Positions 1-64,000 of a stretch of 64,000 bases of DNA are shown here, in pieces. Made by a program: the position numbers and the translations under genes. Location: contig NC_085854.1 in the NCBI RefSeq assembly GCF_020906515.1, positions 1,860,001 to 1,924,000 of the forward strand, given 5' to 3'. Position 1 is the first letter of the stretch; every line of letters begins with the position of its first letter. Source of the stretch: Vanrija pseudolonga. Lineage: Eukaryota > Basidiomycota > Tremellomycetes > Trichosporonales > Trichosporonaceae. Below the pieces are notes generated by a model that made no database searches, had not been told where the DNA came from, and saw only the letters and a list, made by a program, of their open reading frames with translations.

Positions 1-85
1 GCTGCGACGAGTCGACGCGGGCAAACGGCGAGTGGGTGGCATCGGCTGCGGCGTCAGTCCGTGTCGGCGGGGTTGCCCGTGACAT
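1..85 (-). CDS. possible 5' end of a gene running off the left edge
   Basis: On the minus strand an ATG at 85-83 opens a frame that stays open to base 1 (about 28 codons, rich in Ala, Thr, Asp and Pro). Codon use is GC-rich like the neighbouring genes and the frame reads as a plausible disordered N-terminus. No domain can be recognised in so short a piece. The 0.9 kb to the right has no competing gene, which fits a promoter for a leftward gene plus the promoter of the ELMO gene. It could equally be a chance open frame. Confidence 0.3.
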   Translation of the reverse strand, partial: MSRATPPTRTDAAADATHSPFARVDSSQ

Positions 86-335
86 ACGAGATGGTGTGTG
101 GGCTGGGACCTGGGGCGCAAAGGAGGACTGAACTGCTGCAGAAGTGTTAGTGCGATGCTTGGCAGGTGCACGGGTGCCAGGCCATCTGGTTGTTTGGCCC
201 TGTGTTGGATGGGGGAGGAAGGTGGGGAGGTTGGGGGATACCTACGTCCGCCCTGCTGCTGGTGGCTCATGATGTCTGGTGTTCTTGCGTGGGGTGGGTG
301 GGATTGGGTATGCAGATGAAGTAGTTTGAGCCTGC

Positions 336-360
336 GCTGCTGCTGCTGCTGCTGCTGCTG
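336..360. repeat. CTG/CAG trinucleotide run
   Basis: About eight uninterrupted CTG units in non-coding sequence between the left-edge frame and the ELMO gene. Confidence 0.9.
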
Positions 361-578
361 TTTAATACAACTGCAACGCGTAAATGGAGTCAAGTGATGA
401 CCAAAAAGTGGAGGGTGAAGATGAGGATGAGGATGGGGTGTGTGTGGTCGAAGAGGCCAAGAGCCGACGACGCTCTAGGCGGTCTGGGCGGCGGCGGAGT
501 GACAAGTGGGTGTGGGTGGGGTGGGTGGAAGCGGCGGTGGTGCTACGGCCGCGTTGAATTGAAATGGGCAGTGGGGGC

Positions 579-641
579 TAATGTCCGCCTAATAAGAATT
601 ATACTCCCGTCCCCTATGTAATGTCCCCCTAATCTGAATTA
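579..641. repeat. 23-bp imperfect direct repeat, two copies
   Basis: Copies at 579-601 and 619-641 share the core TAATGTCC, then CCTAAT, then GAATTA, and match at 20 of 23 positions. They start 40 bp apart, about four helical turns, some 340-400 bp upstream of the ELMO start codon. AT-rich blocks are unusual here, so these may be a regulator's binding sites. Confidence 0.55.
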
Positions 642-980
642 GACCCAAACGACGCGTCTGTGACTTGTTGATTAGGTTCAGGTTTCTAAATGGGCAAGCT
701 GCGCGCCGCCTGCGCCGTGCGGTGCCCACACGACAACCGACCGCCGCCGCCTTCCCTGAGTTGAAACCCGCCTACCAACCCAGTGCGCGCACATGTGTTT
801 CGTGTGACATTAGGGGGAGGCGTATTCTGCGGGTAAGGTCCCATGTTCCCCGTCTGGCAGGCAGCAAGCAAGTGGGAGTGGGACTCGTCTGGCCCGCAAC
901 AACAATCCCTCTCCTTGACTCTTGACACTTCATCCACTCCACTTCTCAAAGAGCATAGCATCCTTCAAGACTTATCAGTC

Positions 981-3900
981 ATGGTGGACGCGGCGAGGCC
1001 CACTTCAGCAGATAGGAGCCCAAAGAGCCCAAAGCAAGGCGGCACCACACCATTCCAGTCTGGCAAGAATGAGAATGCCGTGCCCACAAACCTCATCACA
1101 TATAAGGGTGAGTGCGCGATACCATTGCGCCTTGGTGCATATGGGCGCGTGTGATTGATTGATCATGCCCCCCTCGCTTGGTGCATGACTGGCGCCGGCG
1201 CTCTGTTCGCAACCACGATCATGGTACAACAGGCTAACTCCATACAGGGAGGCGCATCCCTGCACGCATAGACCCAGATGCCGTGAGTTTCATGGCCCAT
1301 GCGCGCTCGACCGATGGAGATGGGCTGGCGGCGCGCGGGGCTTGCGTACTGCAACAAGTCTAGTGTCACGTCGCACGTCGGCACGCACCAGCACCAGCTT
1401 GCAGCTCGGTCGGAGACGCACAAACACATGCCACTGCCTTGGCTTGCCAACCGACTACATATCCGACACTAACACTCTCTCCAGAGCATCTTGCGTGTCG
1501 TCGAGATCATGGCTTCGAGCTTTGGTGCGCCAGAGCACCACATCACTCTCGCCCTTCGTGACGAGAGCGACAACCTCGTCACCCAGAGCAACATTGCTGC
1601 CAAGGTGCAGAGCAAGGAGACGCTCAAGTGAGTTCCGGTCGACATTGGGTAGGCCTAGGGGGCTGACGGCTAGGCTCGTTGCTGCTCCTGTGACCGAGGC
1701 TCTCGCCGTGGTCGCTTCCCTGCATGCGGCGAGAGGCAAGATGGAGGATGCCAAGGACACCGTTGTACTCCCCAACAACGCCGAGGTGCTTCCTGCCAAG
1801 CTCGCCCTCTTCAACCTCCAAAAGTTCATCAAGGAGGATGACTTTGCAGTCGAGTTCATGCTCAAAGGCGGCGTAAAAATCCTGGTCGACCTTATCGAGA
1901 AGGACGACCAGACGGGACTCACAGGAAACAGCTTGGCCGTGGGTTTCAGCTGCCTAGTTTGGCGCTAACCGTTACCAGTACGCTCTCCAAGGCATCCGCG
2001 GCATCATGGAATACGAGACGGGTTGGGCAGACTTCTCCGACAAGTTTATTGACCGCGTGATTTACGTCCTCGCGTCATCCAGTGCTCCGAATATTGTCCG
2101 ACCTGCGACCGTGATTGTTCGCAAGCTGGTCATCGCGTCGCCAAAAACACACGGTTCGCACAAGGGCAAGGCCAAGGCCCGCGAGTCCGACGCAGTCAAC
2201 GTGTATGGCTTTGACCGCATCTACACTCGTATCAACGAGGTCGACTACCAGGACGGACATGCGGGTCCCGCTGCGGAAAGAATCTTTAGGCCGATCGTCA
2301 AGCGTCTTGAGGGAACCCGGGATCTTGAAGTTGTCGCTCAAAGGTAAGCGATACCCGCAGCTAAGACATGGGCTGACAGATCAGTCTCGCGCTTATCAAT
2401 GCGTGCCTGCGGACAGCTCAACAAGAAGGCAGCAAGCGTTACTCTGATCTCATCAATGTGATCGAGACGCTGGGAACGCGTAAATATGTTGGGGTAGGTT
2501 CGAGACCTTTGGCTAGAGCGGACCTGACACCTGCAGCGCCTTATCCCAACGAGCTCCAACAACATTGTTGAGCCCCGCATTCTCGACTTCCAGACCCGCT
2601 ACGCAAACGTTCTTCGTTACCACTCATTACGACCGGTTCGTCCGCAGACCAACTCGACACATGAGCGATTCCTGAGTGACATCTGGATCGCTGGACGGTT
2701 GGATGTTGAAGACACTGGTGGCTTGGCATCGCCTCGTCCTAGTATGGCCGACTACCACTCGACAGGGCCTCGCACCTGGGAGGGCTGGCGACGAATGGGA
2801 CTGTCAATCGACTACGTGGAGGACACTGATCCTCTGGTGGAGACGGAGCTGTTCCGTTCCGTCGGCGAGCTGGGCCTTGAGTGCTTGGTGAGTGTGTGAG
2901 GATGGGCATGGCTGACTGGCAGCACTACTACGCCACACACGAGGACAACTTTCACAGCGTTGTGCTGGAACAGCTGGCACGTCCAGCTGAGCGCCGGTGT
3001 CCCCTTGGCAAGGCCAGCGCCGAGTGTGTCAAAGTGCTCTACGAGCACTACAAGATCTCGCAATCCGCTCAGCGTGGAGCTTCGCACTTCCAGCCTTTCA
3101 TGCTCAACTTCCCGCGCGTGCACTCGCTTGTTCTCAAGTTCTTCCTCCGCATGTGGCAGGACTCGGAGTCAAGACTGGACGACTTTGAGCGACTGAGCTA
3201 CCTTGTGCGCAGCCAAGTGCGCGTGTCATTGGCCGACGAGCACACCAAGAGTTGGATCAACCTTGAGCATGACTTCCTGGGCGCCGAGTATCGCAATATT
3301 CGCGATCGGCAGATGGAGATGATCGACAAGGAGGACGGCATTCTCGAGCGACCAGCCATGGCGGCGTTGCGCGAGAAGGCCAATCGCGAGGCGTACGATG
3401 TTTTGGCAGAGCAGAGGTGAGCTGAGCAGCCGATCCGAAGGAGCACACAGCTGAACGACGACAGGGTCATGTGCATGCAACAGGGAAGCTGGTTCAACGC
3501 TGCAAATGTGCTCACCCCTGGTATCGAGTCTACAACTCGAGCGACACTGGCGCGGCCCTTGCGGTTTGTGCGACTCTCTCCCAACCGGAGGTTGCTGGCA
3601 TGGGGAGAGTTCACCGAGCGCACTGCACACACCCCAACGTTTGAGAGCCTGAAGGAGAACAGTGAGTGCGGAGAACGTCGACAAAGTGAGCGTACTAACT
3701 CGAGCAGTCGACCTCGCCAATGTTACTTCAGTCAAGGTGCAGACCGGCTGCGCCGTGACTGCACGTTCACCGGATATTGTCTCTAAGCTCAGCTTCTCCC
3801 TCATGTCCGGCAACGAGGTCAGCCTGCTCGACGTCGACGCCGTGCACGCCGCTCAGTTTGCCGAGTGGACCGACGGTATCCGTGTTCTCAAGGCCGAGGC

Positions 3901-4060
3901 GGGCATGTCGACCAAGGAGTCGTCCAACTATGTTCACATCTTGACCGAGCTTGCGCTCAAGGTCCGCATGCTTGATATTTCTGGTGACGGGATCGAGATC
4001 CCTCAGAAGGTGTCGTTTGGTCCTGCGCCTCGCAGCACGGACTTTTGGTTTGCGAGCTAG
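981..4060 (+). CDS. ELMO/CED-12 domain protein
   Basis: Ten exons: 981-1107, 1248-1282, 1485-1627, 1674-1938, 1979-2343, 2385-2493, 2537-2887, 2923-3416, 3465-3661, 3708-4060, giving about 812 residues; every junction keeps frame with GT..AG. The N-terminal half reads as helical armadillo-like repeats (for example FNLQKFIKEDDF, VEFMLKGGVKILVDLI). The ELMO domain follows (from about FLSDIWIAG, with FHSVVLEQLA, MLNFPRVHSLVLKFF and LVRSQVRVSLAD). A PH-like domain ends the protein. In animals ELMO partners Dock-type exchange factors to activate Rac-class GTPases for actin remodelling; yeasts with Rac and Dock homologues are expected to use it similarly. That role is inferred; the family call rests on domain order and characteristic segments. 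Its stop lies 122 bp from the stop of the convergent APC15-like gene. Confidence 0.82.
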
Positions 4061-4182
4061 CCTCACATCTTTCTTTGATCTATCGTATAATGCATGTATT
4101 GTTACAAGGTGTTGTTACCCGGGGCATTGTCCATCCGTCGAGCGTGGGCACTGCCAATCCGTCCCATGCGTCCCCATCTGCG

Positions 4183-4885
4183 TTACTCCTCCTCCATTGT
4201 CTCCTCCTCGTGGTACCGGTCGTCCGACTCGGGCGTGTGGGTGCCGATACTGCGGTCCATATTACGCATGAGGCGCAGATCGTCGCTGTCGTACTCTGTG
4301 CTCTGGTCGTGGTCGGCATCGCGGTCCTCGAGGCTAGCATCGAGGTCTACCTCGCCGCCCTCTTGCTCGCCGAGCTCGGGACTAGGCGGGATGGGGGACG
4401 GCGGCTCGGCGTTGCGGTCCTCCTGCCTGTGGTCGTGGTCACTGGGTGTAGGAGACTGAGGCGTCAGCTTTTCCACGTACATCCGCCACCAAACGCACCG
4501 GGGCCGCCTCCATCTCCATCTGGGTCAGCCGCCGCCCGAAGGGCAACAGAAAACGGTGTCCGAACGCGTTGATCGCGTGCTTCTCGTCGTCCAGCGCGGC
4601 CTCTTCGTCCGACAGGTCGGCTGCGTCCTTGCCCAGCGCTACGCCCACAGGACGCTTCCCTCTAAGAGCGCGGCGCGCGGCGCGGCCCACAGCGGCCGAG
4701 GTATCGGCGGCGGAAGAGGAGGAGGAGGAGGGGGAGGAAGGAGAGGTCAAGGTCGAGGTTGACGGCGCCGATCTGCGCAGACTCGCGTGCACCCTTTCCC
4801 GCGCGCGTAGGGGGTACGGGTAGAACGCGTACAACGTGTCCCTGCGCGCCTGCGGTAGTGGGGGGTAGTTTGTGCTTCCTAGCAT
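4183..4885 (-). CDS. probable anaphase-promoting complex subunit APC15/Mnd2-like
   Basis: Two exons, 4499-4885 and 4183-4455, joined across a 43-nt intron (GTGCGT donor, GCTGAC branch, CTCAG acceptor); 218 residues. The frame is open further upstream but lacks another ATG, so the ATG at 4885 is chosen. The N-terminus (YPPLPQARRDTLYAFY) resembles the Pro-Leu-Pro plus aromatic start of fungal APC15 proteins. Near residue 120 the segment FLLPFGRRLTQMEME resembles their conserved W/L-x-P-x-G, Thr, Gln-Met-x-E motif. The C-terminal third is acidic, as in APC15. APC15 promotes mitotic checkpoint complex turnover on the APC/C. The identity is inferred from short motifs; otherwise an uncharacterised acidic protein. 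It is divergent from NPR3 across 200 bp. Confidence 0.5.
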
Positions 4886-5085
4886 GTGGTGTGGGCGATG
4901 TGGAGACGGATCGAGCGTTTGTTGTTGTCGTTGTCGTCCATCTGCACGGAAATTGGTCCCGCTCGTCGAGATGGTGGCCACCGATGGATGCGGACAACCA
5001 ACTCTATGACATCAGTCTCAGACGATATCTCGAACCACTTTAGTACTCCCATCTCACCTCTTCGTGCTCAGCACACGACACCAGC

Positions 5086-7948
5086 ATGGCCGACCACATC
5101 CTCGGCCTGCTCTTCGTCACGTCGTCGGCGAGCGAGCGGCACATCTTCCGGTATCCGCCCGACCCGACGTCGCCGCTCGACCGGCTCTCGCAGCCCATCT
5201 ACCCGCAGGCGACGTACACTGCGCGGGACACGACGGTCGACACAAAGTCGCAGCGGTCGCTGTTCCCCCGGCACCGGGGCGACGCGAGCCGGGGCAGCAT
5301 GAGCGCGTCTCGGCCGCACACGTTATGGTCGAGCGCGCACTCGCGCGGCTCGCGGCTGCGCGGCAGCAGTAACGGCAGCATCGGGCCCTCGGCGGGTGGC
5401 TCGATCCACTCCCACGTCACCGAGTACGGCTCAGAAGCAGTCCACTCGGGGGACAGCTCGAGCTCGGACGACAGCGAAGACGGGCTGTTTGCCCGGCGAA
5501 CCGCCGCGCCCCGCACACCGGCAACGTCGAACAGACGCTTCTCGAGCGAGACGGACGGATCGCGGCACGGCGGCGCAGGCAGCTTACTCAAGCCCATGAC
5601 AGAGATTCCCGTGCGGCGGGACTCGCACGGCGATAGCGAGGGCGCGCGCCCGAGCGTGCGGCGGAAGAGGACAAAGGACGACTTTATCGAGGCACAGTAC
5701 AACTATGCGCTGGGGTACCCGCTCGAGTTTTTGGCCGATCTGCTCACGCCGAACCGGACAGAGTGTAATCGCCGCTTCGAGGTCGGTATCGACGACCTCG
5801 TGTTCCTCGGGCATCCGGTCAGCGTCAACGCCGACGGGCAGTGGGGGTATCCTTCCGACGAGAGCCCGGACCGCAGCGGCGGCGACGACGAGGCGCGGCG
5901 CGTGTCGCGCGGCCGGAGGATGGAGCACGCCGACGGGTCGTTACGCCCCGTCGCGGAGCAGCCCGAGACGCCGGTGAAGCGTGCTGGTGCACTGGGGCTG
6001 CTCGGCGCGAATGGAGAGCCGGTGGAGACGCCAGCCATCGTGGCCGACCGCGGAAGGGCGACGACAATCGACCGCTTCCACCTCGTGCTTATCCTCGACA
6101 AGCCTGATCCGAAGCCTGAAACGGACACGGATGATTCGAATGATGTCTTCAACGAGGCGTACCGCGAGATTGCGTTCAAGTGGACTGCGGCCGCGTTCGC
6201 GCTCCAGGTGAAGGATAATTGGGTGGGGCGGGAGACTAGAAAGATTGCGAATCTCCGCGAGAAGGCGATTCTGGATGGTGCGTACAGTCGGAGGGATGGG
6301 GCTGACGCCAGGTATCCCTGTTATGGAGTGTCTCCGCGAGGTTATTGAAGTGTCGGATCTTGGAAGGTCGCTGCACGAGCTGTTTAGCGCGCTGCATAGG
6401 ATCAAGCACAAGCCGCTCAACTCGCTCTTCTCGCACCTGTCGACGACGCTGACAGTGACTGTCGGCACGATACCCGTCACGATTGTTGTGCCCCCGCGGT
6501 CGACGGATACAGACGCTGTGCGCGCCGCGCAGGAGGACGACGAGGATTCGGCGTCGAGCGACTCGGACTCGGACGACGGGTTTGCGGGTCTCGTGATCGG
6601 CCCCGATGGCTCGCTGATCGCCAAGCAGCCCGAGCTGCGTGTCGAGCCATGGCAGACGCTGCTCATTCTCGACCAGGACGACGCGGACAGCCGCGACGTC
6701 GTACCCCGCCGCGGGTCGAAATCACAGCTCGCAGAGGACGAGCTCATCAACGCGCTCCTGTCGGCGTGCGACGTGTCCAAGCCGCTCCATGAGATTGCGC
6801 ACTCGCTGAGGTTTGACCTCGACGGGATTGTGATTCCCCTCGCGCGTGAACTTGTGCAAAACAAGCGCGCGATCCTCATCGACGTGATTAACATCCGGTT
6901 ACGGACGATCCTGATGCCGACGAGCGTCAAGGACCATGAGTGGGTTTGTGGGGAGACAACAAGTGCTGACGACGACAGGCGCACCCTCACGCAGCACAGC
7001 GTGCGTTGGTCGGTGGCATTCCCGACCCTTGGCCCCTTGATCCCCTTCATCGCCATGCTGTCGTCAACGCCGGTGCCTTTCCGCGACATGCTGCCGCCAG
7101 AAGCACAGGCAGACGTCTCCAAACGCGAGGTGTATATCCAGGCAATCACCTGGCTGCTCCGCAACGACCTGGTGCTGCAGTCGCACGTTCGCGCGCGGGT
7201 GGTCGCTTCGCCAGTGGTCAAGGAGGCAGCGTGGAGACGGCTGTGGCACCGCCGGCGCAAGCGCTGGCTGCGGGAGAAGGTGCGCACGGTCAGTATGACC
7301 TCCAACACATCAAACTGGAGCAACACGTCGTCGGGAGTTCTGCCCGGCGCGTCGCCCGTGAGCGACAAGAACGGGCCAGGAAGCGACAACTTCGCGGCAA
7401 GGGTCCCCCGCCCGGCAGGCAGCATCGATCGGACGTACGAGCGCGCGCTCGAGTTTACGCGCACGCTCTCGCTCGACCCGTCGTACCTCGACTCTGACAG
7501 CGATCTCGAGTTTGACTCGGACGTCGATGCCGACGGGGACGGCGGCGACGGCGACCGGAATGAGTGCGCCGAGGGGCAGACGGTGCAGTTCAGTCTCAAG
7601 GAGAATGAGCCGTCGCGCGTGCCCAAGTTCCACGAGTCGTTCATCTTCAACCCTGCGCGCGCGCAGAAGGACGAGGCGAGATGGCTGCGTGTCATTCGGC
7701 GCACGACGACGGACGCGGTGCTGCAGTCAAGATTTGATCTGTAAGTGGGTGTAGCGAGCATAGCTGACCCTCCCCAGCTGCGTGCAGTACCTCGACGGCG
7801 TGGCGACGTTCGAGGAGGTCATGTACCGCACCGGGCTGAGCCGGCGCGAGGTGGACAGAATCGCCTATGTGTACCGGGATCATGTGAGTGGGCTTGTTGC
7901 TATGCACTACTAACCGCCACACAGCTGGTGCTGTCGATCCACCCATAG
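5086..7948 (+). CDS. NPR3: nitrogen permease regulator 3, GATOR1/SEACIT subunit
   Basis: Five exons: 5086-6277, 6312-6939, 6979-7740, 7778-7883 and 7925-7948, 903 residues. The N-terminus (ILGLLFVTSSASERHIFRYPP) is the NPR3 longin-type signature. After a long disordered insert come the core strands (FHLVLILDKP) and the helical part (LGRSLHELFSALHRI, KPLHEIAHSLRFDLDGIV). The C-terminus carries the winged-helix segment (YLDGVATFEEVMYRTG). NPR3 with NPR2 and IML1 forms the GTPase-activating complex that restrains TORC1 at the vacuole when amino acids are short. Oddities: intron 1 is only 34 nt, and the last coding exon is 24 nt. Acidic Ser/Asp patches in the middle exon are probable loop insertions. 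Start chosen because the ATG immediately precedes the conserved N-terminal strand. Confidence 0.9.
6278..6311 (+). other. 34-nt intron in NPR3
   Basis: GTGCGT donor at 6278, GCTGAC branch-like element ending six bases before the CAG acceptor, total 34 nt. Reading through breaks the frame within about 24 codons; removing it rejoins two conserved NPR3 segments in frame. Confidence 0.75.
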
Positions 7949-8579
7949 GAGAGAGACCGAGCGAGTCAATATTGTACCACACTGCCCGATGCATTTCCAA
8001 CGACGCGACCGGCGATAGTCGCGCGTATCGTATCTCCTCTGACGCCATAGCGGGGGTCCGCTGAGTCGAGTGAGAGTGCAGCGCGGGGTGGTCCAAGCGT
8101 ATGCAAGCGGTCGGCCAAGCCAGTCCAAGCGGGCACACATGCGTGCAGAGGATAAAAGCTGGTGCGGTGGGTGCGACAAGCAAGCTGACAACTGCACAAC
8201 TCACCCCCCTTGGTTGCTTGCCGTCGCGTATAAACTCGACATCTGACCTCTTTCCAGGCACCCCGCCGAGTCGTTCGGAAAAGCCCGAAAAACATTGCGA
8301 CGGTTTGCATTCCCGCTTGCCGCTGGTGGAGATTATTTACTCGAAAAGACGGAGGGAGCCTCAAGCGAGGGCAAGCGAGATCCAAGTACATCTGCTGCTC
8401 CACGGCCGGGTCTTGCATCGATCTCGACGAGACACACACTCTCTCGAGCGCATCGCATCGCATCGAGAGCGGCACTGCATTTGCAGTGACACAAGGCGAA
8501 GTACAGCAAGCACGAGCGAGTACTTGAGTGCTCGAGCCAATCCATCCACCAACCAACAACCCATCACACGACCCCCGCA
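7949..8579. other. intergenic region upstream of the purine-cytosine permease
   Basis: No gene seen. TATA-like elements lie at 8151-8158 (GATAAAAG) and 8229-8235 (TATAAAC), followed by a 5' region rich in GAGA/CTCT and in AC. It probably holds the 3' end of NPR3 mRNA and the promoter and leader of the permease. Confidence 0.5.
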
Positions 8580-10594
8580 ATGTCCGACGCAGACAGCGAG
8601 AAGGGCCGCGTGCCGCACCCCGAGGAAGACCTCAGCCGCAAGGTCTACCCGGCGGGCTTTGTCGGCACAGCGTACCGCACGATGGACTTTCTCGTCGAGC
8701 ACGGCGTCGAGGAGCGCGGCATCCAGCCGCGGCCCGAGGATGTGGGTGGTGTCGGGGAGGGGGTTGACGAGCGGCGCTGACACCGACTACAGGACCGCGA
8801 GAAGCTCACGACGTGGTCTTATATCCAGCAGTATGTCTTCTGGTCGGCGCTCAACACGAACATTTTGTCGGTGAGTGGCCGGGGGGTGGGGCCGGGAGCG
8901 AGCGGAGAGAGGCCGAGGCGAGCTCACACGCGCCAGTTCTCCGAGGGCATGCTCGGCCCGTCCCTCTTCGGGCTCGACTTCAAGACGACCGTCCTCGTCG
9001 TCGTGCTGTTCAACATCGTCATGTGTGCCCCGCCTGCGTGGCTCGCGACCAACGGCCCGCGCACGGGCATGCGCCAGATGGTGCAGGCGCGCTACGGGAT
9101 GGGCTTTGTGCCCGCCATGGTCATCTCGTTGGCCAACTGCATGACCCTGCTCGGGTACTTGAGCCTGACGACGATTCTCGGCGGGCAGTGCCTTTCGCTC
9201 GCGAGCGACTCGAGCATGAGCTGGACGGTTGGCATTGTGGTGGTTGCCTTGATTGGTGTCTTCGTGAGTGGACAGTTGTGTGACGACGAAGAGGAGAGCC
9301 CAACCTAACACCGCCAGCTCTCGTTCATCGGCCTCCGCGCCCTCCACTACCTCTCCCTCACGTCCCTCCCCGTCGTGTTCCTCCTCTACGTCGTCCTCCT
9401 CGGCGTCACCGGCTCCAAGCTCCACCTCGTCAACAGCGAGGTCGCCAAGGCCGCGACAAAGGTCACGGCGTCGGGCGTGCTCGGGTTCGGCGCGAGCCAG
9501 GTCGGCTTCTCGGTGTCGTATGCTGGTATTGCGAGCGACTTTGTGAGTACGAGCGGAGCGAAGCGACGCGCGGGGTTGTGAGCTGGCCAGCTGCCCCGGT
9601 TGGAGCTCGCCACGCCGCCCCCATACGGTCGTAGCCACACCTGCTGACCCCCTGTTCCCCCCAGACAACCCTCCTCCCACCCAAGACCCCCCGCCTGCCC
9701 CTCTTCCTCGCCGTCTACGCTGGCCTCTTCTTCCCCATTGTCCTCATCCAGCTCTTCGGCGCGGCCCTCATGCTCGTCGCGTACAACATTCCCCGCTGGG
9801 AGGCTGCCGCCGGCGTCGCGGCCCCCAACCTCCTGTTCACCGTCACGGGCGAGAGCCACGCCGCGCGCTTCGTCATGGTCCTCTTCTCGCTCAGTGTGGT
9901 CGCCAACGTCGCGCCCACCATCTACTCGTGCGGCCTCAGCGGCCAGGTCGTGCTCCCCTTCCTCACCCGCGTGCCGCGCTACTTCCTCGCCATTCTCGTG
10001 ATCGCTATCGTGCTCCCCGTGGCCATCATCGGCTCGACCCACTTCGTCGACGTGCTCTCCAACTTCCTCGCAGTTCTCGGCTACTGGACAGCCCTGTACC
10101 TCCCTCCGGCTATCCTCGAGCCGCTCCTCTTCCGCAACCCCGTCAACACGACGACGTTCCCAGTTGAGATTTGGAACAAAATCGGCAAGCTTCCGATTGG
10201 CCTCGCCTTCATTGCCAGCTCGTGTGCCGTGAGTTGTTGTATTCCGACGTTTCAGCGTTCAGCGTGACTGACGGGTATAGGGAATCCCCCTTGCGGCTGC
10301 TGGAATGTCGCAGACGTGGTGGAATGGCTGGATTGCGCGCAAGATTCCGGGCGGAGAGTGAGTTGCATCAGAGTTTAGCGCGGCACAGGCGGCAGAGTCT
10401 CCGGAACACGAGCCCCTGTTGTGAAGACGGGCGGCTCGTGACTCGGCGCGGTTGTGTTGTGTTTGTCGCGCGGTTGCGGTTGTGCTGACAACATCTCCTC
10501 TAGTGGCGACCTCGGCTTTGAGCTGACCTTTGCCGTCGTGACCCTCGTGTTTGTTCCCCTCCGATACCTCGAGCGCAAGTACACTGGCAGGTAA
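8580..10594 (+). CDS. FCY2: purine-cytosine permease (NCS1 family)
   Basis: Seven exons: 8580-8741, 8793-8870, 8937-9263, 9318-9542, 9665-10228, 10281-10357 and 10504-10594; 507 residues. A hydrophilic N-terminus precedes the hallmark TWSYIQQYVFWSALNTN and the loop FSEGMLGPSLFGLD typical of Fcy2-type transporters. About twelve hydrophobic segments follow, and the protein ends in a short basic tail. Family members are plasma-membrane proton symporters for cytosine, adenine, guanine and hypoxanthine. Most introns are phase 0 and sit between membrane segments. The upstream 630 bp is its likely promoter. Substrate range within the family cannot be read from sequence alone. Confidence 0.88.
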
Positions 10595-12258
10595 TTGATA
10601 CAGGCGTTTATAATGCACTATGGATCTTGAGTGATCAGGGTAGAGCAGCGCGCTGGAACAGGCGCCTGTTTGGTTGTTGCAATGTCGGTGACTACAATAG
10701 CCCCTTGCGCGGCTGGTTGTGCCAACCCTCTTTGGAGAGTTGACATGCCGCGGCTGTAGTTGAAACTTGAGCCTCGTGGTGGTGCCTAAGTGACCCGGCA
10801 CATACTTGGCTGGCCGTACCCCCCTTTCCTGTCTACTCTGACGGCAGCGAGACTGACTGCCCCCCCCTCTCTCCCTGAAGAATCTGGCTTTCTATCTCCC
10901 ACGCCTCATAGCCGCCCGCTGCTTTACCCCGTGCCGTGCCTCCTCCTGCCTCTCTCCGCAGGCAGTTGTATGCAGCTCTCCTCAATTTCAAACTCATTCT
11001 CTCCCGTCTTTGCTCGTCGTCAGCAGCCAAGCTGTCGCCATCGGGGGCACCAAGTGCCTCGTTGCGGCGCAGGCGCAGGGTGTGCACTGGCGGGCGCCGG
11101 GGCACGCCGCTCGCTCCCTCTCGGCGTAGTGCAGTAGGTCTGCGTCGCTCGTCGTGGAGCAAACGCAAAGATAGAGTTGGTTGTGCTGCCAGTTAAGCCA
11201 TCCCCACTGTGTGCCCATTGACTCCTCCCTGGGCAATCTCTAATCCAGGCCCAGTTGTCGCTCAGGTTGCGTCCTGGCGGGTATGGCGCTAGTGGATTTT
11301 CTGGGACACTTGAACGCAAATCCACGCAGAGCAAGGTGGGCGGCGATCTGGCAAGTCTGCACTAGCTGCTCTCTGTCGCCATGGCGATTCTTTCCGACGT
11401 CAGAGACAGAAGAAAAAAAAAAACACACAAAAGTTGTGGAGCGCAGCGGGCAGCTCACTCGTGCATGGCTGCCCACGTTTCTGACGGCGCTGGTGCCGCT
11501 GTTGCTTGCCAGAATGCGGGGAGAGTGGTTGTTTTGAATGGGGCTTAAGGGTCAGCCCACGACGCGCGCGGGGGGCTCGGCGCACGCCCGGCCCAGCGGC
11601 CTGTCCAGCTCAGCTGATAGACTGCCGAGGCGCCGAGCCTTGACTCTCCTGCGCCGGCTGCGTGCCTGAGCCGCATGTCGCTGCGTCTTGTTCTCACGAT
11701 CCATCCGCTGCCGCCGCCGCAGTGTTGTGCTCCGTTACGACTACTCCGCTGCGATGCACGCACGCACACGGAATGGTGCTCGGTTTGCGGTACCGAGGCA
11801 TGCTGCAGACCAACAATGACCTGGCAATGTTTGATCGCGTGTATGTCATGTGCGGCGTCCGGCGCGGGGAGTTTGCTGTTGGCCTGCCTGCTGTGCTGCT
11901 GCTGCCTCTTGACCGACCGAGGTTGATGCTCCCCGATGTGTGTAGCTGCAGTCAGCTGCTCGTCGCAGGCTGATAACGCCAGTGTAAATGCCACCCTTAA
12001 AGTGAACCCTTAAGGATAAGTAACTCGTTCTCCCACACTGCCCACGGCGCACCGACGACACTGTACCCCCCCCCCCCCACTCTGGCCTTTCCGACGGCCC
12101 GCTGCACCTCGGCCGGCCATCTACAACTGCACGCTCACTGCTGCTGCTACTGCTGCTCTCACCTCTCCTTCCAACATTTGCAGCAATACAACTCGCCCCC
12201 CTATCTCCAACTTCCCACACTCGTTCTCAACACCCCCTTGCTCTCCCCTCACCTCCCA
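10595..12258. other. 1.66-kb intergenic region before DGAT2
   Basis: The longest gene-free stretch. It holds an 11-A run (11413-11423), a 13-C run (12066-12078), and a pyrimidine-rich leader with CTG/CTA triplets just before the DGAT2 start. Open frames are short and lack neighbour-like codon use. No tRNA-like or repeat element recognised. It is probably an extended promoter for DGAT2. Confidence 0.55.
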
Positions 12259-14445
12259 ATGGCGTCGAGCATGACCTCGTCACCCCCGAGCTCCACCAGC
12301 TCACTCTCATCATCAGCAGAACACGCAGACCACGACCACCACCACATTGACAGCCCGATCGAAAGCCCTTCCCACATCATCACAGAGCTCGCACCCTGCC
12401 CGGATAACGAGGCGGGCGGACTCCGTCTCCGTCTCTCCACCGCCGTGGCCGACGCGACCATTGACGCGACACCAGGCAAGGCTCAGGACAGCCCAAGGAA
12501 CAAGGAGACCTCCACCAACAACAGCGCCGTCGCCGCCGCCGTCGCTGGTCACCACACGAAGACAAAGCACAAGTCCAAGCCAAAGTCGAGCAGGCTCAAG
12601 AGTCCGATCCTGGATGCGCTCAAACTCCCACCCCTCAGCGAGATCTCGATCCCGCGCCCAGTTCAGATCAAGTGAGTTGCCCGCTGCCATTGTAGACGCC
12701 GCCGACCAGGGCCGTGCATAACACGGCGTACAATCGTCGGGTTACCCGGCATCGAAGGCAGGCAGAAGGAAGGCACAACGCACAACAACTGACAACACCC
12801 ATAGGTTTGCACCATTGCACATTCCTCCCCACCGTCGCCTGCAGACCGCGGCCGTAGCAACCTTTGCGTTGCTTCTCCCCATCACGCTCATCCTCTACCT
12901 CTTTGCATTGTGAGTGCGACGACCCAGCCGCGCTTATCATGTGGCACACTGGGCCTAGCCCTCCACAACCCTCGCGACCGCGTACGTATCCGCACGTCAG
13001 CTAACATATGTCACAGGTCATTCCCGTGCACATGGCCAGTCCTCGTTCCATACACCATCTGGGCGCTCTACATCGACAAGGCACACATACACGGCGGCCG
13101 TCCAAAGGAATGGGCACGCCGTCTTTCCCTGTGGAAGTTCTTTGCCCGTGAGTATCGAGTCTTGGCCGCCGCTTGCCAGATGGCGTATCTGACACTGCAC
13201 AGAATACTACCCTTGCAGGTGAGTTGCGCAATCGAGATACGGCGGTGGTCCTTGTGCGGATACAGCGTGCCGCATCCGACCCGCGACATTGTGTCGTGCT
13301 TGGCTGTGGGGCCAGCCGCGGCTATGGATTTAGTGCGACAGTAGCTAACCGTTGGTGTTCTTGCAGCATCGTCAAGGTGAGTACTTGCCGGTTGGTGGGC
13401 ACAGCGACTTCAGCTGACATCACCACAGGAAGCAGACCTCCCCGCAGACAAGCGCTATGTCTTTGGCTACCACCCTCACGGCATCATCGGCATGTGCGTG
13501 TGGCGAGACGATGTATCAGCTGGATATGCGTGCTGACCATGCAGGGGTGCCATTGCAACGTTTGGAACGGAGGCCACAGGCTTCTCGGACAACTACCCGG
13601 GCATCCGCCCCAACCTCCTGACACTTGGTACGTGCGCCGCCGCCACGGCCGACCTTCGGCGGCCGGTTGGGCTAACCAGCCCGCAGAGAGCAACTTCAGC
13701 ATCCCCGTCTATCGCGAGATCCTCATGTTCCAGGGCATCAGCTCGGTGTCGCGCCGTTCATGCCACAACATTCTGTCCAAGGGCGCCGGCAGTGCAATTG
13801 CGATTGTCGTGGGCGGCGCCGCAGAGTCGCTCTCCGCCCACCCCGGCACCCACGACCTGACCCTCAAGAGACGGTTCGGTTTCATCAAGGTGGCTATCCG
13901 CGAGGGTGCCAACCTGGTCCCTGTGTTCTCCTTCGGCGAAAATGACGTGAGTGGGGTGGGTGTGGATAAGACCAGTGCTGACTGTTTCTCAGATTTACGA
14001 ACAACTGTTAGTTGCGAAGTCCGTGGTAAGAGACCCAACTAACATTGCAGTGCCAACGAGAAGGGCTCGACTGTGTTCAAGCTCCAGAAGCAGTTCCAGC
14101 GAGTCTTCGGCTTCACGCTCCCTCTGTTCCACGGCCGTGGTATCTTCAACTACAACTACGGTCTCATGGTAGGTGGCCATCCACGCGTAGTACCACCTGC
14201 TGACACCTCAGCCATACCGCCACCCCATCGTCTCCGTCATCGGCCGGCCCGTTGACGTAGAGCAGTGTGACGACCCATCACCCGAAATGGTGCAGAAAGT
14301 CCACCAGCAATACATTGATGAACTTGTCCGGTGGGTGACTTGGTCTCGACTGTCCTACCCGCGCTAACACCACTGCAGCATTTGGGAGAAGTATAAGGAC
14401 ATCTACGCAAAGCACCGCACCCGCGAGCTCACCCTTGTGGAATAG
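12259..14445 (+). CDS. DGA1: diacylglycerol O-acyltransferase type 2 (DGAT2)
   Basis: Twelve exons: 12259-12671, 12805-12909, 13017-13147, 13203-13218, 13367-13376, 13429-13493, 13545-13627, 13687-13946, 13993-14006, 14051-14168, 14212-14330, 14379-14445; 466 residues. A Ser/His-rich disordered N-terminus (to about 137) precedes a hydrophobic hairpin in the ER membrane. The catalytic signature FGYHPHGIIGMG lies at about 237-248, followed by SHPGT-like SAHPGTHDLTLKRRFGF and GRGIFNYNYG. The enzyme makes triacylglycerol from diacylglycerol and acyl-CoA for lipid droplets, which suits an oleaginous Trichosporonales yeast. Three exons are only 16, 10 and 14 nt. They are supported because together they encode the conserved YYPxxxVK segment before HPHG and the IYEQL segment after GEND. 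Confidence 0.93.
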
Positions 14446-14789
14446 AAAGAACATTGGTCGTTGTCGTCGTTGTGTCGTGTCCTACTATTAGATTTATGTG
14501 GTCCCTGTTTGTTCATGAACTAGATGCATTCGGAGTGTGTACTTTAGTGTGGGGGTGGGGGCTGCTAAGCTGCTGCTCGGCGACGGCGTTGTCGTCGGCG
14601 GCGCTGAAGGGGTTGTTTGGTTCGGGGTGAGTCGAGGGGTCATGGCGGCCACGTGGTGGATGAGACGGGCCCTTGGCCTCCACTCAGGCACAGGACGCCT
14701 CTTACTTTTTCCGACGACTGTCGTCAGTGTGTGCGCGCACGACGACGACAACGACAACTCGACCTGTTATCGCATATCTCATCGGCAAG
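14446..14789. other. intergenic region DGAT2 to TAD2
   Basis: No gene seen. It contains GTC/GTT-rich sequence after the DGAT2 stop, a CACGTG at 14650-14655 and a CGACGACAAC-type stretch before the TAD2 start. Confidence 0.5.
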
Positions 14790-15936
<1,147 letters not shown>

Positions 15937-16614
15937 GGCACAGCTGTGCCATGACGATGCATTGTATAGTATTGGGGTTGCGTCAAGCGCATCAGGCGTG
16001 GCGTATATTATACATGTTGAGCAACATTTGCTACAGCTGCTATCCGCGGGTCTTCCGCTGCTCGTCGCTCCTCGTCGTGCCTTTGTGGCCTCTACACACA
16101 CCCTGCATGGTCAGTCCCTTCGGCTCAGTGGGTGAATGGATATGACACCTCTCAACAGTTTGCGATCCCGGCCCGTGCTTCCCCCGGAACCCAGCCAACG
16201 CGCTCGCAGGTTCGGGGGCGTGGCGGGCAAAAAGCCCACCAGCCACCCCCTGTCCGCAACAATCCTCGCCACATCACCCACTCCTTTGGGCGTGCGCTGA
16301 TTCGCCGCACTGATATCCCTCGAGGGTTCCCCGCCCCGCCTTGAAGCTCACGGCGGGGAAGCAGGCCTCGAAACCCATGAGTTGACCAGGCATGACCCGT
16401 AGTAGGTCATCCCCAGCAGCTGTGGGCCAGGGCCTTTGCCACCTCTTCTCTGGGTCTCACAGAAGAGGGGTCTATATCCCGGCCTCCTTTTGTACGTCCG
16501 CCTTTTACCCCGCTGTGCTTCGACTCGCGCACAGCGGTGAAATTTAAAGACGCCCTGCACACGCGTCGACGGGTCTCCGGGTTTCGCACGGGCTCACACC
16601 TTTTACAATCGACA
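15937..16614. other. intergenic region holding a hairpin-rich block
   Basis: No protein gene supported. The right two thirds (about 16210-16540) is unusually rich in perfect short inverted repeats, described in the ncRNA entry. The left part is ordinary 3' flank of TAD2. Confidence 0.6.
16210..16540. ncRNA. candidate structured RNA, family unknown
   Basis: At least six hairpins in about 330 bp: a long interrupted stem at 16214-16250 with an A5 loop; GTGCG/CGCAC at 16292-16310; a 7-bp stem at 16334-16358; ATGACC/GGTCAT with a 7-nt loop at 16392-16410; an 8-bp stem at 16442-16468; and a 9-bp stem at 16510-16537. Such density of perfect stems is not seen elsewhere in the window's intergenic DNA. 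A T5 run on the minus strand near 16229-16233 could terminate an RNA polymerase III transcript read leftward; on the plus strand the nearest T4 is near 16600. I could not match it to tRNA, snRNA, SRP, RNase P or MRP consensus by eye, and strand is undecided. Confidence 0.35.
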
Positions 16615-19600
16615 TCATTGACAAAGGGACTTACCCAAGGGTTGAGTGGAGATGTAGTTTACAGGCGCCTCCTTGCTCACAAGGACTACACCGTCAGCAG
16701 TCGCTAGGAACAATCCACTCACGTTGGAGAACACCCAGTTGAACTCATCTGCAGTCCGCAGGAATTCAACCTAGCGAATCATCAGCAGTGTCCAAACTTC
16801 ATCACATCAAACTTACCCGGTTTACGTGCTTCTCATCAAGCTTCGGAGCCCATCCTCCGATGTACATGAACCGCCGGTAGGGGACAATTTCCGGTCGTGA
16901 TCGCATGTCCATGAGGTCCCGGATGTTTCCTTCGTCCACCGAGAGGGCATCGAGGGGTGCAATCGTCTTGGTCGGGGATGCACCACCGCTGCGAAGTAAA
17001 CGGCCGCCTTCGCCCACAACCGACTTGCACAGCTCGATCAGGGCATCAAAGCTAGTGCACTGCTTGACCCGTTCACGCCAGTCGATCCATGTGGCGCAAG
17101 CTCTGCGCCACTCCAAGTCTGGTGGAGTCATGGAGACGGCCAAGCCGCCGCTGTCGGTAGGTCGGTCGCCTGCGAGTCCGTCGAGATCCTCGTTGGCGAA
17201 AAGCAGTTCGGACAATACTGCGACGGTCGCACTTTTGTCTGGGCAACGCTGCTTCTTATCCCAAGACTCTGCGATGTAGAGAACGGTTAACGGCGTGATA
17301 TACGCCGCCCAGTTTTCGACAGATCGGATCCTCTTCAGCACTTCTCGGACCTTGCCGGGCTCGCTCATCACCATCATGGGAGAGAACATGACAAGGCCGC
17401 CGTTGTACCAGATATCCCGCAGAGGCCAGTCGCCGACTGGGAGCTGGAGGTCCGGCCCTAGGCAGTAGAACTTGGTCGTGTTCGACTGCACGTACTTCTG
17501 CAGGGCTGTTGAGCTCAGAACCCGGGGCCAATGACCATTGAGGATAATGGTGACCTCAGGCGGGTCAGAAGTTGGTGGCAGGACGCCATTCTCGACGAGG
17601 GCCTTCTGAACCGTCTCGTACTCCCTGGTACCTGAGAGATTGGGGAGAATCGCAGAAGTCTTGCCCCGGAAGGACGACAGCACGGTATCGTTAAGCCCAT
17701 AACTCTGGAGGATGGTCGTAGCATTCGCTGCCGACTGCTGCATCTGCGGGATGACCTCGAAATCGGGGTTGACCGGATTCGGCAGGGTCGGTAACGGCTT
17801 TCCAACCAGCGGCATTGCGACGATGATGAGTACGACACCCAGCTGGTCGATTTGGAAAGGACCCAGCATGGAGTCAATCGCGGCGTCCTCGGCGCGAGCC
17901 AAGATCAGCAAGTCGTGACCCTTGAGGAGCCCTGCCGGCCGCACTTCATCTCGCAGAACCAAGATCTGCTCGGCGTCAGCATCAGATACAGACTCGAGTT
18001 AGCACCTTTGCTCCCTTATTGTTGCTATCCTTGAGGACAGCAACACGAGCCTCCCAGGCGCGAGCGTTCTCGGGCGCCACCTGGACTTGGGCCCATTCTC
18101 GGACGAAAGCGCCCTGCCCAAGCGCCATGTCCAGACAGGCGTGGGCGTTCTCCGTCATGAAAGTGGACCTCGTCTTCACGTCGCTAATGTACCGCGAGAG
18201 CGAGAAGATGCCGCTGCTGTTTTGCGTCGAGCCTCTTGAGACTTTGAGCTCGTACGATTCCTTGCCAGTGCGACCAGCGAGAGCCACGCTGAGCTCGCCG
18301 AGCGGCTGTAACTGTGGTGCAGTACTTGTCGGTGGTCGCATTGCGGGAGGAGCCCCTGCTGTTGAAGGTGCCGGGTTGGCAGACGCTCCAGCTCCCCTGA
18401 GAACAAGGTCAGCCAGTAGCTAGGAAAATGCAAGCATCCGTTCACTTACGCAGCGGCCCTTCGCCTTGGGTCGCGTGTGGGGTCAACAGTCGCAGGGCGC
18501 CCCACCGGTGGTGGTCGTGTAGGTCGAGCAAATCCTGATGAAGAAGGCTGAGCCTGAGCCCACGGAGGGGAGCGGTTGCCATTGGGAGGCGCTGCCGCAG
18601 ACTGTCCGTTGCTCCAGCCACTGGCACCGTCAACCCGCTGTTTTCCGACGGCTCCTGACACAGTTGACATCAGAGTGTTGCCTGCATAGAGCGGTGACAA
18701 GTTGCCCGAGATGGGGGACCTGTTGCTATACGGGTTGGTGGGAGGGCGAACGTCCCCGCGTTGCTGATCATAAGGAGAGCGGCCGCCTGCACGAGCGTCG
18801 TAGGGAGAGGCCCCGCCGCCTCGTGCGTCATGAGGGGAGCGTCCCCCAGCGAGAGGTGATATGCCTCCAGCTAGAGTGTTGACGGGCGACCTTGCTCCCT
18901 GCTGTCCGGGACCAGCCGCAGGCGCACCCCTTGGGACATAGTTTGAAGACGGCGGTTTAGCAGAGGCCGCTACCACCTGTGCGGCAGGCGTACTCTTCCA
19001 TCTGACGCCTGATCCCGACAATGTCCCTGCGAGAGGGAAGGGTGGAGGCCCAGAAGGGGAGATGCCTGCTGAAGGTCCAGATGTGGCGGATGATGGTCCT
19101 GCGGACGACGGCCCGGCGGATGCTGTCCCCGAAGTCTTGGTGACCAGCTTTCCCAATCGCTTGAGTTGCGGATTGGCGCTAGTCGGGGTGTCCATCATCT
19201 GTATCCTCTTTGGCTGCACGTACTTTCCGCGTTGGCGCGGAGGGAGCGCTGGGGTAGGCTTGGTTTCCTCAGCGGGGGCACCGATCGGCTTTGGCGGAAG
19301 TCCAGCAGACGGAGGCACCGTCGCTGTCGAGCTGCTGGGGGCAGTGACAGCTGGGGCTGATCGGGTTTGGACTGGAGCAACATCTTTCTGTGGCGACGTC
19401 GCCGCGGGGGTCTCGTCGGGAGGCGGGGTGACGATCGCGTCTTTGGCGGGCAATGGGGGTACCGCATCCGGTGCGGCCATCTCCTCAGCGTCTGCCGGGG
19501 CATCTGTTGTAGAGACCGCCTCGGGGAGCTCCACTACCTTCGGCGCCGGGACCACCTCTTCATCCACGGCCATAGGCTCCTCAGCGGCAGGAGCTGGCTC

Positions 19601-21274
19601 CTCTGGAGCAGCCCCCTCCTCCGCCTTGACAGTGATGGCCTCGTCGATGTCAATCTCCGATTCGGTAGGCGATCTCCCTTCGGCGTTGCCAAAGTCGAAC
19701 AGCGGCTTCTGGTCTCGCTGTTGCGCCGCGGCGGCCGGCGGAATGTACGGTGATTGTGCCGGTGATGGCATGCTCGGCGACGGCATAGCCGGTGAAGGTA
19801 CCGCTGGTGATGGCGCAGTGCCAAAGATACCCGGATCCAGGACACCAAAGGAGGGCGACGCCGCAGGGGCGGAGGGCGGTATTGGCCCGTTCGAGGACAC
19901 GGTCGACTTGGGCGTGGGAGGATCAACAGGCACAGACTTGGGTTCTGGCTTCTGTTTCTTGATTTTGCCCATCTTGGATACCTTGTCAGCACGCTCTGCT
20001 GCTCGACGAGCATGCTCGTCCTGTGATGGTGGTTCTGGCGAGCTATCGACGACAAGGCGACGTTTGGGGGCTGGTGGTGCCGGGACGGGGGCCTTTGGCT
20101 GGGAAGAGGATCGGGATCCAGCGTCCTGTGAGGAGCGCTCCTCGAACAGCGAGTCGAGCAACGCCGTTTCGGAAAGGTTCCTATGAGACGGGCCGGCCTG
20201 TGGCGAGGGGCCTGCCTCAGCCGACACGGGGAACGGGCCCGAGTAAGGAAGATCCTCTTCTGGCGGAGTCGATTGCTTCTTGGGCTTGACTGGCGCAGGG
20301 GGTCCCATGTCGCCGCGAGCCTTCTTCTTTGGCGGCTTCGGCGCATCGTCACTATCACTGCTGTCAATCTTCTTTCCCGCCGCCTTCGCGGCCTGTTTTC
20401 TGCGGAACTTCAAGAGCGATTTGTGGTTGATGTAGTAATCTGACATGCCCTTGGTGATCATGTCCTCGTTTCTTTCGGCTCTTCGACGTCTTCGGTAGGC
20501 TTCGTAGTCGCGTCTTGGCCGGCATTTAGCGAGCCACTCCTCTGCACGCATATCAGTTGTGCGCCCCGGTCCGTCACATACCGAGCAGAGCCTTGGGCGT
20601 CTCTAGGATCTCGTCAACCCGACCGGACAACGGCTCGTGGGTGCCTCTCATGAGGGGCCTGTCTGCGACAGCTTGCCAGAAACTGAGCGTCAGCATATGC
20701 GACCGTTACGAGGAACTCACTCATCGATGAATGGGATGCGGCCGTCCTCATCCTCGTTGAACGACGTCAGGGGCTCAACACTGCGTGTGTGTCAGTAACA
20801 ACAGAAAGGGGCGAGGGGCGAGTGGGGCACGTACGTGTCTGATGTCGACTTGAGGTAGCCCTTCCACTGCGTCATGTTAGTTGAGCTGTGAGCTCACAAG
20901 GACGTACCATGACACCGTAGCGCTGGGGACAGTCAGCGATAAAGCCCGCGCAAGGAGGACAGCAGTCACTCACCCATCCTCGGTCGTCTCTAGGCTCGTC
21001 TTGCCACCACGCGTACTTGATGGCGTCTGCGGTGCCGGTGTGAGCAGCCATCCAGGCCAGGCGATGACCAGCGCGACTCACCGACTTCATACTCGACGTC
21101 GCCCTCGCCGTCGTCCTCTGTGACGTCCGACTCGGACTGGGTGGGGTCGTATGTGAACTGGCGCTTGGCTTTGCCCTTCGAGCTAGCCTTCGCGGTGCCC
21201 TTCGCGGTGCGCTTGGACGACGACGATGCCGCCGTGGCCGGCGCCTTGCCCTTCTTCAAGCGCGAGCTGCTCAT
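16615..21274 (-). CDS. large chromodomain protein, probable histone-methyl-lysine reader
   Basis: Ten exons: 21082-21274, 20974-21026, 20908-20922, 20835-20866, 20721-20780, 20582-20682, 18450-20541, 18006-18396, 16817-17965 and 16615-16770; about 1413 residues. After a Lys/Ser-rich basic start, residues 60-120 form a chromodomain: EYEV, then YGVMWKGY, then DTVEP and a C-terminal FIDDFW helix. Tyr62, Trp88 and Tyr91 sit where the methyl-lysine aromatic cage is expected. A basic region and about 700 disordered Pro/Ala/Ser-rich residues follow, then a folded C-terminal half of about 500 residues starting near GRTGKESYELKVSR. N-terminal chromodomain plus folded C-terminus recalls fission-yeast Chp1 or the chromodomain subunit of Cryptococcus PRC2, but neither assignment is proven. 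The third exon is 15 nt. The intron ending near 17966 has a tandem GAG-CAG acceptor. The last exon is read to TGA at 16615; a GTAAGT inside it could instead act as a donor. Confidence 0.72.
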
Positions 21275-21363
21275 GACGAGCGAAAGGGCCTAGCCATGGA
21301 CCGCAGTAACGAGAGGAAAGCCGAGAGCGGAGGGGGGTTGTTTGTTGTTGCTGGCCCCTTATA

Positions 21364-21435
21364 TGGGTGGGTGGATGGGTGGGTGGGACAAGTTTGGGTG
21401 AGTGGGTGGATGTGAAAGTGGGTGGATTGGGTCAC
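21364..21435. repeat. degenerate GGGTG(GA) tandem tract
   Basis: Repeated GGGTGGGTGGA-type units about 75 bp upstream of the chromodomain gene start, strongly G/C skewed (C-rich on the coding strand of that gene). The G-triplets could form a G-quadruplex. Confidence 0.6.
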
Positions 21436-21623
21436 ACTGCTCAAGGGGGACTCAAGGGGGACAGGGCCAGGGGTGTCCACTTGTCTACAAGGACACTGCT
21501 GCAACTGTCCACCCATGCATGCACACATTCCATTGGTCCTCCCCGATCTTTCTCTGCTCCCCACATTTAAGCGTAGAGGAGTCACAGTTCTGCATAACAT
21601 GCTAGAACATGGTCTGAGCACAA

Positions 21624-21631
21624 TCACGTGA
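21624..21631. promoter_or_regulatory. E-box palindrome TCACGTGA
   Basis: Perfect 8-bp palindrome of the Cbf1/USF bHLH type, 350 bp upstream of the chromodomain gene. The same octamer recurs at 26535-26542. Function is inferred from sequence only. Confidence 0.35.
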
Positions 21632-21760
21632 TGCTATCGGCCTCCCCAGCACCTGGATCACCCCACAAACTCTATTCCGGCTGTTGCCACAAACATGCAT
21701 GCAAATGATGATTATCGCGCGCGCGCGACAGGCGCGCTCGCTAGGCAAGGGGCGGCGACG

Positions 21761-22996
21761 CTACGCGAGGCCGCCGTACGCCATCTGGATCAGGCCCTGC
21801 CAGTCCCACTCCTGCGGCTTCTCGCGGAAGTCGCGCAACGCCTGTCCGCGCTTGAGGCGGTCGTCGCGCTGGACCGAGTCCTCGTTCGCCGCGCCGAGCC
21901 CGGCGCAGTAGAAGCGCTGGAGTGCGAGGTCGAGCAGCTGCGCCTCCTGCTGGCTAAGGAGGAAGCCCGGGTTCTCGGCGCTCCCCGCGGGCCCCGCAGC
22001 GGACACGGGCGAGATCTCGCCGCGGAGCAGGACGGTGCTGTGCGTGTTCCCGAGGTCGGGGTAGAACGTGAGGGTGAGGAAGGGCTGGGCCCACTCGCCG
22101 GCCTTCTTGAACTCCTCGAGCGGGGTGAAGATTGCGCTTGTGACGGGAGGCAGCGGTGCGTCGGCCTTGGGGTCCGTCGTTGGGGGCGCACTTGGTGCCG
22201 GGTGGAAGAGCCACTGGACATAGAACATCTCAAACGAGCTCTCACCGCCGTCCTTTCCACGCGGGAGAGGGAGCACGAAGAATGGGTTCTCCCGTGCCAG
22301 AGACACAATCGACTCGTAAGTCGCTAGTGGCATCGAGGCGGACAGGAATGACGACGCGAGGGTCGGGTGGGTGCGGTGGTACGTGTTCCAGATCTCCCCG
22401 ATGGCCGCGGCGTCGTGCGGTGTCATGAGGATGAGGGGAAGGTTGATGATAGACGACAATGGCTGCGGGGGTCAGTTATGCATAGCAGTATGTCAACTGA
22501 CCTTGACACCGGAGCGGTCGCCCTCGGCCTGTGCCTTGCGTGCTGCGTCCCGCTTCTCAGCGCTTGCCTCAGCCTTGGCCGCCGTCGCTGCCACGCGCTG
22601 CTCCTCCTCTTCCAGACGGGCCTTCTCAGCCTTGGCGGCCTCTTCCTCGCGGTACTTCTTGGCCTTGATCTTGGCCAGGACGCTGGGAGCAACGACGCGC
22701 TCCTTGAGCGCATCGAGGTTGGACACGCCTTCCCTGGGCGGTGTTAGACCTTGCTAGTGCGCCAACGCGCCAACTCACTCCTTGACGCGCTTCGTGAGCT
22801 TGTCGCCGTACTTCGCCTCCATCTCCTTGCGCTTGCGCTCGACGGCCTCGCGCGGCGTCAGCTGCTCCTCGAGCCGCTTGACGAGGTCCGAGTTGGCGTT
22901 GGCCCAGACGGCCGAGGTCGCGAACGCGCGCGCCGAGACGCGCGACGACGACGACGCAGCGTACTGCGCCGGAAGGCGGAGGGCTGATCTGATCAT
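21761..22996 (-). CDS. ATP11: mitochondrial F1-ATPase assembly chaperone
   Basis: Three exons: 22779-22996, 22502-22733 and 21761-22462; 383 residues. The Arg/Ser/Ala-rich N-terminus (MIRSALRLPAQY and following) is a typical mitochondrial presequence. A charged coiled-coil segment (KKYREEEAAKAEKA) leads into the ATP11 domain, with SSIINLPLILMTPHDA, IWNTYH and NPFFVLPLPR. Atp11 binds free F1 beta subunits in the matrix and hands them to the alpha subunits during assembly of ATP synthase. Length and order match the family. It is head-to-head with MED18, 193 bp between start codons. Confidence 0.9.
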
Positions 22997-23189
22997 TGTA
23001 GTCGGGCCGTACCAGTCGGCGTTTTGGTGGAAGAGAGAGCAACGACAACATTACATTCGTCGCCATCCCATCCTTGACAACCGGCGCAGCCGGATTCCGA
23101 CTTTTTGGCTCCGGCCTCCACCAACCACCACACAATGAACTGTTGACGATCAGACGAACGACGACCAACACTCTATTACACCAACCACC

Positions 23190-23949
23190 ATGGCATCCCA
23201 GGCGCAGCTGCTGCCCTCGCTCTTTGCGCTCCTCCCCGCCGAGCACCGCGAGCTGATGCTCTCGCGCATCTCGCTCCTCGCACTGCACGTGGAGCAGTAC
23301 CACATCCAGGACGACATCTACCTGGCCACGCACCCCGTCATGCCGGGGCAGAACAGAACACTGCGCCTCCGCGCAAGGCGGAGGCAGCGCCGGCGGGCGT
23401 CCGTCACGCCCCGCTGGGCGGGCAACATCGACCTCGACGTCGGCGGGACCGTGTCCAGCGCCGGCCCGAGCTGGGACTACTCGCTCGCGTGGATCAGCCC
23501 GCCGCTGTCGGGGCGCGAGCACGCCGAGATGCGCGTGCAGGCGTATGTCGGCCTCGAGGTCGCTGGGCTGAGTTCGCGGGCCGAGGTCGAGGAGTTTGTC
23601 GCTGGAATAGGGTTCAAGTGAGTCGGCCGCGGGCGTGAGGGCGTGGCGTGGGAGCAGGGCTGACGGCGGTAGACACTCGCACACGTACACTAGGAGCGGA
23701 CATCTGTTCCACCTTCCCGTGCCCGGCCAGACGACCTCGACCCTCCATCTGACTGTGACCCGTGTCCTCGGCCCAGACGACAAGGGCGCAGACCACACAA
23801 CAGAGCCCTACCTCGTCCAGCTTCAACCCGGCAAGCCCGTCGGCGCCGTGGCGAGTTCACGAGGCGAGCCATCCCTCCAAGACACGATGCGCATCATGCA
23901 GGACGTCTCTCAGAGAATCGACGGCCTCGAGTGGGAGTCTGGAAGATAG
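23190..23949 (+). CDS. MED18: Mediator subunit 18
   Basis: Two exons, 23190-23617 and 23673-23949; 234 residues. The segment VEEFVAGIGFKHSHTYTRSG, followed by LFHLPVPG and a strand pattern ending YLVQLQ, matches the Med18/Srb5 beta-barrel, where a helix ending LGF precedes a tyrosine-rich strand. Residues 60-75 are an unusual Arg-rich loop. Med18 sits in the head module of Mediator with Med20 and Med8, contacting RNA polymerase II. The call relies on the pattern rather than on a catalytic motif, so some doubt remains. Its stop is 129 bp from the UBA2 stop. Confidence 0.68.
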
Positions 23950-24078
23950 AGAGACAGAGCGTCTCGACACATGTGACATCTGGGTGGATACATCTGGGTG
24001 TCGCGAGAGACAATGCCATGTGTATGTACAAATCTAGTAATGCTGCAGTACTGTACAATCTAGCAATGCCGCAGCACA

Positions 24079-26350
24079 TTATTCGACGAGGATGATGTCG
24101 TCGTCGGCCACCACAATCTCGACCTCACTCTCCACCTTGCGCTTCTTGACCCCGTTCGCCACCTCCTCGTCTTCTGGTGCCGGGCGCTTCGTACCCTTAG
24201 CCTTGCCAAAGTCGACCGGCGCCTCGATGATCTCAGGCTCTGGAGATGGGGACTTGGGAGCCGGCTTGACGGGGCGCAGCGGGATCTCGGGCACCTCAGC
24301 AGGTAGGGAGAACGTGGCCTCGGCATTCTCTGGCCTGGATAGAGGTTAGCTGGAGGTAGACAGTGGTCGCAGCACTTACTGCTCAAGAATGCAAAAGTTG
24401 ATGCGACGGAACTTGTCATCCTCGTCGGTCACAGAGAGCATCTGTCCGCGCTGGATGCCCAGCTCGGCCAAAGTCTTGTGGTGGTTGTCGTCAAAGTCTG
24501 GGTCGGCGAGAATACGACCTCCCTCCTGGACGCTTGCCTCAAACTCGGCATCCTCGTCGTCGGGGAAGAGGGCCGGGCGGAGCCACGACTGCAGAACCTC
24601 GTGGACAAAGGAACTGAGGGTGAACTGCTTGGCGTCGACGTGTAGTGGGATGTAAACGTCGCGGCAGACAGCGCAGTTGGCGTCGGGAGGTGCGGGTGCC
24701 ACCATGCCCAGTGGTCGCGCAGCCTCCGCCTTGAGGAAGACGGTCTTGGCGGTGGAGACCTCGCGCTTCAGGAGTGACAGGGCCTGCATGACGATGAGGC
24801 CAGCGATGATGGCATTGGTCGTGGCAATAGCGGGGATAATGTTGCCAGCCATTTCTAAGGGTGTCAGCATTGCTTGCTATCATCATGCTGACCACATACC
24901 CTTGACTTGGAAACGCGTCTTGGTAGGGATACCATACGCCGTGGCACGGAGGTTGGCGACAGCGAGGACAAAGTCCAGAGTGTCATCGTCGTCCTTGTCA
25001 AACTCGAGGACAATGTCTGGGTGGGCGATGGCACGCGCGCTCAGGCGCCGACTGCTGTCGATGAAGAGCTCGAGGTTCTCCTTGAGGGTGAGCTCCTTTT
25101 GGTCCTTGAGCGTCGATTTGCTCGTCGTTCCATTGGCAGAGCCATTGGCCGTGGCAGGTGCAGGCTGGGCCGAGGCGCGAGTGGGCGGAGTGGGGAACGT
25201 GCCATGGAGGATGCCGTCATAGTCGAGGGCAACAGGCTTCACACGCCCCTCCTTCTTCCACATGTCCTCCATTGCCAGCAGGCGGTTGATATCCTGGTAA
25301 AAAACCTTGCGGAAGACGCGCTCTGGTCCATCCTCCTTTGCAAGGAGTGTGCGGACCTCGCGGAAAGCCGCAGCCTCCTTCTTGAGCTCCTCAATCTCCT
25401 CAGCTGGCACGTTAGCAGCGAACCAAGCCTCGTAGACGTACCATTCTCGCCATCGGCCTTTGCCTTGTCGAGCTCAGCCTCGTCGCTCTCCTCATCGTCC
25501 TCGCCGAACAGCTTGGGGAAGAGGTAGCTCTTGCTCCACACGATGCAGTGAATGGGCTCGCTCGGCGTGGAGCGGATGGTGCAGACGGGGAACGACTTTG
25601 GCGTGGGCTTGGGCAGGCAGTCGAAGCACTCGGTCTTGTTCTGCAGTCGTCAGAAACAACACCTAGAAGGCCACAACTGCACTTACGTGCACATGCGGGG
25701 ACACCTGGCCGAGGTATCCAGCCGTGCCAGACTCGATCAGAGGGACGTCGGCTGCCTGGCAGAGCTTGTTGACATGGCGACGGGCGTCTATTCATTAGCA
25801 TGACGCGTTGTCCTCGTCCATATCCACTCACCGACGTTGTCAAGAGCGTTCAAGACCAGTCCAAACTTGGAGATCCACTCAATGTCGTTGGCCGACTCCT
25901 TGACGTTGCCGTGGCGCGCGTGGATGTTGATACCCGACGATGGGTTGAAGTGGTGCGCGGTAGCAGCAGCAACGATCGCCTTGGGCTTGGAAATGTCTGG
26001 CTTCCTGAAGAGGAACTGGCGATTAAGGTTGGACAGGTCGATCGTGTCGAGGTCGATCTGGCGTCATGTCAGCGGCTGAGGGAAGGCGCGAAGGTGGAGG
26101 CGAGGAAGGCAAACAACGACATGAGGTTAGATCACTCACAATCTCAATGTTGGTGAAGCCGACGAGAACGAGGTTCTTGACTAGAAGAGGAGAAGTGTGA
26201 GCTTGCTGTGGAGCGCGCGCCCCCATGCCATGTCGACTTACGCAGCTCACAGCCGATGCCGCCCGCTCCGACAACAAGGATGGGTGTGGTGCGAACGAGC
26301 TCGAAGACCTCTGGGCCGAGGAGCGCCTGGGTGTGCGAAAGACGGCCCAT
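24079..26350 (-). CDS. UBA2: SUMO-activating enzyme subunit 2
   Basis: Eight exons: 26242-26350, 26140-26180, 25832-26057, 25687-25787, 25442-25640, 24900-25403, 24380-24854 and 24079-24334; 636 residues. The ATP-binding loop [10 protein letters not shown], then [16 protein letters not shown], mark the adenylation domain. The catalytic cysteine is Cys179 in [10 protein letters not shown]. Zinc-binding cysteine pairs appear as CFDC and CAVC, followed by the ubiquitin-like domain. The C-terminus has a basic KRPAPED..KKRK nuclear signal and ends in a short acidic-hydrophobic [11 protein letters not shown], the kind of motif that can bind SUMO. With Aos1 it adenylates SUMO and passes it to Ubc9. 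All junctions keep frame. Confidence 0.95.
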
Positions 26351-26969
26351 GCTGATGATGTGAAGAATGAGACGCCAGTCGAGCGTCTGCTTTTTGAAGG
26401 TGAAGCGAGTTGTGATGATGAGAGAGAGGAAGAGAGAGTTGACGCGACTTGTCATCAAAGGCCACCAGCAGCTGGCAGCAGCTGGCCGGCTCGGATTTCG
26501 CTCAACACCAAGCAAGCAGCAACGAGATTGCGAGTCACGTGATATTAGGGCAGTGGCGTTTTGAAATGCACACAAGGCGTCCGCATTTGCCCCCCCTCAA
26601 TCCGTCAAGGCCCTTGGACTAATGGCTCGAGCTCCAAGATTTCAAAGTGACTGCACACACGGCGCGAGAATCAATCCGACGAGGGTTCGATTCACTCACT
26701 CGCCGCCGTCAACCGACGACTTTGCGAAGTGAAACACCCACAATTTGCACAATAAAGCCCCCCCTCCCGACTGCCTCTCCGTTGTCCATCCCATCCAACA
26801 ACAACATCCACCCTCCACTTTCAACCTCTTATCTATTCCTCAAGACTGCAATTAGTCTAGAGCCGCGACTTACCCCCTCTAGCCGCTACATACCTACCAC
26901 CCAGGCGCGTCAGTCACCCGGCGCGCCGCACAAGCTCTCGTTACTCGACCCCCGCGCTCGCTATTCGTC
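26351..26969. other. divergent promoter region UBA2 / BRF1
   Basis: No gene seen. It contains TCACGTGA at 26535-26542 nearer UBA2, a B-box-like GGTTCGATTC around 26691-26700, and a C/A-rich pyrimidine leader before BRF1. Confidence 0.5.
26535..26542. promoter_or_regulatory. E-box palindrome TCACGTGA
   Basis: Perfect octamer 185 bp upstream of the UBA2 start codon and 428 bp upstream of BRF1; same octamer as at 21624. Confidence 0.35.
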
Positions 26970-29329
26970 ATGGCGCCTCCTGTGAGTCTGCAGCCTTGTT
27001 GGTGAACGCTCTCAAGCCTGCTAACGCGTTTCAGACCGTTTGCCCCCAGTGTAAGAGCACGGACATTGCGGTCAACTACGCAGACGGCAATGTTGTGTGA
27101 GTGCCCACGACGGTGGCGAGCGCTCTGTAGCTAACGCCGCCCGCAGCTGTCAGAGCTGTGGTCTCGAACTCGCCAAGGACCTGCTGGTCTCAGAGGTCGG
27201 CTTCACTGAGGGCGCTGGTGGGCGTGTCCACCAGTCGGGCACATTCCTTGTCCACGGTGCGAGTGAGTGTGCTGCAGAAGATTGACCCGCCCTGAACGTG
27301 TGTGTGCTGATACACACAGCCACCTTTGCCGGCTTACCAGGCGGCAACGCCAACTCGAGCGAGAGTATCAAGGCCGAAGGTGAGAACAGAGCTGATGACG
27401 GTCCACTAACATGCCCAGGCAGGAAGAGGATCGAACAGATCTGTAGCAACATGGGTATCCTCTTGAGCGTTTCGCGCACTGCTCAGCGATTCTACTCTCT
27501 CGTTGTTGACAACAAGTTCAACCGTGGCCGCCGTACCGACTATGTCCTCTCGAGCTGCCTCTACCTCGCCAGTCGTGTCGAGAAGGAGCCATCGATGCTG
27601 ATCGACTTTAGTGAACGTTTCCAGGTACGCCCCTCACCCATCCAGTGCCAAGGCAACATGCTGACGTACAGATCAACGTTTACGAGCTCGGCGCGACCTA
27701 CTTGAAGCTCCGTCAGGCGCTCAACCTCGACCGCGTGTTGCCCGAGATTGACCCTGCGGTGTACAACATCCGCTTTGCGAACCGCCTCGACTTTGGCAAC
27801 AAGGCCACCATGGTCGCCACCGACGCGTCGCGCCTGGTCAAGCGCTTCCAGGCCGACTGGATGACGGCAGGTCGCCGCCCCGCGGGTATCTGTGGCGCCT
27901 GCATCATCATTGCCGCGCGCATGAACAACTTCCTCCGCACGCCCGAGGAGGTTGCCCAGGTCGTCAAGGTCTCGCCTCTGACCATCAAGAAGCGCCTCAT
28001 CGAGTTCTCGCAGACGGACGCGGCGAACAAGACTGTCGAGGAGTGGCGTGCTCTTACCGACGCCGAGCTGGCAGCTGCCGACGAAACGGAGCTGCCTCCC
28101 AGCATGAAGCGCGAGATCGCCAAGAAGCAGAAGCTCGAAGCGGAGAGGAAGCGCAAGAGGAGCCTTGAGGAGGACGAGGAAGAGGAGAGCACGCCAGCCG
28201 AGACGCCGGCTGCGACACCAGCCGGGACGCCATCGACTTGGCGCAAGAAGCGCAACCGCGACGCCAACGGTGTCCTCAGAAAGATTGCGCAAGAGGTCAA
28301 CGACGTCGGCGAGGGTGAAGGCGACGACGAAGAGGACCTCGGTATGGCGGCCCTCGCCAAGGAAGACTACGTTGTGGACCTCCAGAACGCGGGCGACAAC
28401 TCTCCAGAGGCCAAGGCGCAGCGTGCCCGCGAGCGTCGTCAGCTCATGGCGAGCTTGAAGCAGGCAGACGGGCGCGACGCCGAGGCGGAGGAGATCGCCG
28501 ATGTCGACGACGACGACAATGCGCAGGCCGAGGGTGACGAGGAGGTGGAAATCTTCGACGGGTTCAAGGACATCCCCTCGCCTCCCGACTGGGATGACAC
28601 GGAGGCGGTGTACGACTACATTGAGGAGCACATCTTCAACGATCAAGAGCTCATCTACGGCTCGAACAAGGCTGCTATGCGCGAGCGTATTGACCGCTGG
28701 CTCCAGGGCCGCTCTGCGGAGGAGGTCATCAACGAGATGCGCCGCGTCGAGTGGGCGCGCCACCACCGCGAGCTGTTCGCCAAGGAGCACCGCGAGGAGA
28801 CGTTTGACGACATTGACGACGATGAGCTGGACCAGTACTGGGTTATGGAGGACGACGAGCGCGAGACGCGCGCCCGTATCTGGCTGAGCAGCAACGGCAA
28901 GTGGCTCGAGGAGGACAAGGAGCGCCAGGAGCGCAAGGCTGCACTCGCGCGTGCCGCCGAGCTCAACCCCAAGCCCAAGGCGAAGAAGCGCAAGCGCGGT
29001 ACGGGCAACGGTCAGCGTGGTCCGTTCCCCAGCGCGCGCGACGCGATCGACAACTTTGCCGCGCAGAAGAAGTTCTCGGCGCGTATCAACATGGACGCGA
29101 TCCGCAAGATTGGCATGGGCTCCAACGCCGACTACGAGGACGGCTTACAGTCGATGGGCGATGAGAAGGACGATGAGAAGGAGGACGAGGAGCATGACAG
29201 CCGCTATGATGAGAAGGAGGAGCGTGAGTCTGCGTTGGCGAGGAGGGCGGTTTGCTCGGTGCTAACTCTACAGGCATTGCCGCGGGCGAGGGCAATGAGG
29301 AGGAGGAAGTCGACTGGTTCAACCAGTAA
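26970..29329 (+). CDS. BRF1: RNA polymerase III transcription factor TFIIIB subunit BRF1
   Basis: Seven exons: 26970-26981, 27035-27096, 27147-27262, 27320-27379, 27419-27624, 27672-29223 and 29274-29329; 687 residues. The N-terminal zinc ribbon uses Cys7, Cys10, Cys26 and Cys29. Two TFIIB-type cyclin repeats follow (RIEQICSNMGILLS; ICGACIIIAARM). After a charged linker comes the BRF-specific homology block with DELDQYWVMEDDE and WLSSNGKWLEED, which contacts TBP. Brf1 recruits Pol III to tRNA and 5S genes. The first exon codes only MAPP. The final exon codes EEEEVDWFNQ, and the DNA coding its last residues is duplicated just after the stop. Confidence 0.95.
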
Positions 29330-29384
29330 CCCGAGTCGCCGAGCAGAAGGAAGTCGACTGGTTCAACCAGTAACTCAAGTCGCC
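29304..29384. repeat. 37-bp tandem duplication across the BRF1 stop
   Basis: Units at 29304-29340 and 29348-29384 differ at two positions and are offset by 44 bp. The first covers the last codons and stop of BRF1; the second lies in the 3' UTR and repeats that coding end including an in-register TAA. Confidence 0.85.
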
Positions 29385-29528
29385 AATCAACCGAACAGTC
29401 GGTCAGTCACTCAACCAAAAGGCAAAAGGCGCCTTGCGCACTGTATCATATCCCATGGCAAACAACAAAAGTAGACGGTTGTATAGACATTATCGCATGA
29501 AGCAGTCCCCACCTGTGCCTATATACTG

Positions 29529-30206
29529 TTACTTGTCCGCGAACACCTCGTACGAGACGGACACGAGGGTGCCGCTGTCGACAGGGCGGACTTCGTACGC
29601 TGCGCCCTTGGGGTGGAATGCCCAGGCCAGCGCCTTGCCCTGGCTCGCCTCGGCGAAGTCGAACGCCGCCTTGTCCGCGCCGTCGGAGGCGACGAGCGAG
29701 CCCCCGCTGAACTGGGACGGCAGGGTGACGGTCAGTGTGCCGAGGTACCCGGGCGCCTGGGACTTGCTGCGTCCGTCAGCCACTTTCTTTGCTCCAACTC
29801 ACTTGACGCTCTGGGACACGTGTCCGCCCTTTCCAAACGCAGAGAGCTTGAACGCCGCCGCCGAGACGTTCTTCTCCAGCTTGTGCGCCAGCTGCGCGAG
29901 CACGCCAGCCGCGACCGGGTCCGGGGTGAGTGCGAAATCCGGCACGCGGAGCTCGCGCCGCTCGCCGCCCTCGCCTGGGGGGTACGCCGTGCTGAACACG
30001 CTCGCGGCGCCGCTCGCGTCCAGCGGCAGTCTGTATCCGTCCGTCTGGGCGCTGACGACCGGCGGGCGCACGTACAGCACTACCGTGGACAGCGGGCCCG
30101 TGAGGGGCAGTGTGCCGCTGAAGCCGAGCGATTGGCGCGGGGACGAGGTGGTGAAGCTCCTGACTTGGGGGGCGCGGAGGGCGGCACGGGGGGCGAAGGA
30201 GAGCAT
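29529..30206 (-). CDS. mitochondrial protein resembling a degenerate 2OG-Fe(II) oxygenase
   Basis: Two exons, 29803-30206 and 29529-29766; 213 residues. The N-terminus (MLSFAPRAALRAPQVRSFTTSS) is a strong mitochondrial presequence. The C-terminal half follows the fungal prolyl-4-hydroxylase-like pattern: GYLGTLTVTLPSQFSGGSL, a strand with Asp/Phe, AWAFHP, then EVRPVDSGTLVSVSY. In active relatives an HxD motif stands before the first strand and a His (HEV) before the last. Here the first region reads GGHVSQSV and the second AYEV, so the metal ligands seem lost. A non-catalytic or repurposed role is inferred; the family assignment is itself moderate. It is convergent with BRF1, 199 bp between stops. 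Confidence 0.6.
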
Positions 30207-30644
30207 TGTGGTGAGCAGGGGGAGGGATTGGGAGGAGACGAGGTACTGGGATGAGGTCGTAAGTCGCTAGAAGGTGTCGTGGGAGGGGATGACGACATAG
30301 GCAGGCGACAGCCGACCCGACTTGAAACTGTTCCTGCGGGTCTGACGTTTTTGGTCGCCGCTTCACAGTCACAGTCAGCCGAGAGTGAGCACGGTGGCAT
30401 GGGCTGTGCGTCCAGAAGAGTTGCGAGCAACAGTATGATGCCCGAGGCCGTCTGCATATTAGCCTCGCCTCATGCACAGAGCAGCATCGACGACCCGGAG
30501 AGCCGGATCGCCATTACCGTCAGCCACACGCACCCTGCCACACAGCCTGCCTCCACCTCCACACGGACCCTTGTTCGATGACGCTCTAGCATCTCAACGC
30601 GACGAGTCAAAGTCAGCAACACCCATCTACTCATACCCACAACA
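30207..30644. other. divergent promoter region (oxygenase-like / UNC-45)
   Basis: No gene seen; ordinary mixed sequence with an ACACAC-containing leader before the UNC-45-like start. Confidence 0.5.
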
Positions 30645-32903
30645 ATGCCGCCCAAGTCCGCGTCGCCGGCCTCACCGCCGCCCGAGGCGCCGACACAAGA
30701 CGCGCTCAAGGCGCTGCTCAAGACGCTGGCGAGCAGCGCGCCGACACCGGGCCAAGTCCGCACCTTATCCGCGGCGTTATCCCCCTCGTCGCCGGACACG
30801 CACGCGCTCGCGCTCCTGTGTTTATCGACCGCCGTGTCCACAAGCGACACGAAGGGCGGCGACGTGAGGGCTCAGGCAGCACGCATCAAGGACCTGTTCG
30901 ACCCGCTCGTCGCCGACGCCATCGCGGCCGGCTCGAGCGACCCCTCGGACCTCGTACCCGCCGTCTCGCTACTCGCGGCGCTGGCGAGCCTCGCCCCGGC
31001 GGGCGTGGTCGCGATCCTCACCCAGCCGCTGGATACTGTCGAGGCTAGCAGCGACGAGGTGGTCGACCCGCTCGCTGTCCTGCTGGAGTTTGCGGAGCTC
31101 CCAAGCCCGCTGCAGCCCGCGCTGGCAAGCCTGATCTCCGCGCTGGCGGGTACCAAGGCCGGCCGCGAGCTCGTGCGCACCCGTGCACTCGAGTGGACGA
31201 CCGCCGCGGCGGAAAGCGACAAGGTCGAGGGCGATACCGCCGTGCTGTGCACCGTCGCGCTGTCGAAGCTTGGCCGTGAAGACCCCGTCGTTGGCGAGAG
31301 CGAGGACGACAGACTCGCGCGCGACGAGGAGAGCAAGGACGCCGAGGAGAGACTTGCGCGCTCGCTCGCCGCAAGCATCACGAAGGGTGGGAGCAGCGAC
31401 CAAGCGCTCCTCCCCACGCTTGAAGGCCTGTCGGTGCTGTCCACTCGGCCGCCGGTACGCGACGTGCTGGCGTCCGACGCCAAGTTCCTCTCGGCGCTAG
31501 TCGCGCTCTCGCCCGTGCCGACGCCGACGGGCGGCTCGCTGCCCGTAACTCCCCGCAGCTCGGTCGTCTCGCTCGACCCCGAGGCGCCGGTCGACGCAGC
31601 GCTATGCTACGGCCTCGTGACGATCCTCGGCAACCTGAGCGCGCGGCGGCCCGTACTGTCCGAGCACGACGCGCAGATGGCGCGCCTGCGCCGCATGGCG
31701 ATCGCGGGCAAGACGGCTGCCGCGACGGAAGAAGAAGACCCGCACGAGTCGGACGCGGCGGTCGCGGCGCGCGTCCAGGCGCTGTACAAGGCAGGCGTGG
31801 TCGGCTCCCTCCGCGGCCTGGTGCGCGCGGAGTCGCCGCGTATCCGCGAAGCGCTGGGCAAGCTGTGCCTCAACCTCGTCGAGGAGCGCGCCCACCGCCC
31901 CGTGTTTGTCCGCGACGGCGGCTTCCGCGTTCTCTCTATTGTTATCCGTGACTTCACGTCCAAGAAGGAGCAGGCGTACGATGCGCTGCCAGCCTGCCAG
32001 GCGCTCGCCAAGCTCGTGATTTCAACGCCGCCAAACCTCCTCTTCCCGCCCCCGCACCAGACCAACGCGCTGAGCGCGCTCCCGCCGCTGTTCCTGCTGC
32101 TCGTCCACCCGTCCGCGACGCTGCTGCAGACGTTCGAGTCGCTCATGGCGCTGACGAACCTCGCGTCCATCGACCCCGCGTTCGGCGAGCGCATAATGTC
32201 GGCCCAAGTGGCTGTGCCGGTGCCCCCCGACTTCCGCGGGCAGGGACGCGACGACAAAGACAAACCCGTGCGCATCGTCACGCGCGTCGAGGAGCTGTTA
32301 CTCGACGACAACGCGCTCGTGCGCCGCGCAGCCACCGAGCTAGTGTGTAACCTCGTCAACTCGGACTCTGGCTTCCGCTACTTTGCCGGCGAGCCAGCAG
32401 AGGGCAAGGCTGAGCCCGAGGGCGGGGCGCGCGCCACGAGCCGGCTCAGTATTCTTCTGCTGCTCACGGACGCAGACGACCTCGCGACACGCTTAGCGGC
32501 AAGTGGCGCACTGGCCGTGCTCACCGACTCGGCGGCGGCGTGCGCCACCCTCGTAGAGGGCAAGGGCATGCCGGCCGGGTCGAAGCGCAGCGTCTGGGAC
32601 CGGGTCGGGGACCTGTTCGAGCCCGGCGGTGCCGCGCCCGAGTTTGACGACGCAGGCGCGCGCATCCCCGTCGTGTCGAGCCAACCGCCCAACCCCGACC
32701 TCGTACACCGCGGCGTGTTCATCGCACTCAATCTCCTCAACTACGTCGACGAGCTCCCGTCGCCTGCCCGCGAGGAGCAGTTAAAGCGCGCCGCCGCCGG
32801 GCTCAAGGACCCGCTCGAGCGCTTACAGAAGGGACTGGGCAGCGACCCCAATGGCGTGCGGCCGCATGTTGAGCACATGCTCAAGTTGCTCGGCAAGGCG
32901 TAG
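30645..32903 (+). CDS. SHE4: UCS-domain myosin chaperone (UNC-45/She4/Rng3)
   Basis: One uninterrupted frame of 752 residues, unusual beside the intron-rich neighbours. It is all-helical and armadillo-like. Diagnostic segments are LCTVALSKLGRED in the first half and, in the second, LMALTNLASID and RRAATELVCNLVNSDSGFRYF, the most conserved part of UNC-45/She4. These proteins fold and stabilise myosin motor domains for endocytosis, cytokinesis and cargo transport. There is no N-terminal TPR domain, as expected for fungal members. No signal or membrane segment is seen. The start ATG is the first in frame and follows an ACAA context. Confidence 0.85.
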   Translation: MPPKSASPASPPPEAPTQDALKALLKTLASSAPTPGQVRTLSAALSPSSPDTHALALLCLSTAVSTSDTKGGDVRAQAARIKDLFDPLVADAIAAGSSDPSDLVPAVSLLAALASLAPAGVVAILTQPLDTVEASSDEVVDPLAVLLEFAELPSPLQPALASLISALAGTKAGRELVRTRALEWTTAAAESDKVEGDTAVLCTVALSKLGREDPVVGESEDDRLARDEESKDAEERLARSLAASITKGGSSDQALLPTLEGLSVLSTRPPVRDVLASDAKFLSALVALSPVPTPTGGSLPVTPRSSVVSLDPEAPVDAALCYGLVTILGNLSARRPVLSEHDAQMARLRRMAIAGKTAAATEEEDPHESDAAVAARVQALYKAGVVGSLRGLVRAESPRIREALGKLCLNLVEERAHRPVFVRDGGFRVLSIVIRDFTSKKEQAYDALPACQALAKLVISTPPNLLFPPPHQTNALSALPPLFLLLVHPSATLLQTFESLMALTNLASIDPAFGERIMSAQVAVPVPPDFRGQGRDDKDKPVRIVTRVEELLLDDNALVRRAATELVCNLVNSDSGFRYFAGEPAEGKAEPEGGARATSRLSILLLLTDADDLATRLAASGALAVLTDSAAACATLVEGKGMPAGSKRSVWDRVGDLFEPGGAAPEFDDAGARIPVVSSQPPNPDLVHRGVFIALNLLNYVDELPSPAREEQLKRAAAGLKDPLERLQKGLGSDPNGVRPHVEHMLKLLGKA

Positions 32904-33174
32904 ATATTAGACACGGAAGGGTGTATCTTGTAGCATAGTTGCATGGACCAGAGCTGGCACAGCCACCACCCTGATTGCCGAGGGGCGCAGTGGCTTGGGT
33001 AGTCACCGAGCACTGAGACAACCATCACAGTCACAGACATCTCTGCCCACATCACAAGAACGAGTGCATTTGTCCAGCTCGGTACCTGCTACAGTCTCTA
33101 CGCTTTGGGTTGCTTGATTTGATTGCTTGATTGTCTCCTCCCGGCCATACTACGCTACAAAACAACGTCACCGC

Positions 33175-33853
33175 CTACCAGTTGTCGTTGCCCTCCTTCT
33201 TCGACTTGTCCTCCCACTCGAGGTACGAGCCGACATAGTTGCGCACGTTGGGGTAACCCTCGCGCTCGGCAATCTCGCACGCGAGGCCAGAGCGGCGGCC
33301 CGAGCGGCAGAAGAAGACCATGTTCTGCTCTGGGAGGGGCTTGGCGAAGGCGAATTCCTGGGCGTGTGTCAGTCCTTGCACAAGGTGGCCTCTCGCCGAC
33401 TTACCCTCTGGAAGTCGCCGGGGTTGAACTTGGGCGAAAGAGCCGCCTCGAGGCGCGAGAGGGGCAGGATGACGGCCGAGGGGATCGTGCCGTTGATGAC
33501 CTCGTCGGGCTCACGGGTGTCGATGAGGAGGACGTTCTGGGGGTGTCAGTGGGTGACTACTTGAACAAGCGACCTGTACCCACGTCGTTGGGCTGGTCAG
33601 CGAGCTTCTTGACCTCGTCGTAGCCGATGGTGGGGTTGGCCGCCCAGGCGTCGCGCTTGACCTTGAAGCTGACGGGCGAGGTGGAGAAGGCGCGGGCAGA
33701 CGCCGCGGCGGTCGAGGGCGTGGCCGCGCGCGCGATGGGCACGGGCGAGGCGCGCAAGAGGACCGGGGTCGCGCGCGAGCGCGCAACGTTGAGCGTGGTC
33801 TCTGAGACGGCGGCGGCGCGGCGCATGGCGGTACGGAGTACGGACGACGACAT
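33175..33853 (-). CDS. mitochondrial rhodanese-domain sulfurtransferase
   Basis: Three exons: 33584-33853, 33405-33536 and 33175-33357; 194 residues. An Arg/Ala/Ser-rich presequence of about 60 residues ends near ARAFSTSP, a typical mitochondrial cleavage context. One rhodanese domain follows: YDEVKKL, LLIDTREPDEV and the active-site loop CRSGRRS with Cys151. It ends NYVGSYLEWED. The single-domain form resembles yeast Rdl-type thiosulfate sulfurtransferases. The physiological sulfur acceptor is not predictable. It is head-to-head with mL44. Confidence 0.88.
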
Positions 33854-34584
33854 TGTGGGAGCTGGTGGTGCTGTGTGGTGCTGGTTATATTATGCTCGGC
33901 GACTGGCCGTGTGTAGGGGAAATGTTATCGGTGACGTCGAAGTTATTTGGAAGTTTGGGTGATCACGTCTTGGGTTGCAAGAAGTGGATTCTTCGGATTA
34001 GATGAGAGATGAGGGGGAATGGTAAAGACGAGTTGGAGGATCCCGCGGAGGGGAAGGGGAGGAGGGAAGGTGTGGGAGTGCGGGCAGCAAGCAGCATCTC
34101 TCTTCCCCCCCGATGTTACATCATGGCTCTGTCGGCTCGGCTGAAAGGCTGGAACATCCTGGCAACGAGACTAGCTGGCTGGCTGGCAACATGACCACCT
34201 TCCTTCCTAACCGCCTTGTTTCGTCGTCATCAAAACGGCAGGCACACTACAGGGAAAATCGGAATCGGCTCAACGGCCACTTTCCTCCCGGCGGCATCAA
34301 ATAAGCTAGGCCCGAGACATTGGTGGCGGAATCAGATCCACGTGGTCGGCATCGTCACCGTGGGAGACCAACGCCCAAATGTCCCCTCCCCTTCCTTCAG
34401 CCCTCATCGCTCCGTTGAAAGAAAAACGGCAGGCAACAGCAGCCACGGCCAGTCCGACATCACCCTCACTCGCCGTCAACAGTCTGGCATCGCCGACTAG
34501 ACACACACTCACACCTCCTCTCTCTCACCCCCAAAAGCTAGTGCAGACCGCAAGCACAGCACAGCACAGGCAACTCGACCGACA
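33854..34584. other. divergent promoter region rhodanese / mL44
   Basis: No gene seen. It holds a CACGTG at 34339-34344, a purine-rich GGGGAAGG block near 34050 and an ACACAC/CTCTC leader before mL44. Confidence 0.5.
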
Positions 34585-35914
34585 ATGAACCCCGTCGTCG
34601 CGCCCCGCATCGCCCTCTCGGGCGTCTCGGGCGTCTGGCAGCGCCGGCTCGCCAAGACGCCCCTCCGCCGGCGGACGTTCACGAGCACGCCGCTCGCGCT
34701 CAAGCCCAAGGCGCGCCGCAACGCGCCCATCTCGGACCCGTACGGCCCGACTGCGCTCTCGGCCTTCCTCGCGCGTCTGTCCCTCCCCGCCTGTCCCGAG
34801 CTGCACCCCGCCCTGCTCGCCGCCCTCACGCACCCGTCGTTTGCGCGCGCGGCCGAGCGGACGCAGAGCGCCGCTGCCATCATCGCGGAGGAGGCTGCCA
34901 AGGGTGACGACCCCGTCGCAGAGGTCGAGGCCGAGGTCGTCGCCCACGCCCCCCTGCCCGAGACGAACGAGCTGCTTTCCGTCCTCGGAAACTCGCTCCT
35001 CGGCCTCTTTGGAAGCGAGTACCTCGCGCAAAAGTACCCCCACCTGCCTACCGGCGGCATCAAGAACGCCTTGACATCATACGTCGGCCCCGAGGCGCTC
35101 GTGTCGGTCGGCCGTGAGCTCGGTCTGGCGGTTGTCAACGACGCCGGCAACGCCCACTCGCGTGCCAACGCCGTTGTTGGTCTTCCTATCCGCTGGTCCA
35201 GGAGCGCGCGTGAGGAGGGAGAGACCAAGGTCGAGACGCCTGTCGCACCTGGGTTCCGTGAGGGCCGCGAGGAGAAGAAGGTCTGGCGCAAGAAGCAGGC
35301 CGACACCTGGCCCGAGGCGGTTGCGTCGGTCGTGCGAGCGCTTGTTGGTCTCATCTACCAGGAGCAGGTGAGTTGGGAAGCCCCTGATCGAGCGCAACTC
35401 ACACACGCAGGGAATCCACGCCGCGCGTGACTTTGTTCACGCCCACTTCCTCTCGCGTCACGTTGACATGTCGACGGTGATGAACATCCGTCACCCCAAG
35501 CACGTCCTCTCGACCGTTGTCAGCAAGCACCTGATCAACGCTGGTGCCCCTGCGTCGTCGACCATTGGCCGCATCGACAGCCGCGTGCTCGCATCGTCTG
35601 GTGTCAACTCGCAGGCGCCACTGTTCAACATTGGCTTGTTCCTTCCCAACGGGTTGAAACTCGCCGAGGGCCACGGCTCGTCGATCGGCATGGCCGAGCA
35701 CCGCGCCGCGACCAACGCGCTCCACTCGCTCTTCCTCGCACGCTCGGACGCCACCTCGGCGTCCCCACGAGGGCTCCCTACCACCGCGCACTCGGAACGG
35801 CCAATCGCCAACGGCGCGATTGAGAAGGGGTCTGACGGAGGCTTTGCTGGCAACTCTTGGGGAGGTGACGAGTCGGTCTTTGGTCTCGGACGGGGACTCA
35901 AGACGGCGGCTTAG
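34585..35914 (+). CDS. MRPL3: mitochondrial large ribosomal subunit protein mL44
   Basis: Two exons, 34585-35367 and 35411-35914; 428 residues. A basic presequence (RRRTFTSTPLAL) is followed by an RNase III-like helical fold: LLAALTHPSF, NELLSVLGNSLLGLF and EAVASVVRALVGLIYQEQ. A double-stranded-RNA-binding segment follows (FNIGLFLPNGLKLAEGHG, AEHRAATNALHSLF). The RNase III catalytic acidic signature is not retained, as is usual in mL44. It pairs with mL57 on the mitochondrial large subunit near the exit region. The last 60 residues are a Gly/Ser-rich tail. Confidence 0.88.
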
Positions 35915-36350
35915 GCAGTAGATAGCGCTTCGGCGTAATTGCATTTACAGATACCACCCTTGGCAAAGGGGCATGCATTGATCACGGAAAAGGCCCGAGT
36001 CGCGCGCAGCGCGGCGAGGGGGGGCAGGTGGCATGTTCAGAGTTTGCTGCTGTAGACTTTACCGCCACTCAACCCCGGGTGAGAAGGGGGTCAAAGATAA
36101 TGACGAGAGCGACGCCTACCGAGGTCTTGCATCAATCGTACCAGTACGACATGTCGTCATGCATATCGTGCACAATCCCAATGCTCGTCGCCGATGTGTG
36201 TCGATCCTCACCAACAAGAGGAACAAGCGCCACCACTGATAAATTTACCTCCGCAAACTCATCTCCAAAAGTTCAAGTTCGTTCGGCTTCCTGCACCCAA
36301 TCGACACTCTACTCCACCACAACAACAACCCACACCACCCACCGATAGAC
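35915..36350. other. intergenic region mL44 to MAK11
   Basis: No gene seen; it ends in an A/C-rich leader (CCACAACAAC type) before the MAK11 start. Confidence 0.5.
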
Positions 36351-38077
36351 ATGGCAAAGCAGGCCAAGTCCAAGGCGCCGACCAAGGGCGCGGGTAAGCG
36401 CTCGGCGCCGTACGCCAAGGCTGCGCCGAGCAAGAAGGCAAAGCCGAGCGTCGAGGTGCGGTACGAGGGCGCGGCACCGGCTGCGACCAAGGCTGCGTCC
36501 AAGCCCGCTGCTCCCAAGGCCGCGGCGAAGGCAGTCGAGAAGCCCAAGGCAAAGGGCAAGGAGAAGGCGGTGCCGACCCCCGCCGCTCTCCCCGCCGCCG
36601 CCGTGCCAGAGCCCGGCCCCGCGCCCACGGCCCCCGCGTCAACGTTCAAGATCATCGCGGGCTCGTACGAGAAGCTGCTGTACGGCCTCGAGGGGTCGTA
36701 CGTCGACGGAGACGACAACAAGCCGACCCTCACGCCCATCTTTATCTTTCCCGCCCACCTGTCCTGGGTGAAAGCGGCGGCTGCGTCCCCGGGCGGAAAG
36801 TGGCTCGCTACGGGCAGCGAGGACGAGTTTGTCAAGGTCTGGGACTTGCGGCGGCGGAAGGAGGTCGGAAGCCTGAGCCAGCACCAGGGTGAGTTGGCCG
36901 AGCTGCTCGCGCGGAGCGCGGGTAGCGAGGCGTAAGGCGTACTGGCATAGGAAGCTGATCATCGTCTGCAGGCTCAATCACCTCGATCACCTTCCCCACC
37001 CGCTCGCACCTCGTGACCGCCTCGGCCGACTCGACCATCTCCCTCTTCCGCACGTCCGACTGGGCGCTGCTCAAGTCCCTCAAGGGCCACTCGGGGCGCA
37101 TCAACTGCGTCGACGTGCACCCCACCGGCCGGGTCGCGCTGTCCGTCGGCAAGGACAACACACTCAAGATGTGGGACCTTATGCGCGGGCGTGGTGCCGC
37201 CTCTCTTGCGCTTGGCGCTGAGGCCGAGCTCGTCAAGTTTAGCCCCAAGGGCACACACTTTGCCGTGCTGTACCCGCGCAAGATTGAGATTTACTCTTTG
37301 GTGAGTGGGCGGGCGTGAAGGCAGTAGCTGACGCCCCAGACCCTCAAGCTCCTCCACACCCTCGAGACCAAGTCGCGCTTCAACCACCTCGCGTTTGTCG
37401 AGCTCCCCTCGGCCGCGGACGAGAGCGACAGCGACGACGACGCGGGCGTCGAGCTGCTCGCCGTCGGGACGGAGAAGGGCCAGGTCGAGGTGTACACTGT
37501 CGAGCTGGGCTCGAGCGACGACGAGGACGAGGACGATGAGGACGACGAGGATGACGAGGACGCCGAGCCGGCCGCCAAGGGCCCCTCGGCCGACGTCGAC
37601 CGGATCGCCACACTGACGGGCCACACGAACCGCATCAAGTCGCTCGCCGCGCTGCCGTTCACCACGCCTGCGGGCCCGACGGTCCTCCTGAGCTCCGTGT
37701 CGAGCGACGGCCTGATCAACCTGTACGACATGGGCCAGGTGGCGACGGCCGAGGCGGCCGACGACATCCAGCCCGTGGCCTCGTACGACACCAAGGGCAG
37801 CCGCCTCGTGTGTGTGACTATGGCTGATGGGCCGGTGCCGCGCGCGCCCAAGGCTGCTGCGGCGTCCGCTGCGGGGGGCAAGGGCGGCGCGAGGTTCGCT
37901 GCTGAGGAGGACGAGGAGGAGGAGAGCGACGAGGAGGATGATGACGAGGACGACGAGGACGCCGAGCTGTATGACTCTGCGGAGGACGACGAGGACGGCG
38001 TCGAGGTCGAGTTTGAGGACGAGGAGGAGGAGGAGGAAGAGGAGGAGGAAGAGGAGGAGGGCGAGTACGAGGACTAG
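36351..38077 (+). CDS. MAK11: WD-repeat 60S ribosome biogenesis factor MAK11/PAK1IP1-like
   Basis: Three exons: 36351-36888, 36972-37300 and 37340-38077; 534 residues. A Lys/Ala-rich nucleolar-type N-terminus (to about 95) precedes WD40 blades: KWLATGSEDEFVKVWDL, LVTASADSTISLF, GHSGRINCVDVHP, ALSVGKDNTLKMWDL and GHTNRIKSLAALPF. The order and the KII-AGSYE-LLYG entry match Mak11/PAK1IP1, which assists pre-60S assembly with Rlp24. An Asp/Glu insert interrupts the last third. The protein ends in about 45 almost purely acidic residues coded by a long purine tract, a length variant likely in alleles. Confidence 0.87.
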
Positions 38078-38255
38078 AACTAAGGCTGGCAACACTGTAC
38101 CCATCATTTCACATGCACACTGCATCTCTGCGGCACCTGCCACCCACCCATCTGAGCAAGCACAATACATGACATCAAATCAATCTACCCTATCTACGCC
38201 GACTGTCCTCCTTTTGTATGAATACGGATACGCCACGCCACACACTTCACCGCGC

Positions 38256-40116
38256 CTAGGCCTTGACGCCGAGCTCCTTCTGCTTGTCCTTGATGGCCTC
38301 GGCGAGGCGCTGGAGACCAAGGGGCGCCTCCTTCTCAAGATCGACAATCGAGAAGGACACACGGACGTGGGTGCTTGGGCGGCCCGAGGGGAAGAAGGCC
38401 TGGCCAGGCACGGCGAGCACACCCTTCGCAAGCGCCTCGTTGCGGATGAGCGAGTACGAGTCGGTGATGCCGGCGGGGCTGAGGTCGATCCAGAGGAACA
38501 TGCCCGCGATAGGCGAGACCCACGTCGCCAAGCCGTCAAGGTACTTGTGCGCGGCGGCCTCGAACAGGTCGCGGCGGTCCCGGTAGTACTTTGCGACGTT
38601 GGTGGCGTGGTTGAGGAAGCCGTCGATGCCCCAGTGCTGGAGGAGGCGGAGCGCGGTCGCCTGGGACAGCGACGACGTGTGCAGGTTGGAGCCGGCGTGC
38701 TGGACGTCGATGGCGTGCAGGATGTCCTTGGGGCCCGTGGCGTAGCCGAGACGCAGACCAGCCGACAGCAGCTTGGAGAACGAGTCGAAGCGGATGACGT
38801 GGCCGCCGTTGGGGAACACCTCGGGCTCGAGCTCAAAGTACGAGGGGATGAGGTCGACCGTGAGGAAGTAGTACGGGTCGTCCTCCATCATGAGGAGGTC
38901 GTACTTCTTCATGACCTGGAGGACGTCGCGCTTGCGCTGCGCCGACGCCGAGCATCCCGAGGGGTTGCAGCCGACGGGGGTCGAGTAGATGACGCGGGGG
39001 CGCTTCTTGTCGGCGGGCCAGTTGGCGAGCACTTCCTCGAGCTTGACGGCCGAGAGGCCCTCCTCGTCGACGCCGACCTCGATGGTCTGCGCGTTGAGCT
39101 GGCGGAGGGCGGGCAGGACGCCCGAGTAGACGGGGGTCTCGACGAGGATCGGGTCGCCGGGGTTGAGGAGCGCGGCGAAGCCCTAGCGAGTCGTCAGCAC
39201 CAGTCACCAGCCACCGCCGCCGCCGCCGCGACCCACCTTGCTCATCAGATCCTGCGAGCCAGAGCCCATCGAGATGGTCCAGTTTCCAGGCTTGCGCTTG
39301 TGCACATGCTCCTGGAGGTCGCTGAGCCAGTTGCGGATCTTGGTGAGGCCCGCGCTAGGGCCGTACTGGAGCGCGGCGTCGAGGTCCTCGCCGTCGATCG
39401 TGATCGCGGGCGGGATGTCGCCGCCGCCGACCGGCGCCTTGAGGTTGAGCGTGATCGAGTCGAAGGGGAAGGTCGTGGGGTTGGGCTTGCCGGCGCTGCG
39501 GGGGGTGTGAGCTGGGGTTTGTTGCGCGGGGGCGGCCGCCGAAGGTCAGCTCAGCGGCTAGTGGCTCGAGCTCGGTCCCGGCGTCGGGGGCGGCGCTACG
39601 ACCGGGCAACTGCGACGAGCGCGCGCCCAACGACGATCGCCACTGCTCTATGCTCGGAGCGACCTCCTGTCAAAGCCAGTACCACTAGCCAGCCAACGGC
39701 GGACCGAGGGGGACAAGAATCGCTTACAGCTGCGCGGGCGGTTAGCTGCGTCCTGTCGTGCCTCCACCACCAACTCACGAAAGAAACAACGCCCTCAGTC
39801 TCGAACGGAAGGAGGCCACGGACTGGTGGGGATTAGCGGGGGCTCGGGGCTGGCTGGACAGGCGTCGACGGCGTCGACGCCGCACACGACCTCGTATCGC
39901 AACGACGACGACGACGCTTATCTCCGCGGCCGCGTCGCCCACCATCACACCACACGACTACTCACTGCCGTCAATCTGCGTCGCCTTGGCGCGGTCCGAG
40001 AGGAAGCAGGGCACCTCGGCGCCGTTGCCGTTGGCAGCGAGCTTGGGCGACTCCTTGGGGCTCTGGGGGAAGGGCGACGAGACTGCCGAGTCGGCGAGCG
40101 CGACGGGGGGCGACAT
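38256..40116 (-). CDS. ARO8: aromatic/2-aminoadipate aminotransferase (Aro8/KAT-II type)
   Basis: Proposed exons: 39966-40116, 39779-39822, a 2-nt exon 39728-39729, 39237-39495 and 38256-39182; 460 residues. This PLP fold-type I enzyme shows EGVVSF-L-AGKPNP-TTFPFDS, QYGPSAGL, STPVGCNPSGCS and the lysine loop DSFSKLLSAGLRLG that binds PLP. The arginine FSIVDL region closes the domain. Family members transaminate aromatic amino acids, kynurenine or 2-aminoadipate. The Leu66 codon (CTC) is split: CT comes from the 2-nt exon and C from the next exon. Without it the downstream conserved frame is lost. The other exons are confident; the 2-nt exon is inferred from conservation and from good flanking splice sites. 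Confidence 0.85.
39728..39729 (-). other. putative 2-nt exon (CT) in the ARO8-type gene
   Basis: On the minus strand CT is preceded by a CTAAC branch and CGCGCAG acceptor and followed directly by GTAAGC. The flanking introns are 39730-39778 (49 nt) and 39496-39727 (232 nt). It restores frame between TCTTTC and CGCCGGC to give Phe-Leu-Ala-Gly. Confidence 0.65.
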
Positions 40117-40848
40117 TGTGTGGGGTGGAGTGATGGGGTTGACGCAAAAAAAAAAGTTGGCCTGTGTGTGTGTGTGGTGTGTGTTGGCTTGATGCGCGCT
40201 GATGGGCAGTGGAGATCTATGCACACGATGATCCTCGGGGCGTAGCTTTATCGCTTTGATGGGGGAGTTGCTGCTGTCGTCAATGTTGCTGTTGCTCGTC
40301 GCGTTTAAGCAAAGTGGGAATGGTGGCCTAACAATCCGACTCGGCCGGTCAAGCGACATGTTGTGCAGCCACGGCCAAAGCCGTAATACCCACTTTCCGC
40401 ACCCGCGGAGTAACCGACACGCAGCGGGGACCCCGTCAGACCCGAAGGACGACAAGCCCTGCCTGGCTATCACGCGGGCTCATGGCACCTCGGTTCGTGT
40501 CGGCCCTCTGCCGCTCTGCGGCCACACCGTACTCTGCCTCGCTCTGCTAACCGCTGCTCAACTTGGCCCGCCCCACCCACTCCTTCGACCCGTCGCTTCG
40601 GGCTTGGCCCGACACGCACGCCGCACTGATACGCTTGCTTGCGCGCTGCATTGGCTACGACGCTAGCGAATGGGCGATTCTATCATAAATGGGCGATGGG
40701 CGATTTCAATGGGCGATTTCTGCGATAGATGCACAGGCCGCAATGGCGAGCTATCAACCCATCATTCGTGGTGCCCGGTCGACCGGCGCCGGCTCGGTGC
40801 ACCCTCACCCAGGAGATGGCGATACCGAGGTGCCGCGTTGGCGAGCTA
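40117..40848. other. intergenic region ARO8-type gene / RAI1 3' end
   Basis: No gene seen. It contains a 10-A run (40146-40155), a TGTGTG stretch and four ATGGGCGAT copies at 40670-40717. GGCGAGCTATCA occurs twice, around 40744 and 40840. Confidence 0.55.
40670..40717. repeat. four copies of ATGGGCGAT
   Basis: Copies at 40670-40678, 40689-40697, 40696-40704 (overlapping) and 40709-40717. They lie downstream of RAI1 and about 550 bp upstream of the ARO8-type gene. Confidence 0.75.
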
Positions 40849-42403
40849 TCACGCCGTTGTTGCTGTCGACGCCGCCGCGGCGCGCTCCAGCCGCCAGTGC
40901 ACATAGTCCTCGGGCAAGATACCGCCCCAGCGCCCGTCGTGGTCGTCGACCTCGCCGAGACAAAACAGCTCACACCCGCCGCGCGGGGTGAACCGCAGGC
41001 GCCAGAGCACTGCGGGCGGTATCTCTCGCCCCGTGTACCTCTCCACCGGGTCCGAAGGAAGCACGTGCCGCACAAGCATGGCGAGCACGGCGTGCAGGAA
41101 GTGCAGGCACGGCACGGGGGACCAGGTGTTGCTGCCGTGGGCTTGCGCGACAAGCGCAGGGATGCCGCCTGTGTCGAACGCGTGCCGCGATACGAGGATG
41201 CCGGCGTCTGTGCGGAAGCCGACCTCGACTGTCTGGAGGGGGGTGTTAGTTCTTCCGCAGAGTAAGGCCCGACCGAGAGGAGGCGATCGATGTGAGCCGA
41301 GCCGAAGAGGGCCTTGCGGGAACAGAAGAATGGTACAACCCGAAGCCCGGGGCACGCACCTCTACGCCAAGGAGAAAGCTCTGCGCCCAGTGCTTGAGCA
41401 GCTTCTTGTGGAACACTGCGTCGTGCCGTTCGCTCTCGATGACCTTGTTGGTCTTGAGCTCGATGCACGCGGCTAGGCCGGGGTTGGGCGAGCCGGGTGG
41501 TGCTGAGGGGGTTAGTGGATGTCGGGCGTCAGATCTCCCCTCGTCGGCCACACAACCCCCTCACCCCTCCTTCATCACTTCTCCTCGTCACCTCCGCCCC
41601 CTTCAAACCACCCCCCACCCCCCTCGCCGTCCCACTCACCCCGAACGCAGTCCACCTCGCCACCAAGACAAACCGGCACGTCCCCAATGGCACTCCGTAC
41701 GACATTACACCACTGGGCGTCAGCCACCCTGCTCCTCCCCCAACCCACCTGCACATTGGTATTCACGTCGCCGCCCCACCCCTCCGGGCCGTCAAACACC
41801 TCCTCGCGAGTGGTGGTAGAGTAGCTCTCGTAAGCGTAGCCCATGTACGATGCGTCCGCCCACGCCGACTGGTCGTGCGCGCTGTGGGCGTGCGTCAGCT
41901 CTGCCCACACGCCCAACCCACCGCCGCTGGCGCGCCTCGGGCGGGTCATACAGCTCGAGATACACGCTCCCGTCGAGCGCGAGCGCGTCCATCTCCCACC
42001 CCTCGCGGTCTTCATAGGGCGCAGTCATGATCCTGTGCACGGCGTCAGCTTGCCCCTGTCACCGTCCCTACGGCCCAACTCACCGCGTGAGCATCCCGCG
42101 CCAGGTCACCACCCCGCCCTTGCGCTCCGCGCCCCCGCCCTCCTCCAGCACCCCGCGCAGCGCGTCAACCAGCCCGTCGAGGTGCTCGTCGACGCTGTCG
42201 TCGCGCTCGATGCGCCGCTCGAGCCCGTACTTCAGGTCCGCGCCGACCGGCGCTGGCCGATACCACGCCATACTTGCGTCCCCTGGCTCAATGCTCCTGT
42301 CGGGCAGGTGCGAGTAGGTCGTTATCAATGTTGGGAGCCGGTACGGGGGCGGCGCGGGCAGGTTGCGCGGCGGCAGGTCCAGCGCTTCGACTGGGCGCGC
42401 CAT
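40849..42403 (-). CDS. RAI1: DXO/RAI1-family decapping and pyrophosphohydrolase protein
   Basis: Five exons: 42084-42403, 41922-42032, 41640-41881, 41360-41502 and 40849-41232; 399 residues. Conserved blocks are [24 protein letters not shown], the [11 protein letters not shown] strand, the acidic metal-binding GWEMDAL (Glu120, Asp122) and the CIELKT motif supplying the E-x-K ligands. It ends in a strand set around VHWRL. Rai1 removes faulty 5' caps and stabilises the nuclear exonuclease Rat1. The 40-nt intron before [15 protein letters not shown] is typical of this genome. An inserted Gly/Asp-rich loop after [10 protein letters not shown] is lineage-specific. Confidence 0.9.
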
Positions 42404-42676
42404 TTTGGATGTGGTGTGGGTGGTTGTCAGTTAGCCAAGAGATGTTGTTGACGACCTCCACTTTTGAGTGACGACACTGTGTCCACCTGGCGTCCCGAAT
42501 CCAATGTCACCCACTAGCCAGACCCCCACCCATCGCCCTCTCACACTTTTACAGATGCATTCTAGTCTACGTCGATACACTATTATGCAAATATTCTTGT
42601 TCTTGTGGTTATAATGTACACCCCGAGTCCCAAACACACACACGCATGTACCCGGCCTAGCCTCGCCTCGCCTCGC

Positions 42677-45613
42677 CTAGTCGTCGAACGCAAACGCACC
42701 CACACCGCCCATGCCGTCCTCGCGGCCCATCATGCCCTCGCCCTTGATAATCTCCATCTTGCGCGAATGCCAGCCGACATTCGACGTGACGCGCCCCTTG
42801 AGGTCCGACAGCTGCGTGAGGTACTTGCGCCGCGGGTGCGAGAATGGCAGGTGGCGCACAAACGACAGCTTTGCAAGACCCTCGCCCACTGTCGCGGGTC
42901 CAGGAGCCGGGACATAGCCCCACGTATCAATAGTGTCGGTTGGGATCCACCCAGCAGTCATGTCGACGCACCAGCCACGTCCACCCTTGGACTGCACAAC
43001 CATCCACTCCGGGCTGGGCGCAATGGCACGGCGGACACCGGACGACAGCTCGATGACGCGCAGACGCGTGGGGCCAGCCGAGAGGTTGGGCTTGTTGAAG
43101 TTGCTGCCGCTGAGAAGACCAAGGCCCCCAATGCTGAAGGGCAGCTTGGTAAGCGGGTTGATCATGTCGGACAGCAGCGCCAGCGTGTTCTGCATGGTCG
43201 TCGCACCGGGCCTGAGGTCACTCAGTGCCGTACCGGCCAAAGTGAGGACCTCGACACCCGGTGCGAGGTTTTGAAGGAAAGCCGCAATCGGGCGCAGCCT
43301 CAGCGTTGGGATGTGGCTCAGGCCCAGCGACACGAGCGATGGCTGAGGGGGGAAGACATTCGGCTCCAGATGAGCAGCAGTGACACCAGCCGAGCTGATG
43401 TCGAGGTATCGCAGGCGGCCAGACTTGAAGCACGGCGCCTCCTGGATCAGGCGGAACATGTCCTCCTCCTCAATGGCATTGCCTTGCGTGGGGTTGACAA
43501 ACAGGTTGAGCTCGATCAGGTTGCGGGCTGCGGGCGACTCGATGAGGAAGTCGACGACGACGCGAGGGTCGAGGCGCGGGCAACGGGCGAGCGATAGCGA
43601 CTGCAGACGCAGGCCGCGCGGACAGTTGTCAATGAGGTGCTGGAGTAGCGAGTCGGTGACGCGAGTGGCCGAAAGGTCGAGGTGGGTGAGGTTGGGCATG
43701 ACCGTGATGAGGTTTTGGATGAACGGGCCAGAGAGGGTCGTGCACGTGCGCAGCGAGAGGCGGCGAAGCGCCGAAAAGAGCGGCCTCCTGGTCCTCCTCT
43801 CGGCGAGCGGCTTGGACTCCTCGTCCTCGTCGGTCGACGAGTCGATGGTGAGGCGGCGGCGACTACGGCCACGGTGGCGGTCCTCGTCCTCCGACTCCTC
43901 CTGGATGCCCATGCTGAGCCAGTTTTCGCCAAACTCGTCGACAGCCTCGGTGAAGTTGCGGCTCACGCATCCGGTAAGGTCCAGTGCCTCGAGGGGTGAG
44001 AAGACGCGGCGACGCTTCCACTTCTCCTCGTCCGTCTCGTCCTCGTAGGGCACGTACGTCGGCCTTGGGGGGTCCATCTGTTCCTCAATGTTGAGGTGCT
44101 GGGACCCAATGGCCACTGGAGCGACCGAGACCGAGCGCGCACGGATAGTGGCCGGCGACTTGGACGAAGACCTGTTGCGGAAGAGCTTTGGCTTGGGGTA
44201 GCCCCTGAAGAAGATCTCTTCGACGACTGCGTACGAGAGCGCCGAGTCGACGTACTCTGTCATGCACAGGGACCGAAGGTTGGGCGTGTTCTTGATGACG
44301 CCCTCGAGGCGTCCAGCAGTGACGTAGCGTCCGCGCACGGCCTCGTCCTGGGAGCGGCGGCTTCCAATCGTCCGGAAATTTGTAAAGCTCAAGTGGCGAA
44401 TGTACGGCCCAGGCGGGGGCAGCAGCTCGGGGTTGACGTTCGGCGTCGGGTCTTCTTCGGCCTGTTCCGCCGGCGGGGACTCGAGGTTGGGCGGCGTGCG
44501 CATACCCGCCATGAGCGACTCGCGGTGTCCGACGTCCTCTTCGTGCTCGTCGTCGTCGCGGAACACGCGCGAGTGGGAAAGGCTGCTGTGGCGTGCGAAC
44601 GGGCGCTGGTCGCCTGGGAGCGAGAGACTGAGGGAACGCTGCAGGACCGACGTGATGCCCTCGGTGCTAAAGTCGAGGCCGCGACGCGGGGAGCGGGAGC
44701 GTCCGCGAAGGCGGGGTCCGGCGGGCGAGGTGGTGCGCGAGCCGGGCGGAGTGATTAACATGCTCAGCCGGCGGGGCTGAGGGGCAGGTCCGAAACGGTG
44801 CGAAGCAGGTCCGGCCGACATGGGTTCGTTCCGCACAGACTCGATAAAGGCCTCGGCCACCTGAGCATTGATGGTGACGCTTCGTGCCAGTGGTGGCTTG
44901 CCCTTGCCAAGACCCAACGGCAGGGGGAGTGGCTGCGACGGCGCGATGCTGTCTGGCTGCTGGCCCGATGAGGCCGGAGGCAGGGGCGCCGACGCTGCTG
45001 CCGACGACGACGACGATGCAACCGGAGTGTCTGGGAGCACATCGTCACGGTGGGCAAAGGCTGCGTCGAGCTTTGGAGTCCCGTGGGCGCTGCCGTTTGT
45101 ACTGCCGTCCGAGCCGCTGCTGCTGCTGTGTGCGTTCTCGTGCCCGACAAACGCCTCGGCAAGCCGCTGCTCGACGTCTTCGCCGTCCATCTCGTCAACC
45201 TTGTCCTCGACCTCCTCAGTGAGGGCGTTGACGACCGAGAGCCAGCCGCGGCCCGAGAGCACGTCGACATTCTCCCAGAGCCAGGGGCGAGCGGCCTCGA
45301 GCACATGGCTGCAGGTCAGGGTGGACGACGAGATGGTTTTCGCGACGGCCGGCGTCGGCGGGTGGGGGTCGAGCGAGGCCACTACGTGGGCCTCTGGGAC
45401 CGAGATTGCATGGGTCGGTGGCGCGGGGGGGTAGAATGCCGGCGCGCAGAGGGACGCGACGAGGCTCAAGACCTCGATGGGGAGTTGGTCGAAGCGGGGA
45501 GTGGGAGATCCGGCCGAGGTGGTAGGGATGGTGGTGCCGTTGTCGTTGTTGTTGTTGTCTATGATGCTGGCTGCTGCCTGGGCTTGGTGAGCGAGAGCAG
45601 CCGCCGTGTCCAT
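42677..45613 (-). CDS. F-box/leucine-rich-repeat-like protein
   Basis: A single open frame; the first ATG is at 45613, giving 978 residues. Residues 40-60 (FDQLPIEVLSLVASLC) resemble an F-box start, with the expected WLWENVDVLSGRGW about 90 residues later. A long Ser/Pro-rich disordered region follows (ARSVTINAQ, RRLSMLITPP, RSRSPRRGLDFS are likely phosphosites). The C-terminal half has LRR-like units (LRRLSLRTCTTLSG, LTHLDLSATRV, LQSLSLARCPRLD, LRYLDISSAGV). F-box/LRR proteins act as substrate receptors of SCF ubiquitin ligases; the target is unknown. It is intronless and almost 3 kb, with a CA-rich 5' flank. Confidence 0.7.
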   Translation of the reverse strand: MDTAAALAHQAQAAASIIDNNNNDNGTTIPTTSAGSPTPRFDQLPIEVLSLVASLCAPAFYPPAPPTHAISVPEAHVVASLDPHPPTPAVAKTISSSTLTCSHVLEAARPWLWENVDVLSGRGWLSVVNALTEEVEDKVDEMDGEDVEQRLAEAFVGHENAHSSSSGSDGSTNGSAHGTPKLDAAFAHRDDVLPDTPVASSSSSAAASAPLPPASSGQQPDSIAPSQPLPLPLGLGKGKPPLARSVTINAQVAEAFIESVRNEPMSAGPASHRFGPAPQPRRLSMLITPPGSRTTSPAGPRLRGRSRSPRRGLDFSTEGITSVLQRSLSLSLPGDQRPFARHSSLSHSRVFRDDDEHEEDVGHRESLMAGMRTPPNLESPPAEQAEEDPTPNVNPELLPPPGPYIRHLSFTNFRTIGSRRSQDEAVRGRYVTAGRLEGVIKNTPNLRSLCMTEYVDSALSYAVVEEIFFRGYPKPKLFRNRSSSKSPATIRARSVSVAPVAIGSQHLNIEEQMDPPRPTYVPYEDETDEEKWKRRRVFSPLEALDLTGCVSRNFTEAVDEFGENWLSMGIQEESEDEDRHRGRSRRRLTIDSSTDEDEESKPLAERRTRRPLFSALRRLSLRTCTTLSGPFIQNLITVMPNLTHLDLSATRVTDSLLQHLIDNCPRGLRLQSLSLARCPRLDPRVVVDFLIESPAARNLIELNLFVNPTQGNAIEEEDMFRLIQEAPCFKSGRLRYLDISSAGVTAAHLEPNVFPPQPSLVSLGLSHIPTLRLRPIAAFLQNLAPGVEVLTLAGTALSDLRPGATTMQNTLALLSDMINPLTKLPFSIGGLGLLSGSNFNKPNLSAGPTRLRVIELSSGVRRAIAPSPEWMVVQSKGGRGWCVDMTAGWIPTDTIDTWGYVPAPGPATVGEGLAKLSFVRHLPFSHPRRKYLTQLSDLKGRVTSNVGWHSRKMEIIKGEGMMGREDGMGGVGAFAFDD

Positions 45614-46540
45614 GAGATGTATAATGTGGTCTTTTTTCTGTGGTGGGTGAGAGTGAGGAGGAGGAGGAGGAGCAAAGAGATGTTGTGCCTTTGTGGTGGT
45701 GGTCGCTGCCGTCGTCGTCGTCGAGGGGGGCAAGCAGGCAGGCAGAGGGGAGAATTTGGTGGGTGCGGGGGCGGCAAAGAATCGTGGGGCCTAAACAAAC
45801 CTGACAATGTACCACGTGAACACTCAACGGCACTCGGCACTCTCCGAACGCGCGCACGGCGCAACAATGCATCGACATGCTCCGGCCAGGCATAATAATA
45901 GCTTGCAAGACGGGCTAGATGCATACGCAGTCTAGCTCACAGACACGGCGGAGGCCAGCCTCGACAGACAGCCTCGCCTCGCCCCTCCGCCACCCACCCC
46001 CCATCGACCGACATCCCGGTCGGCATCCCTCCGTCGTTGGCAGAAATGGGAAATGTCAGCAGAAAGTAACAAGCCGACAGGCGGTGGCAGAGCATGGGCA
46101 ACAAAGTGCAGATTTCCAACTAGGGCTGGTTCCTGCCACTCTACACGGCTCCGCCAAGACTCGGACCCACAACCCACCAACCACCCCTTCGCTAAGCATC
46201 GTGGTGATCAGGACGCGGCTCTGCTACACACACGTTCCTGTGGCTGCATGCGGTGGGGTCTGGCCATCACTTGGCTACTACTAATACTGCTTCTTGTATA
46301 AACCAAATCTACCCACCCATCAGTTCGGGATACTCGCCGCCGCCACTCGGCCTTCTGAAACACACACAGCTTGTTGCCCATCACAACGGCCCCCGTCAAT
46401 ACAAATCATCTTTAGTGTGCAGCTCGCCCCATGACATCACGGGGGACAACACTGACGACACACACACTAAAGTGCATCATCACACTATAGAGATACCTGC
46501 TACATCGATCCAAATCACTGGACATACACGCAAACGCCCT
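45614..46540. other. intergenic region F-box gene / MsrA 3' end
   Basis: No gene seen. It holds GAG repeats near 45655-45675, a CACGTG at 45813-45818 and mixed C/A-rich sequence. Small frames here lack neighbour-like codon use. Confidence 0.5.
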
Positions 46541-47448
46541 TTACCAGTACACTTGGTGCGTGGGGCACTCGTAGCCGTTGGGGTTGTGCTCCACTGCGAA
46601 GTGGTCAGCGGGTGGACGGGAATGGCAGGGACACCCAAAGCCACTTACAGTACTGCTGGTGGTACTCCTCGGCAGTCCACCACTTGCCGGCAGGCGTGAT
46701 CTCGGTGACGATGGGCTTGCCCTTGAGGCTGGGTGTGTTAGCTGCGATACCACACCATGCAAAGCTACGCACTACTTCTCCTGCACCTCGGCGGTGACGG
46801 CCTTGGCAGCGGCCTCCTGCTCGGGCGTGTGGTAGAAGATGCCGGAGCGGTACTCTGACGCGAGCGGGTGTCAGTGCGAGTACACAGGCATCACACCCAT
46901 ACTCACGGGTGCCGTGGTCAGGTCCCTGCGCGTTGACCGTTGTGGGGTCGTGGGTGCGGTAGAAGAACTCGACGAGCTCGGCGTAGCCAACCGCGCCCTT
47001 CTGGTACTCGAGGCGCACGCCCTCGGCATGGCCGGTCGCGCCGGTACACACCTGCTTGTAGGCTGGGGCGGTCAGTGGGTTCACTTCACTTTGCGCAATG
47101 CCGGCCAAAACCCACAAGGGTCGCTCGCGTCCGCCTTGCCGCCCGTGTAGCCGACCTCGGCCTTCCATCCGGGCAGGTGCGAGTAGTACTTGTTGAACAG
47201 GTGCTCAGTTCCCCACTGCGTGGGTTAGCACCGAGCTGAGCATGCTACCCACAAAGCATCCCGAAGCAAAGGTGGCCACCTCGACTGCGGGCGTCAGCTT
47301 CGCCCCATCGCCGCCCATCGCCTTCGGCCGATGTCCGACGCCAGACGCCGGCGTCCAACTCACCGCCGTCGCCGAGCTTTGCCTCTTCGTGGCTCTTGAT
47401 CGCCGTGGGGACGGTAGGAGCGAGTGGTGCGAGAGTCTTGCGAGGCAT
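46541..47448 (-). CDS. MXR1: peptide methionine-S-sulfoxide reductase (MsrA)
   Basis: Seven exons: 47364-47448, 47253-47284, 47116-47215, 46907-47062, 46776-46854, 46649-46728 and 46541-46593; 194 residues. The catalytic Cys38 lies in ASGCFWGTEH, with the Phe-Trp pair split by an intron. GWKAEVGYTGG, VEFFYRTHDPT and GTQYRSGIFYH follow, and YHQQYL-EHNPNGY is the usual end. It reduces S-sulfoxides of methionine with thioredoxin. Cys at the ECPTH site near the C-terminus may resolve the disulfide. Exon 2 is only 32 nt. It is head-to-head with HIS4. Confidence 0.93.
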
Positions 47449-47877
47449 TGCTTTTCTAACTGATGCTGAGAAGAATGAACGAACAATGTTCATTGGGGAA
47501 GATTGTTGTTCAGCAATGCAGGGTGGGGGAGGCCATTCCATATGGGTCGCCGCTGGGTGGAGGTGGACTGCGACTCGCACGCAATCGCTCGCTGCAACAG
47601 TCACTGGTGGGCACCGCACACAGTCACTTACCGCGCCGTAGCGCGCTAAAGTCGCCAGCGATTGTCGCATGGCTTCCACGTGAAAATATACTCCCGCTTT
47701 CGGGTGTAATCGACGGCGGGGCACGGGCGGGCGGATTGACTTTCAAGTCGAGTCGTCGGCGGCTAATCGGCTCGGCCTGGATGGGCTACTCGACTTTTCC
47801 AGGAATTCCAGTGAGATCGACCCCAGATAAGTCGTCGCACTCGAGACTTTGCATCTCACCCCACACCCCCACCCACA
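47449..47877. other. divergent promoter region MsrA / HIS4
   Basis: No gene seen. It carries CACGTG at 47677-47682 followed closely by an AAATATA element, about 195 bp upstream of HIS4. I saw no clear Gcn4-type TGACTCA. Confidence 0.5.
47677..47690 (+). promoter_or_regulatory. CACGTG with adjacent AT-rich TATA-like element
   Basis: CACGTG (47677-47682) is followed within two bases by AAAATATA, about 190 bp upstream of the HIS4 start. This spacing fits a core promoter; the assignment is inference. Confidence 0.35.
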
Positions 47878-50433
47878 ATGCCATCACTCCCCACACCAGT
47901 ATTCCTCCCAGCAGTGGACCCGACAGCGGCAGCGCTCGTCCCCTCGCTCGCGCTCATCGGCCCGCTCCTCGTCCCGGCCAGCCTCGTCGGCGCCGTCGTC
48001 CCGACGCTGCCCAAGACAGCGACGTACATTGTCGACATTTCGGCGCCCAACGACGTCGACCCCGTCCTCCTGCTCAACAATGGCGCGATCGCCCTCGTCG
48101 TCTCGCAGGCCCAGCTGGAGAACCTCTCGGCCGAGGGCATCCCCTCTGACCGCCTGATTGTCAAGCTCGGCGAGAGCGAGCTCGCGTCCGCGCCCCGGCT
48201 CGCCAAGGCCGCCGCCGGCCTGTACGTCACCGAGGCCACCAAGCCCGTCTCGGCCAAGTCGCTCGGCGTCAAGGCCCAGGTGTTTGTCGAGCTCAAGTCG
48301 ACGTCGGCGTCGACCCTCGTCGAGGACATCAAGGCCTCGCTGCCAACGACGATTGTCGTCCCCACGTCGCTCCTGACCAACGGCGCGTCGACAGCCACCC
48401 ACGTTTCCATCGCCGATGCGTTCCTCGCCCCCGTCATCTCGGACCGCCCTGACGGCCTCTTCCCCACCATTGTCTCCTCGTCAACCCACTCGTCGCGCCC
48501 CCTCGGCATGGTCTACTCGTCCCGCGAGAGCGTATCCGAGGCCATTAAGACGCAGAAGGGCGTCTACCAGTCGCGCAAGCACGGTCTCTGGCGCAAGGGC
48601 GAGACGTCGGGCTCGGTCCAGGACCTCGTGGCTATCGAGCTCGACTGCGACACGGACAGCTTGGTCTTCCAGGTCGTCCAGCACGGCACCGGCTTCTGCC
48701 ACCTCGGCACTCCTACCTGCTTCGGCTCGTTCTCCGGCCTCGCCCGTCTCGAGGACACGCTCAAGTCGCGCCTTGAGAGCGCTCCCGAGGGATCGTACAC
48801 CAAGCGCTTGTTCACCGACGAGAAGCTCCTCCGCGCCAAGATCCTCGAGGAGGCCGAGGAGCTGTGCGACGCCCAGACCAAGGAGGAGGTCGCTTTCGAG
48901 GCCGCAGACCTGTTCTACTTTGCCCTCGCCCGCGCCGTTAGCAAGGGCGTGAGCTTGAAGGACATTGAGCTCGCGCTTGACGCCAAGGCGCTCAAGGTGA
49001 CCCGCCGCAAGGGCGATGCCAAGCCCAAGTACGAGGCCAAGGTTGCCGAGTCGTCGACCCCGGCTCCTGCTGCTGCCGCTGCCCCCGCCCCCGTTGCCCC
49101 TGCCGCCTCGGAGACCATCCGCATGAAGACGACCAAGCTCTCGACCCTCAACAAGGCCGAGCAGAAGAAGCTCCTTCTCCGCCCTGTGCTCAACTCGCTG
49201 GCCATGATCGACAAGGTCAAGCCTATCGTCGAGCGTGTCCGCACCGAGGGTGACGCTGGCCTCAAGGCCATGACCAAGCAGTTTGACAAGGCCGAGCTGT
49301 CGTCCAACATTCAGCTTCCTCCCTTCGCTACCCCCTCGCTGGAGGAGCTTCCCCCCGTCGTCCGCGAGGCCATCGACCAGGCGTACCTCAACGTCAAGAC
49401 GTTCCACGCCGCCCAGGTCGACAAGGCGCCGCTCAAGGTCGAGACCATGCCCGGTGTCGTCTGCTCGCGTTTCGCCCGCCCCATCCAGCGTGTCGGTATC
49501 TATGTCCCCGGTGGCACTGCCATTCTCCCCTCGACCGCCATCATGCTGGGTGTGCCTGCCCAGGTCGCTGGCTGCAAGGAGATTGTCCTGGCCACGCCTC
49601 CCCGCGCCGACGGCTCCATCTCGCCCGAGGTCCTGTATGTTGCCCAGCTCACTGGCGTCACTGCCATCCTCAAGGCTGGTGGTGCCCAGGCTGTCGCCGC
49701 CATGGCGTACGGAACGGGAGAGGTGCCCAAGGTCGACAAGATCTTTGGCCCCGGCAACCAGTGGGTCACTGCCGCCAAGATGTACCTGCAGAACGACACA
49801 GACGCGCTCATCGCCATCGACATGCCCGCTGGACCCTCCGAGGTGCTCGTCATGGCCGACTCGACTGCCAACCCAGTGTTTGTCGCGTCCGACCTGCTGT
49901 CGCAGGCCGAGCACGGTGTCGACTCGCAGGTTGTGCTCGTCGCCATCAACCTGACAGAGAAGCACCTTGCCGAGATTGAGGCCGAGGTGGACAAGCAGGC
50001 CCGCGCGCTGCCCCGCGTGGAGATTGCGCGCCAGGCGATTGCCAAGTCGCTCATCGTGCTCGTCGACACGCAGGCGGAGGGTATCGCCTTCTCGAACGAG
50101 TACGCTCCCGAGCACCTGATTCTCCACCTCGAGAACGCGCCTGCGGCCGTCGCGTCGATCGACAACGCGGGCTCAGTGTTTGTTGGCGCCTTCACGCCCG
50201 AGTCGTGCGGCGACTATGCGTCGGGCACCAACCACACGCTGCCGACCAACGGGTACGCGCGCCAGTTCTCGGGCGTCAACACGGCCTCGTTCCAAAAGTC
50301 GATCACGAGCCAGGAGATTACCCGCGAGGGATTGTCAGTGCTCGGCCCGGTGGTCGTCACGCTCGCCGAGCGCGAGGGCCTGGACGCGCACGCCAACGCC
50401 GTGCGCGTGCGCCTTCAGGCGCTCCAGGCGTAA
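47878..50433 (+). CDS. HIS4: trifunctional histidine biosynthesis protein HIS4
   Basis: A single 851-residue frame without introns. The first 220 residues are a poorly conserved N-terminal domain. HisI phosphoribosyl-AMP cyclohydrolase follows (LGMVYSSRESV, GLWRKGETSG, ELDCDTDSLVF, GTGFCHLG). HisE pyrophosphohydrolase comes next (LLRAKILEEAEEL, EAADLFYFALA). After an Ala/Pro linker, histidinol dehydrogenase runs from about 425 (YVPGGTAILPSTAIML, GPGNQWVTAAK, DMPAGPSEVLV, SGTNHTLPT). Together they do steps two, three and the last two of the histidine pathway. The fused order is the fungal one. Confidence 0.96.
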   Translation: MPSLPTPVFLPAVDPTAAALVPSLALIGPLLVPASLVGAVVPTLPKTATYIVDISAPNDVDPVLLLNNGAIALVVSQAQLENLSAEGIPSDRLIVKLGESELASAPRLAKAAAGLYVTEATKPVSAKSLGVKAQVFVELKSTSASTLVEDIKASLPTTIVVPTSLLTNGASTATHVSIADAFLAPVISDRPDGLFPTIVSSSTHSSRPLGMVYSSRESVSEAIKTQKGVYQSRKHGLWRKGETSGSVQDLVAIELDCDTDSLVFQVVQHGTGFCHLGTPTCFGSFSGLARLEDTLKSRLESAPEGSYTKRLFTDEKLLRAKILEEAEELCDAQTKEEVAFEAADLFYFALARAVSKGVSLKDIELALDAKALKVTRRKGDAKPKYEAKVAESSTPAPAAAAAPAPVAPAASETIRMKTTKLSTLNKAEQKKLLLRPVLNSLAMIDKVKPIVERVRTEGDAGLKAMTKQFDKAELSSNIQLPPFATPSLEELPPVVREAIDQAYLNVKTFHAAQVDKAPLKVETMPGVVCSRFARPIQRVGIYVPGGTAILPSTAIMLGVPAQVAGCKEIVLATPPRADGSISPEVLYVAQLTGVTAILKAGGAQAVAAMAYGTGEVPKVDKIFGPGNQWVTAAKMYLQNDTDALIAIDMPAGPSEVLVMADSTANPVFVASDLLSQAEHGVDSQVVLVAINLTEKHLAEIEAEVDKQARALPRVEIARQAIAKSLIVLVDTQAEGIAFSNEYAPEHLILHLENAPAAVASIDNAGSVFVGAFTPESCGDYASGTNHTLPTNGYARQFSGVNTASFQKSITSQEITREGLSVLGPVVVTLAEREGLDAHANAVRVRLQALQA

Positions 50434-51258
50434 GTAAGTAGCATATATATTGTAGACATGCATGGCATAGCACGGAGTTAGCTCGTCGCGCTAGCGACGA
50501 GCGGGCGTGGGAGGGACTTGGCGAGTTGGGGGAGTGGTACAAACTCGCGCGGTGCGCATGGTGCGACTGGATAGGTGAGACGGGGTCGCAAAGTGGACTG
50601 GGCTGCGACGGATCGAGTCGTGCAACAGCGACGAGATCGCGTCGTAGTGCTGCGTCCACCGCGCCAAGAACGGTCGGTCGCTGTGCTCGGGTGCTTCGGC
50701 AGGAGGAGCGCAGGCACTTGGGGTAAGTAGTCGCGACAGGCGCGACAATGCCACGTCAGGAGGCAACGTTAAGGAAGTAACCCACCCCGGAGTCGAATCC
50801 CGTCGACATCGGAACAGGCGGGGCTGGCGGGGTTTGCCAGCCTGGCCTGGACAACGCAACAACAAACTCTAAGCGATCGGCAGCGCGGCAGCGATAGCAT
50901 GTGACTCGTGTCGCGGATCTGTCGAGTGGAGTGCGAGAGAGCAACTCCCGATACCGTGCTACCGCCGCCAAGGGCCACGGCGACCACCCACTGCTATTTA
51001 CGAAAAGGCTGATCTGATCCGCCGGTGCCTTGTGGCACCAGAGGTAGGCACTGGGAGCGATAGTGGTTGCCGGCCTGCTTGGACCGGGTTGCCGTGCTGG
51101 CCGGATTGGGAGTGTTGTTGTCGTGCAGTCGTGAGCGGGTCGGGTCATGTGCTGCCGGCGAACATGGTTTAGGCGATATGGGAGTGGAGTGCAATGGGCA
51201 AGAGATAAAGGACGGGTGTTGGTCTGGTCGCAAGCTGCACCCCACCCACCAGCACACA
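50434..51258. other. intergenic region HIS4 to permease
   Basis: No gene supported. A GAGTCGAATCCC element near 50791 mimics a tRNA B box but no cloverleaf forms around it. Confidence 0.5.
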
Positions 51259-53134
51259 ATGACAAGCGAAGACCACCACGCCGACAGCAAGGCCGACCCC
51301 GCCGCGCTCGCCGCCCACGACGCGTACGCCGCCGAGGGCACTCTCAAGCGCAACATCGGCGCGGTGGGCATCGTCGGGCTCGGCCTCTCGATCGTCAACG
51401 GCTGGGTGGCGATGAGCTCCACCATCGTCATCGGGCTGGGACAGGGCGGGGCGCCGCTGATTCTCTACGGGCTGATCGGCACGAGCGCGATCAACGCGTT
51501 TGTGATTGCGACGATTGCGGAGCTGGCGGCCGCGTACCCCACCGCCGGGGGGCAGTACGTGTGGTCGGCCATCTTGGCCGGATCCGCCCCGCGCTCCGAT
51601 GGCACGCCGCGCCGCCACCCCTTGGCCTTTATCGTCGGCTGGGCGACAGTGTACGAGTGGATCGTGATCGTTGCCGCCGTGTCCATTATCGCCAGTCAAG
51701 CCGTCTTCGGCCTCGTGACCACCTTCAACCCGAGCTTTACCGTGGCACGATGGCACGTCTTCCTCATCTTCGAGCTCGTCAACACCAACTCGCTGCTCGC
51801 GAATGTGTTTTTCCTCACCCGCATGCCCGGCATCGGGACCTTCTTCCTCGTGCTCAGCAACGTCGTGTTTATTGTGATTCTCATCACGTGTCCCGCGACG
51901 GCGGCGACGCACCAGCCCTCCAGCTTCGTGTGGACACAGTGGCAGAATGAGATTGGGTGGGATAACAAGTTTGTCGTGGCGGCTACTGGGCTCGTCAACC
52001 CTGGTGAGTGGCGAGGCGAGGCGAAGCCGAGCTCGTCGTCGTCCCTTTGGACATTGCTTTGCACTCGCGGGCACTCGCTGACGCTCGTGCCCGCTCGCAG
52101 CCTTCATCTGGTCCGGCATCGACGGCGCAGTACACATCGCCGAAGACTGCCTCAACCCCGCGCGGACCGTCCCGCTGGCGCTCTTCAGCTCCATCGGGCT
52201 GGGCTTCGTGACCGGCCTCGCCATGTCCATCGCACTGCTGTATTCAATCCAAGACGTCGCGGCGGCCGCGAGCGCCGAGCTGCCCTTCCTCACCATCATC
52301 GTCCAAGCTACGCGCTCCAAGGCCGCCGGCGCAGTCCTCATGGCGGCGTTTTTGCTCATCATCAGCATCATGACCAACTCGATCCAGATGGCGAGCAGCC
52401 GGCTTATCTGGAGCTTTTCGCGGGACAACGCGCTGCCGTTTTCCAAGCGCCTATCGCACGTCTCGCCGACCCTCCGCGTGCCCGTGCTCCCCATCGTGTT
52501 GAGTTGGTTCGGGGTCACGGTCCTCGGCCTGCTCTACATCGCCAGCGACACAGTGTACAACTCGATCATATCGTGCTGCATCATGCTGCAGAACTTTGCG
52601 ATCAGCGTCGTCGCGGTGCAGCTCATGCTCAACGGCCGCAGGATGAACCCCAACCGCTGGCTCAAGCTCGGCGCGTTCGGCTGGGTGGCCAATGTCGTCA
52701 CGGTTGTGTGGACGGTGTTCTCGACCGTCATGTGGCTGTTCCCTATCACGCCGCATCCCACAGCGGCGGACATGAGTGAGTCGCGAGCCGAGAGCCGCGC
52801 AGCGGCTCGAGCAGTGTGAACTGTTTCCCAGCTCAACCGTTTTACCCGGCTCGGCGGTTCGAGCAGCTAGCCAGCTCCAACACTCCACACTGTGCCCAGC
52901 TAACCACCGCCCCCACCCCCAGACTACTCCATCGCAGTCCTCGCCACAATGGCCCTCATCGCCGCCCTCGACTGGATCTTCTACGCGCGCAAGCACTTCC
53001 GCGGCCCGTCCGACGCGACGCTGCAGGCGATCGAGAGCGAGAATCATATGGTGGAGACGGATGACGTTGAGGGGGAGAAGGGGCGCGAGGCGGCGGCGGA
53101 GCGTGTTGCCTCGGTGCCGTCTATTGAGCACTAG
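51259..53134 (+). CDS. APC-superfamily amino acid/choline permease
   Basis: Three exons: 51259-52003, 52101-52775 and 52923-53134; 543 residues. After a short hydrophilic N-terminus, about twelve membrane segments begin with IGAVGIVGLGLSIVNGWVAM. The amino acid-choline transporter (ACT) pattern includes AELAAAYPTAGGQYVW and GIDGAVHIAEDCLNPARTVP, and a conserved FSRDNALPFSK loop lies in the second half. These marks are shared by yeast Hnm1 (choline) and Uga4 (GABA) relatives. Substrate cannot be told from sequence. The C-terminal tail is acidic. Confidence 0.85.
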
Positions 53135-54031
53135 GTCCGGTCTTCCACTATTGCTGGTGTCGATTTGTACTGCTCGGCTTAATGCGTTATCTTGCGATGT
53201 GAAGTGTCGTTGCGAGAAGGCTGCCTTATCTGCCACACAATCGCCACTCACGGCGCCCACCACGGCGTGCAGATGCCCTCCGCTCTTCCGACATCCGACT
53301 TCCAGCGGGTGTGTGTTCCCTCCCTCATTTCCTCATGACAGCGAGCAAGCCCATGCCCCACAGAGCCAATGTACGCTCCACCGGTCCGATTCCAGCATAC
53401 CCCGCGCAGCCAAAAGCCCCGAGCAGTGGCTGGCAGCTCCACCGGCCAGCAACCGCAGCGCAGCACTCACTCCATCTCCATGCTGCGTGATCCCCACCGG
53501 CCGGCCCACACATGCACCCTTACGGCGGTTACCAGACCCAGAGTCCTCCGCCGAACCCAACCCACGCACAACGGCAGCGTCGTCATGGTTTCGGGCCTGC
53601 CACACGGCCAAGGCGTTTCAGTGTGCAGCGTACCACACGCCCGGGTCGCCTCGGTGCAGTGACGACTTGGGGACGACGGCCTGGGGACACTGGCAACGTA
53701 ATGGCGGGTCGGCGCCCTGGGCAGCAGGCAGGCAGCTGATGCGCGTAATTCAGCGGCGATCTGGGCCGGGTGGTGGGCAATGTCCGTGTCGTCGTGAGGA
53801 ACCTTTGAGGCGAAACGCAGGGCCAGGGGGTGGTGAGTGTGGCGGTGGTGCTGTCTCAGGTGCTGCGACACTGCCAGCGAGCGCTGCTGCAACACGATCA
53901 GGGCACCTCCTCGCAGACACATTCAACCTTGGTTACAGCTAATTCTGGCCCCTTGCGACCGAGGCGCGCGAAAAACTGGGTCGGGGGTTCATAAGCTCTG
54001 GCTCGGGGGGTGGTCGGCTCGGCATGTACAC
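53135..54031. other. intergenic region permease to first wall protein
   Basis: No gene seen. Mixed GC-rich sequence; open frames on both strands are short and overlap without codon bias. Confidence 0.5.
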
Positions 54032-55143
54032 ATGAGGTCGATACTTTTGCTCGCTGGGGCGGTGGTGGCGGCTGCGGCGCGGGGGCCACCACCGACAGCG
54101 ACGGCGACGGCGACGATAACTACACCACCGACGACAGCGACGTCTGCGCCTACGCCAACCCCCACACGCACACGACGACCAGTGCCCCGCGCGAAGAAGT
54201 CGAGCGAGAGCGGGGCGCAGGAGAGCTCGTCGTCGTCGAGTTCGAGCTCCACGACAACGGCGACAAGTGAGCAGATCACCGAGTCCAGCTCGTCCTCGTC
54301 GTCGAGCAAGTCTACGCGTGCCCGGTCGTCTTCCTCACAGAGCGACTCAACGTCGTCGGAGACAAGTACGCCCTCCTCCTCCACCGACGCCGCAACCAAC
54401 TCGACCTCGACCCCAGCGCCAGATAACGGCCCCGCAGCGGTCACCTCCACGACGCTCATCACCGTCGGGCCGAGCCCTACCGGCGTGTCTGACGGCGCGC
54501 AGATCTACTTCCCCACCTCGAACGACTGGTGTGAGTGGGGCCAGGGGGTGGGGTGGCATTGCCGTCTCAGCTGCCACCCTCTGTCCGCGTTGCCATGTCC
54601 CACTAACACACCCAGGGGTCCTCAACGCCGGCGTCGTGATCCAGTGGGCGCCGGCCCTCACCGTGCCCGTCGACATCATCCTCACCAACCCGGATGAGCG
54701 GATCATGCCGTATGCGTATTACATGTCGAGTGCGGGTGGGTTGTTGTCTTCCTTCTCTGCCATCATCACCAGCGGCAAGCTGACACCCCCAGTACCCCCC
54801 GGCTTCACGTCCATGCAGCTGTCGGTTGCGAACCCCGCCATCCCAGGGCCGGGGTACATGCTTACTCTGCGCGACTCGCGCAACCAGAGCCGTGGGTGTG
54901 GCCTCGGAGGGATGGTAAAGCTGACCCACCCCGCCAGGCGACTACGCCATCTCCGAGCCGTTCGAGATCCGCCGCTCGGGCGCCAAACCCGTCGTGCCGG
55001 CCGGGTTCGCGACCATCACCGCTGTCGACCCGGAGTATAACCCCCAGCCGTTCGGGAGCGGGGCGGGGCGGGCCGCGGGGCCGGGGTTGCTGGCGGCGGC
55101 TGGGGCTGGGGCGATCGCTGCTGCTGTTGCCTGGACACTGTAG
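54032..55143 (+). CDS. GPI-anchored Ser-rich wall protein with Kre9/Knh1-like domain (copy 1)
   Basis: Four exons: 54032-54530, 54616-54735, 54793-54891 and 54938-55143; 307 residues. A signal peptide (MRSILLLAGAVVAAAARG) precedes about 120 Thr/Ser/Pro-rich residues that should be O-mannosylated. The Ig-like Kre9/Knh1 domain starts at IYFPTSNDWWVLNAG and ends YAISEPFEIR. The C-terminus (GPGLLAAAGAGAIAAAVAWTL) is a GPI-attachment signal. The third exon's upstream donor is uncertain: two alternatives (57 or 63 nt) and read-through all keep frame. Role: surface or wall protein; glucan-assembly function is inferred from the family. Confidence 0.75.
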
Positions 55144-55904
55144 CGCCAACCCTCGCCACGGACCCGCAACGACACACACACACACACCCATCACGGACAC
55201 TACTGAACATTGACGACGACGACGACGACACATTAGGACGATCTGGACACTGCCACGCCGATTAGAAATAGAAACTCACTCATTTGTACCTCTGCTAATG
55301 TATTTGTGGCGACTGGCTGCACTGCACAGCGGGCAACGACCTACGACGCCGACTTTGTTCCCCGCCAAGAGCCGCCGGCGTCAGGATCGCCAGCCATCCT
55401 GCCGAATCAAACCTTAGGGCAAAGGCGGGCGGGCTGGGGGGTGAGCCTGAACCGGTAAGCTAGCCCTTGGGCGTGCGTGCGTCGACACGGCTGCGAGCTG
55501 GTGCTATGAGTTGCTCATGCACCATGCATCCCCTCGCACTAGTGCAGATCCAGCAGAGCAATGAATAGGTGCTGCAGTGCGGGGCAGCGTGACGGCGCCA
55601 GTCCCGGGTGAGCCGGGCCACCAGTTAAAGGAGGCACGTCGTCCCGCTGAAACACAAACACCCTGGCTGGCAGAGCAGGTCGCGCCGCGCGACGTGATTG
55701 CCAAAGCCGTCCCTGGCTCTCTTGCCCTCCCCCCCCCTTGCCTTCCTCCCCTCGCCTCGTCCCACCACACGCCCACACCCACCCACCCCCCAGCCATTTC
55801 CCACTACACACACCCCCTTCACCACAACCCCCCCTTGCAACGCTCATTACATCCTACATCTCACCCCACACACACTCTCTACTTTCCATCTCAAACTACT
55901 TACA
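55144..55904. other. intergenic region between the two wall-protein genes
   Basis: No gene seen. The right end (about 55725-55900) is a long C/T/A leader nearly free of G, with CCCCCC and CACACA runs, directly before copy 2. Such leaders often go with strongly expressed fungal genes. Confidence 0.55.
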
Positions 55905-56718
55905 ATGCTCGTCTCGGCCTTCCTCGCTCTCGCCCTCCCGGCCTTTGTCGCCGCTCAGCAGTCCCCCGGAAAGGGCGGCCTCAAGATCACCTACCCCAAC
56001 TCGGACAACTGGTGTAGGTTGACATCTGCTGCTGCGGAATGGAGACCACGCTGACCCATTCCACTAGGGATCAACGGCAACACCAACACGCTTGCCTGGG
56101 GCGGCGACACCCCCTCGCCCGACACCACCGGCACCTTTGTCGCCTGGCTCTCCAACCCCGACGTCAACCTCCTCTCGGGTGTCCAGGCCCTGAGCGCTCA
56201 GAGTAGGTATCGACACCCAGCGGCACTTGCGCTGACCCCCAGCTCCTACCTACCAGACGTCGCTGGCTATTGCTGCGTGAGTAGTGGCGCATGCCGAGTG
56301 CTGCGTGTCCATCGCTCACACACTACAGCCTTAACCAGAAGCCCGGCACTGGCTACGTTCTCCAGTTCTCCAACCCCCTCAACCAGACTGGTGAGTGGTG
56401 GCGTCGGCGCTGATCTCCCGCTACCTGCATTTCTTCTGACACTCTCCAGACGTCTGGGCCACCTCGCAGCCCTTCGAGATCAAGGCCGCCAACTCGCCCT
56501 ACCCCCCTGGTGCCGCCTCGGCCGGTGCCCCCCAGGTCACGGCTACCGCTTCGGGCTCGGCTGTTGCCGGTGCCAGCGGTGCGGCCGGAAACGCCTCGCA
56601 CTCGGGAGCCTCGGCTGCCCCCTCGGCCTCGACCAAGCCCTCGTCGGCTGGCATCCTCGCCGTCGCCCCCGTCGCCGTCGCCGCTGTTGCCGGTGCCGCT
56701 GCCTACATTGTGGCCTAA
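55905..56718 (+). CDS. GPI-anchored Kre9/Knh1-like protein (copy 2)
   Basis: Five exons: 55905-56013, 56068-56202, 56243-56276, 56329-56390 and 56450-56718; 202 residues. A signal peptide (MLVSAFLALALPAFVAAQ) is followed at once by the Ig-like domain (LKITYPNSDNWWINGNTNTLAW, YVLQFSNPLNQTDVW, SQPFEIKAA). A Ser/Ala-rich stalk and a hydrophobic GPI signal (ILAVAPVAVAAVAGAAAYIVA) end it. It lacks the long Ser/Thr N-terminal region of copy 1 but shares the domain and the phase-1 intron splitting the second Trp of the DWW/NWW motif, so the pair likely arose by tandem duplication. The third exon is 34 nt. Confidence 0.82.
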
Positions 56719-57250
56719 GCGACGACGACGACGACTTGCTCGCCCAGTGTTTACCTGGTGGCGTAAGGCGTCAGCCACTGCGCGCCAAGGCTAGCCCCGG
56801 TGGTGGAATCGACAGTGGACATTGGCTTGTGGATGGTGACGACGATTATACCTATTTTGTGGTGCAATGACCTATGCATCTTAGTAACGGCGTGCGAGTG
56901 GGCGCGTGTGCGTGGGTGTGGGCGTGGGGGATACGGCCGTAGTGGAACAGGTGCACATTGGCCGGATGCAAAGAAATGGTGGCAAAGTGACCCATGGCGG
57001 GTGGAATGACGAGCTTGTGTTGTATTGATGCCGCCGTCCAGCCAGCGTGTGACTCCTGGATGCTGCACGGCGTTGAAGTTGCCGTCGCCGCCCAACACCC
57101 ACTCAACCCCCCCACTCACTCGACAGCACTTCATTCTTGTACATTTACACACTTTAACAGCGACACACCTCGACACCGTCGCCGCCCCCAACCTCACCCT
57201 CCTCCTGCCAGCCCACACCCCCCACCCCCACCCACACCCCCGGACTCTCG
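56719..57250. other. intergenic region wall protein 2 to LisH-CTLH gene
   Basis: No gene seen. A C-rich leader with CACCCC and CCACCCCC runs lies at about 57100-57245. Confidence 0.5.
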
Positions 57251-58730
57251 ATGGAGTCCAAGGCTGGCGCCGCGCCCCCCTCCCCGGCCATGACCTCCCT
57301 CGTGAGCCCCACCCACCCCGGTGAATGCCTACTGACCAGCCCACAGCATGACATTGTCCTCGACTATGTTATCAACAGCGCCTACTCCAACACGGCCAAG
57401 GTGCTCGCCCAGAGCAGCAACAACAGGACACGGACGGCGCAGGCGTCGCCCTCTGCGTCGCCCACGCCGCCCTTGACGGGAGCGGATGACGCCGCTGCCG
57501 CCGCCGCCGCCTCGTCCTCGTCTTCCGCCATGGACGTGGACGCGGGCGCTGTCTCGCTACTAGGCGGTGTTGGGGCTGAGCGCGACAACATGATTCTCGA
57601 CGACGCGGCCCTGGCGTCTATTGATCGGCGGAGAGGTGCGTCGCCATGCCAGCGAGCGGCCGAGCTAACGGGCCTAGAAATCCTCGACTTTATCCTTTCT
57701 GGGGCTGTCGTGCGCGCAGTCGCCGCGCTCAACGCCCACTTCCCCGCAGTGCTCAACCCCACGACGGCGGCCGTGCTGAACGCGCTCCGCAATGGCGCCG
57801 AGCCGAGCAGCCACTCGAACGGCGCGAGCAGTAACGGTGCAGAGTCGAACGGCGCCGGCAATGGCACGACCAACGGCGCGAGCAACCTGTCACCTTATCT
57901 CCCCCAGCCGTCGTCGTCCCGCTCGCGCACAGCACCGTCGACGCCAGGCGCAACCGCCCCTCCCCCGTCCGCGACCAACCACACGGTACCCCTCTTCACT
58001 CGCTCGTCGGACCCAGGCCACGTAAAGCTCAACCTCAGCATCCAGCGTTACATCGAGGAGATGCGCAGCGTGCCCACGCAGAGCGCGACGTCGTCCCCCT
58101 CGTCATCTATCGACTCGTTGACAGGCAGCACGGCGCTCAGCGGCGACCCGTTCCGCGACCTCATGACCATGCACCAGGAGCTGCACACGGAAGCGATGAA
58201 GCTGCGCCCCGAGCACCGTGCGGCTTATCTCCAGGAGATCAAGGATGTCACTGCGCTGCTGGGCTACAACAACCCTGAGACGAGTATCCTCCGCGGCTTC
58301 CTCGAGCAGGAGAGAAGGATTGCGCTGGCACAGCAGGTCAACGCTGCGATTCTGAGTAAGTCGGACGAGGTGGGACGCACAAAGGCCTTTGTGACAGGTG
58401 GAGCGCGTGACTTGGCGCTGTGACGCTTCTCGGCCGTTCTCGGCCCAGATTGTCGTTCTGATTGCTGGTTCACATGCGCTTTCCTTCTGCCCGCACTCAG
58501 AGCAGCCCCCACTAACACCCCCAGGGTCGGAAGGAAGACCAGTCCAGTCCCACCTCGAGCAGATTGCGCGCACCGCCTCGGCCATCTACTCCACGCTGCA
58601 CGACGCCGGCATCGACCCACAGCCCTCGTGGACCGCCGATAGCAAGTCGGGGCTCGAAGAGCGCATCGCCGACCAGCTCCGCTCGTTCCAGAAGGGCGGG
58701 TTCAATCTGCACGAGTATGTTTGGGGCTAG
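57251..58730 (+). CDS. LisH-CTLH-CRA domain protein (RanBPM/GID family)
   Basis: Four exons: 57251-57301, 57347-57635, 57678-58355 and 58525-58730; 407 residues. The LisH helix is DIVLDYVINSAYSNTAKVL near residues 18-36. A Ser/Ala-rich insert with MDVD separates it from the CTLH helix EILDFIL-SGAVVRAVAALN. A second Asn/Ser-rich insert precedes the CRA domain, which ends ALLGYNNPETS, ERRIALAQQVNAAIL and HLEQIARTASAIYSTLHDAG. The last segment is closest to RanBPM-like proteins, but no SPRY domain is present, so it may be a Gid8- or Gid1-type scaffold of the GID/CTLH ubiquitin ligase. Which subunit is not settled. Confidence 0.78.
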
Positions 58731-58947
58731 GCGAGAGGGGTTGCTGCAGCTGCATTGGCGTGCCACGACACGACACGCCACCCATCCACTCTTATCAGTC
58801 GAAGCGCATTGTCGGCGCAGCGGAGCGCCTGTTGTAGATTGTCTGAAGCATCTGTGATTGAACGGGGTGGCGAGCGGCCGAAGGCCGCGAGCGTGCACGA
58901 GGCTAACTCGCCATGCTGACATTTCCACACGGTACTTGCTACAAGCC

Positions 58948-60153
58948 CTACTTGAGGTCGGGAACGACAAACGAAACAGGCGGCAGGCCCCACTCCTTGG
59001 GGTCCCACTGCTCGAGGTGCGCCAGCACCTGCTTGGCGCCAAAGTTGGCATCGGGCTCGAGCGCAAGGAGCTCGGGTTCGGGGACCCAGACGACTGCGGG
59101 GGCGTGAGCGCCGTTCTCTCTCTTGACGCACCATTCATCCCGGCCTTGACGCCGGCCGCGACGCCCGGCCGAGCGTCCTCAAACACGAGGCCGCGCGCGC
59201 GCTCGGCGGCCTGCGCCGCCGTCGGCTCGGCGTCGGGGCTGCCGACGTCCTTGCCCAGCTTTGTCGCCGCCGCGAGGAAGATGTCGGGGTTGGGCTTGCC
59301 CCTGCCTGGGCGCACTTCGGGCGAGTCTGCCGTCAGGATCGCGTCGGCGTCGAAGAGGCCGAAGAGCTCGGGGAGGTGGGCCTGGGGCGGGCGTTAGCGA
59401 GCGGGCGGCAGGAAGTTACTGCCTGCAGCCTGCATGTGTTGCGGCAAGGCAGGGCGTATTGGCGCGATACGCGAGCTCGAGCCACGAGCCGCTGCCACCT
59501 CGGCGCACCTCCGAGACACCTCCGATACACCGCCGCCCCATACTCACCGTCTTGAGCTCAAAGTTGCGCTTGTTGCTCCCCGTTGCCAGCGCGATGGGCA
59601 CCCCGGCCTTGTGCAGGCTCTGCACGAGGGCGACCGCGCCGCGCATGGGCGGAACGCGGCGGAAGAGCTCGTCCTGCATCGCGATACGCTCGGTGAGGTA
59701 GTCGTCGATGCTGAGCTTTTGCTCGAGGCCGGGGAAGTGCGAGAAGAGGTACTCTGAGGCCTCGCGCTGGACTGCGGCGGCGTCAGCGTTGTTGAGCTGC
59801 AGGCAAACCCAGTGGGTGACCCACCCTTGCCCATCAGCCCCGCCTTGATCTCCCAGGTCATCTTGAGGCCATACCGCGCGAGAATGTCGTCTGGGGGTTA
59901 GTGCTGCCCCGGAGGCTAACCCACTCGTGACCTGGGTGTAGATGCGCTGGGCGTCAGTGCTGCGAGCAAGGGCGGCGAACCCACCTCCGAGTCGCTGCGC
60001 CCAGCAGGTCAGTAACCACGAACAGCGGAGGAGATCAGAGTCCGGCTCACACTGCCGTTAGCTCAGTTCCAAACGCCGCGCTTGCTCACTCAGCAGCCCG
60101 TCCATGTCGAAGATGACATATTCGATCTTGGCGCGGAGCGTGGGGGCAGTCAT
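58948..60153 (-). CDS. HAD-superfamily sugar/pseudouridine phosphatase-like hydrolase
   Basis: Proposed exons: 60090-60153, a 1-nt exon at 60051, 59985-59994, 59925-59946, 59825-59890, 59548-59771, 59132-59381 and 58948-59093; 260 residues. The nucleophile motif FDMDGLLIDSE gives Asp16 and Asp18. Then TWEIKAGLMGK, the cap helices, ALATGSNKRNF with the second-motif Ser/Thr, GKPNPDIFLAAA (motif III Lys) and VFEDARPGVAA (motif IV acidic pair) follow. The end VWVPEPEL..FGLPPVSFVVPDLK matches HDHD1/pseudouridine-5'-phosphatase and yeast Dog/Gpp relatives. The Ile22 codon ATC would be built from three exons (A, T and C). Exons of 1, 10 and 22 nt come in a row. The substrate is unknown. Confidence 0.87.
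60051..60051 (-). other. putative 1-nt exon (T) in the HAD phosphatase gene
   Basis: The single minus-strand T is preceded by intron 60052-60089 (38 nt, GTGAGC donor, GAGCTAAC branch, CGGCAG acceptor). It is followed at once by intron 59995-60050 (56 nt, GTGAGC donor, TACTGAC branch, GCGCAG acceptor). Joining A, T and C gives Ile in the family motif DGLLIDSE; skipping it loses the frame. Confidence 0.7.
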
Positions 60154-60397
60154 GTTGTTGTTTTTATTGCGTGCGTGCAGTGAGAGACGAGTGAGTGAGT
60201 CTCGTTGACGTGCCGACAACGACTGCAGACATCTCCACCTTGACTCATCGCCGATCGGGCCGAACCCCACCCCACGCGGCTTTGATCCCGCTCAGCCGCC
60301 GGAGCTGGCCGAATGACCTCATGCGTGCTCTTAAATACCGCCATCGCATGTTGGTCTTCTCTTTCTTCGGAATAACTTTCTCCTCACCCACCACACC

Positions 60398-62292
60398 ATG
60401 TCCGAGAAAGCTGCCACACCGCAGTCGCTGCCCGCGCCGGCGTCTACCCCCGCCGACACGCAGCGTGCGGGCGAGAACCGCAAGATCAAGTTCATCGCCG
60501 GCGCGCTGCTCGCGCTGTTCCTCGTCGTGCCGCTGCTTGGCGGCACGGCCGGCTGCGCGGAGCATGCAAAGTCCGCCATGGCGAAAGTCACCGGCAAGGG
60601 CAAGCACCACGGCGGCCACGGCGGCCATGGGCATCACCACAAGCCCAAGCCCAGCCCCAAGGGCTTCTGCCCTGCGCAGCCCGCCCCCTTGAACGTCGGC
60701 GACAACTGGGACCCCGCAGCGGAGGAGGGCTATGGCCTCGCGGCGGCACAGCGCCTCGCGCGCGCGGTGCAGATCAACACCGTATCGTACGACAACGCGC
60801 CTGCCGACCCCAAGGACCCGGCGTTCGACGGGCACTACAAGTTTGCAGAGTACCTCTCCGCCGAGTTCCCCAAGGTGTACGAGACGCTGCAGCACGAGGA
60901 GGTCAACACCCACGGGCACCTGTACACCTGGAAGGGCAGCAACGAGGGCTTGAAGCCCGTGTACCTCATGGCTCATGAGGACACTGTGCCCGTCAACCCT
61001 GAGACTATCGGGCAGTGGGCCCATGCCCCGTGGTCGGGCGACATCACCACCGACGAGGAGGGCGCGCCGGGCACCTGGATCTGGGGCCGCGGCGCGAGCG
61101 ACTGCAAGAACTCGCTCGTGGGCATCCTCGCTGCTATTGAGAAGCTCGCAAACGAGGGCTGGACGCCGGAGCGTACCGTCCTGATCGGGTACGGCTTTGA
61201 CGAGGAGGTGAGCGGGTTGTCAGGTTTGGGATGAGAATAGCCCTAATCACCGCAGATCTCTGGAAGCCGCGGCGCCGGCCCCATCTCGGCCATCATCCAG
61301 GAGCGCTACGGCGTCGACAGCATCGCGTTCCTCGTCGACGAGGGCTTCAGCGGCGTCGAGGACGACGTGTACGGCCTCCGCATCGCGTCCCTCGGCATGG
61401 CGGAGAAGGGCAGCACGAGCGTCAAGCTGACGGTCGACACGCTCGGCGGTCACTCGTCCGTCCCGCCCCCGCACACTGGCAGTGAGTTGTCGCACGGCTT
61501 CCTGTCCGCTCAACTCTAACTCCCTGCCCAGTCGGCTATATTTCCAAGTTCATCACCCAGATCGAGGAGCACCCCTTCAAGCCCGAGCTCACCGAGCAGT
61601 CGCCGTACCTCAAGTACCTCTCCTGCCTGTCCGAGCATGCGCCTAGCATCCCTGGCAAGCTCAAGAAGGCGGTGCAGAACCCCAAGAAGTGGGGCAAGCT
61701 CGCCAAGAAGCTCGCGGCCGCCGACCTCAAGGTGAACGCCTTCCTGGCCACCACAACCGCCGTGGACCTCATCAACGGCGGCGTCAAGGTCAACGCGCTG
61801 CCCGAGGTCGTGACTGCCGTCGTCAACCACCGCGTGTCGTTCGTGTCGTCGGTCAACGAGACGCGCCAGCACTACCTTGATGTTTTGGTGCCGTACGCCA
61901 AGAAGCTCGGCTTCAGCGTCACGGCGTTCGGTGAGGAGGAGGAGCGCACCGACCGCCACTTGACCATTGAGTCTGTCCCCCGCGGCGCAGAGAGCGGCCT
62001 CGAGCCCGCGCCGCACACCCCCGCCGACGCGCCCCCCTTCGAGCTCCTCGCCGGAACCATCAAGACCGTGTTTGGCGAGGACACGATCGTGTCCCCCACC
62101 GGCATGTACGCCAACACGGACACGGCGCGTACCTGGCGCCTCACGAAGCACATCTTCAGGTTCAACCCCGCGCGTGTGACGGACGGACTCAACGTCCACA
62201 CGGTCAACGAGCGCATGAAGCTCGACGGCCACCTCAGCACCATCCGCTTCTACTACAAGCTGCTCCACAACACTGCCGGGTGGACTGACTAG
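60398..62292 (+). CDS. CPS1: vacuolar carboxypeptidase S (M20 metallopeptidase)
   Basis: Three exons: 60398-61207, 61256-61481 and 61532-62292; 598 residues. A single signal-anchor segment (about 31-52) is followed by a His/Gly/Lys-rich linker (69-82) and the M20 domain. Metal and catalytic motifs: LMAHEDTVPV (HxD), WGRGASDCKNS, GFDEEISG (Glu-Glu), FLVDEGFSG and the dimerisation-domain GGHSSVPPPHTG. The late His is LNVHTVNERM. Cps1 is sorted through multivesicular bodies to the vacuole and removes C-terminal residues, notably next to glycine. It is divergent from the HAD gene with 244 bp between starts. Confidence 0.92.
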
Positions 62293-62443
62293 GCGGAAAA
62301 CGTGGCCTGGACAATTGAATAGAAAATAAAGCGGGATGAAAGTCGCTTGGGAGTTGCCGCGTGCGACTGCTCACATTGGTTCATAAACAATAACAACATA
62401 CTTCTGACTGTGTACTTCGCGTTCAGGAGGCCGCGGCGGGGGG

Positions 62444-64000
62444 TCACGCTGAGTCATCCGAGGAGACGGGCCTGACGACAAGCGGGACGACGACACCGTC
62501 CTGTCCAATAACGCGGGAGCGGAGGATACCCCTGCCGTCAGCGCCGCAGGAACTGTAAACTCACAGGACAGTCTCGGTCGAGATGGGCGGCTTGGAGGGC
62601 AGCTCGGCGAACGAGAACGAGCGGACCAGAACGAACAGGATGATCTTGAACTCGGCGAGGGCGAAGCGCCAGCCGCTGAGGTGGTGTGAGCGGGCTATCC
62701 CCTCCACATCGGAACCACTTACATGCAGTTGCGTGGGCCGCCGAGGAAAGTCATGAGGCTGGCGTGTCAGTGTGGCACAGCAGGCACCGTTGCGCAGCTC
62801 ACTTTCCGTAGATGCCTGGGACTTGCGCCGTCGGGATAGCAGTGTTGTCGTACCGGTCGGGATTGAACACCTCGGCGTCGGGACCCCAGATGGCTGGGTC
62901 GCGGTTGACGCTGTTGAGGGCTGCGGGACAGCGTCAGCGAGGGAGCCAGACGGCGCGCCACACTTCTTGTGGCACCTGCGCCTACTCACCCAGTGCCACC
63001 TCGGTCCCCTTGTTGAGCACAATCTTGTCGATGAGCGTGCCGTCGCGCCCGCGCACCGGCGTGCCTAGGGGCAGCACCGTGTCCTCGACGCACATGCGCG
63101 CGACGACAGGCACCGGCGAGTCCATGCGGAGCACCTCGCGGGTAAACTTCTCGAGGTACGGCAGTGCGTGGAGCGTGTCGACGTCGGGCTGGTCGTCGCT
63201 GATTGTCTGGAGTTCCTTACGCAGGCGCGTCTGGATGGCCGGGTTGGTCGCGAGGCGGTACAGCGCCCATGTGAGTGCGATGCCTGTGGTCTCTGAGCCT
63301 GCAAAGAGCTGCAGGCGTTAGGGCAGAGCGAAGAAAGACGGAGGGCACGTACGAAAGTGGCGATCTGCGCCTGGACCTCGTCGTGGCTCATCTTCTGCCC
63401 CGCCGTCAGAGCCGGGTCAAGGTTGGCGTGGATGAGGCGCGAGAGGAGGTCGGACGTGCCGAGATCCGTCTCCTTGTCGATGCCGATCTGCTTGACGATA
63501 CGTGTCTTGTCGTTGACAATGCCCTGCAGCGGCGTCAGTCCAGTCGGGAGGCGCACTCACGTCGCCGACGCGGTTCATCGTCGCCTTGGAGATGGCGCCG
63601 CTCTTGGTCATGGGCGTGGGCTGGGGTGTGGTGTCAGTGGGGTTCGTGCGTCCGCTGGCCACATGAGGTGCCACTGTTTTCTTCCTCCCGTCCGCCAGCG
63701 GCGCTTTGCACTCACCAGCGCATCAAAGATCGGGAACCTGTTCTGCAGCTGGCTCAGCGCCGCGCCCTTCTGCATAACCTTGAGCGCGCTGTGAAAAGCG
63801 TCCAGCAGCTCATTTTTCTTGGTCGTGAGGCTCTCAAACTCGTAGTCGAACCCAGCCTGGCCGATGACATCGAGCGTCGTGAGCTCAGTGTACACGCCGA
63901 CGTCGATCGCGCCAGCGTCCTTGGGCAGCTTCTCGCGGTCGCCGTCGGCAAGCAGTTGGCTGCTGCTCGCGCCGTCCTCGATCATGTCAGTAAACTTGTG
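62444..64000 (-). CDS. cytochrome P450, 5' part beyond the window
   Basis: Exons seen: 63716-64000 (partial), 63561-63620, 63353-63523, 62990-63308, 62803-62920, 62723-62758, 62565-62675 and 62444-62531, about 395 residues of the C-terminal part. The I-helix LFAGSETTG carries the Thr for oxygen activation. The K-helix E-x-x-R is KFTREVLRM, PDRYDNTA is the PERF-like block, and the heme loop is FLGGPRNCIGWRFA with the thiolate Cys. The N-terminal membrane anchor and B-C region lie past base 64000. The CYP family and substrate cannot be judged from this part. It is convergent with CPS1, 151 bp between stops. Eight or more exons, one only 36 nt. Confidence 0.9.

Follow-up and report, generated by a model that had tools for sequence, protein, structure and literature searches.

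A single thymine between two short introns as a probable one-nucleotide exon in a phosphatase gene of Vanrija pseudolonga

The T at position 60051, on the minus strand of a 64,000-nucleotide stretch of Vanrija pseudolonga DNA (hereafter the window), lies alone between two short introns of a HAD phosphatase gene. From the sequence, a coding exon of one nucleotide is by far the best reading of this base and, in our judgement, very probably the correct one. The present analysis adds that gene models of related species break down at this very point; this speaks against an error in the sequence and suggests that the exon is old and shared.

The gene is complete and consists of eight exons on the minus strand, from 60153 to 58948, which after joining translate into an uninterrupted protein of 260 amino acids. 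Exon 1 (60090..60153, 64 nt) runs from the ATG to GAC ATG GAC GGG CTG CTG A and ends in phase 1. It is followed by intron 1 (60052..60089, 38 nt; donor GTGAGC, branch site CTAAC, acceptor CGGCAG), the putative exon 2 (60051..60051, the single nucleotide T) and intron 2 (59995..60050, 56 nt; donor GTGAGC, branch site CTGAC, acceptor GCGCAG). Exon 3 (CGACTCGGAG, 59985..59994) has 10 nt, C GAC TCG GAG, comprising the third base of an isoleucine codon and the codons for D, S and E. Beyond intron 3 (59947..59984, 38 nt), the 22 nt of exon 4 (59925..59946) encode RIYTQVT and the first base of an asparagine codon. Intron 4 (59891..59924, minus strand; GTGGGT...CTAAC...CAG) is, at 34 nt, the shortest of the seven introns of the gene. 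The remainder is composed of exon 5 (59825..59890, 66 nt), intron 5 (59772..59824, 53 nt), exon 6 (59548..59771, 224 nt), intron 6 (59382..59547, 166 nt), exon 7 (59132..59381, 250 nt), intron 7 (59094..59131, 38 nt, with a CTCAC branch site) and exon 8 (58948..59093), which includes the stop codon TAG. Introns 1 and 2, with their GTGAGC donors, CTRAC branch sites and YAG acceptors, carry the same kind of signals as the other introns. The distance from the branch site to the intron end is 5 nt in intron 1 and 6 nt in introns 3 and 4; in intron 2, 13 nt follow CTGAC, with CAG at the end. On the plus strand, a divergent neighbouring open reading frame (60398-61234) starts with MSEKAATPQSL and contains a hydrophobic stretch near the N-terminus as well as a linker rich in His; by its look, it may be a carboxypeptidase S / M20-type peptidase.

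Comparison of the 260-residue protein with Pfam identified a Hydrolase domain (PF00702, E = 1.2e-20), and the best solved relative by sequence was a Pseudouridine-5'-phosphatase (9m7l, E = 2.2e-36). Among the 14 NCBIfam families listed, a single one, the broad HAD-IA family (TIGR01509), scored above its cut-off, and no equivalog passed. The gene thus probably encodes a pseudouridine-5'-phosphatase-like HAD phosphatase, the substrate of which is not settled by NCBIfam. The closest database protein among the matches listed belongs to Vanrija albida (Trichosporonales), with 89% identity in the best local alignment. A protein search of the species' own genome returned five matches, all within the phosphatase gene, and hence no paralogue. 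Scans of viral contigs with the homologues P0001 and P0005 yielded pattern matches in 3 and 8 stretches, respectively, none of which encodes a relative.

Joining the exons produces the codons CTG CTG ATC GAC TCG GAG, i.e. LLIDSE, in which ATC is split as A|T|C over exons 1, 2 and 3 and T60051 is the middle base. This T has AG immediately upstream and GT immediately downstream, and both flanking introns possess a full donor, branch site and acceptor. We enumerated all splicing solutions with one or two introns of at least 25 nt, using GT or GC donors from 60105 to the end of exon 3 and AG acceptors while keeping exons 3-8 fixed. Nine solutions were free of stops and kept the frame, one of which uses GT-AG introns throughout; it includes the T60051 exon and spells DGLLIDSE. 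Each of the other eight relies on one or more GC donors and alters the length of the motif. The base-exact anatomy and the uniqueness of this GT-AG solution, with exons 3-8 kept, together indicate that T60051 is required for the reading frame. Retention of intron 1 leads to a stop at codon 32, the TAA lying within the intron's own branch site, and retention of intron 2 after removal of intron 1 to a stop at codon 23; either partly spliced form, if left unfinished, thus carries an early in-frame stop. Omission of T60051 results in a stop at codon 43. The isoleucine also matches the relatives: among the matches listed, 74 of the 78 named rows from outside the Tremellomycetes have I at this position and four have L. 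The original prediction had placed a lone T at 60051 between an acceptor (CTAAC..CAG) and a GTGAGC donor, followed by a 10-nt exon, in a HAD phosphatase gene. All of its coordinates are correct, and the 10-nt exon and the protein family are as it described them. Its claims that one inserted base is needed to keep the frame and that the resulting ATC codon gives DGLLIDSE are borne out by the enumeration and by the joined translation.

To judge how readily such an arrangement arises by chance, we defined a strict intron-like cassette (GTRNGY...CTRAY...YAG) and counted it in the window and in 30 simulated strands of 64 kb each, generated by a second-order Markov model. The two strands of the window contain 57 and 50 cassettes, compared to 7.5 per strand (s.d. 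2.9) in the Markov sequence. Pairs of cassettes 0-40 nt apart were absent from the 30 simulated strands and occurred five times in the window, always on the minus strand; three of these five fall in the phosphatase gene, with spacings of 1, 10 and 22 nt. In 264 kb searched on both strands (the window together with a single 200-kb block from contig C1, in all some 1% of the genome), the pair around T60051 is the sole strict pair less than 10 nt apart, and looser signals gave further single pairs at spacings of 0, 2 and 6 nt in the same sequence. An internal branch site followed by AG-N-donor was found in one of 878 donor-to-acceptor segments of 75-129 nt on both strands of the window, namely at T60051, a fraction which is descriptive only as the segments overlap one another. 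Two side observations came from these scans. At 39729-39728 on the minus strand, two loose-signal cassettes are separated by two bases (CT) in surroundings that appear non-coding by eye, and this pair is probably due to chance. A second cluster of close-packed strict cassettes, spaced by 15 and 32 nt, lies at 20973-20781 on the minus strand, and given this cluster there may be other micro-exons in the window.

We next compared the DGLLIDSE region with homologous proteins. The set comprised 120 listed out of 2970 matches: 24 rows named as Tremellomycetes, 78 other named rows and 18 without an organism name; assignment to the class was presumed from genus names, Vanrija alone having been looked up. 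Among these listed matches, a motif fitting DG[LI][LMI]-x-[DGN][ST][EY] was intact in 4 of 24 Tremellomycete rows, in all 78 other named rows and in 17 of the 18 nameless ones. Hence the motif was not intact in 20 of 24 versus 0 of 78 named rows listed (Fisher p = 1e-17), although the database rows are mutually related and p-values overstate their independence. Two extra Naganishia rows were also broken (22 of 26 Tremellomycete rows not intact), and among 117 further rows 111 were intact, the exceptions being P0151, P0159, P0160, P0161, P0184 and P0227. The four intact Tremellomycete rows are P0005 (C. neoformans) with I, P0079 (Mrakia) with L, P0003 (Kockovaella) with S and P0006 (Naematelia) with G at the variable position. 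P0003 and P0006 keep the motif length, but with residues absent there from all 78 named rows listed from outside the class.

The failures are mainly, not wholly, of three kinds. P0001, P0004, P0008 and P0052 read DGLL and then jump, usually landing at the intron 4 acceptor; P0080 jumps from DGLL to beyond that acceptor. In P0007, P0009, P0011, P0018 and P0025, the gap before D[ST]E is filled with other residues. P0002, P0012, P0010, P0045 and six Kwoniella rows have lost the N-terminus. A lost N-terminus alone is no pointer to the T60051 junction, and exons 3 and 4, with their 10 and 22 nt, could alone upset gene callers. The gap-filled models, being correct from DSE onward, do point to this junction. 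Residue traces at the breakpoints give further indications. Of the 12 broken models in which DGLL is retained, nine follow it with a residue whose codons all begin with A, one with a residue that may have such a codon, and two with a residue that never does (P0018 with V and P0025 with L, which do not fit an exon 1 ending in A); nine of 12 compares to a background of 20% (binomial, 6e-5, again among mutually related rows). A residue with A-initial codons is expected where exon 1 ends in A. Seven broken models have a residue before D[ST]E, which is Ser in four of them (P0002, P0007, P0009 and P0012), as expected from reading through AG|C GAY, although four further codons also stand for Ser. Such a read-through does not account for P0011 (V), P0018 (R) and P0025 (C). 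Both signs, the A-initial residue and the Ser before D[ST]E, are combined in one species in P0009 (C. floricola).

The insert of P0007 (Papiliotrema) back-translates to AT GTAYGT...YTNACN...AGY GAY, with Ser set to AGY by choice, and could plausibly represent the donor, branch site and acceptor of an intron; in Papiliotrema, the T may belong to exon 1 and be followed by an ordinary intron. The published model of the second C. neoformans protein, P0018, is probably faulty: P0013 and P0016, which match it in 93.5% and 88.1% of aligned residues, read DGLLIDSE, whereas P0018 carries 21 residues where these two have a single Ile. Overall, the failures of the relatives' models appear to fit one fixed phase mismatch, and in several relatives the residue traces of the annotated proteins hint at a donor directly behind the A and an acceptor in front of the C. 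The intact P0079 and P0005 speak against conservation, and the exon status of C. neoformans is not readable from the protein. On balance, the pattern of misannotated proteins makes it rather likely that much of the class Tremellomycetes, Cryptococcus included, inherited the one-nucleotide exon from a common ancestor and that most of the named models seen are wrong because of it. On this reading, a one-base exon in a conserved enzyme would have been correctly spliced ever since that ancestor. Judging from genus names, we take this reading to cover the orders Trichosporonales, Tremellales and Filobasidiales.

Three other readings of the locus would dispense with the one-nucleotide exon. The assembly could lack one base of exon 1 or of exon 3, and a single ordinary intron of 95 nt would then separate the two. 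One-base assembly errors do exist, and 95 nt lies within the intron range of this gene (34-166 nt), but the internal acceptor-T-donor would then be a coincidence of the sort seen once among the 878 comparable segments. Models from other species and other assemblies, moreover, fail at the same motif in 20 of the 24 named Tremellomycete rows listed, which makes a sequencing error unlikely; we have rejected it on this ground and regard it as highly improbable. The junction could also be formed by one 91-nt GC-AG intron with its donor GCAAGC at 60085 and its acceptor ending at 59995. This solution is stop-free and keeps the frame, and GCAAGC is, by our judgement, a fair-looking GC donor. The resulting DGLLSDDSE, however, has two residues added where all 78 named non-Tremellomycete rows listed have exactly one, and two complete GT-AG introns would be left unexplained. 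With the motif length constant in relatives and the enumeration as described, the GC-AG alternatives were rejected, and we give this one very little credence.

Finally, exons 2-4 might be skipped altogether, from the donor at 60089 to the acceptor at 59891, leaving the small exons unused, as seems to be the case in the V. albida model P0001 (DGLLNDILARYG). The skipped exons add up to 33 nt (1+10+22), so that, arithmetically, this GT-AG event keeps the frame as well, and P0001, P0004, P0008 and P0052 read as if annotated in this way. It would, however, remove DSERIYTQVT, which is present in P0002 (DSERIYTQVT) and P0005 (DSERIYTEVT), with similar residues at this place in the listed non-Tremellomycete homologues. 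As the skipped residues are present in homologues, exon skipping was rejected too; we consider it extremely improbable.

We propose that T60051 would be a real, constitutive coding exon of one nucleotide, flanked by two ordinary short U2-type introns which lie one base apart inside a single Ile codon (phases 1 and 2). Recognition would be by intron definition, with a separate splicing reaction for each intron, and simultaneous processing of both would be unlikely given the single base that separates the acceptor of the first from the donor of the second. The product would be a HAD phosphatase of the pseudouridine-5'-phosphatase type in which the DxDGLLIDSE motif is intact. This course of splicing in the cell, including the order of events, is what we infer from the sequence. 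Either order would be possible, with the 38-nt upstream intron probably leaving first because it is transcribed first. Since the primary transcript already contains the full GTGAGC at 60050, the 56-nt intron could equally go first; the order put forward in the original prediction, beginning with the 38-nt intron, is plausible but unproven.

Intron 1 ends at 60052 and intron 2 starts at 60050, and neither interrupts the signals of the other, so the arrangement is not a stwintron; the original prediction had drawn this distinction, and it holds. As all donor, branch and acceptor signals are intact and separate, no order of removal is forced. A zero-length recursive splice site (AG|GT), also called a ratchet point, is likewise not present, the sequence being AG-T-GT with one base in between. 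An obligatorily sequential removal, in which excision of the 38-nt intron creates the donor of the second intron in a recursive or stwintron-like manner, is nevertheless conceivable: only one base separates the two sites, and excision of intron 1 leaves the donor in the context AT|GTGAGC with an A at -2. The GTGAGC donor is, however, complete before intron 1 leaves, and the acceptor of intron 1 is complete with or without intron 2. In addition, the available text of PMC5033589 describes snoRNA-host introns one base apart as spliced by the classic mechanism and uses the wording 'recursive splicing (no internal exon)'. We therefore consider a forced sequence of this kind unlikely.

The T60051 exon would be one of a known, very rare kind. 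A one-nucleotide exon was described in Arabidopsis APC11 (Guo and Liu 2015, PMC4674806), where a downstream fluorescent reporter was also used in protoplasts, and Yu et al. (2022, PMC8831610) reported such exons for both APC11 and VPS55 in land plants at large. As far as the accessible parts of these papers go, the plant exons resemble T60051 in that a single coding nucleotide between two introns is essential for the frame and was missed by annotation, and they are conserved across a large clade. They differ in being backed by cDNA, RT-PCR or RNA-seq, while T60051 is known here from its sequence, and the APC11 intronic region is 422 nt long compared to the 38- and 56-nt introns around T60051. 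In fungi, a one-nucleotide exon has been reported in CYP621A P450 genes of Fusarium (Nelson and Syed 2026, PMC12940212), which its authors, in the portions available, count as only the second case described and as the first from a fungal gene. This is again a nuclear coding gene with the base in a conserved motif, a phase mismatch between the neighbouring exons and wrong automated models. In that ascomycete case, the base is a G in the middle of a Gly codon and is supported by SRA reads; T60051 is the middle base of an Ile codon in a HAD phosphatase of a basidiomycete. Single-base exons also occur, according to the text available, in snoRNA host transcripts of the Candida parapsilosis group (PMC5033589), where fungal introns lie one base apart and cluster III is spliced classically; these ascomycete transcripts are non-coding and have no reading frame at stake. 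Together with VPS55, they make one-nucleotide exons somewhat less rare than the authors of PMC12940212 state.

Stwintrons, as far as described in the accessible text (PMC5639578, PMC6616335), similarly pack two short U2 introns which are removed in separate reactions and can defeat automated annotation, but there a splice signal of one intron is split by its partner, which dictates the order, unlike the complete and separate introns around T60051. An 8-nt micro-exon in a Phanerochaete P450, mentioned in the portion of PMC12940212 at hand, is also tiny, basidiomycete and located in a conserved motif, with eight bases instead of one, and codon-sized microexons have been noted in Tuber, in a source available in part. 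Our searches of open-licence papers brought up no one-nucleotide exon from a basidiomycete and no report on a micro-exon or smallest exon in Cryptococcus, the microexon matches seen in the accessible text concerning RNA-seq mapping settings. Among mitochondrial genes, placozoan cox1 reportedly contains a one-nucleotide exon. Further mitochondrial cases, associated with group II introns in an ascomycete, appear in the available text of PMC12308204.

With one base between two short introns, the locus is a hard test of how small an exon can be under intron definition, and the catalytic motif of an enzyme depends on this single base. RNA-seq data for C. neoformans have been published. If the exon is conserved in the Tremellomycetes, it would offer a natural comparative system in species with such data, C. 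neoformans for example, and would account for a recurrent error in the published models of this phosphatase. More such exons could be uncovered by the criterion applied here, in which the models of many relatives break at a single junction and share a fixed phase mismatch.
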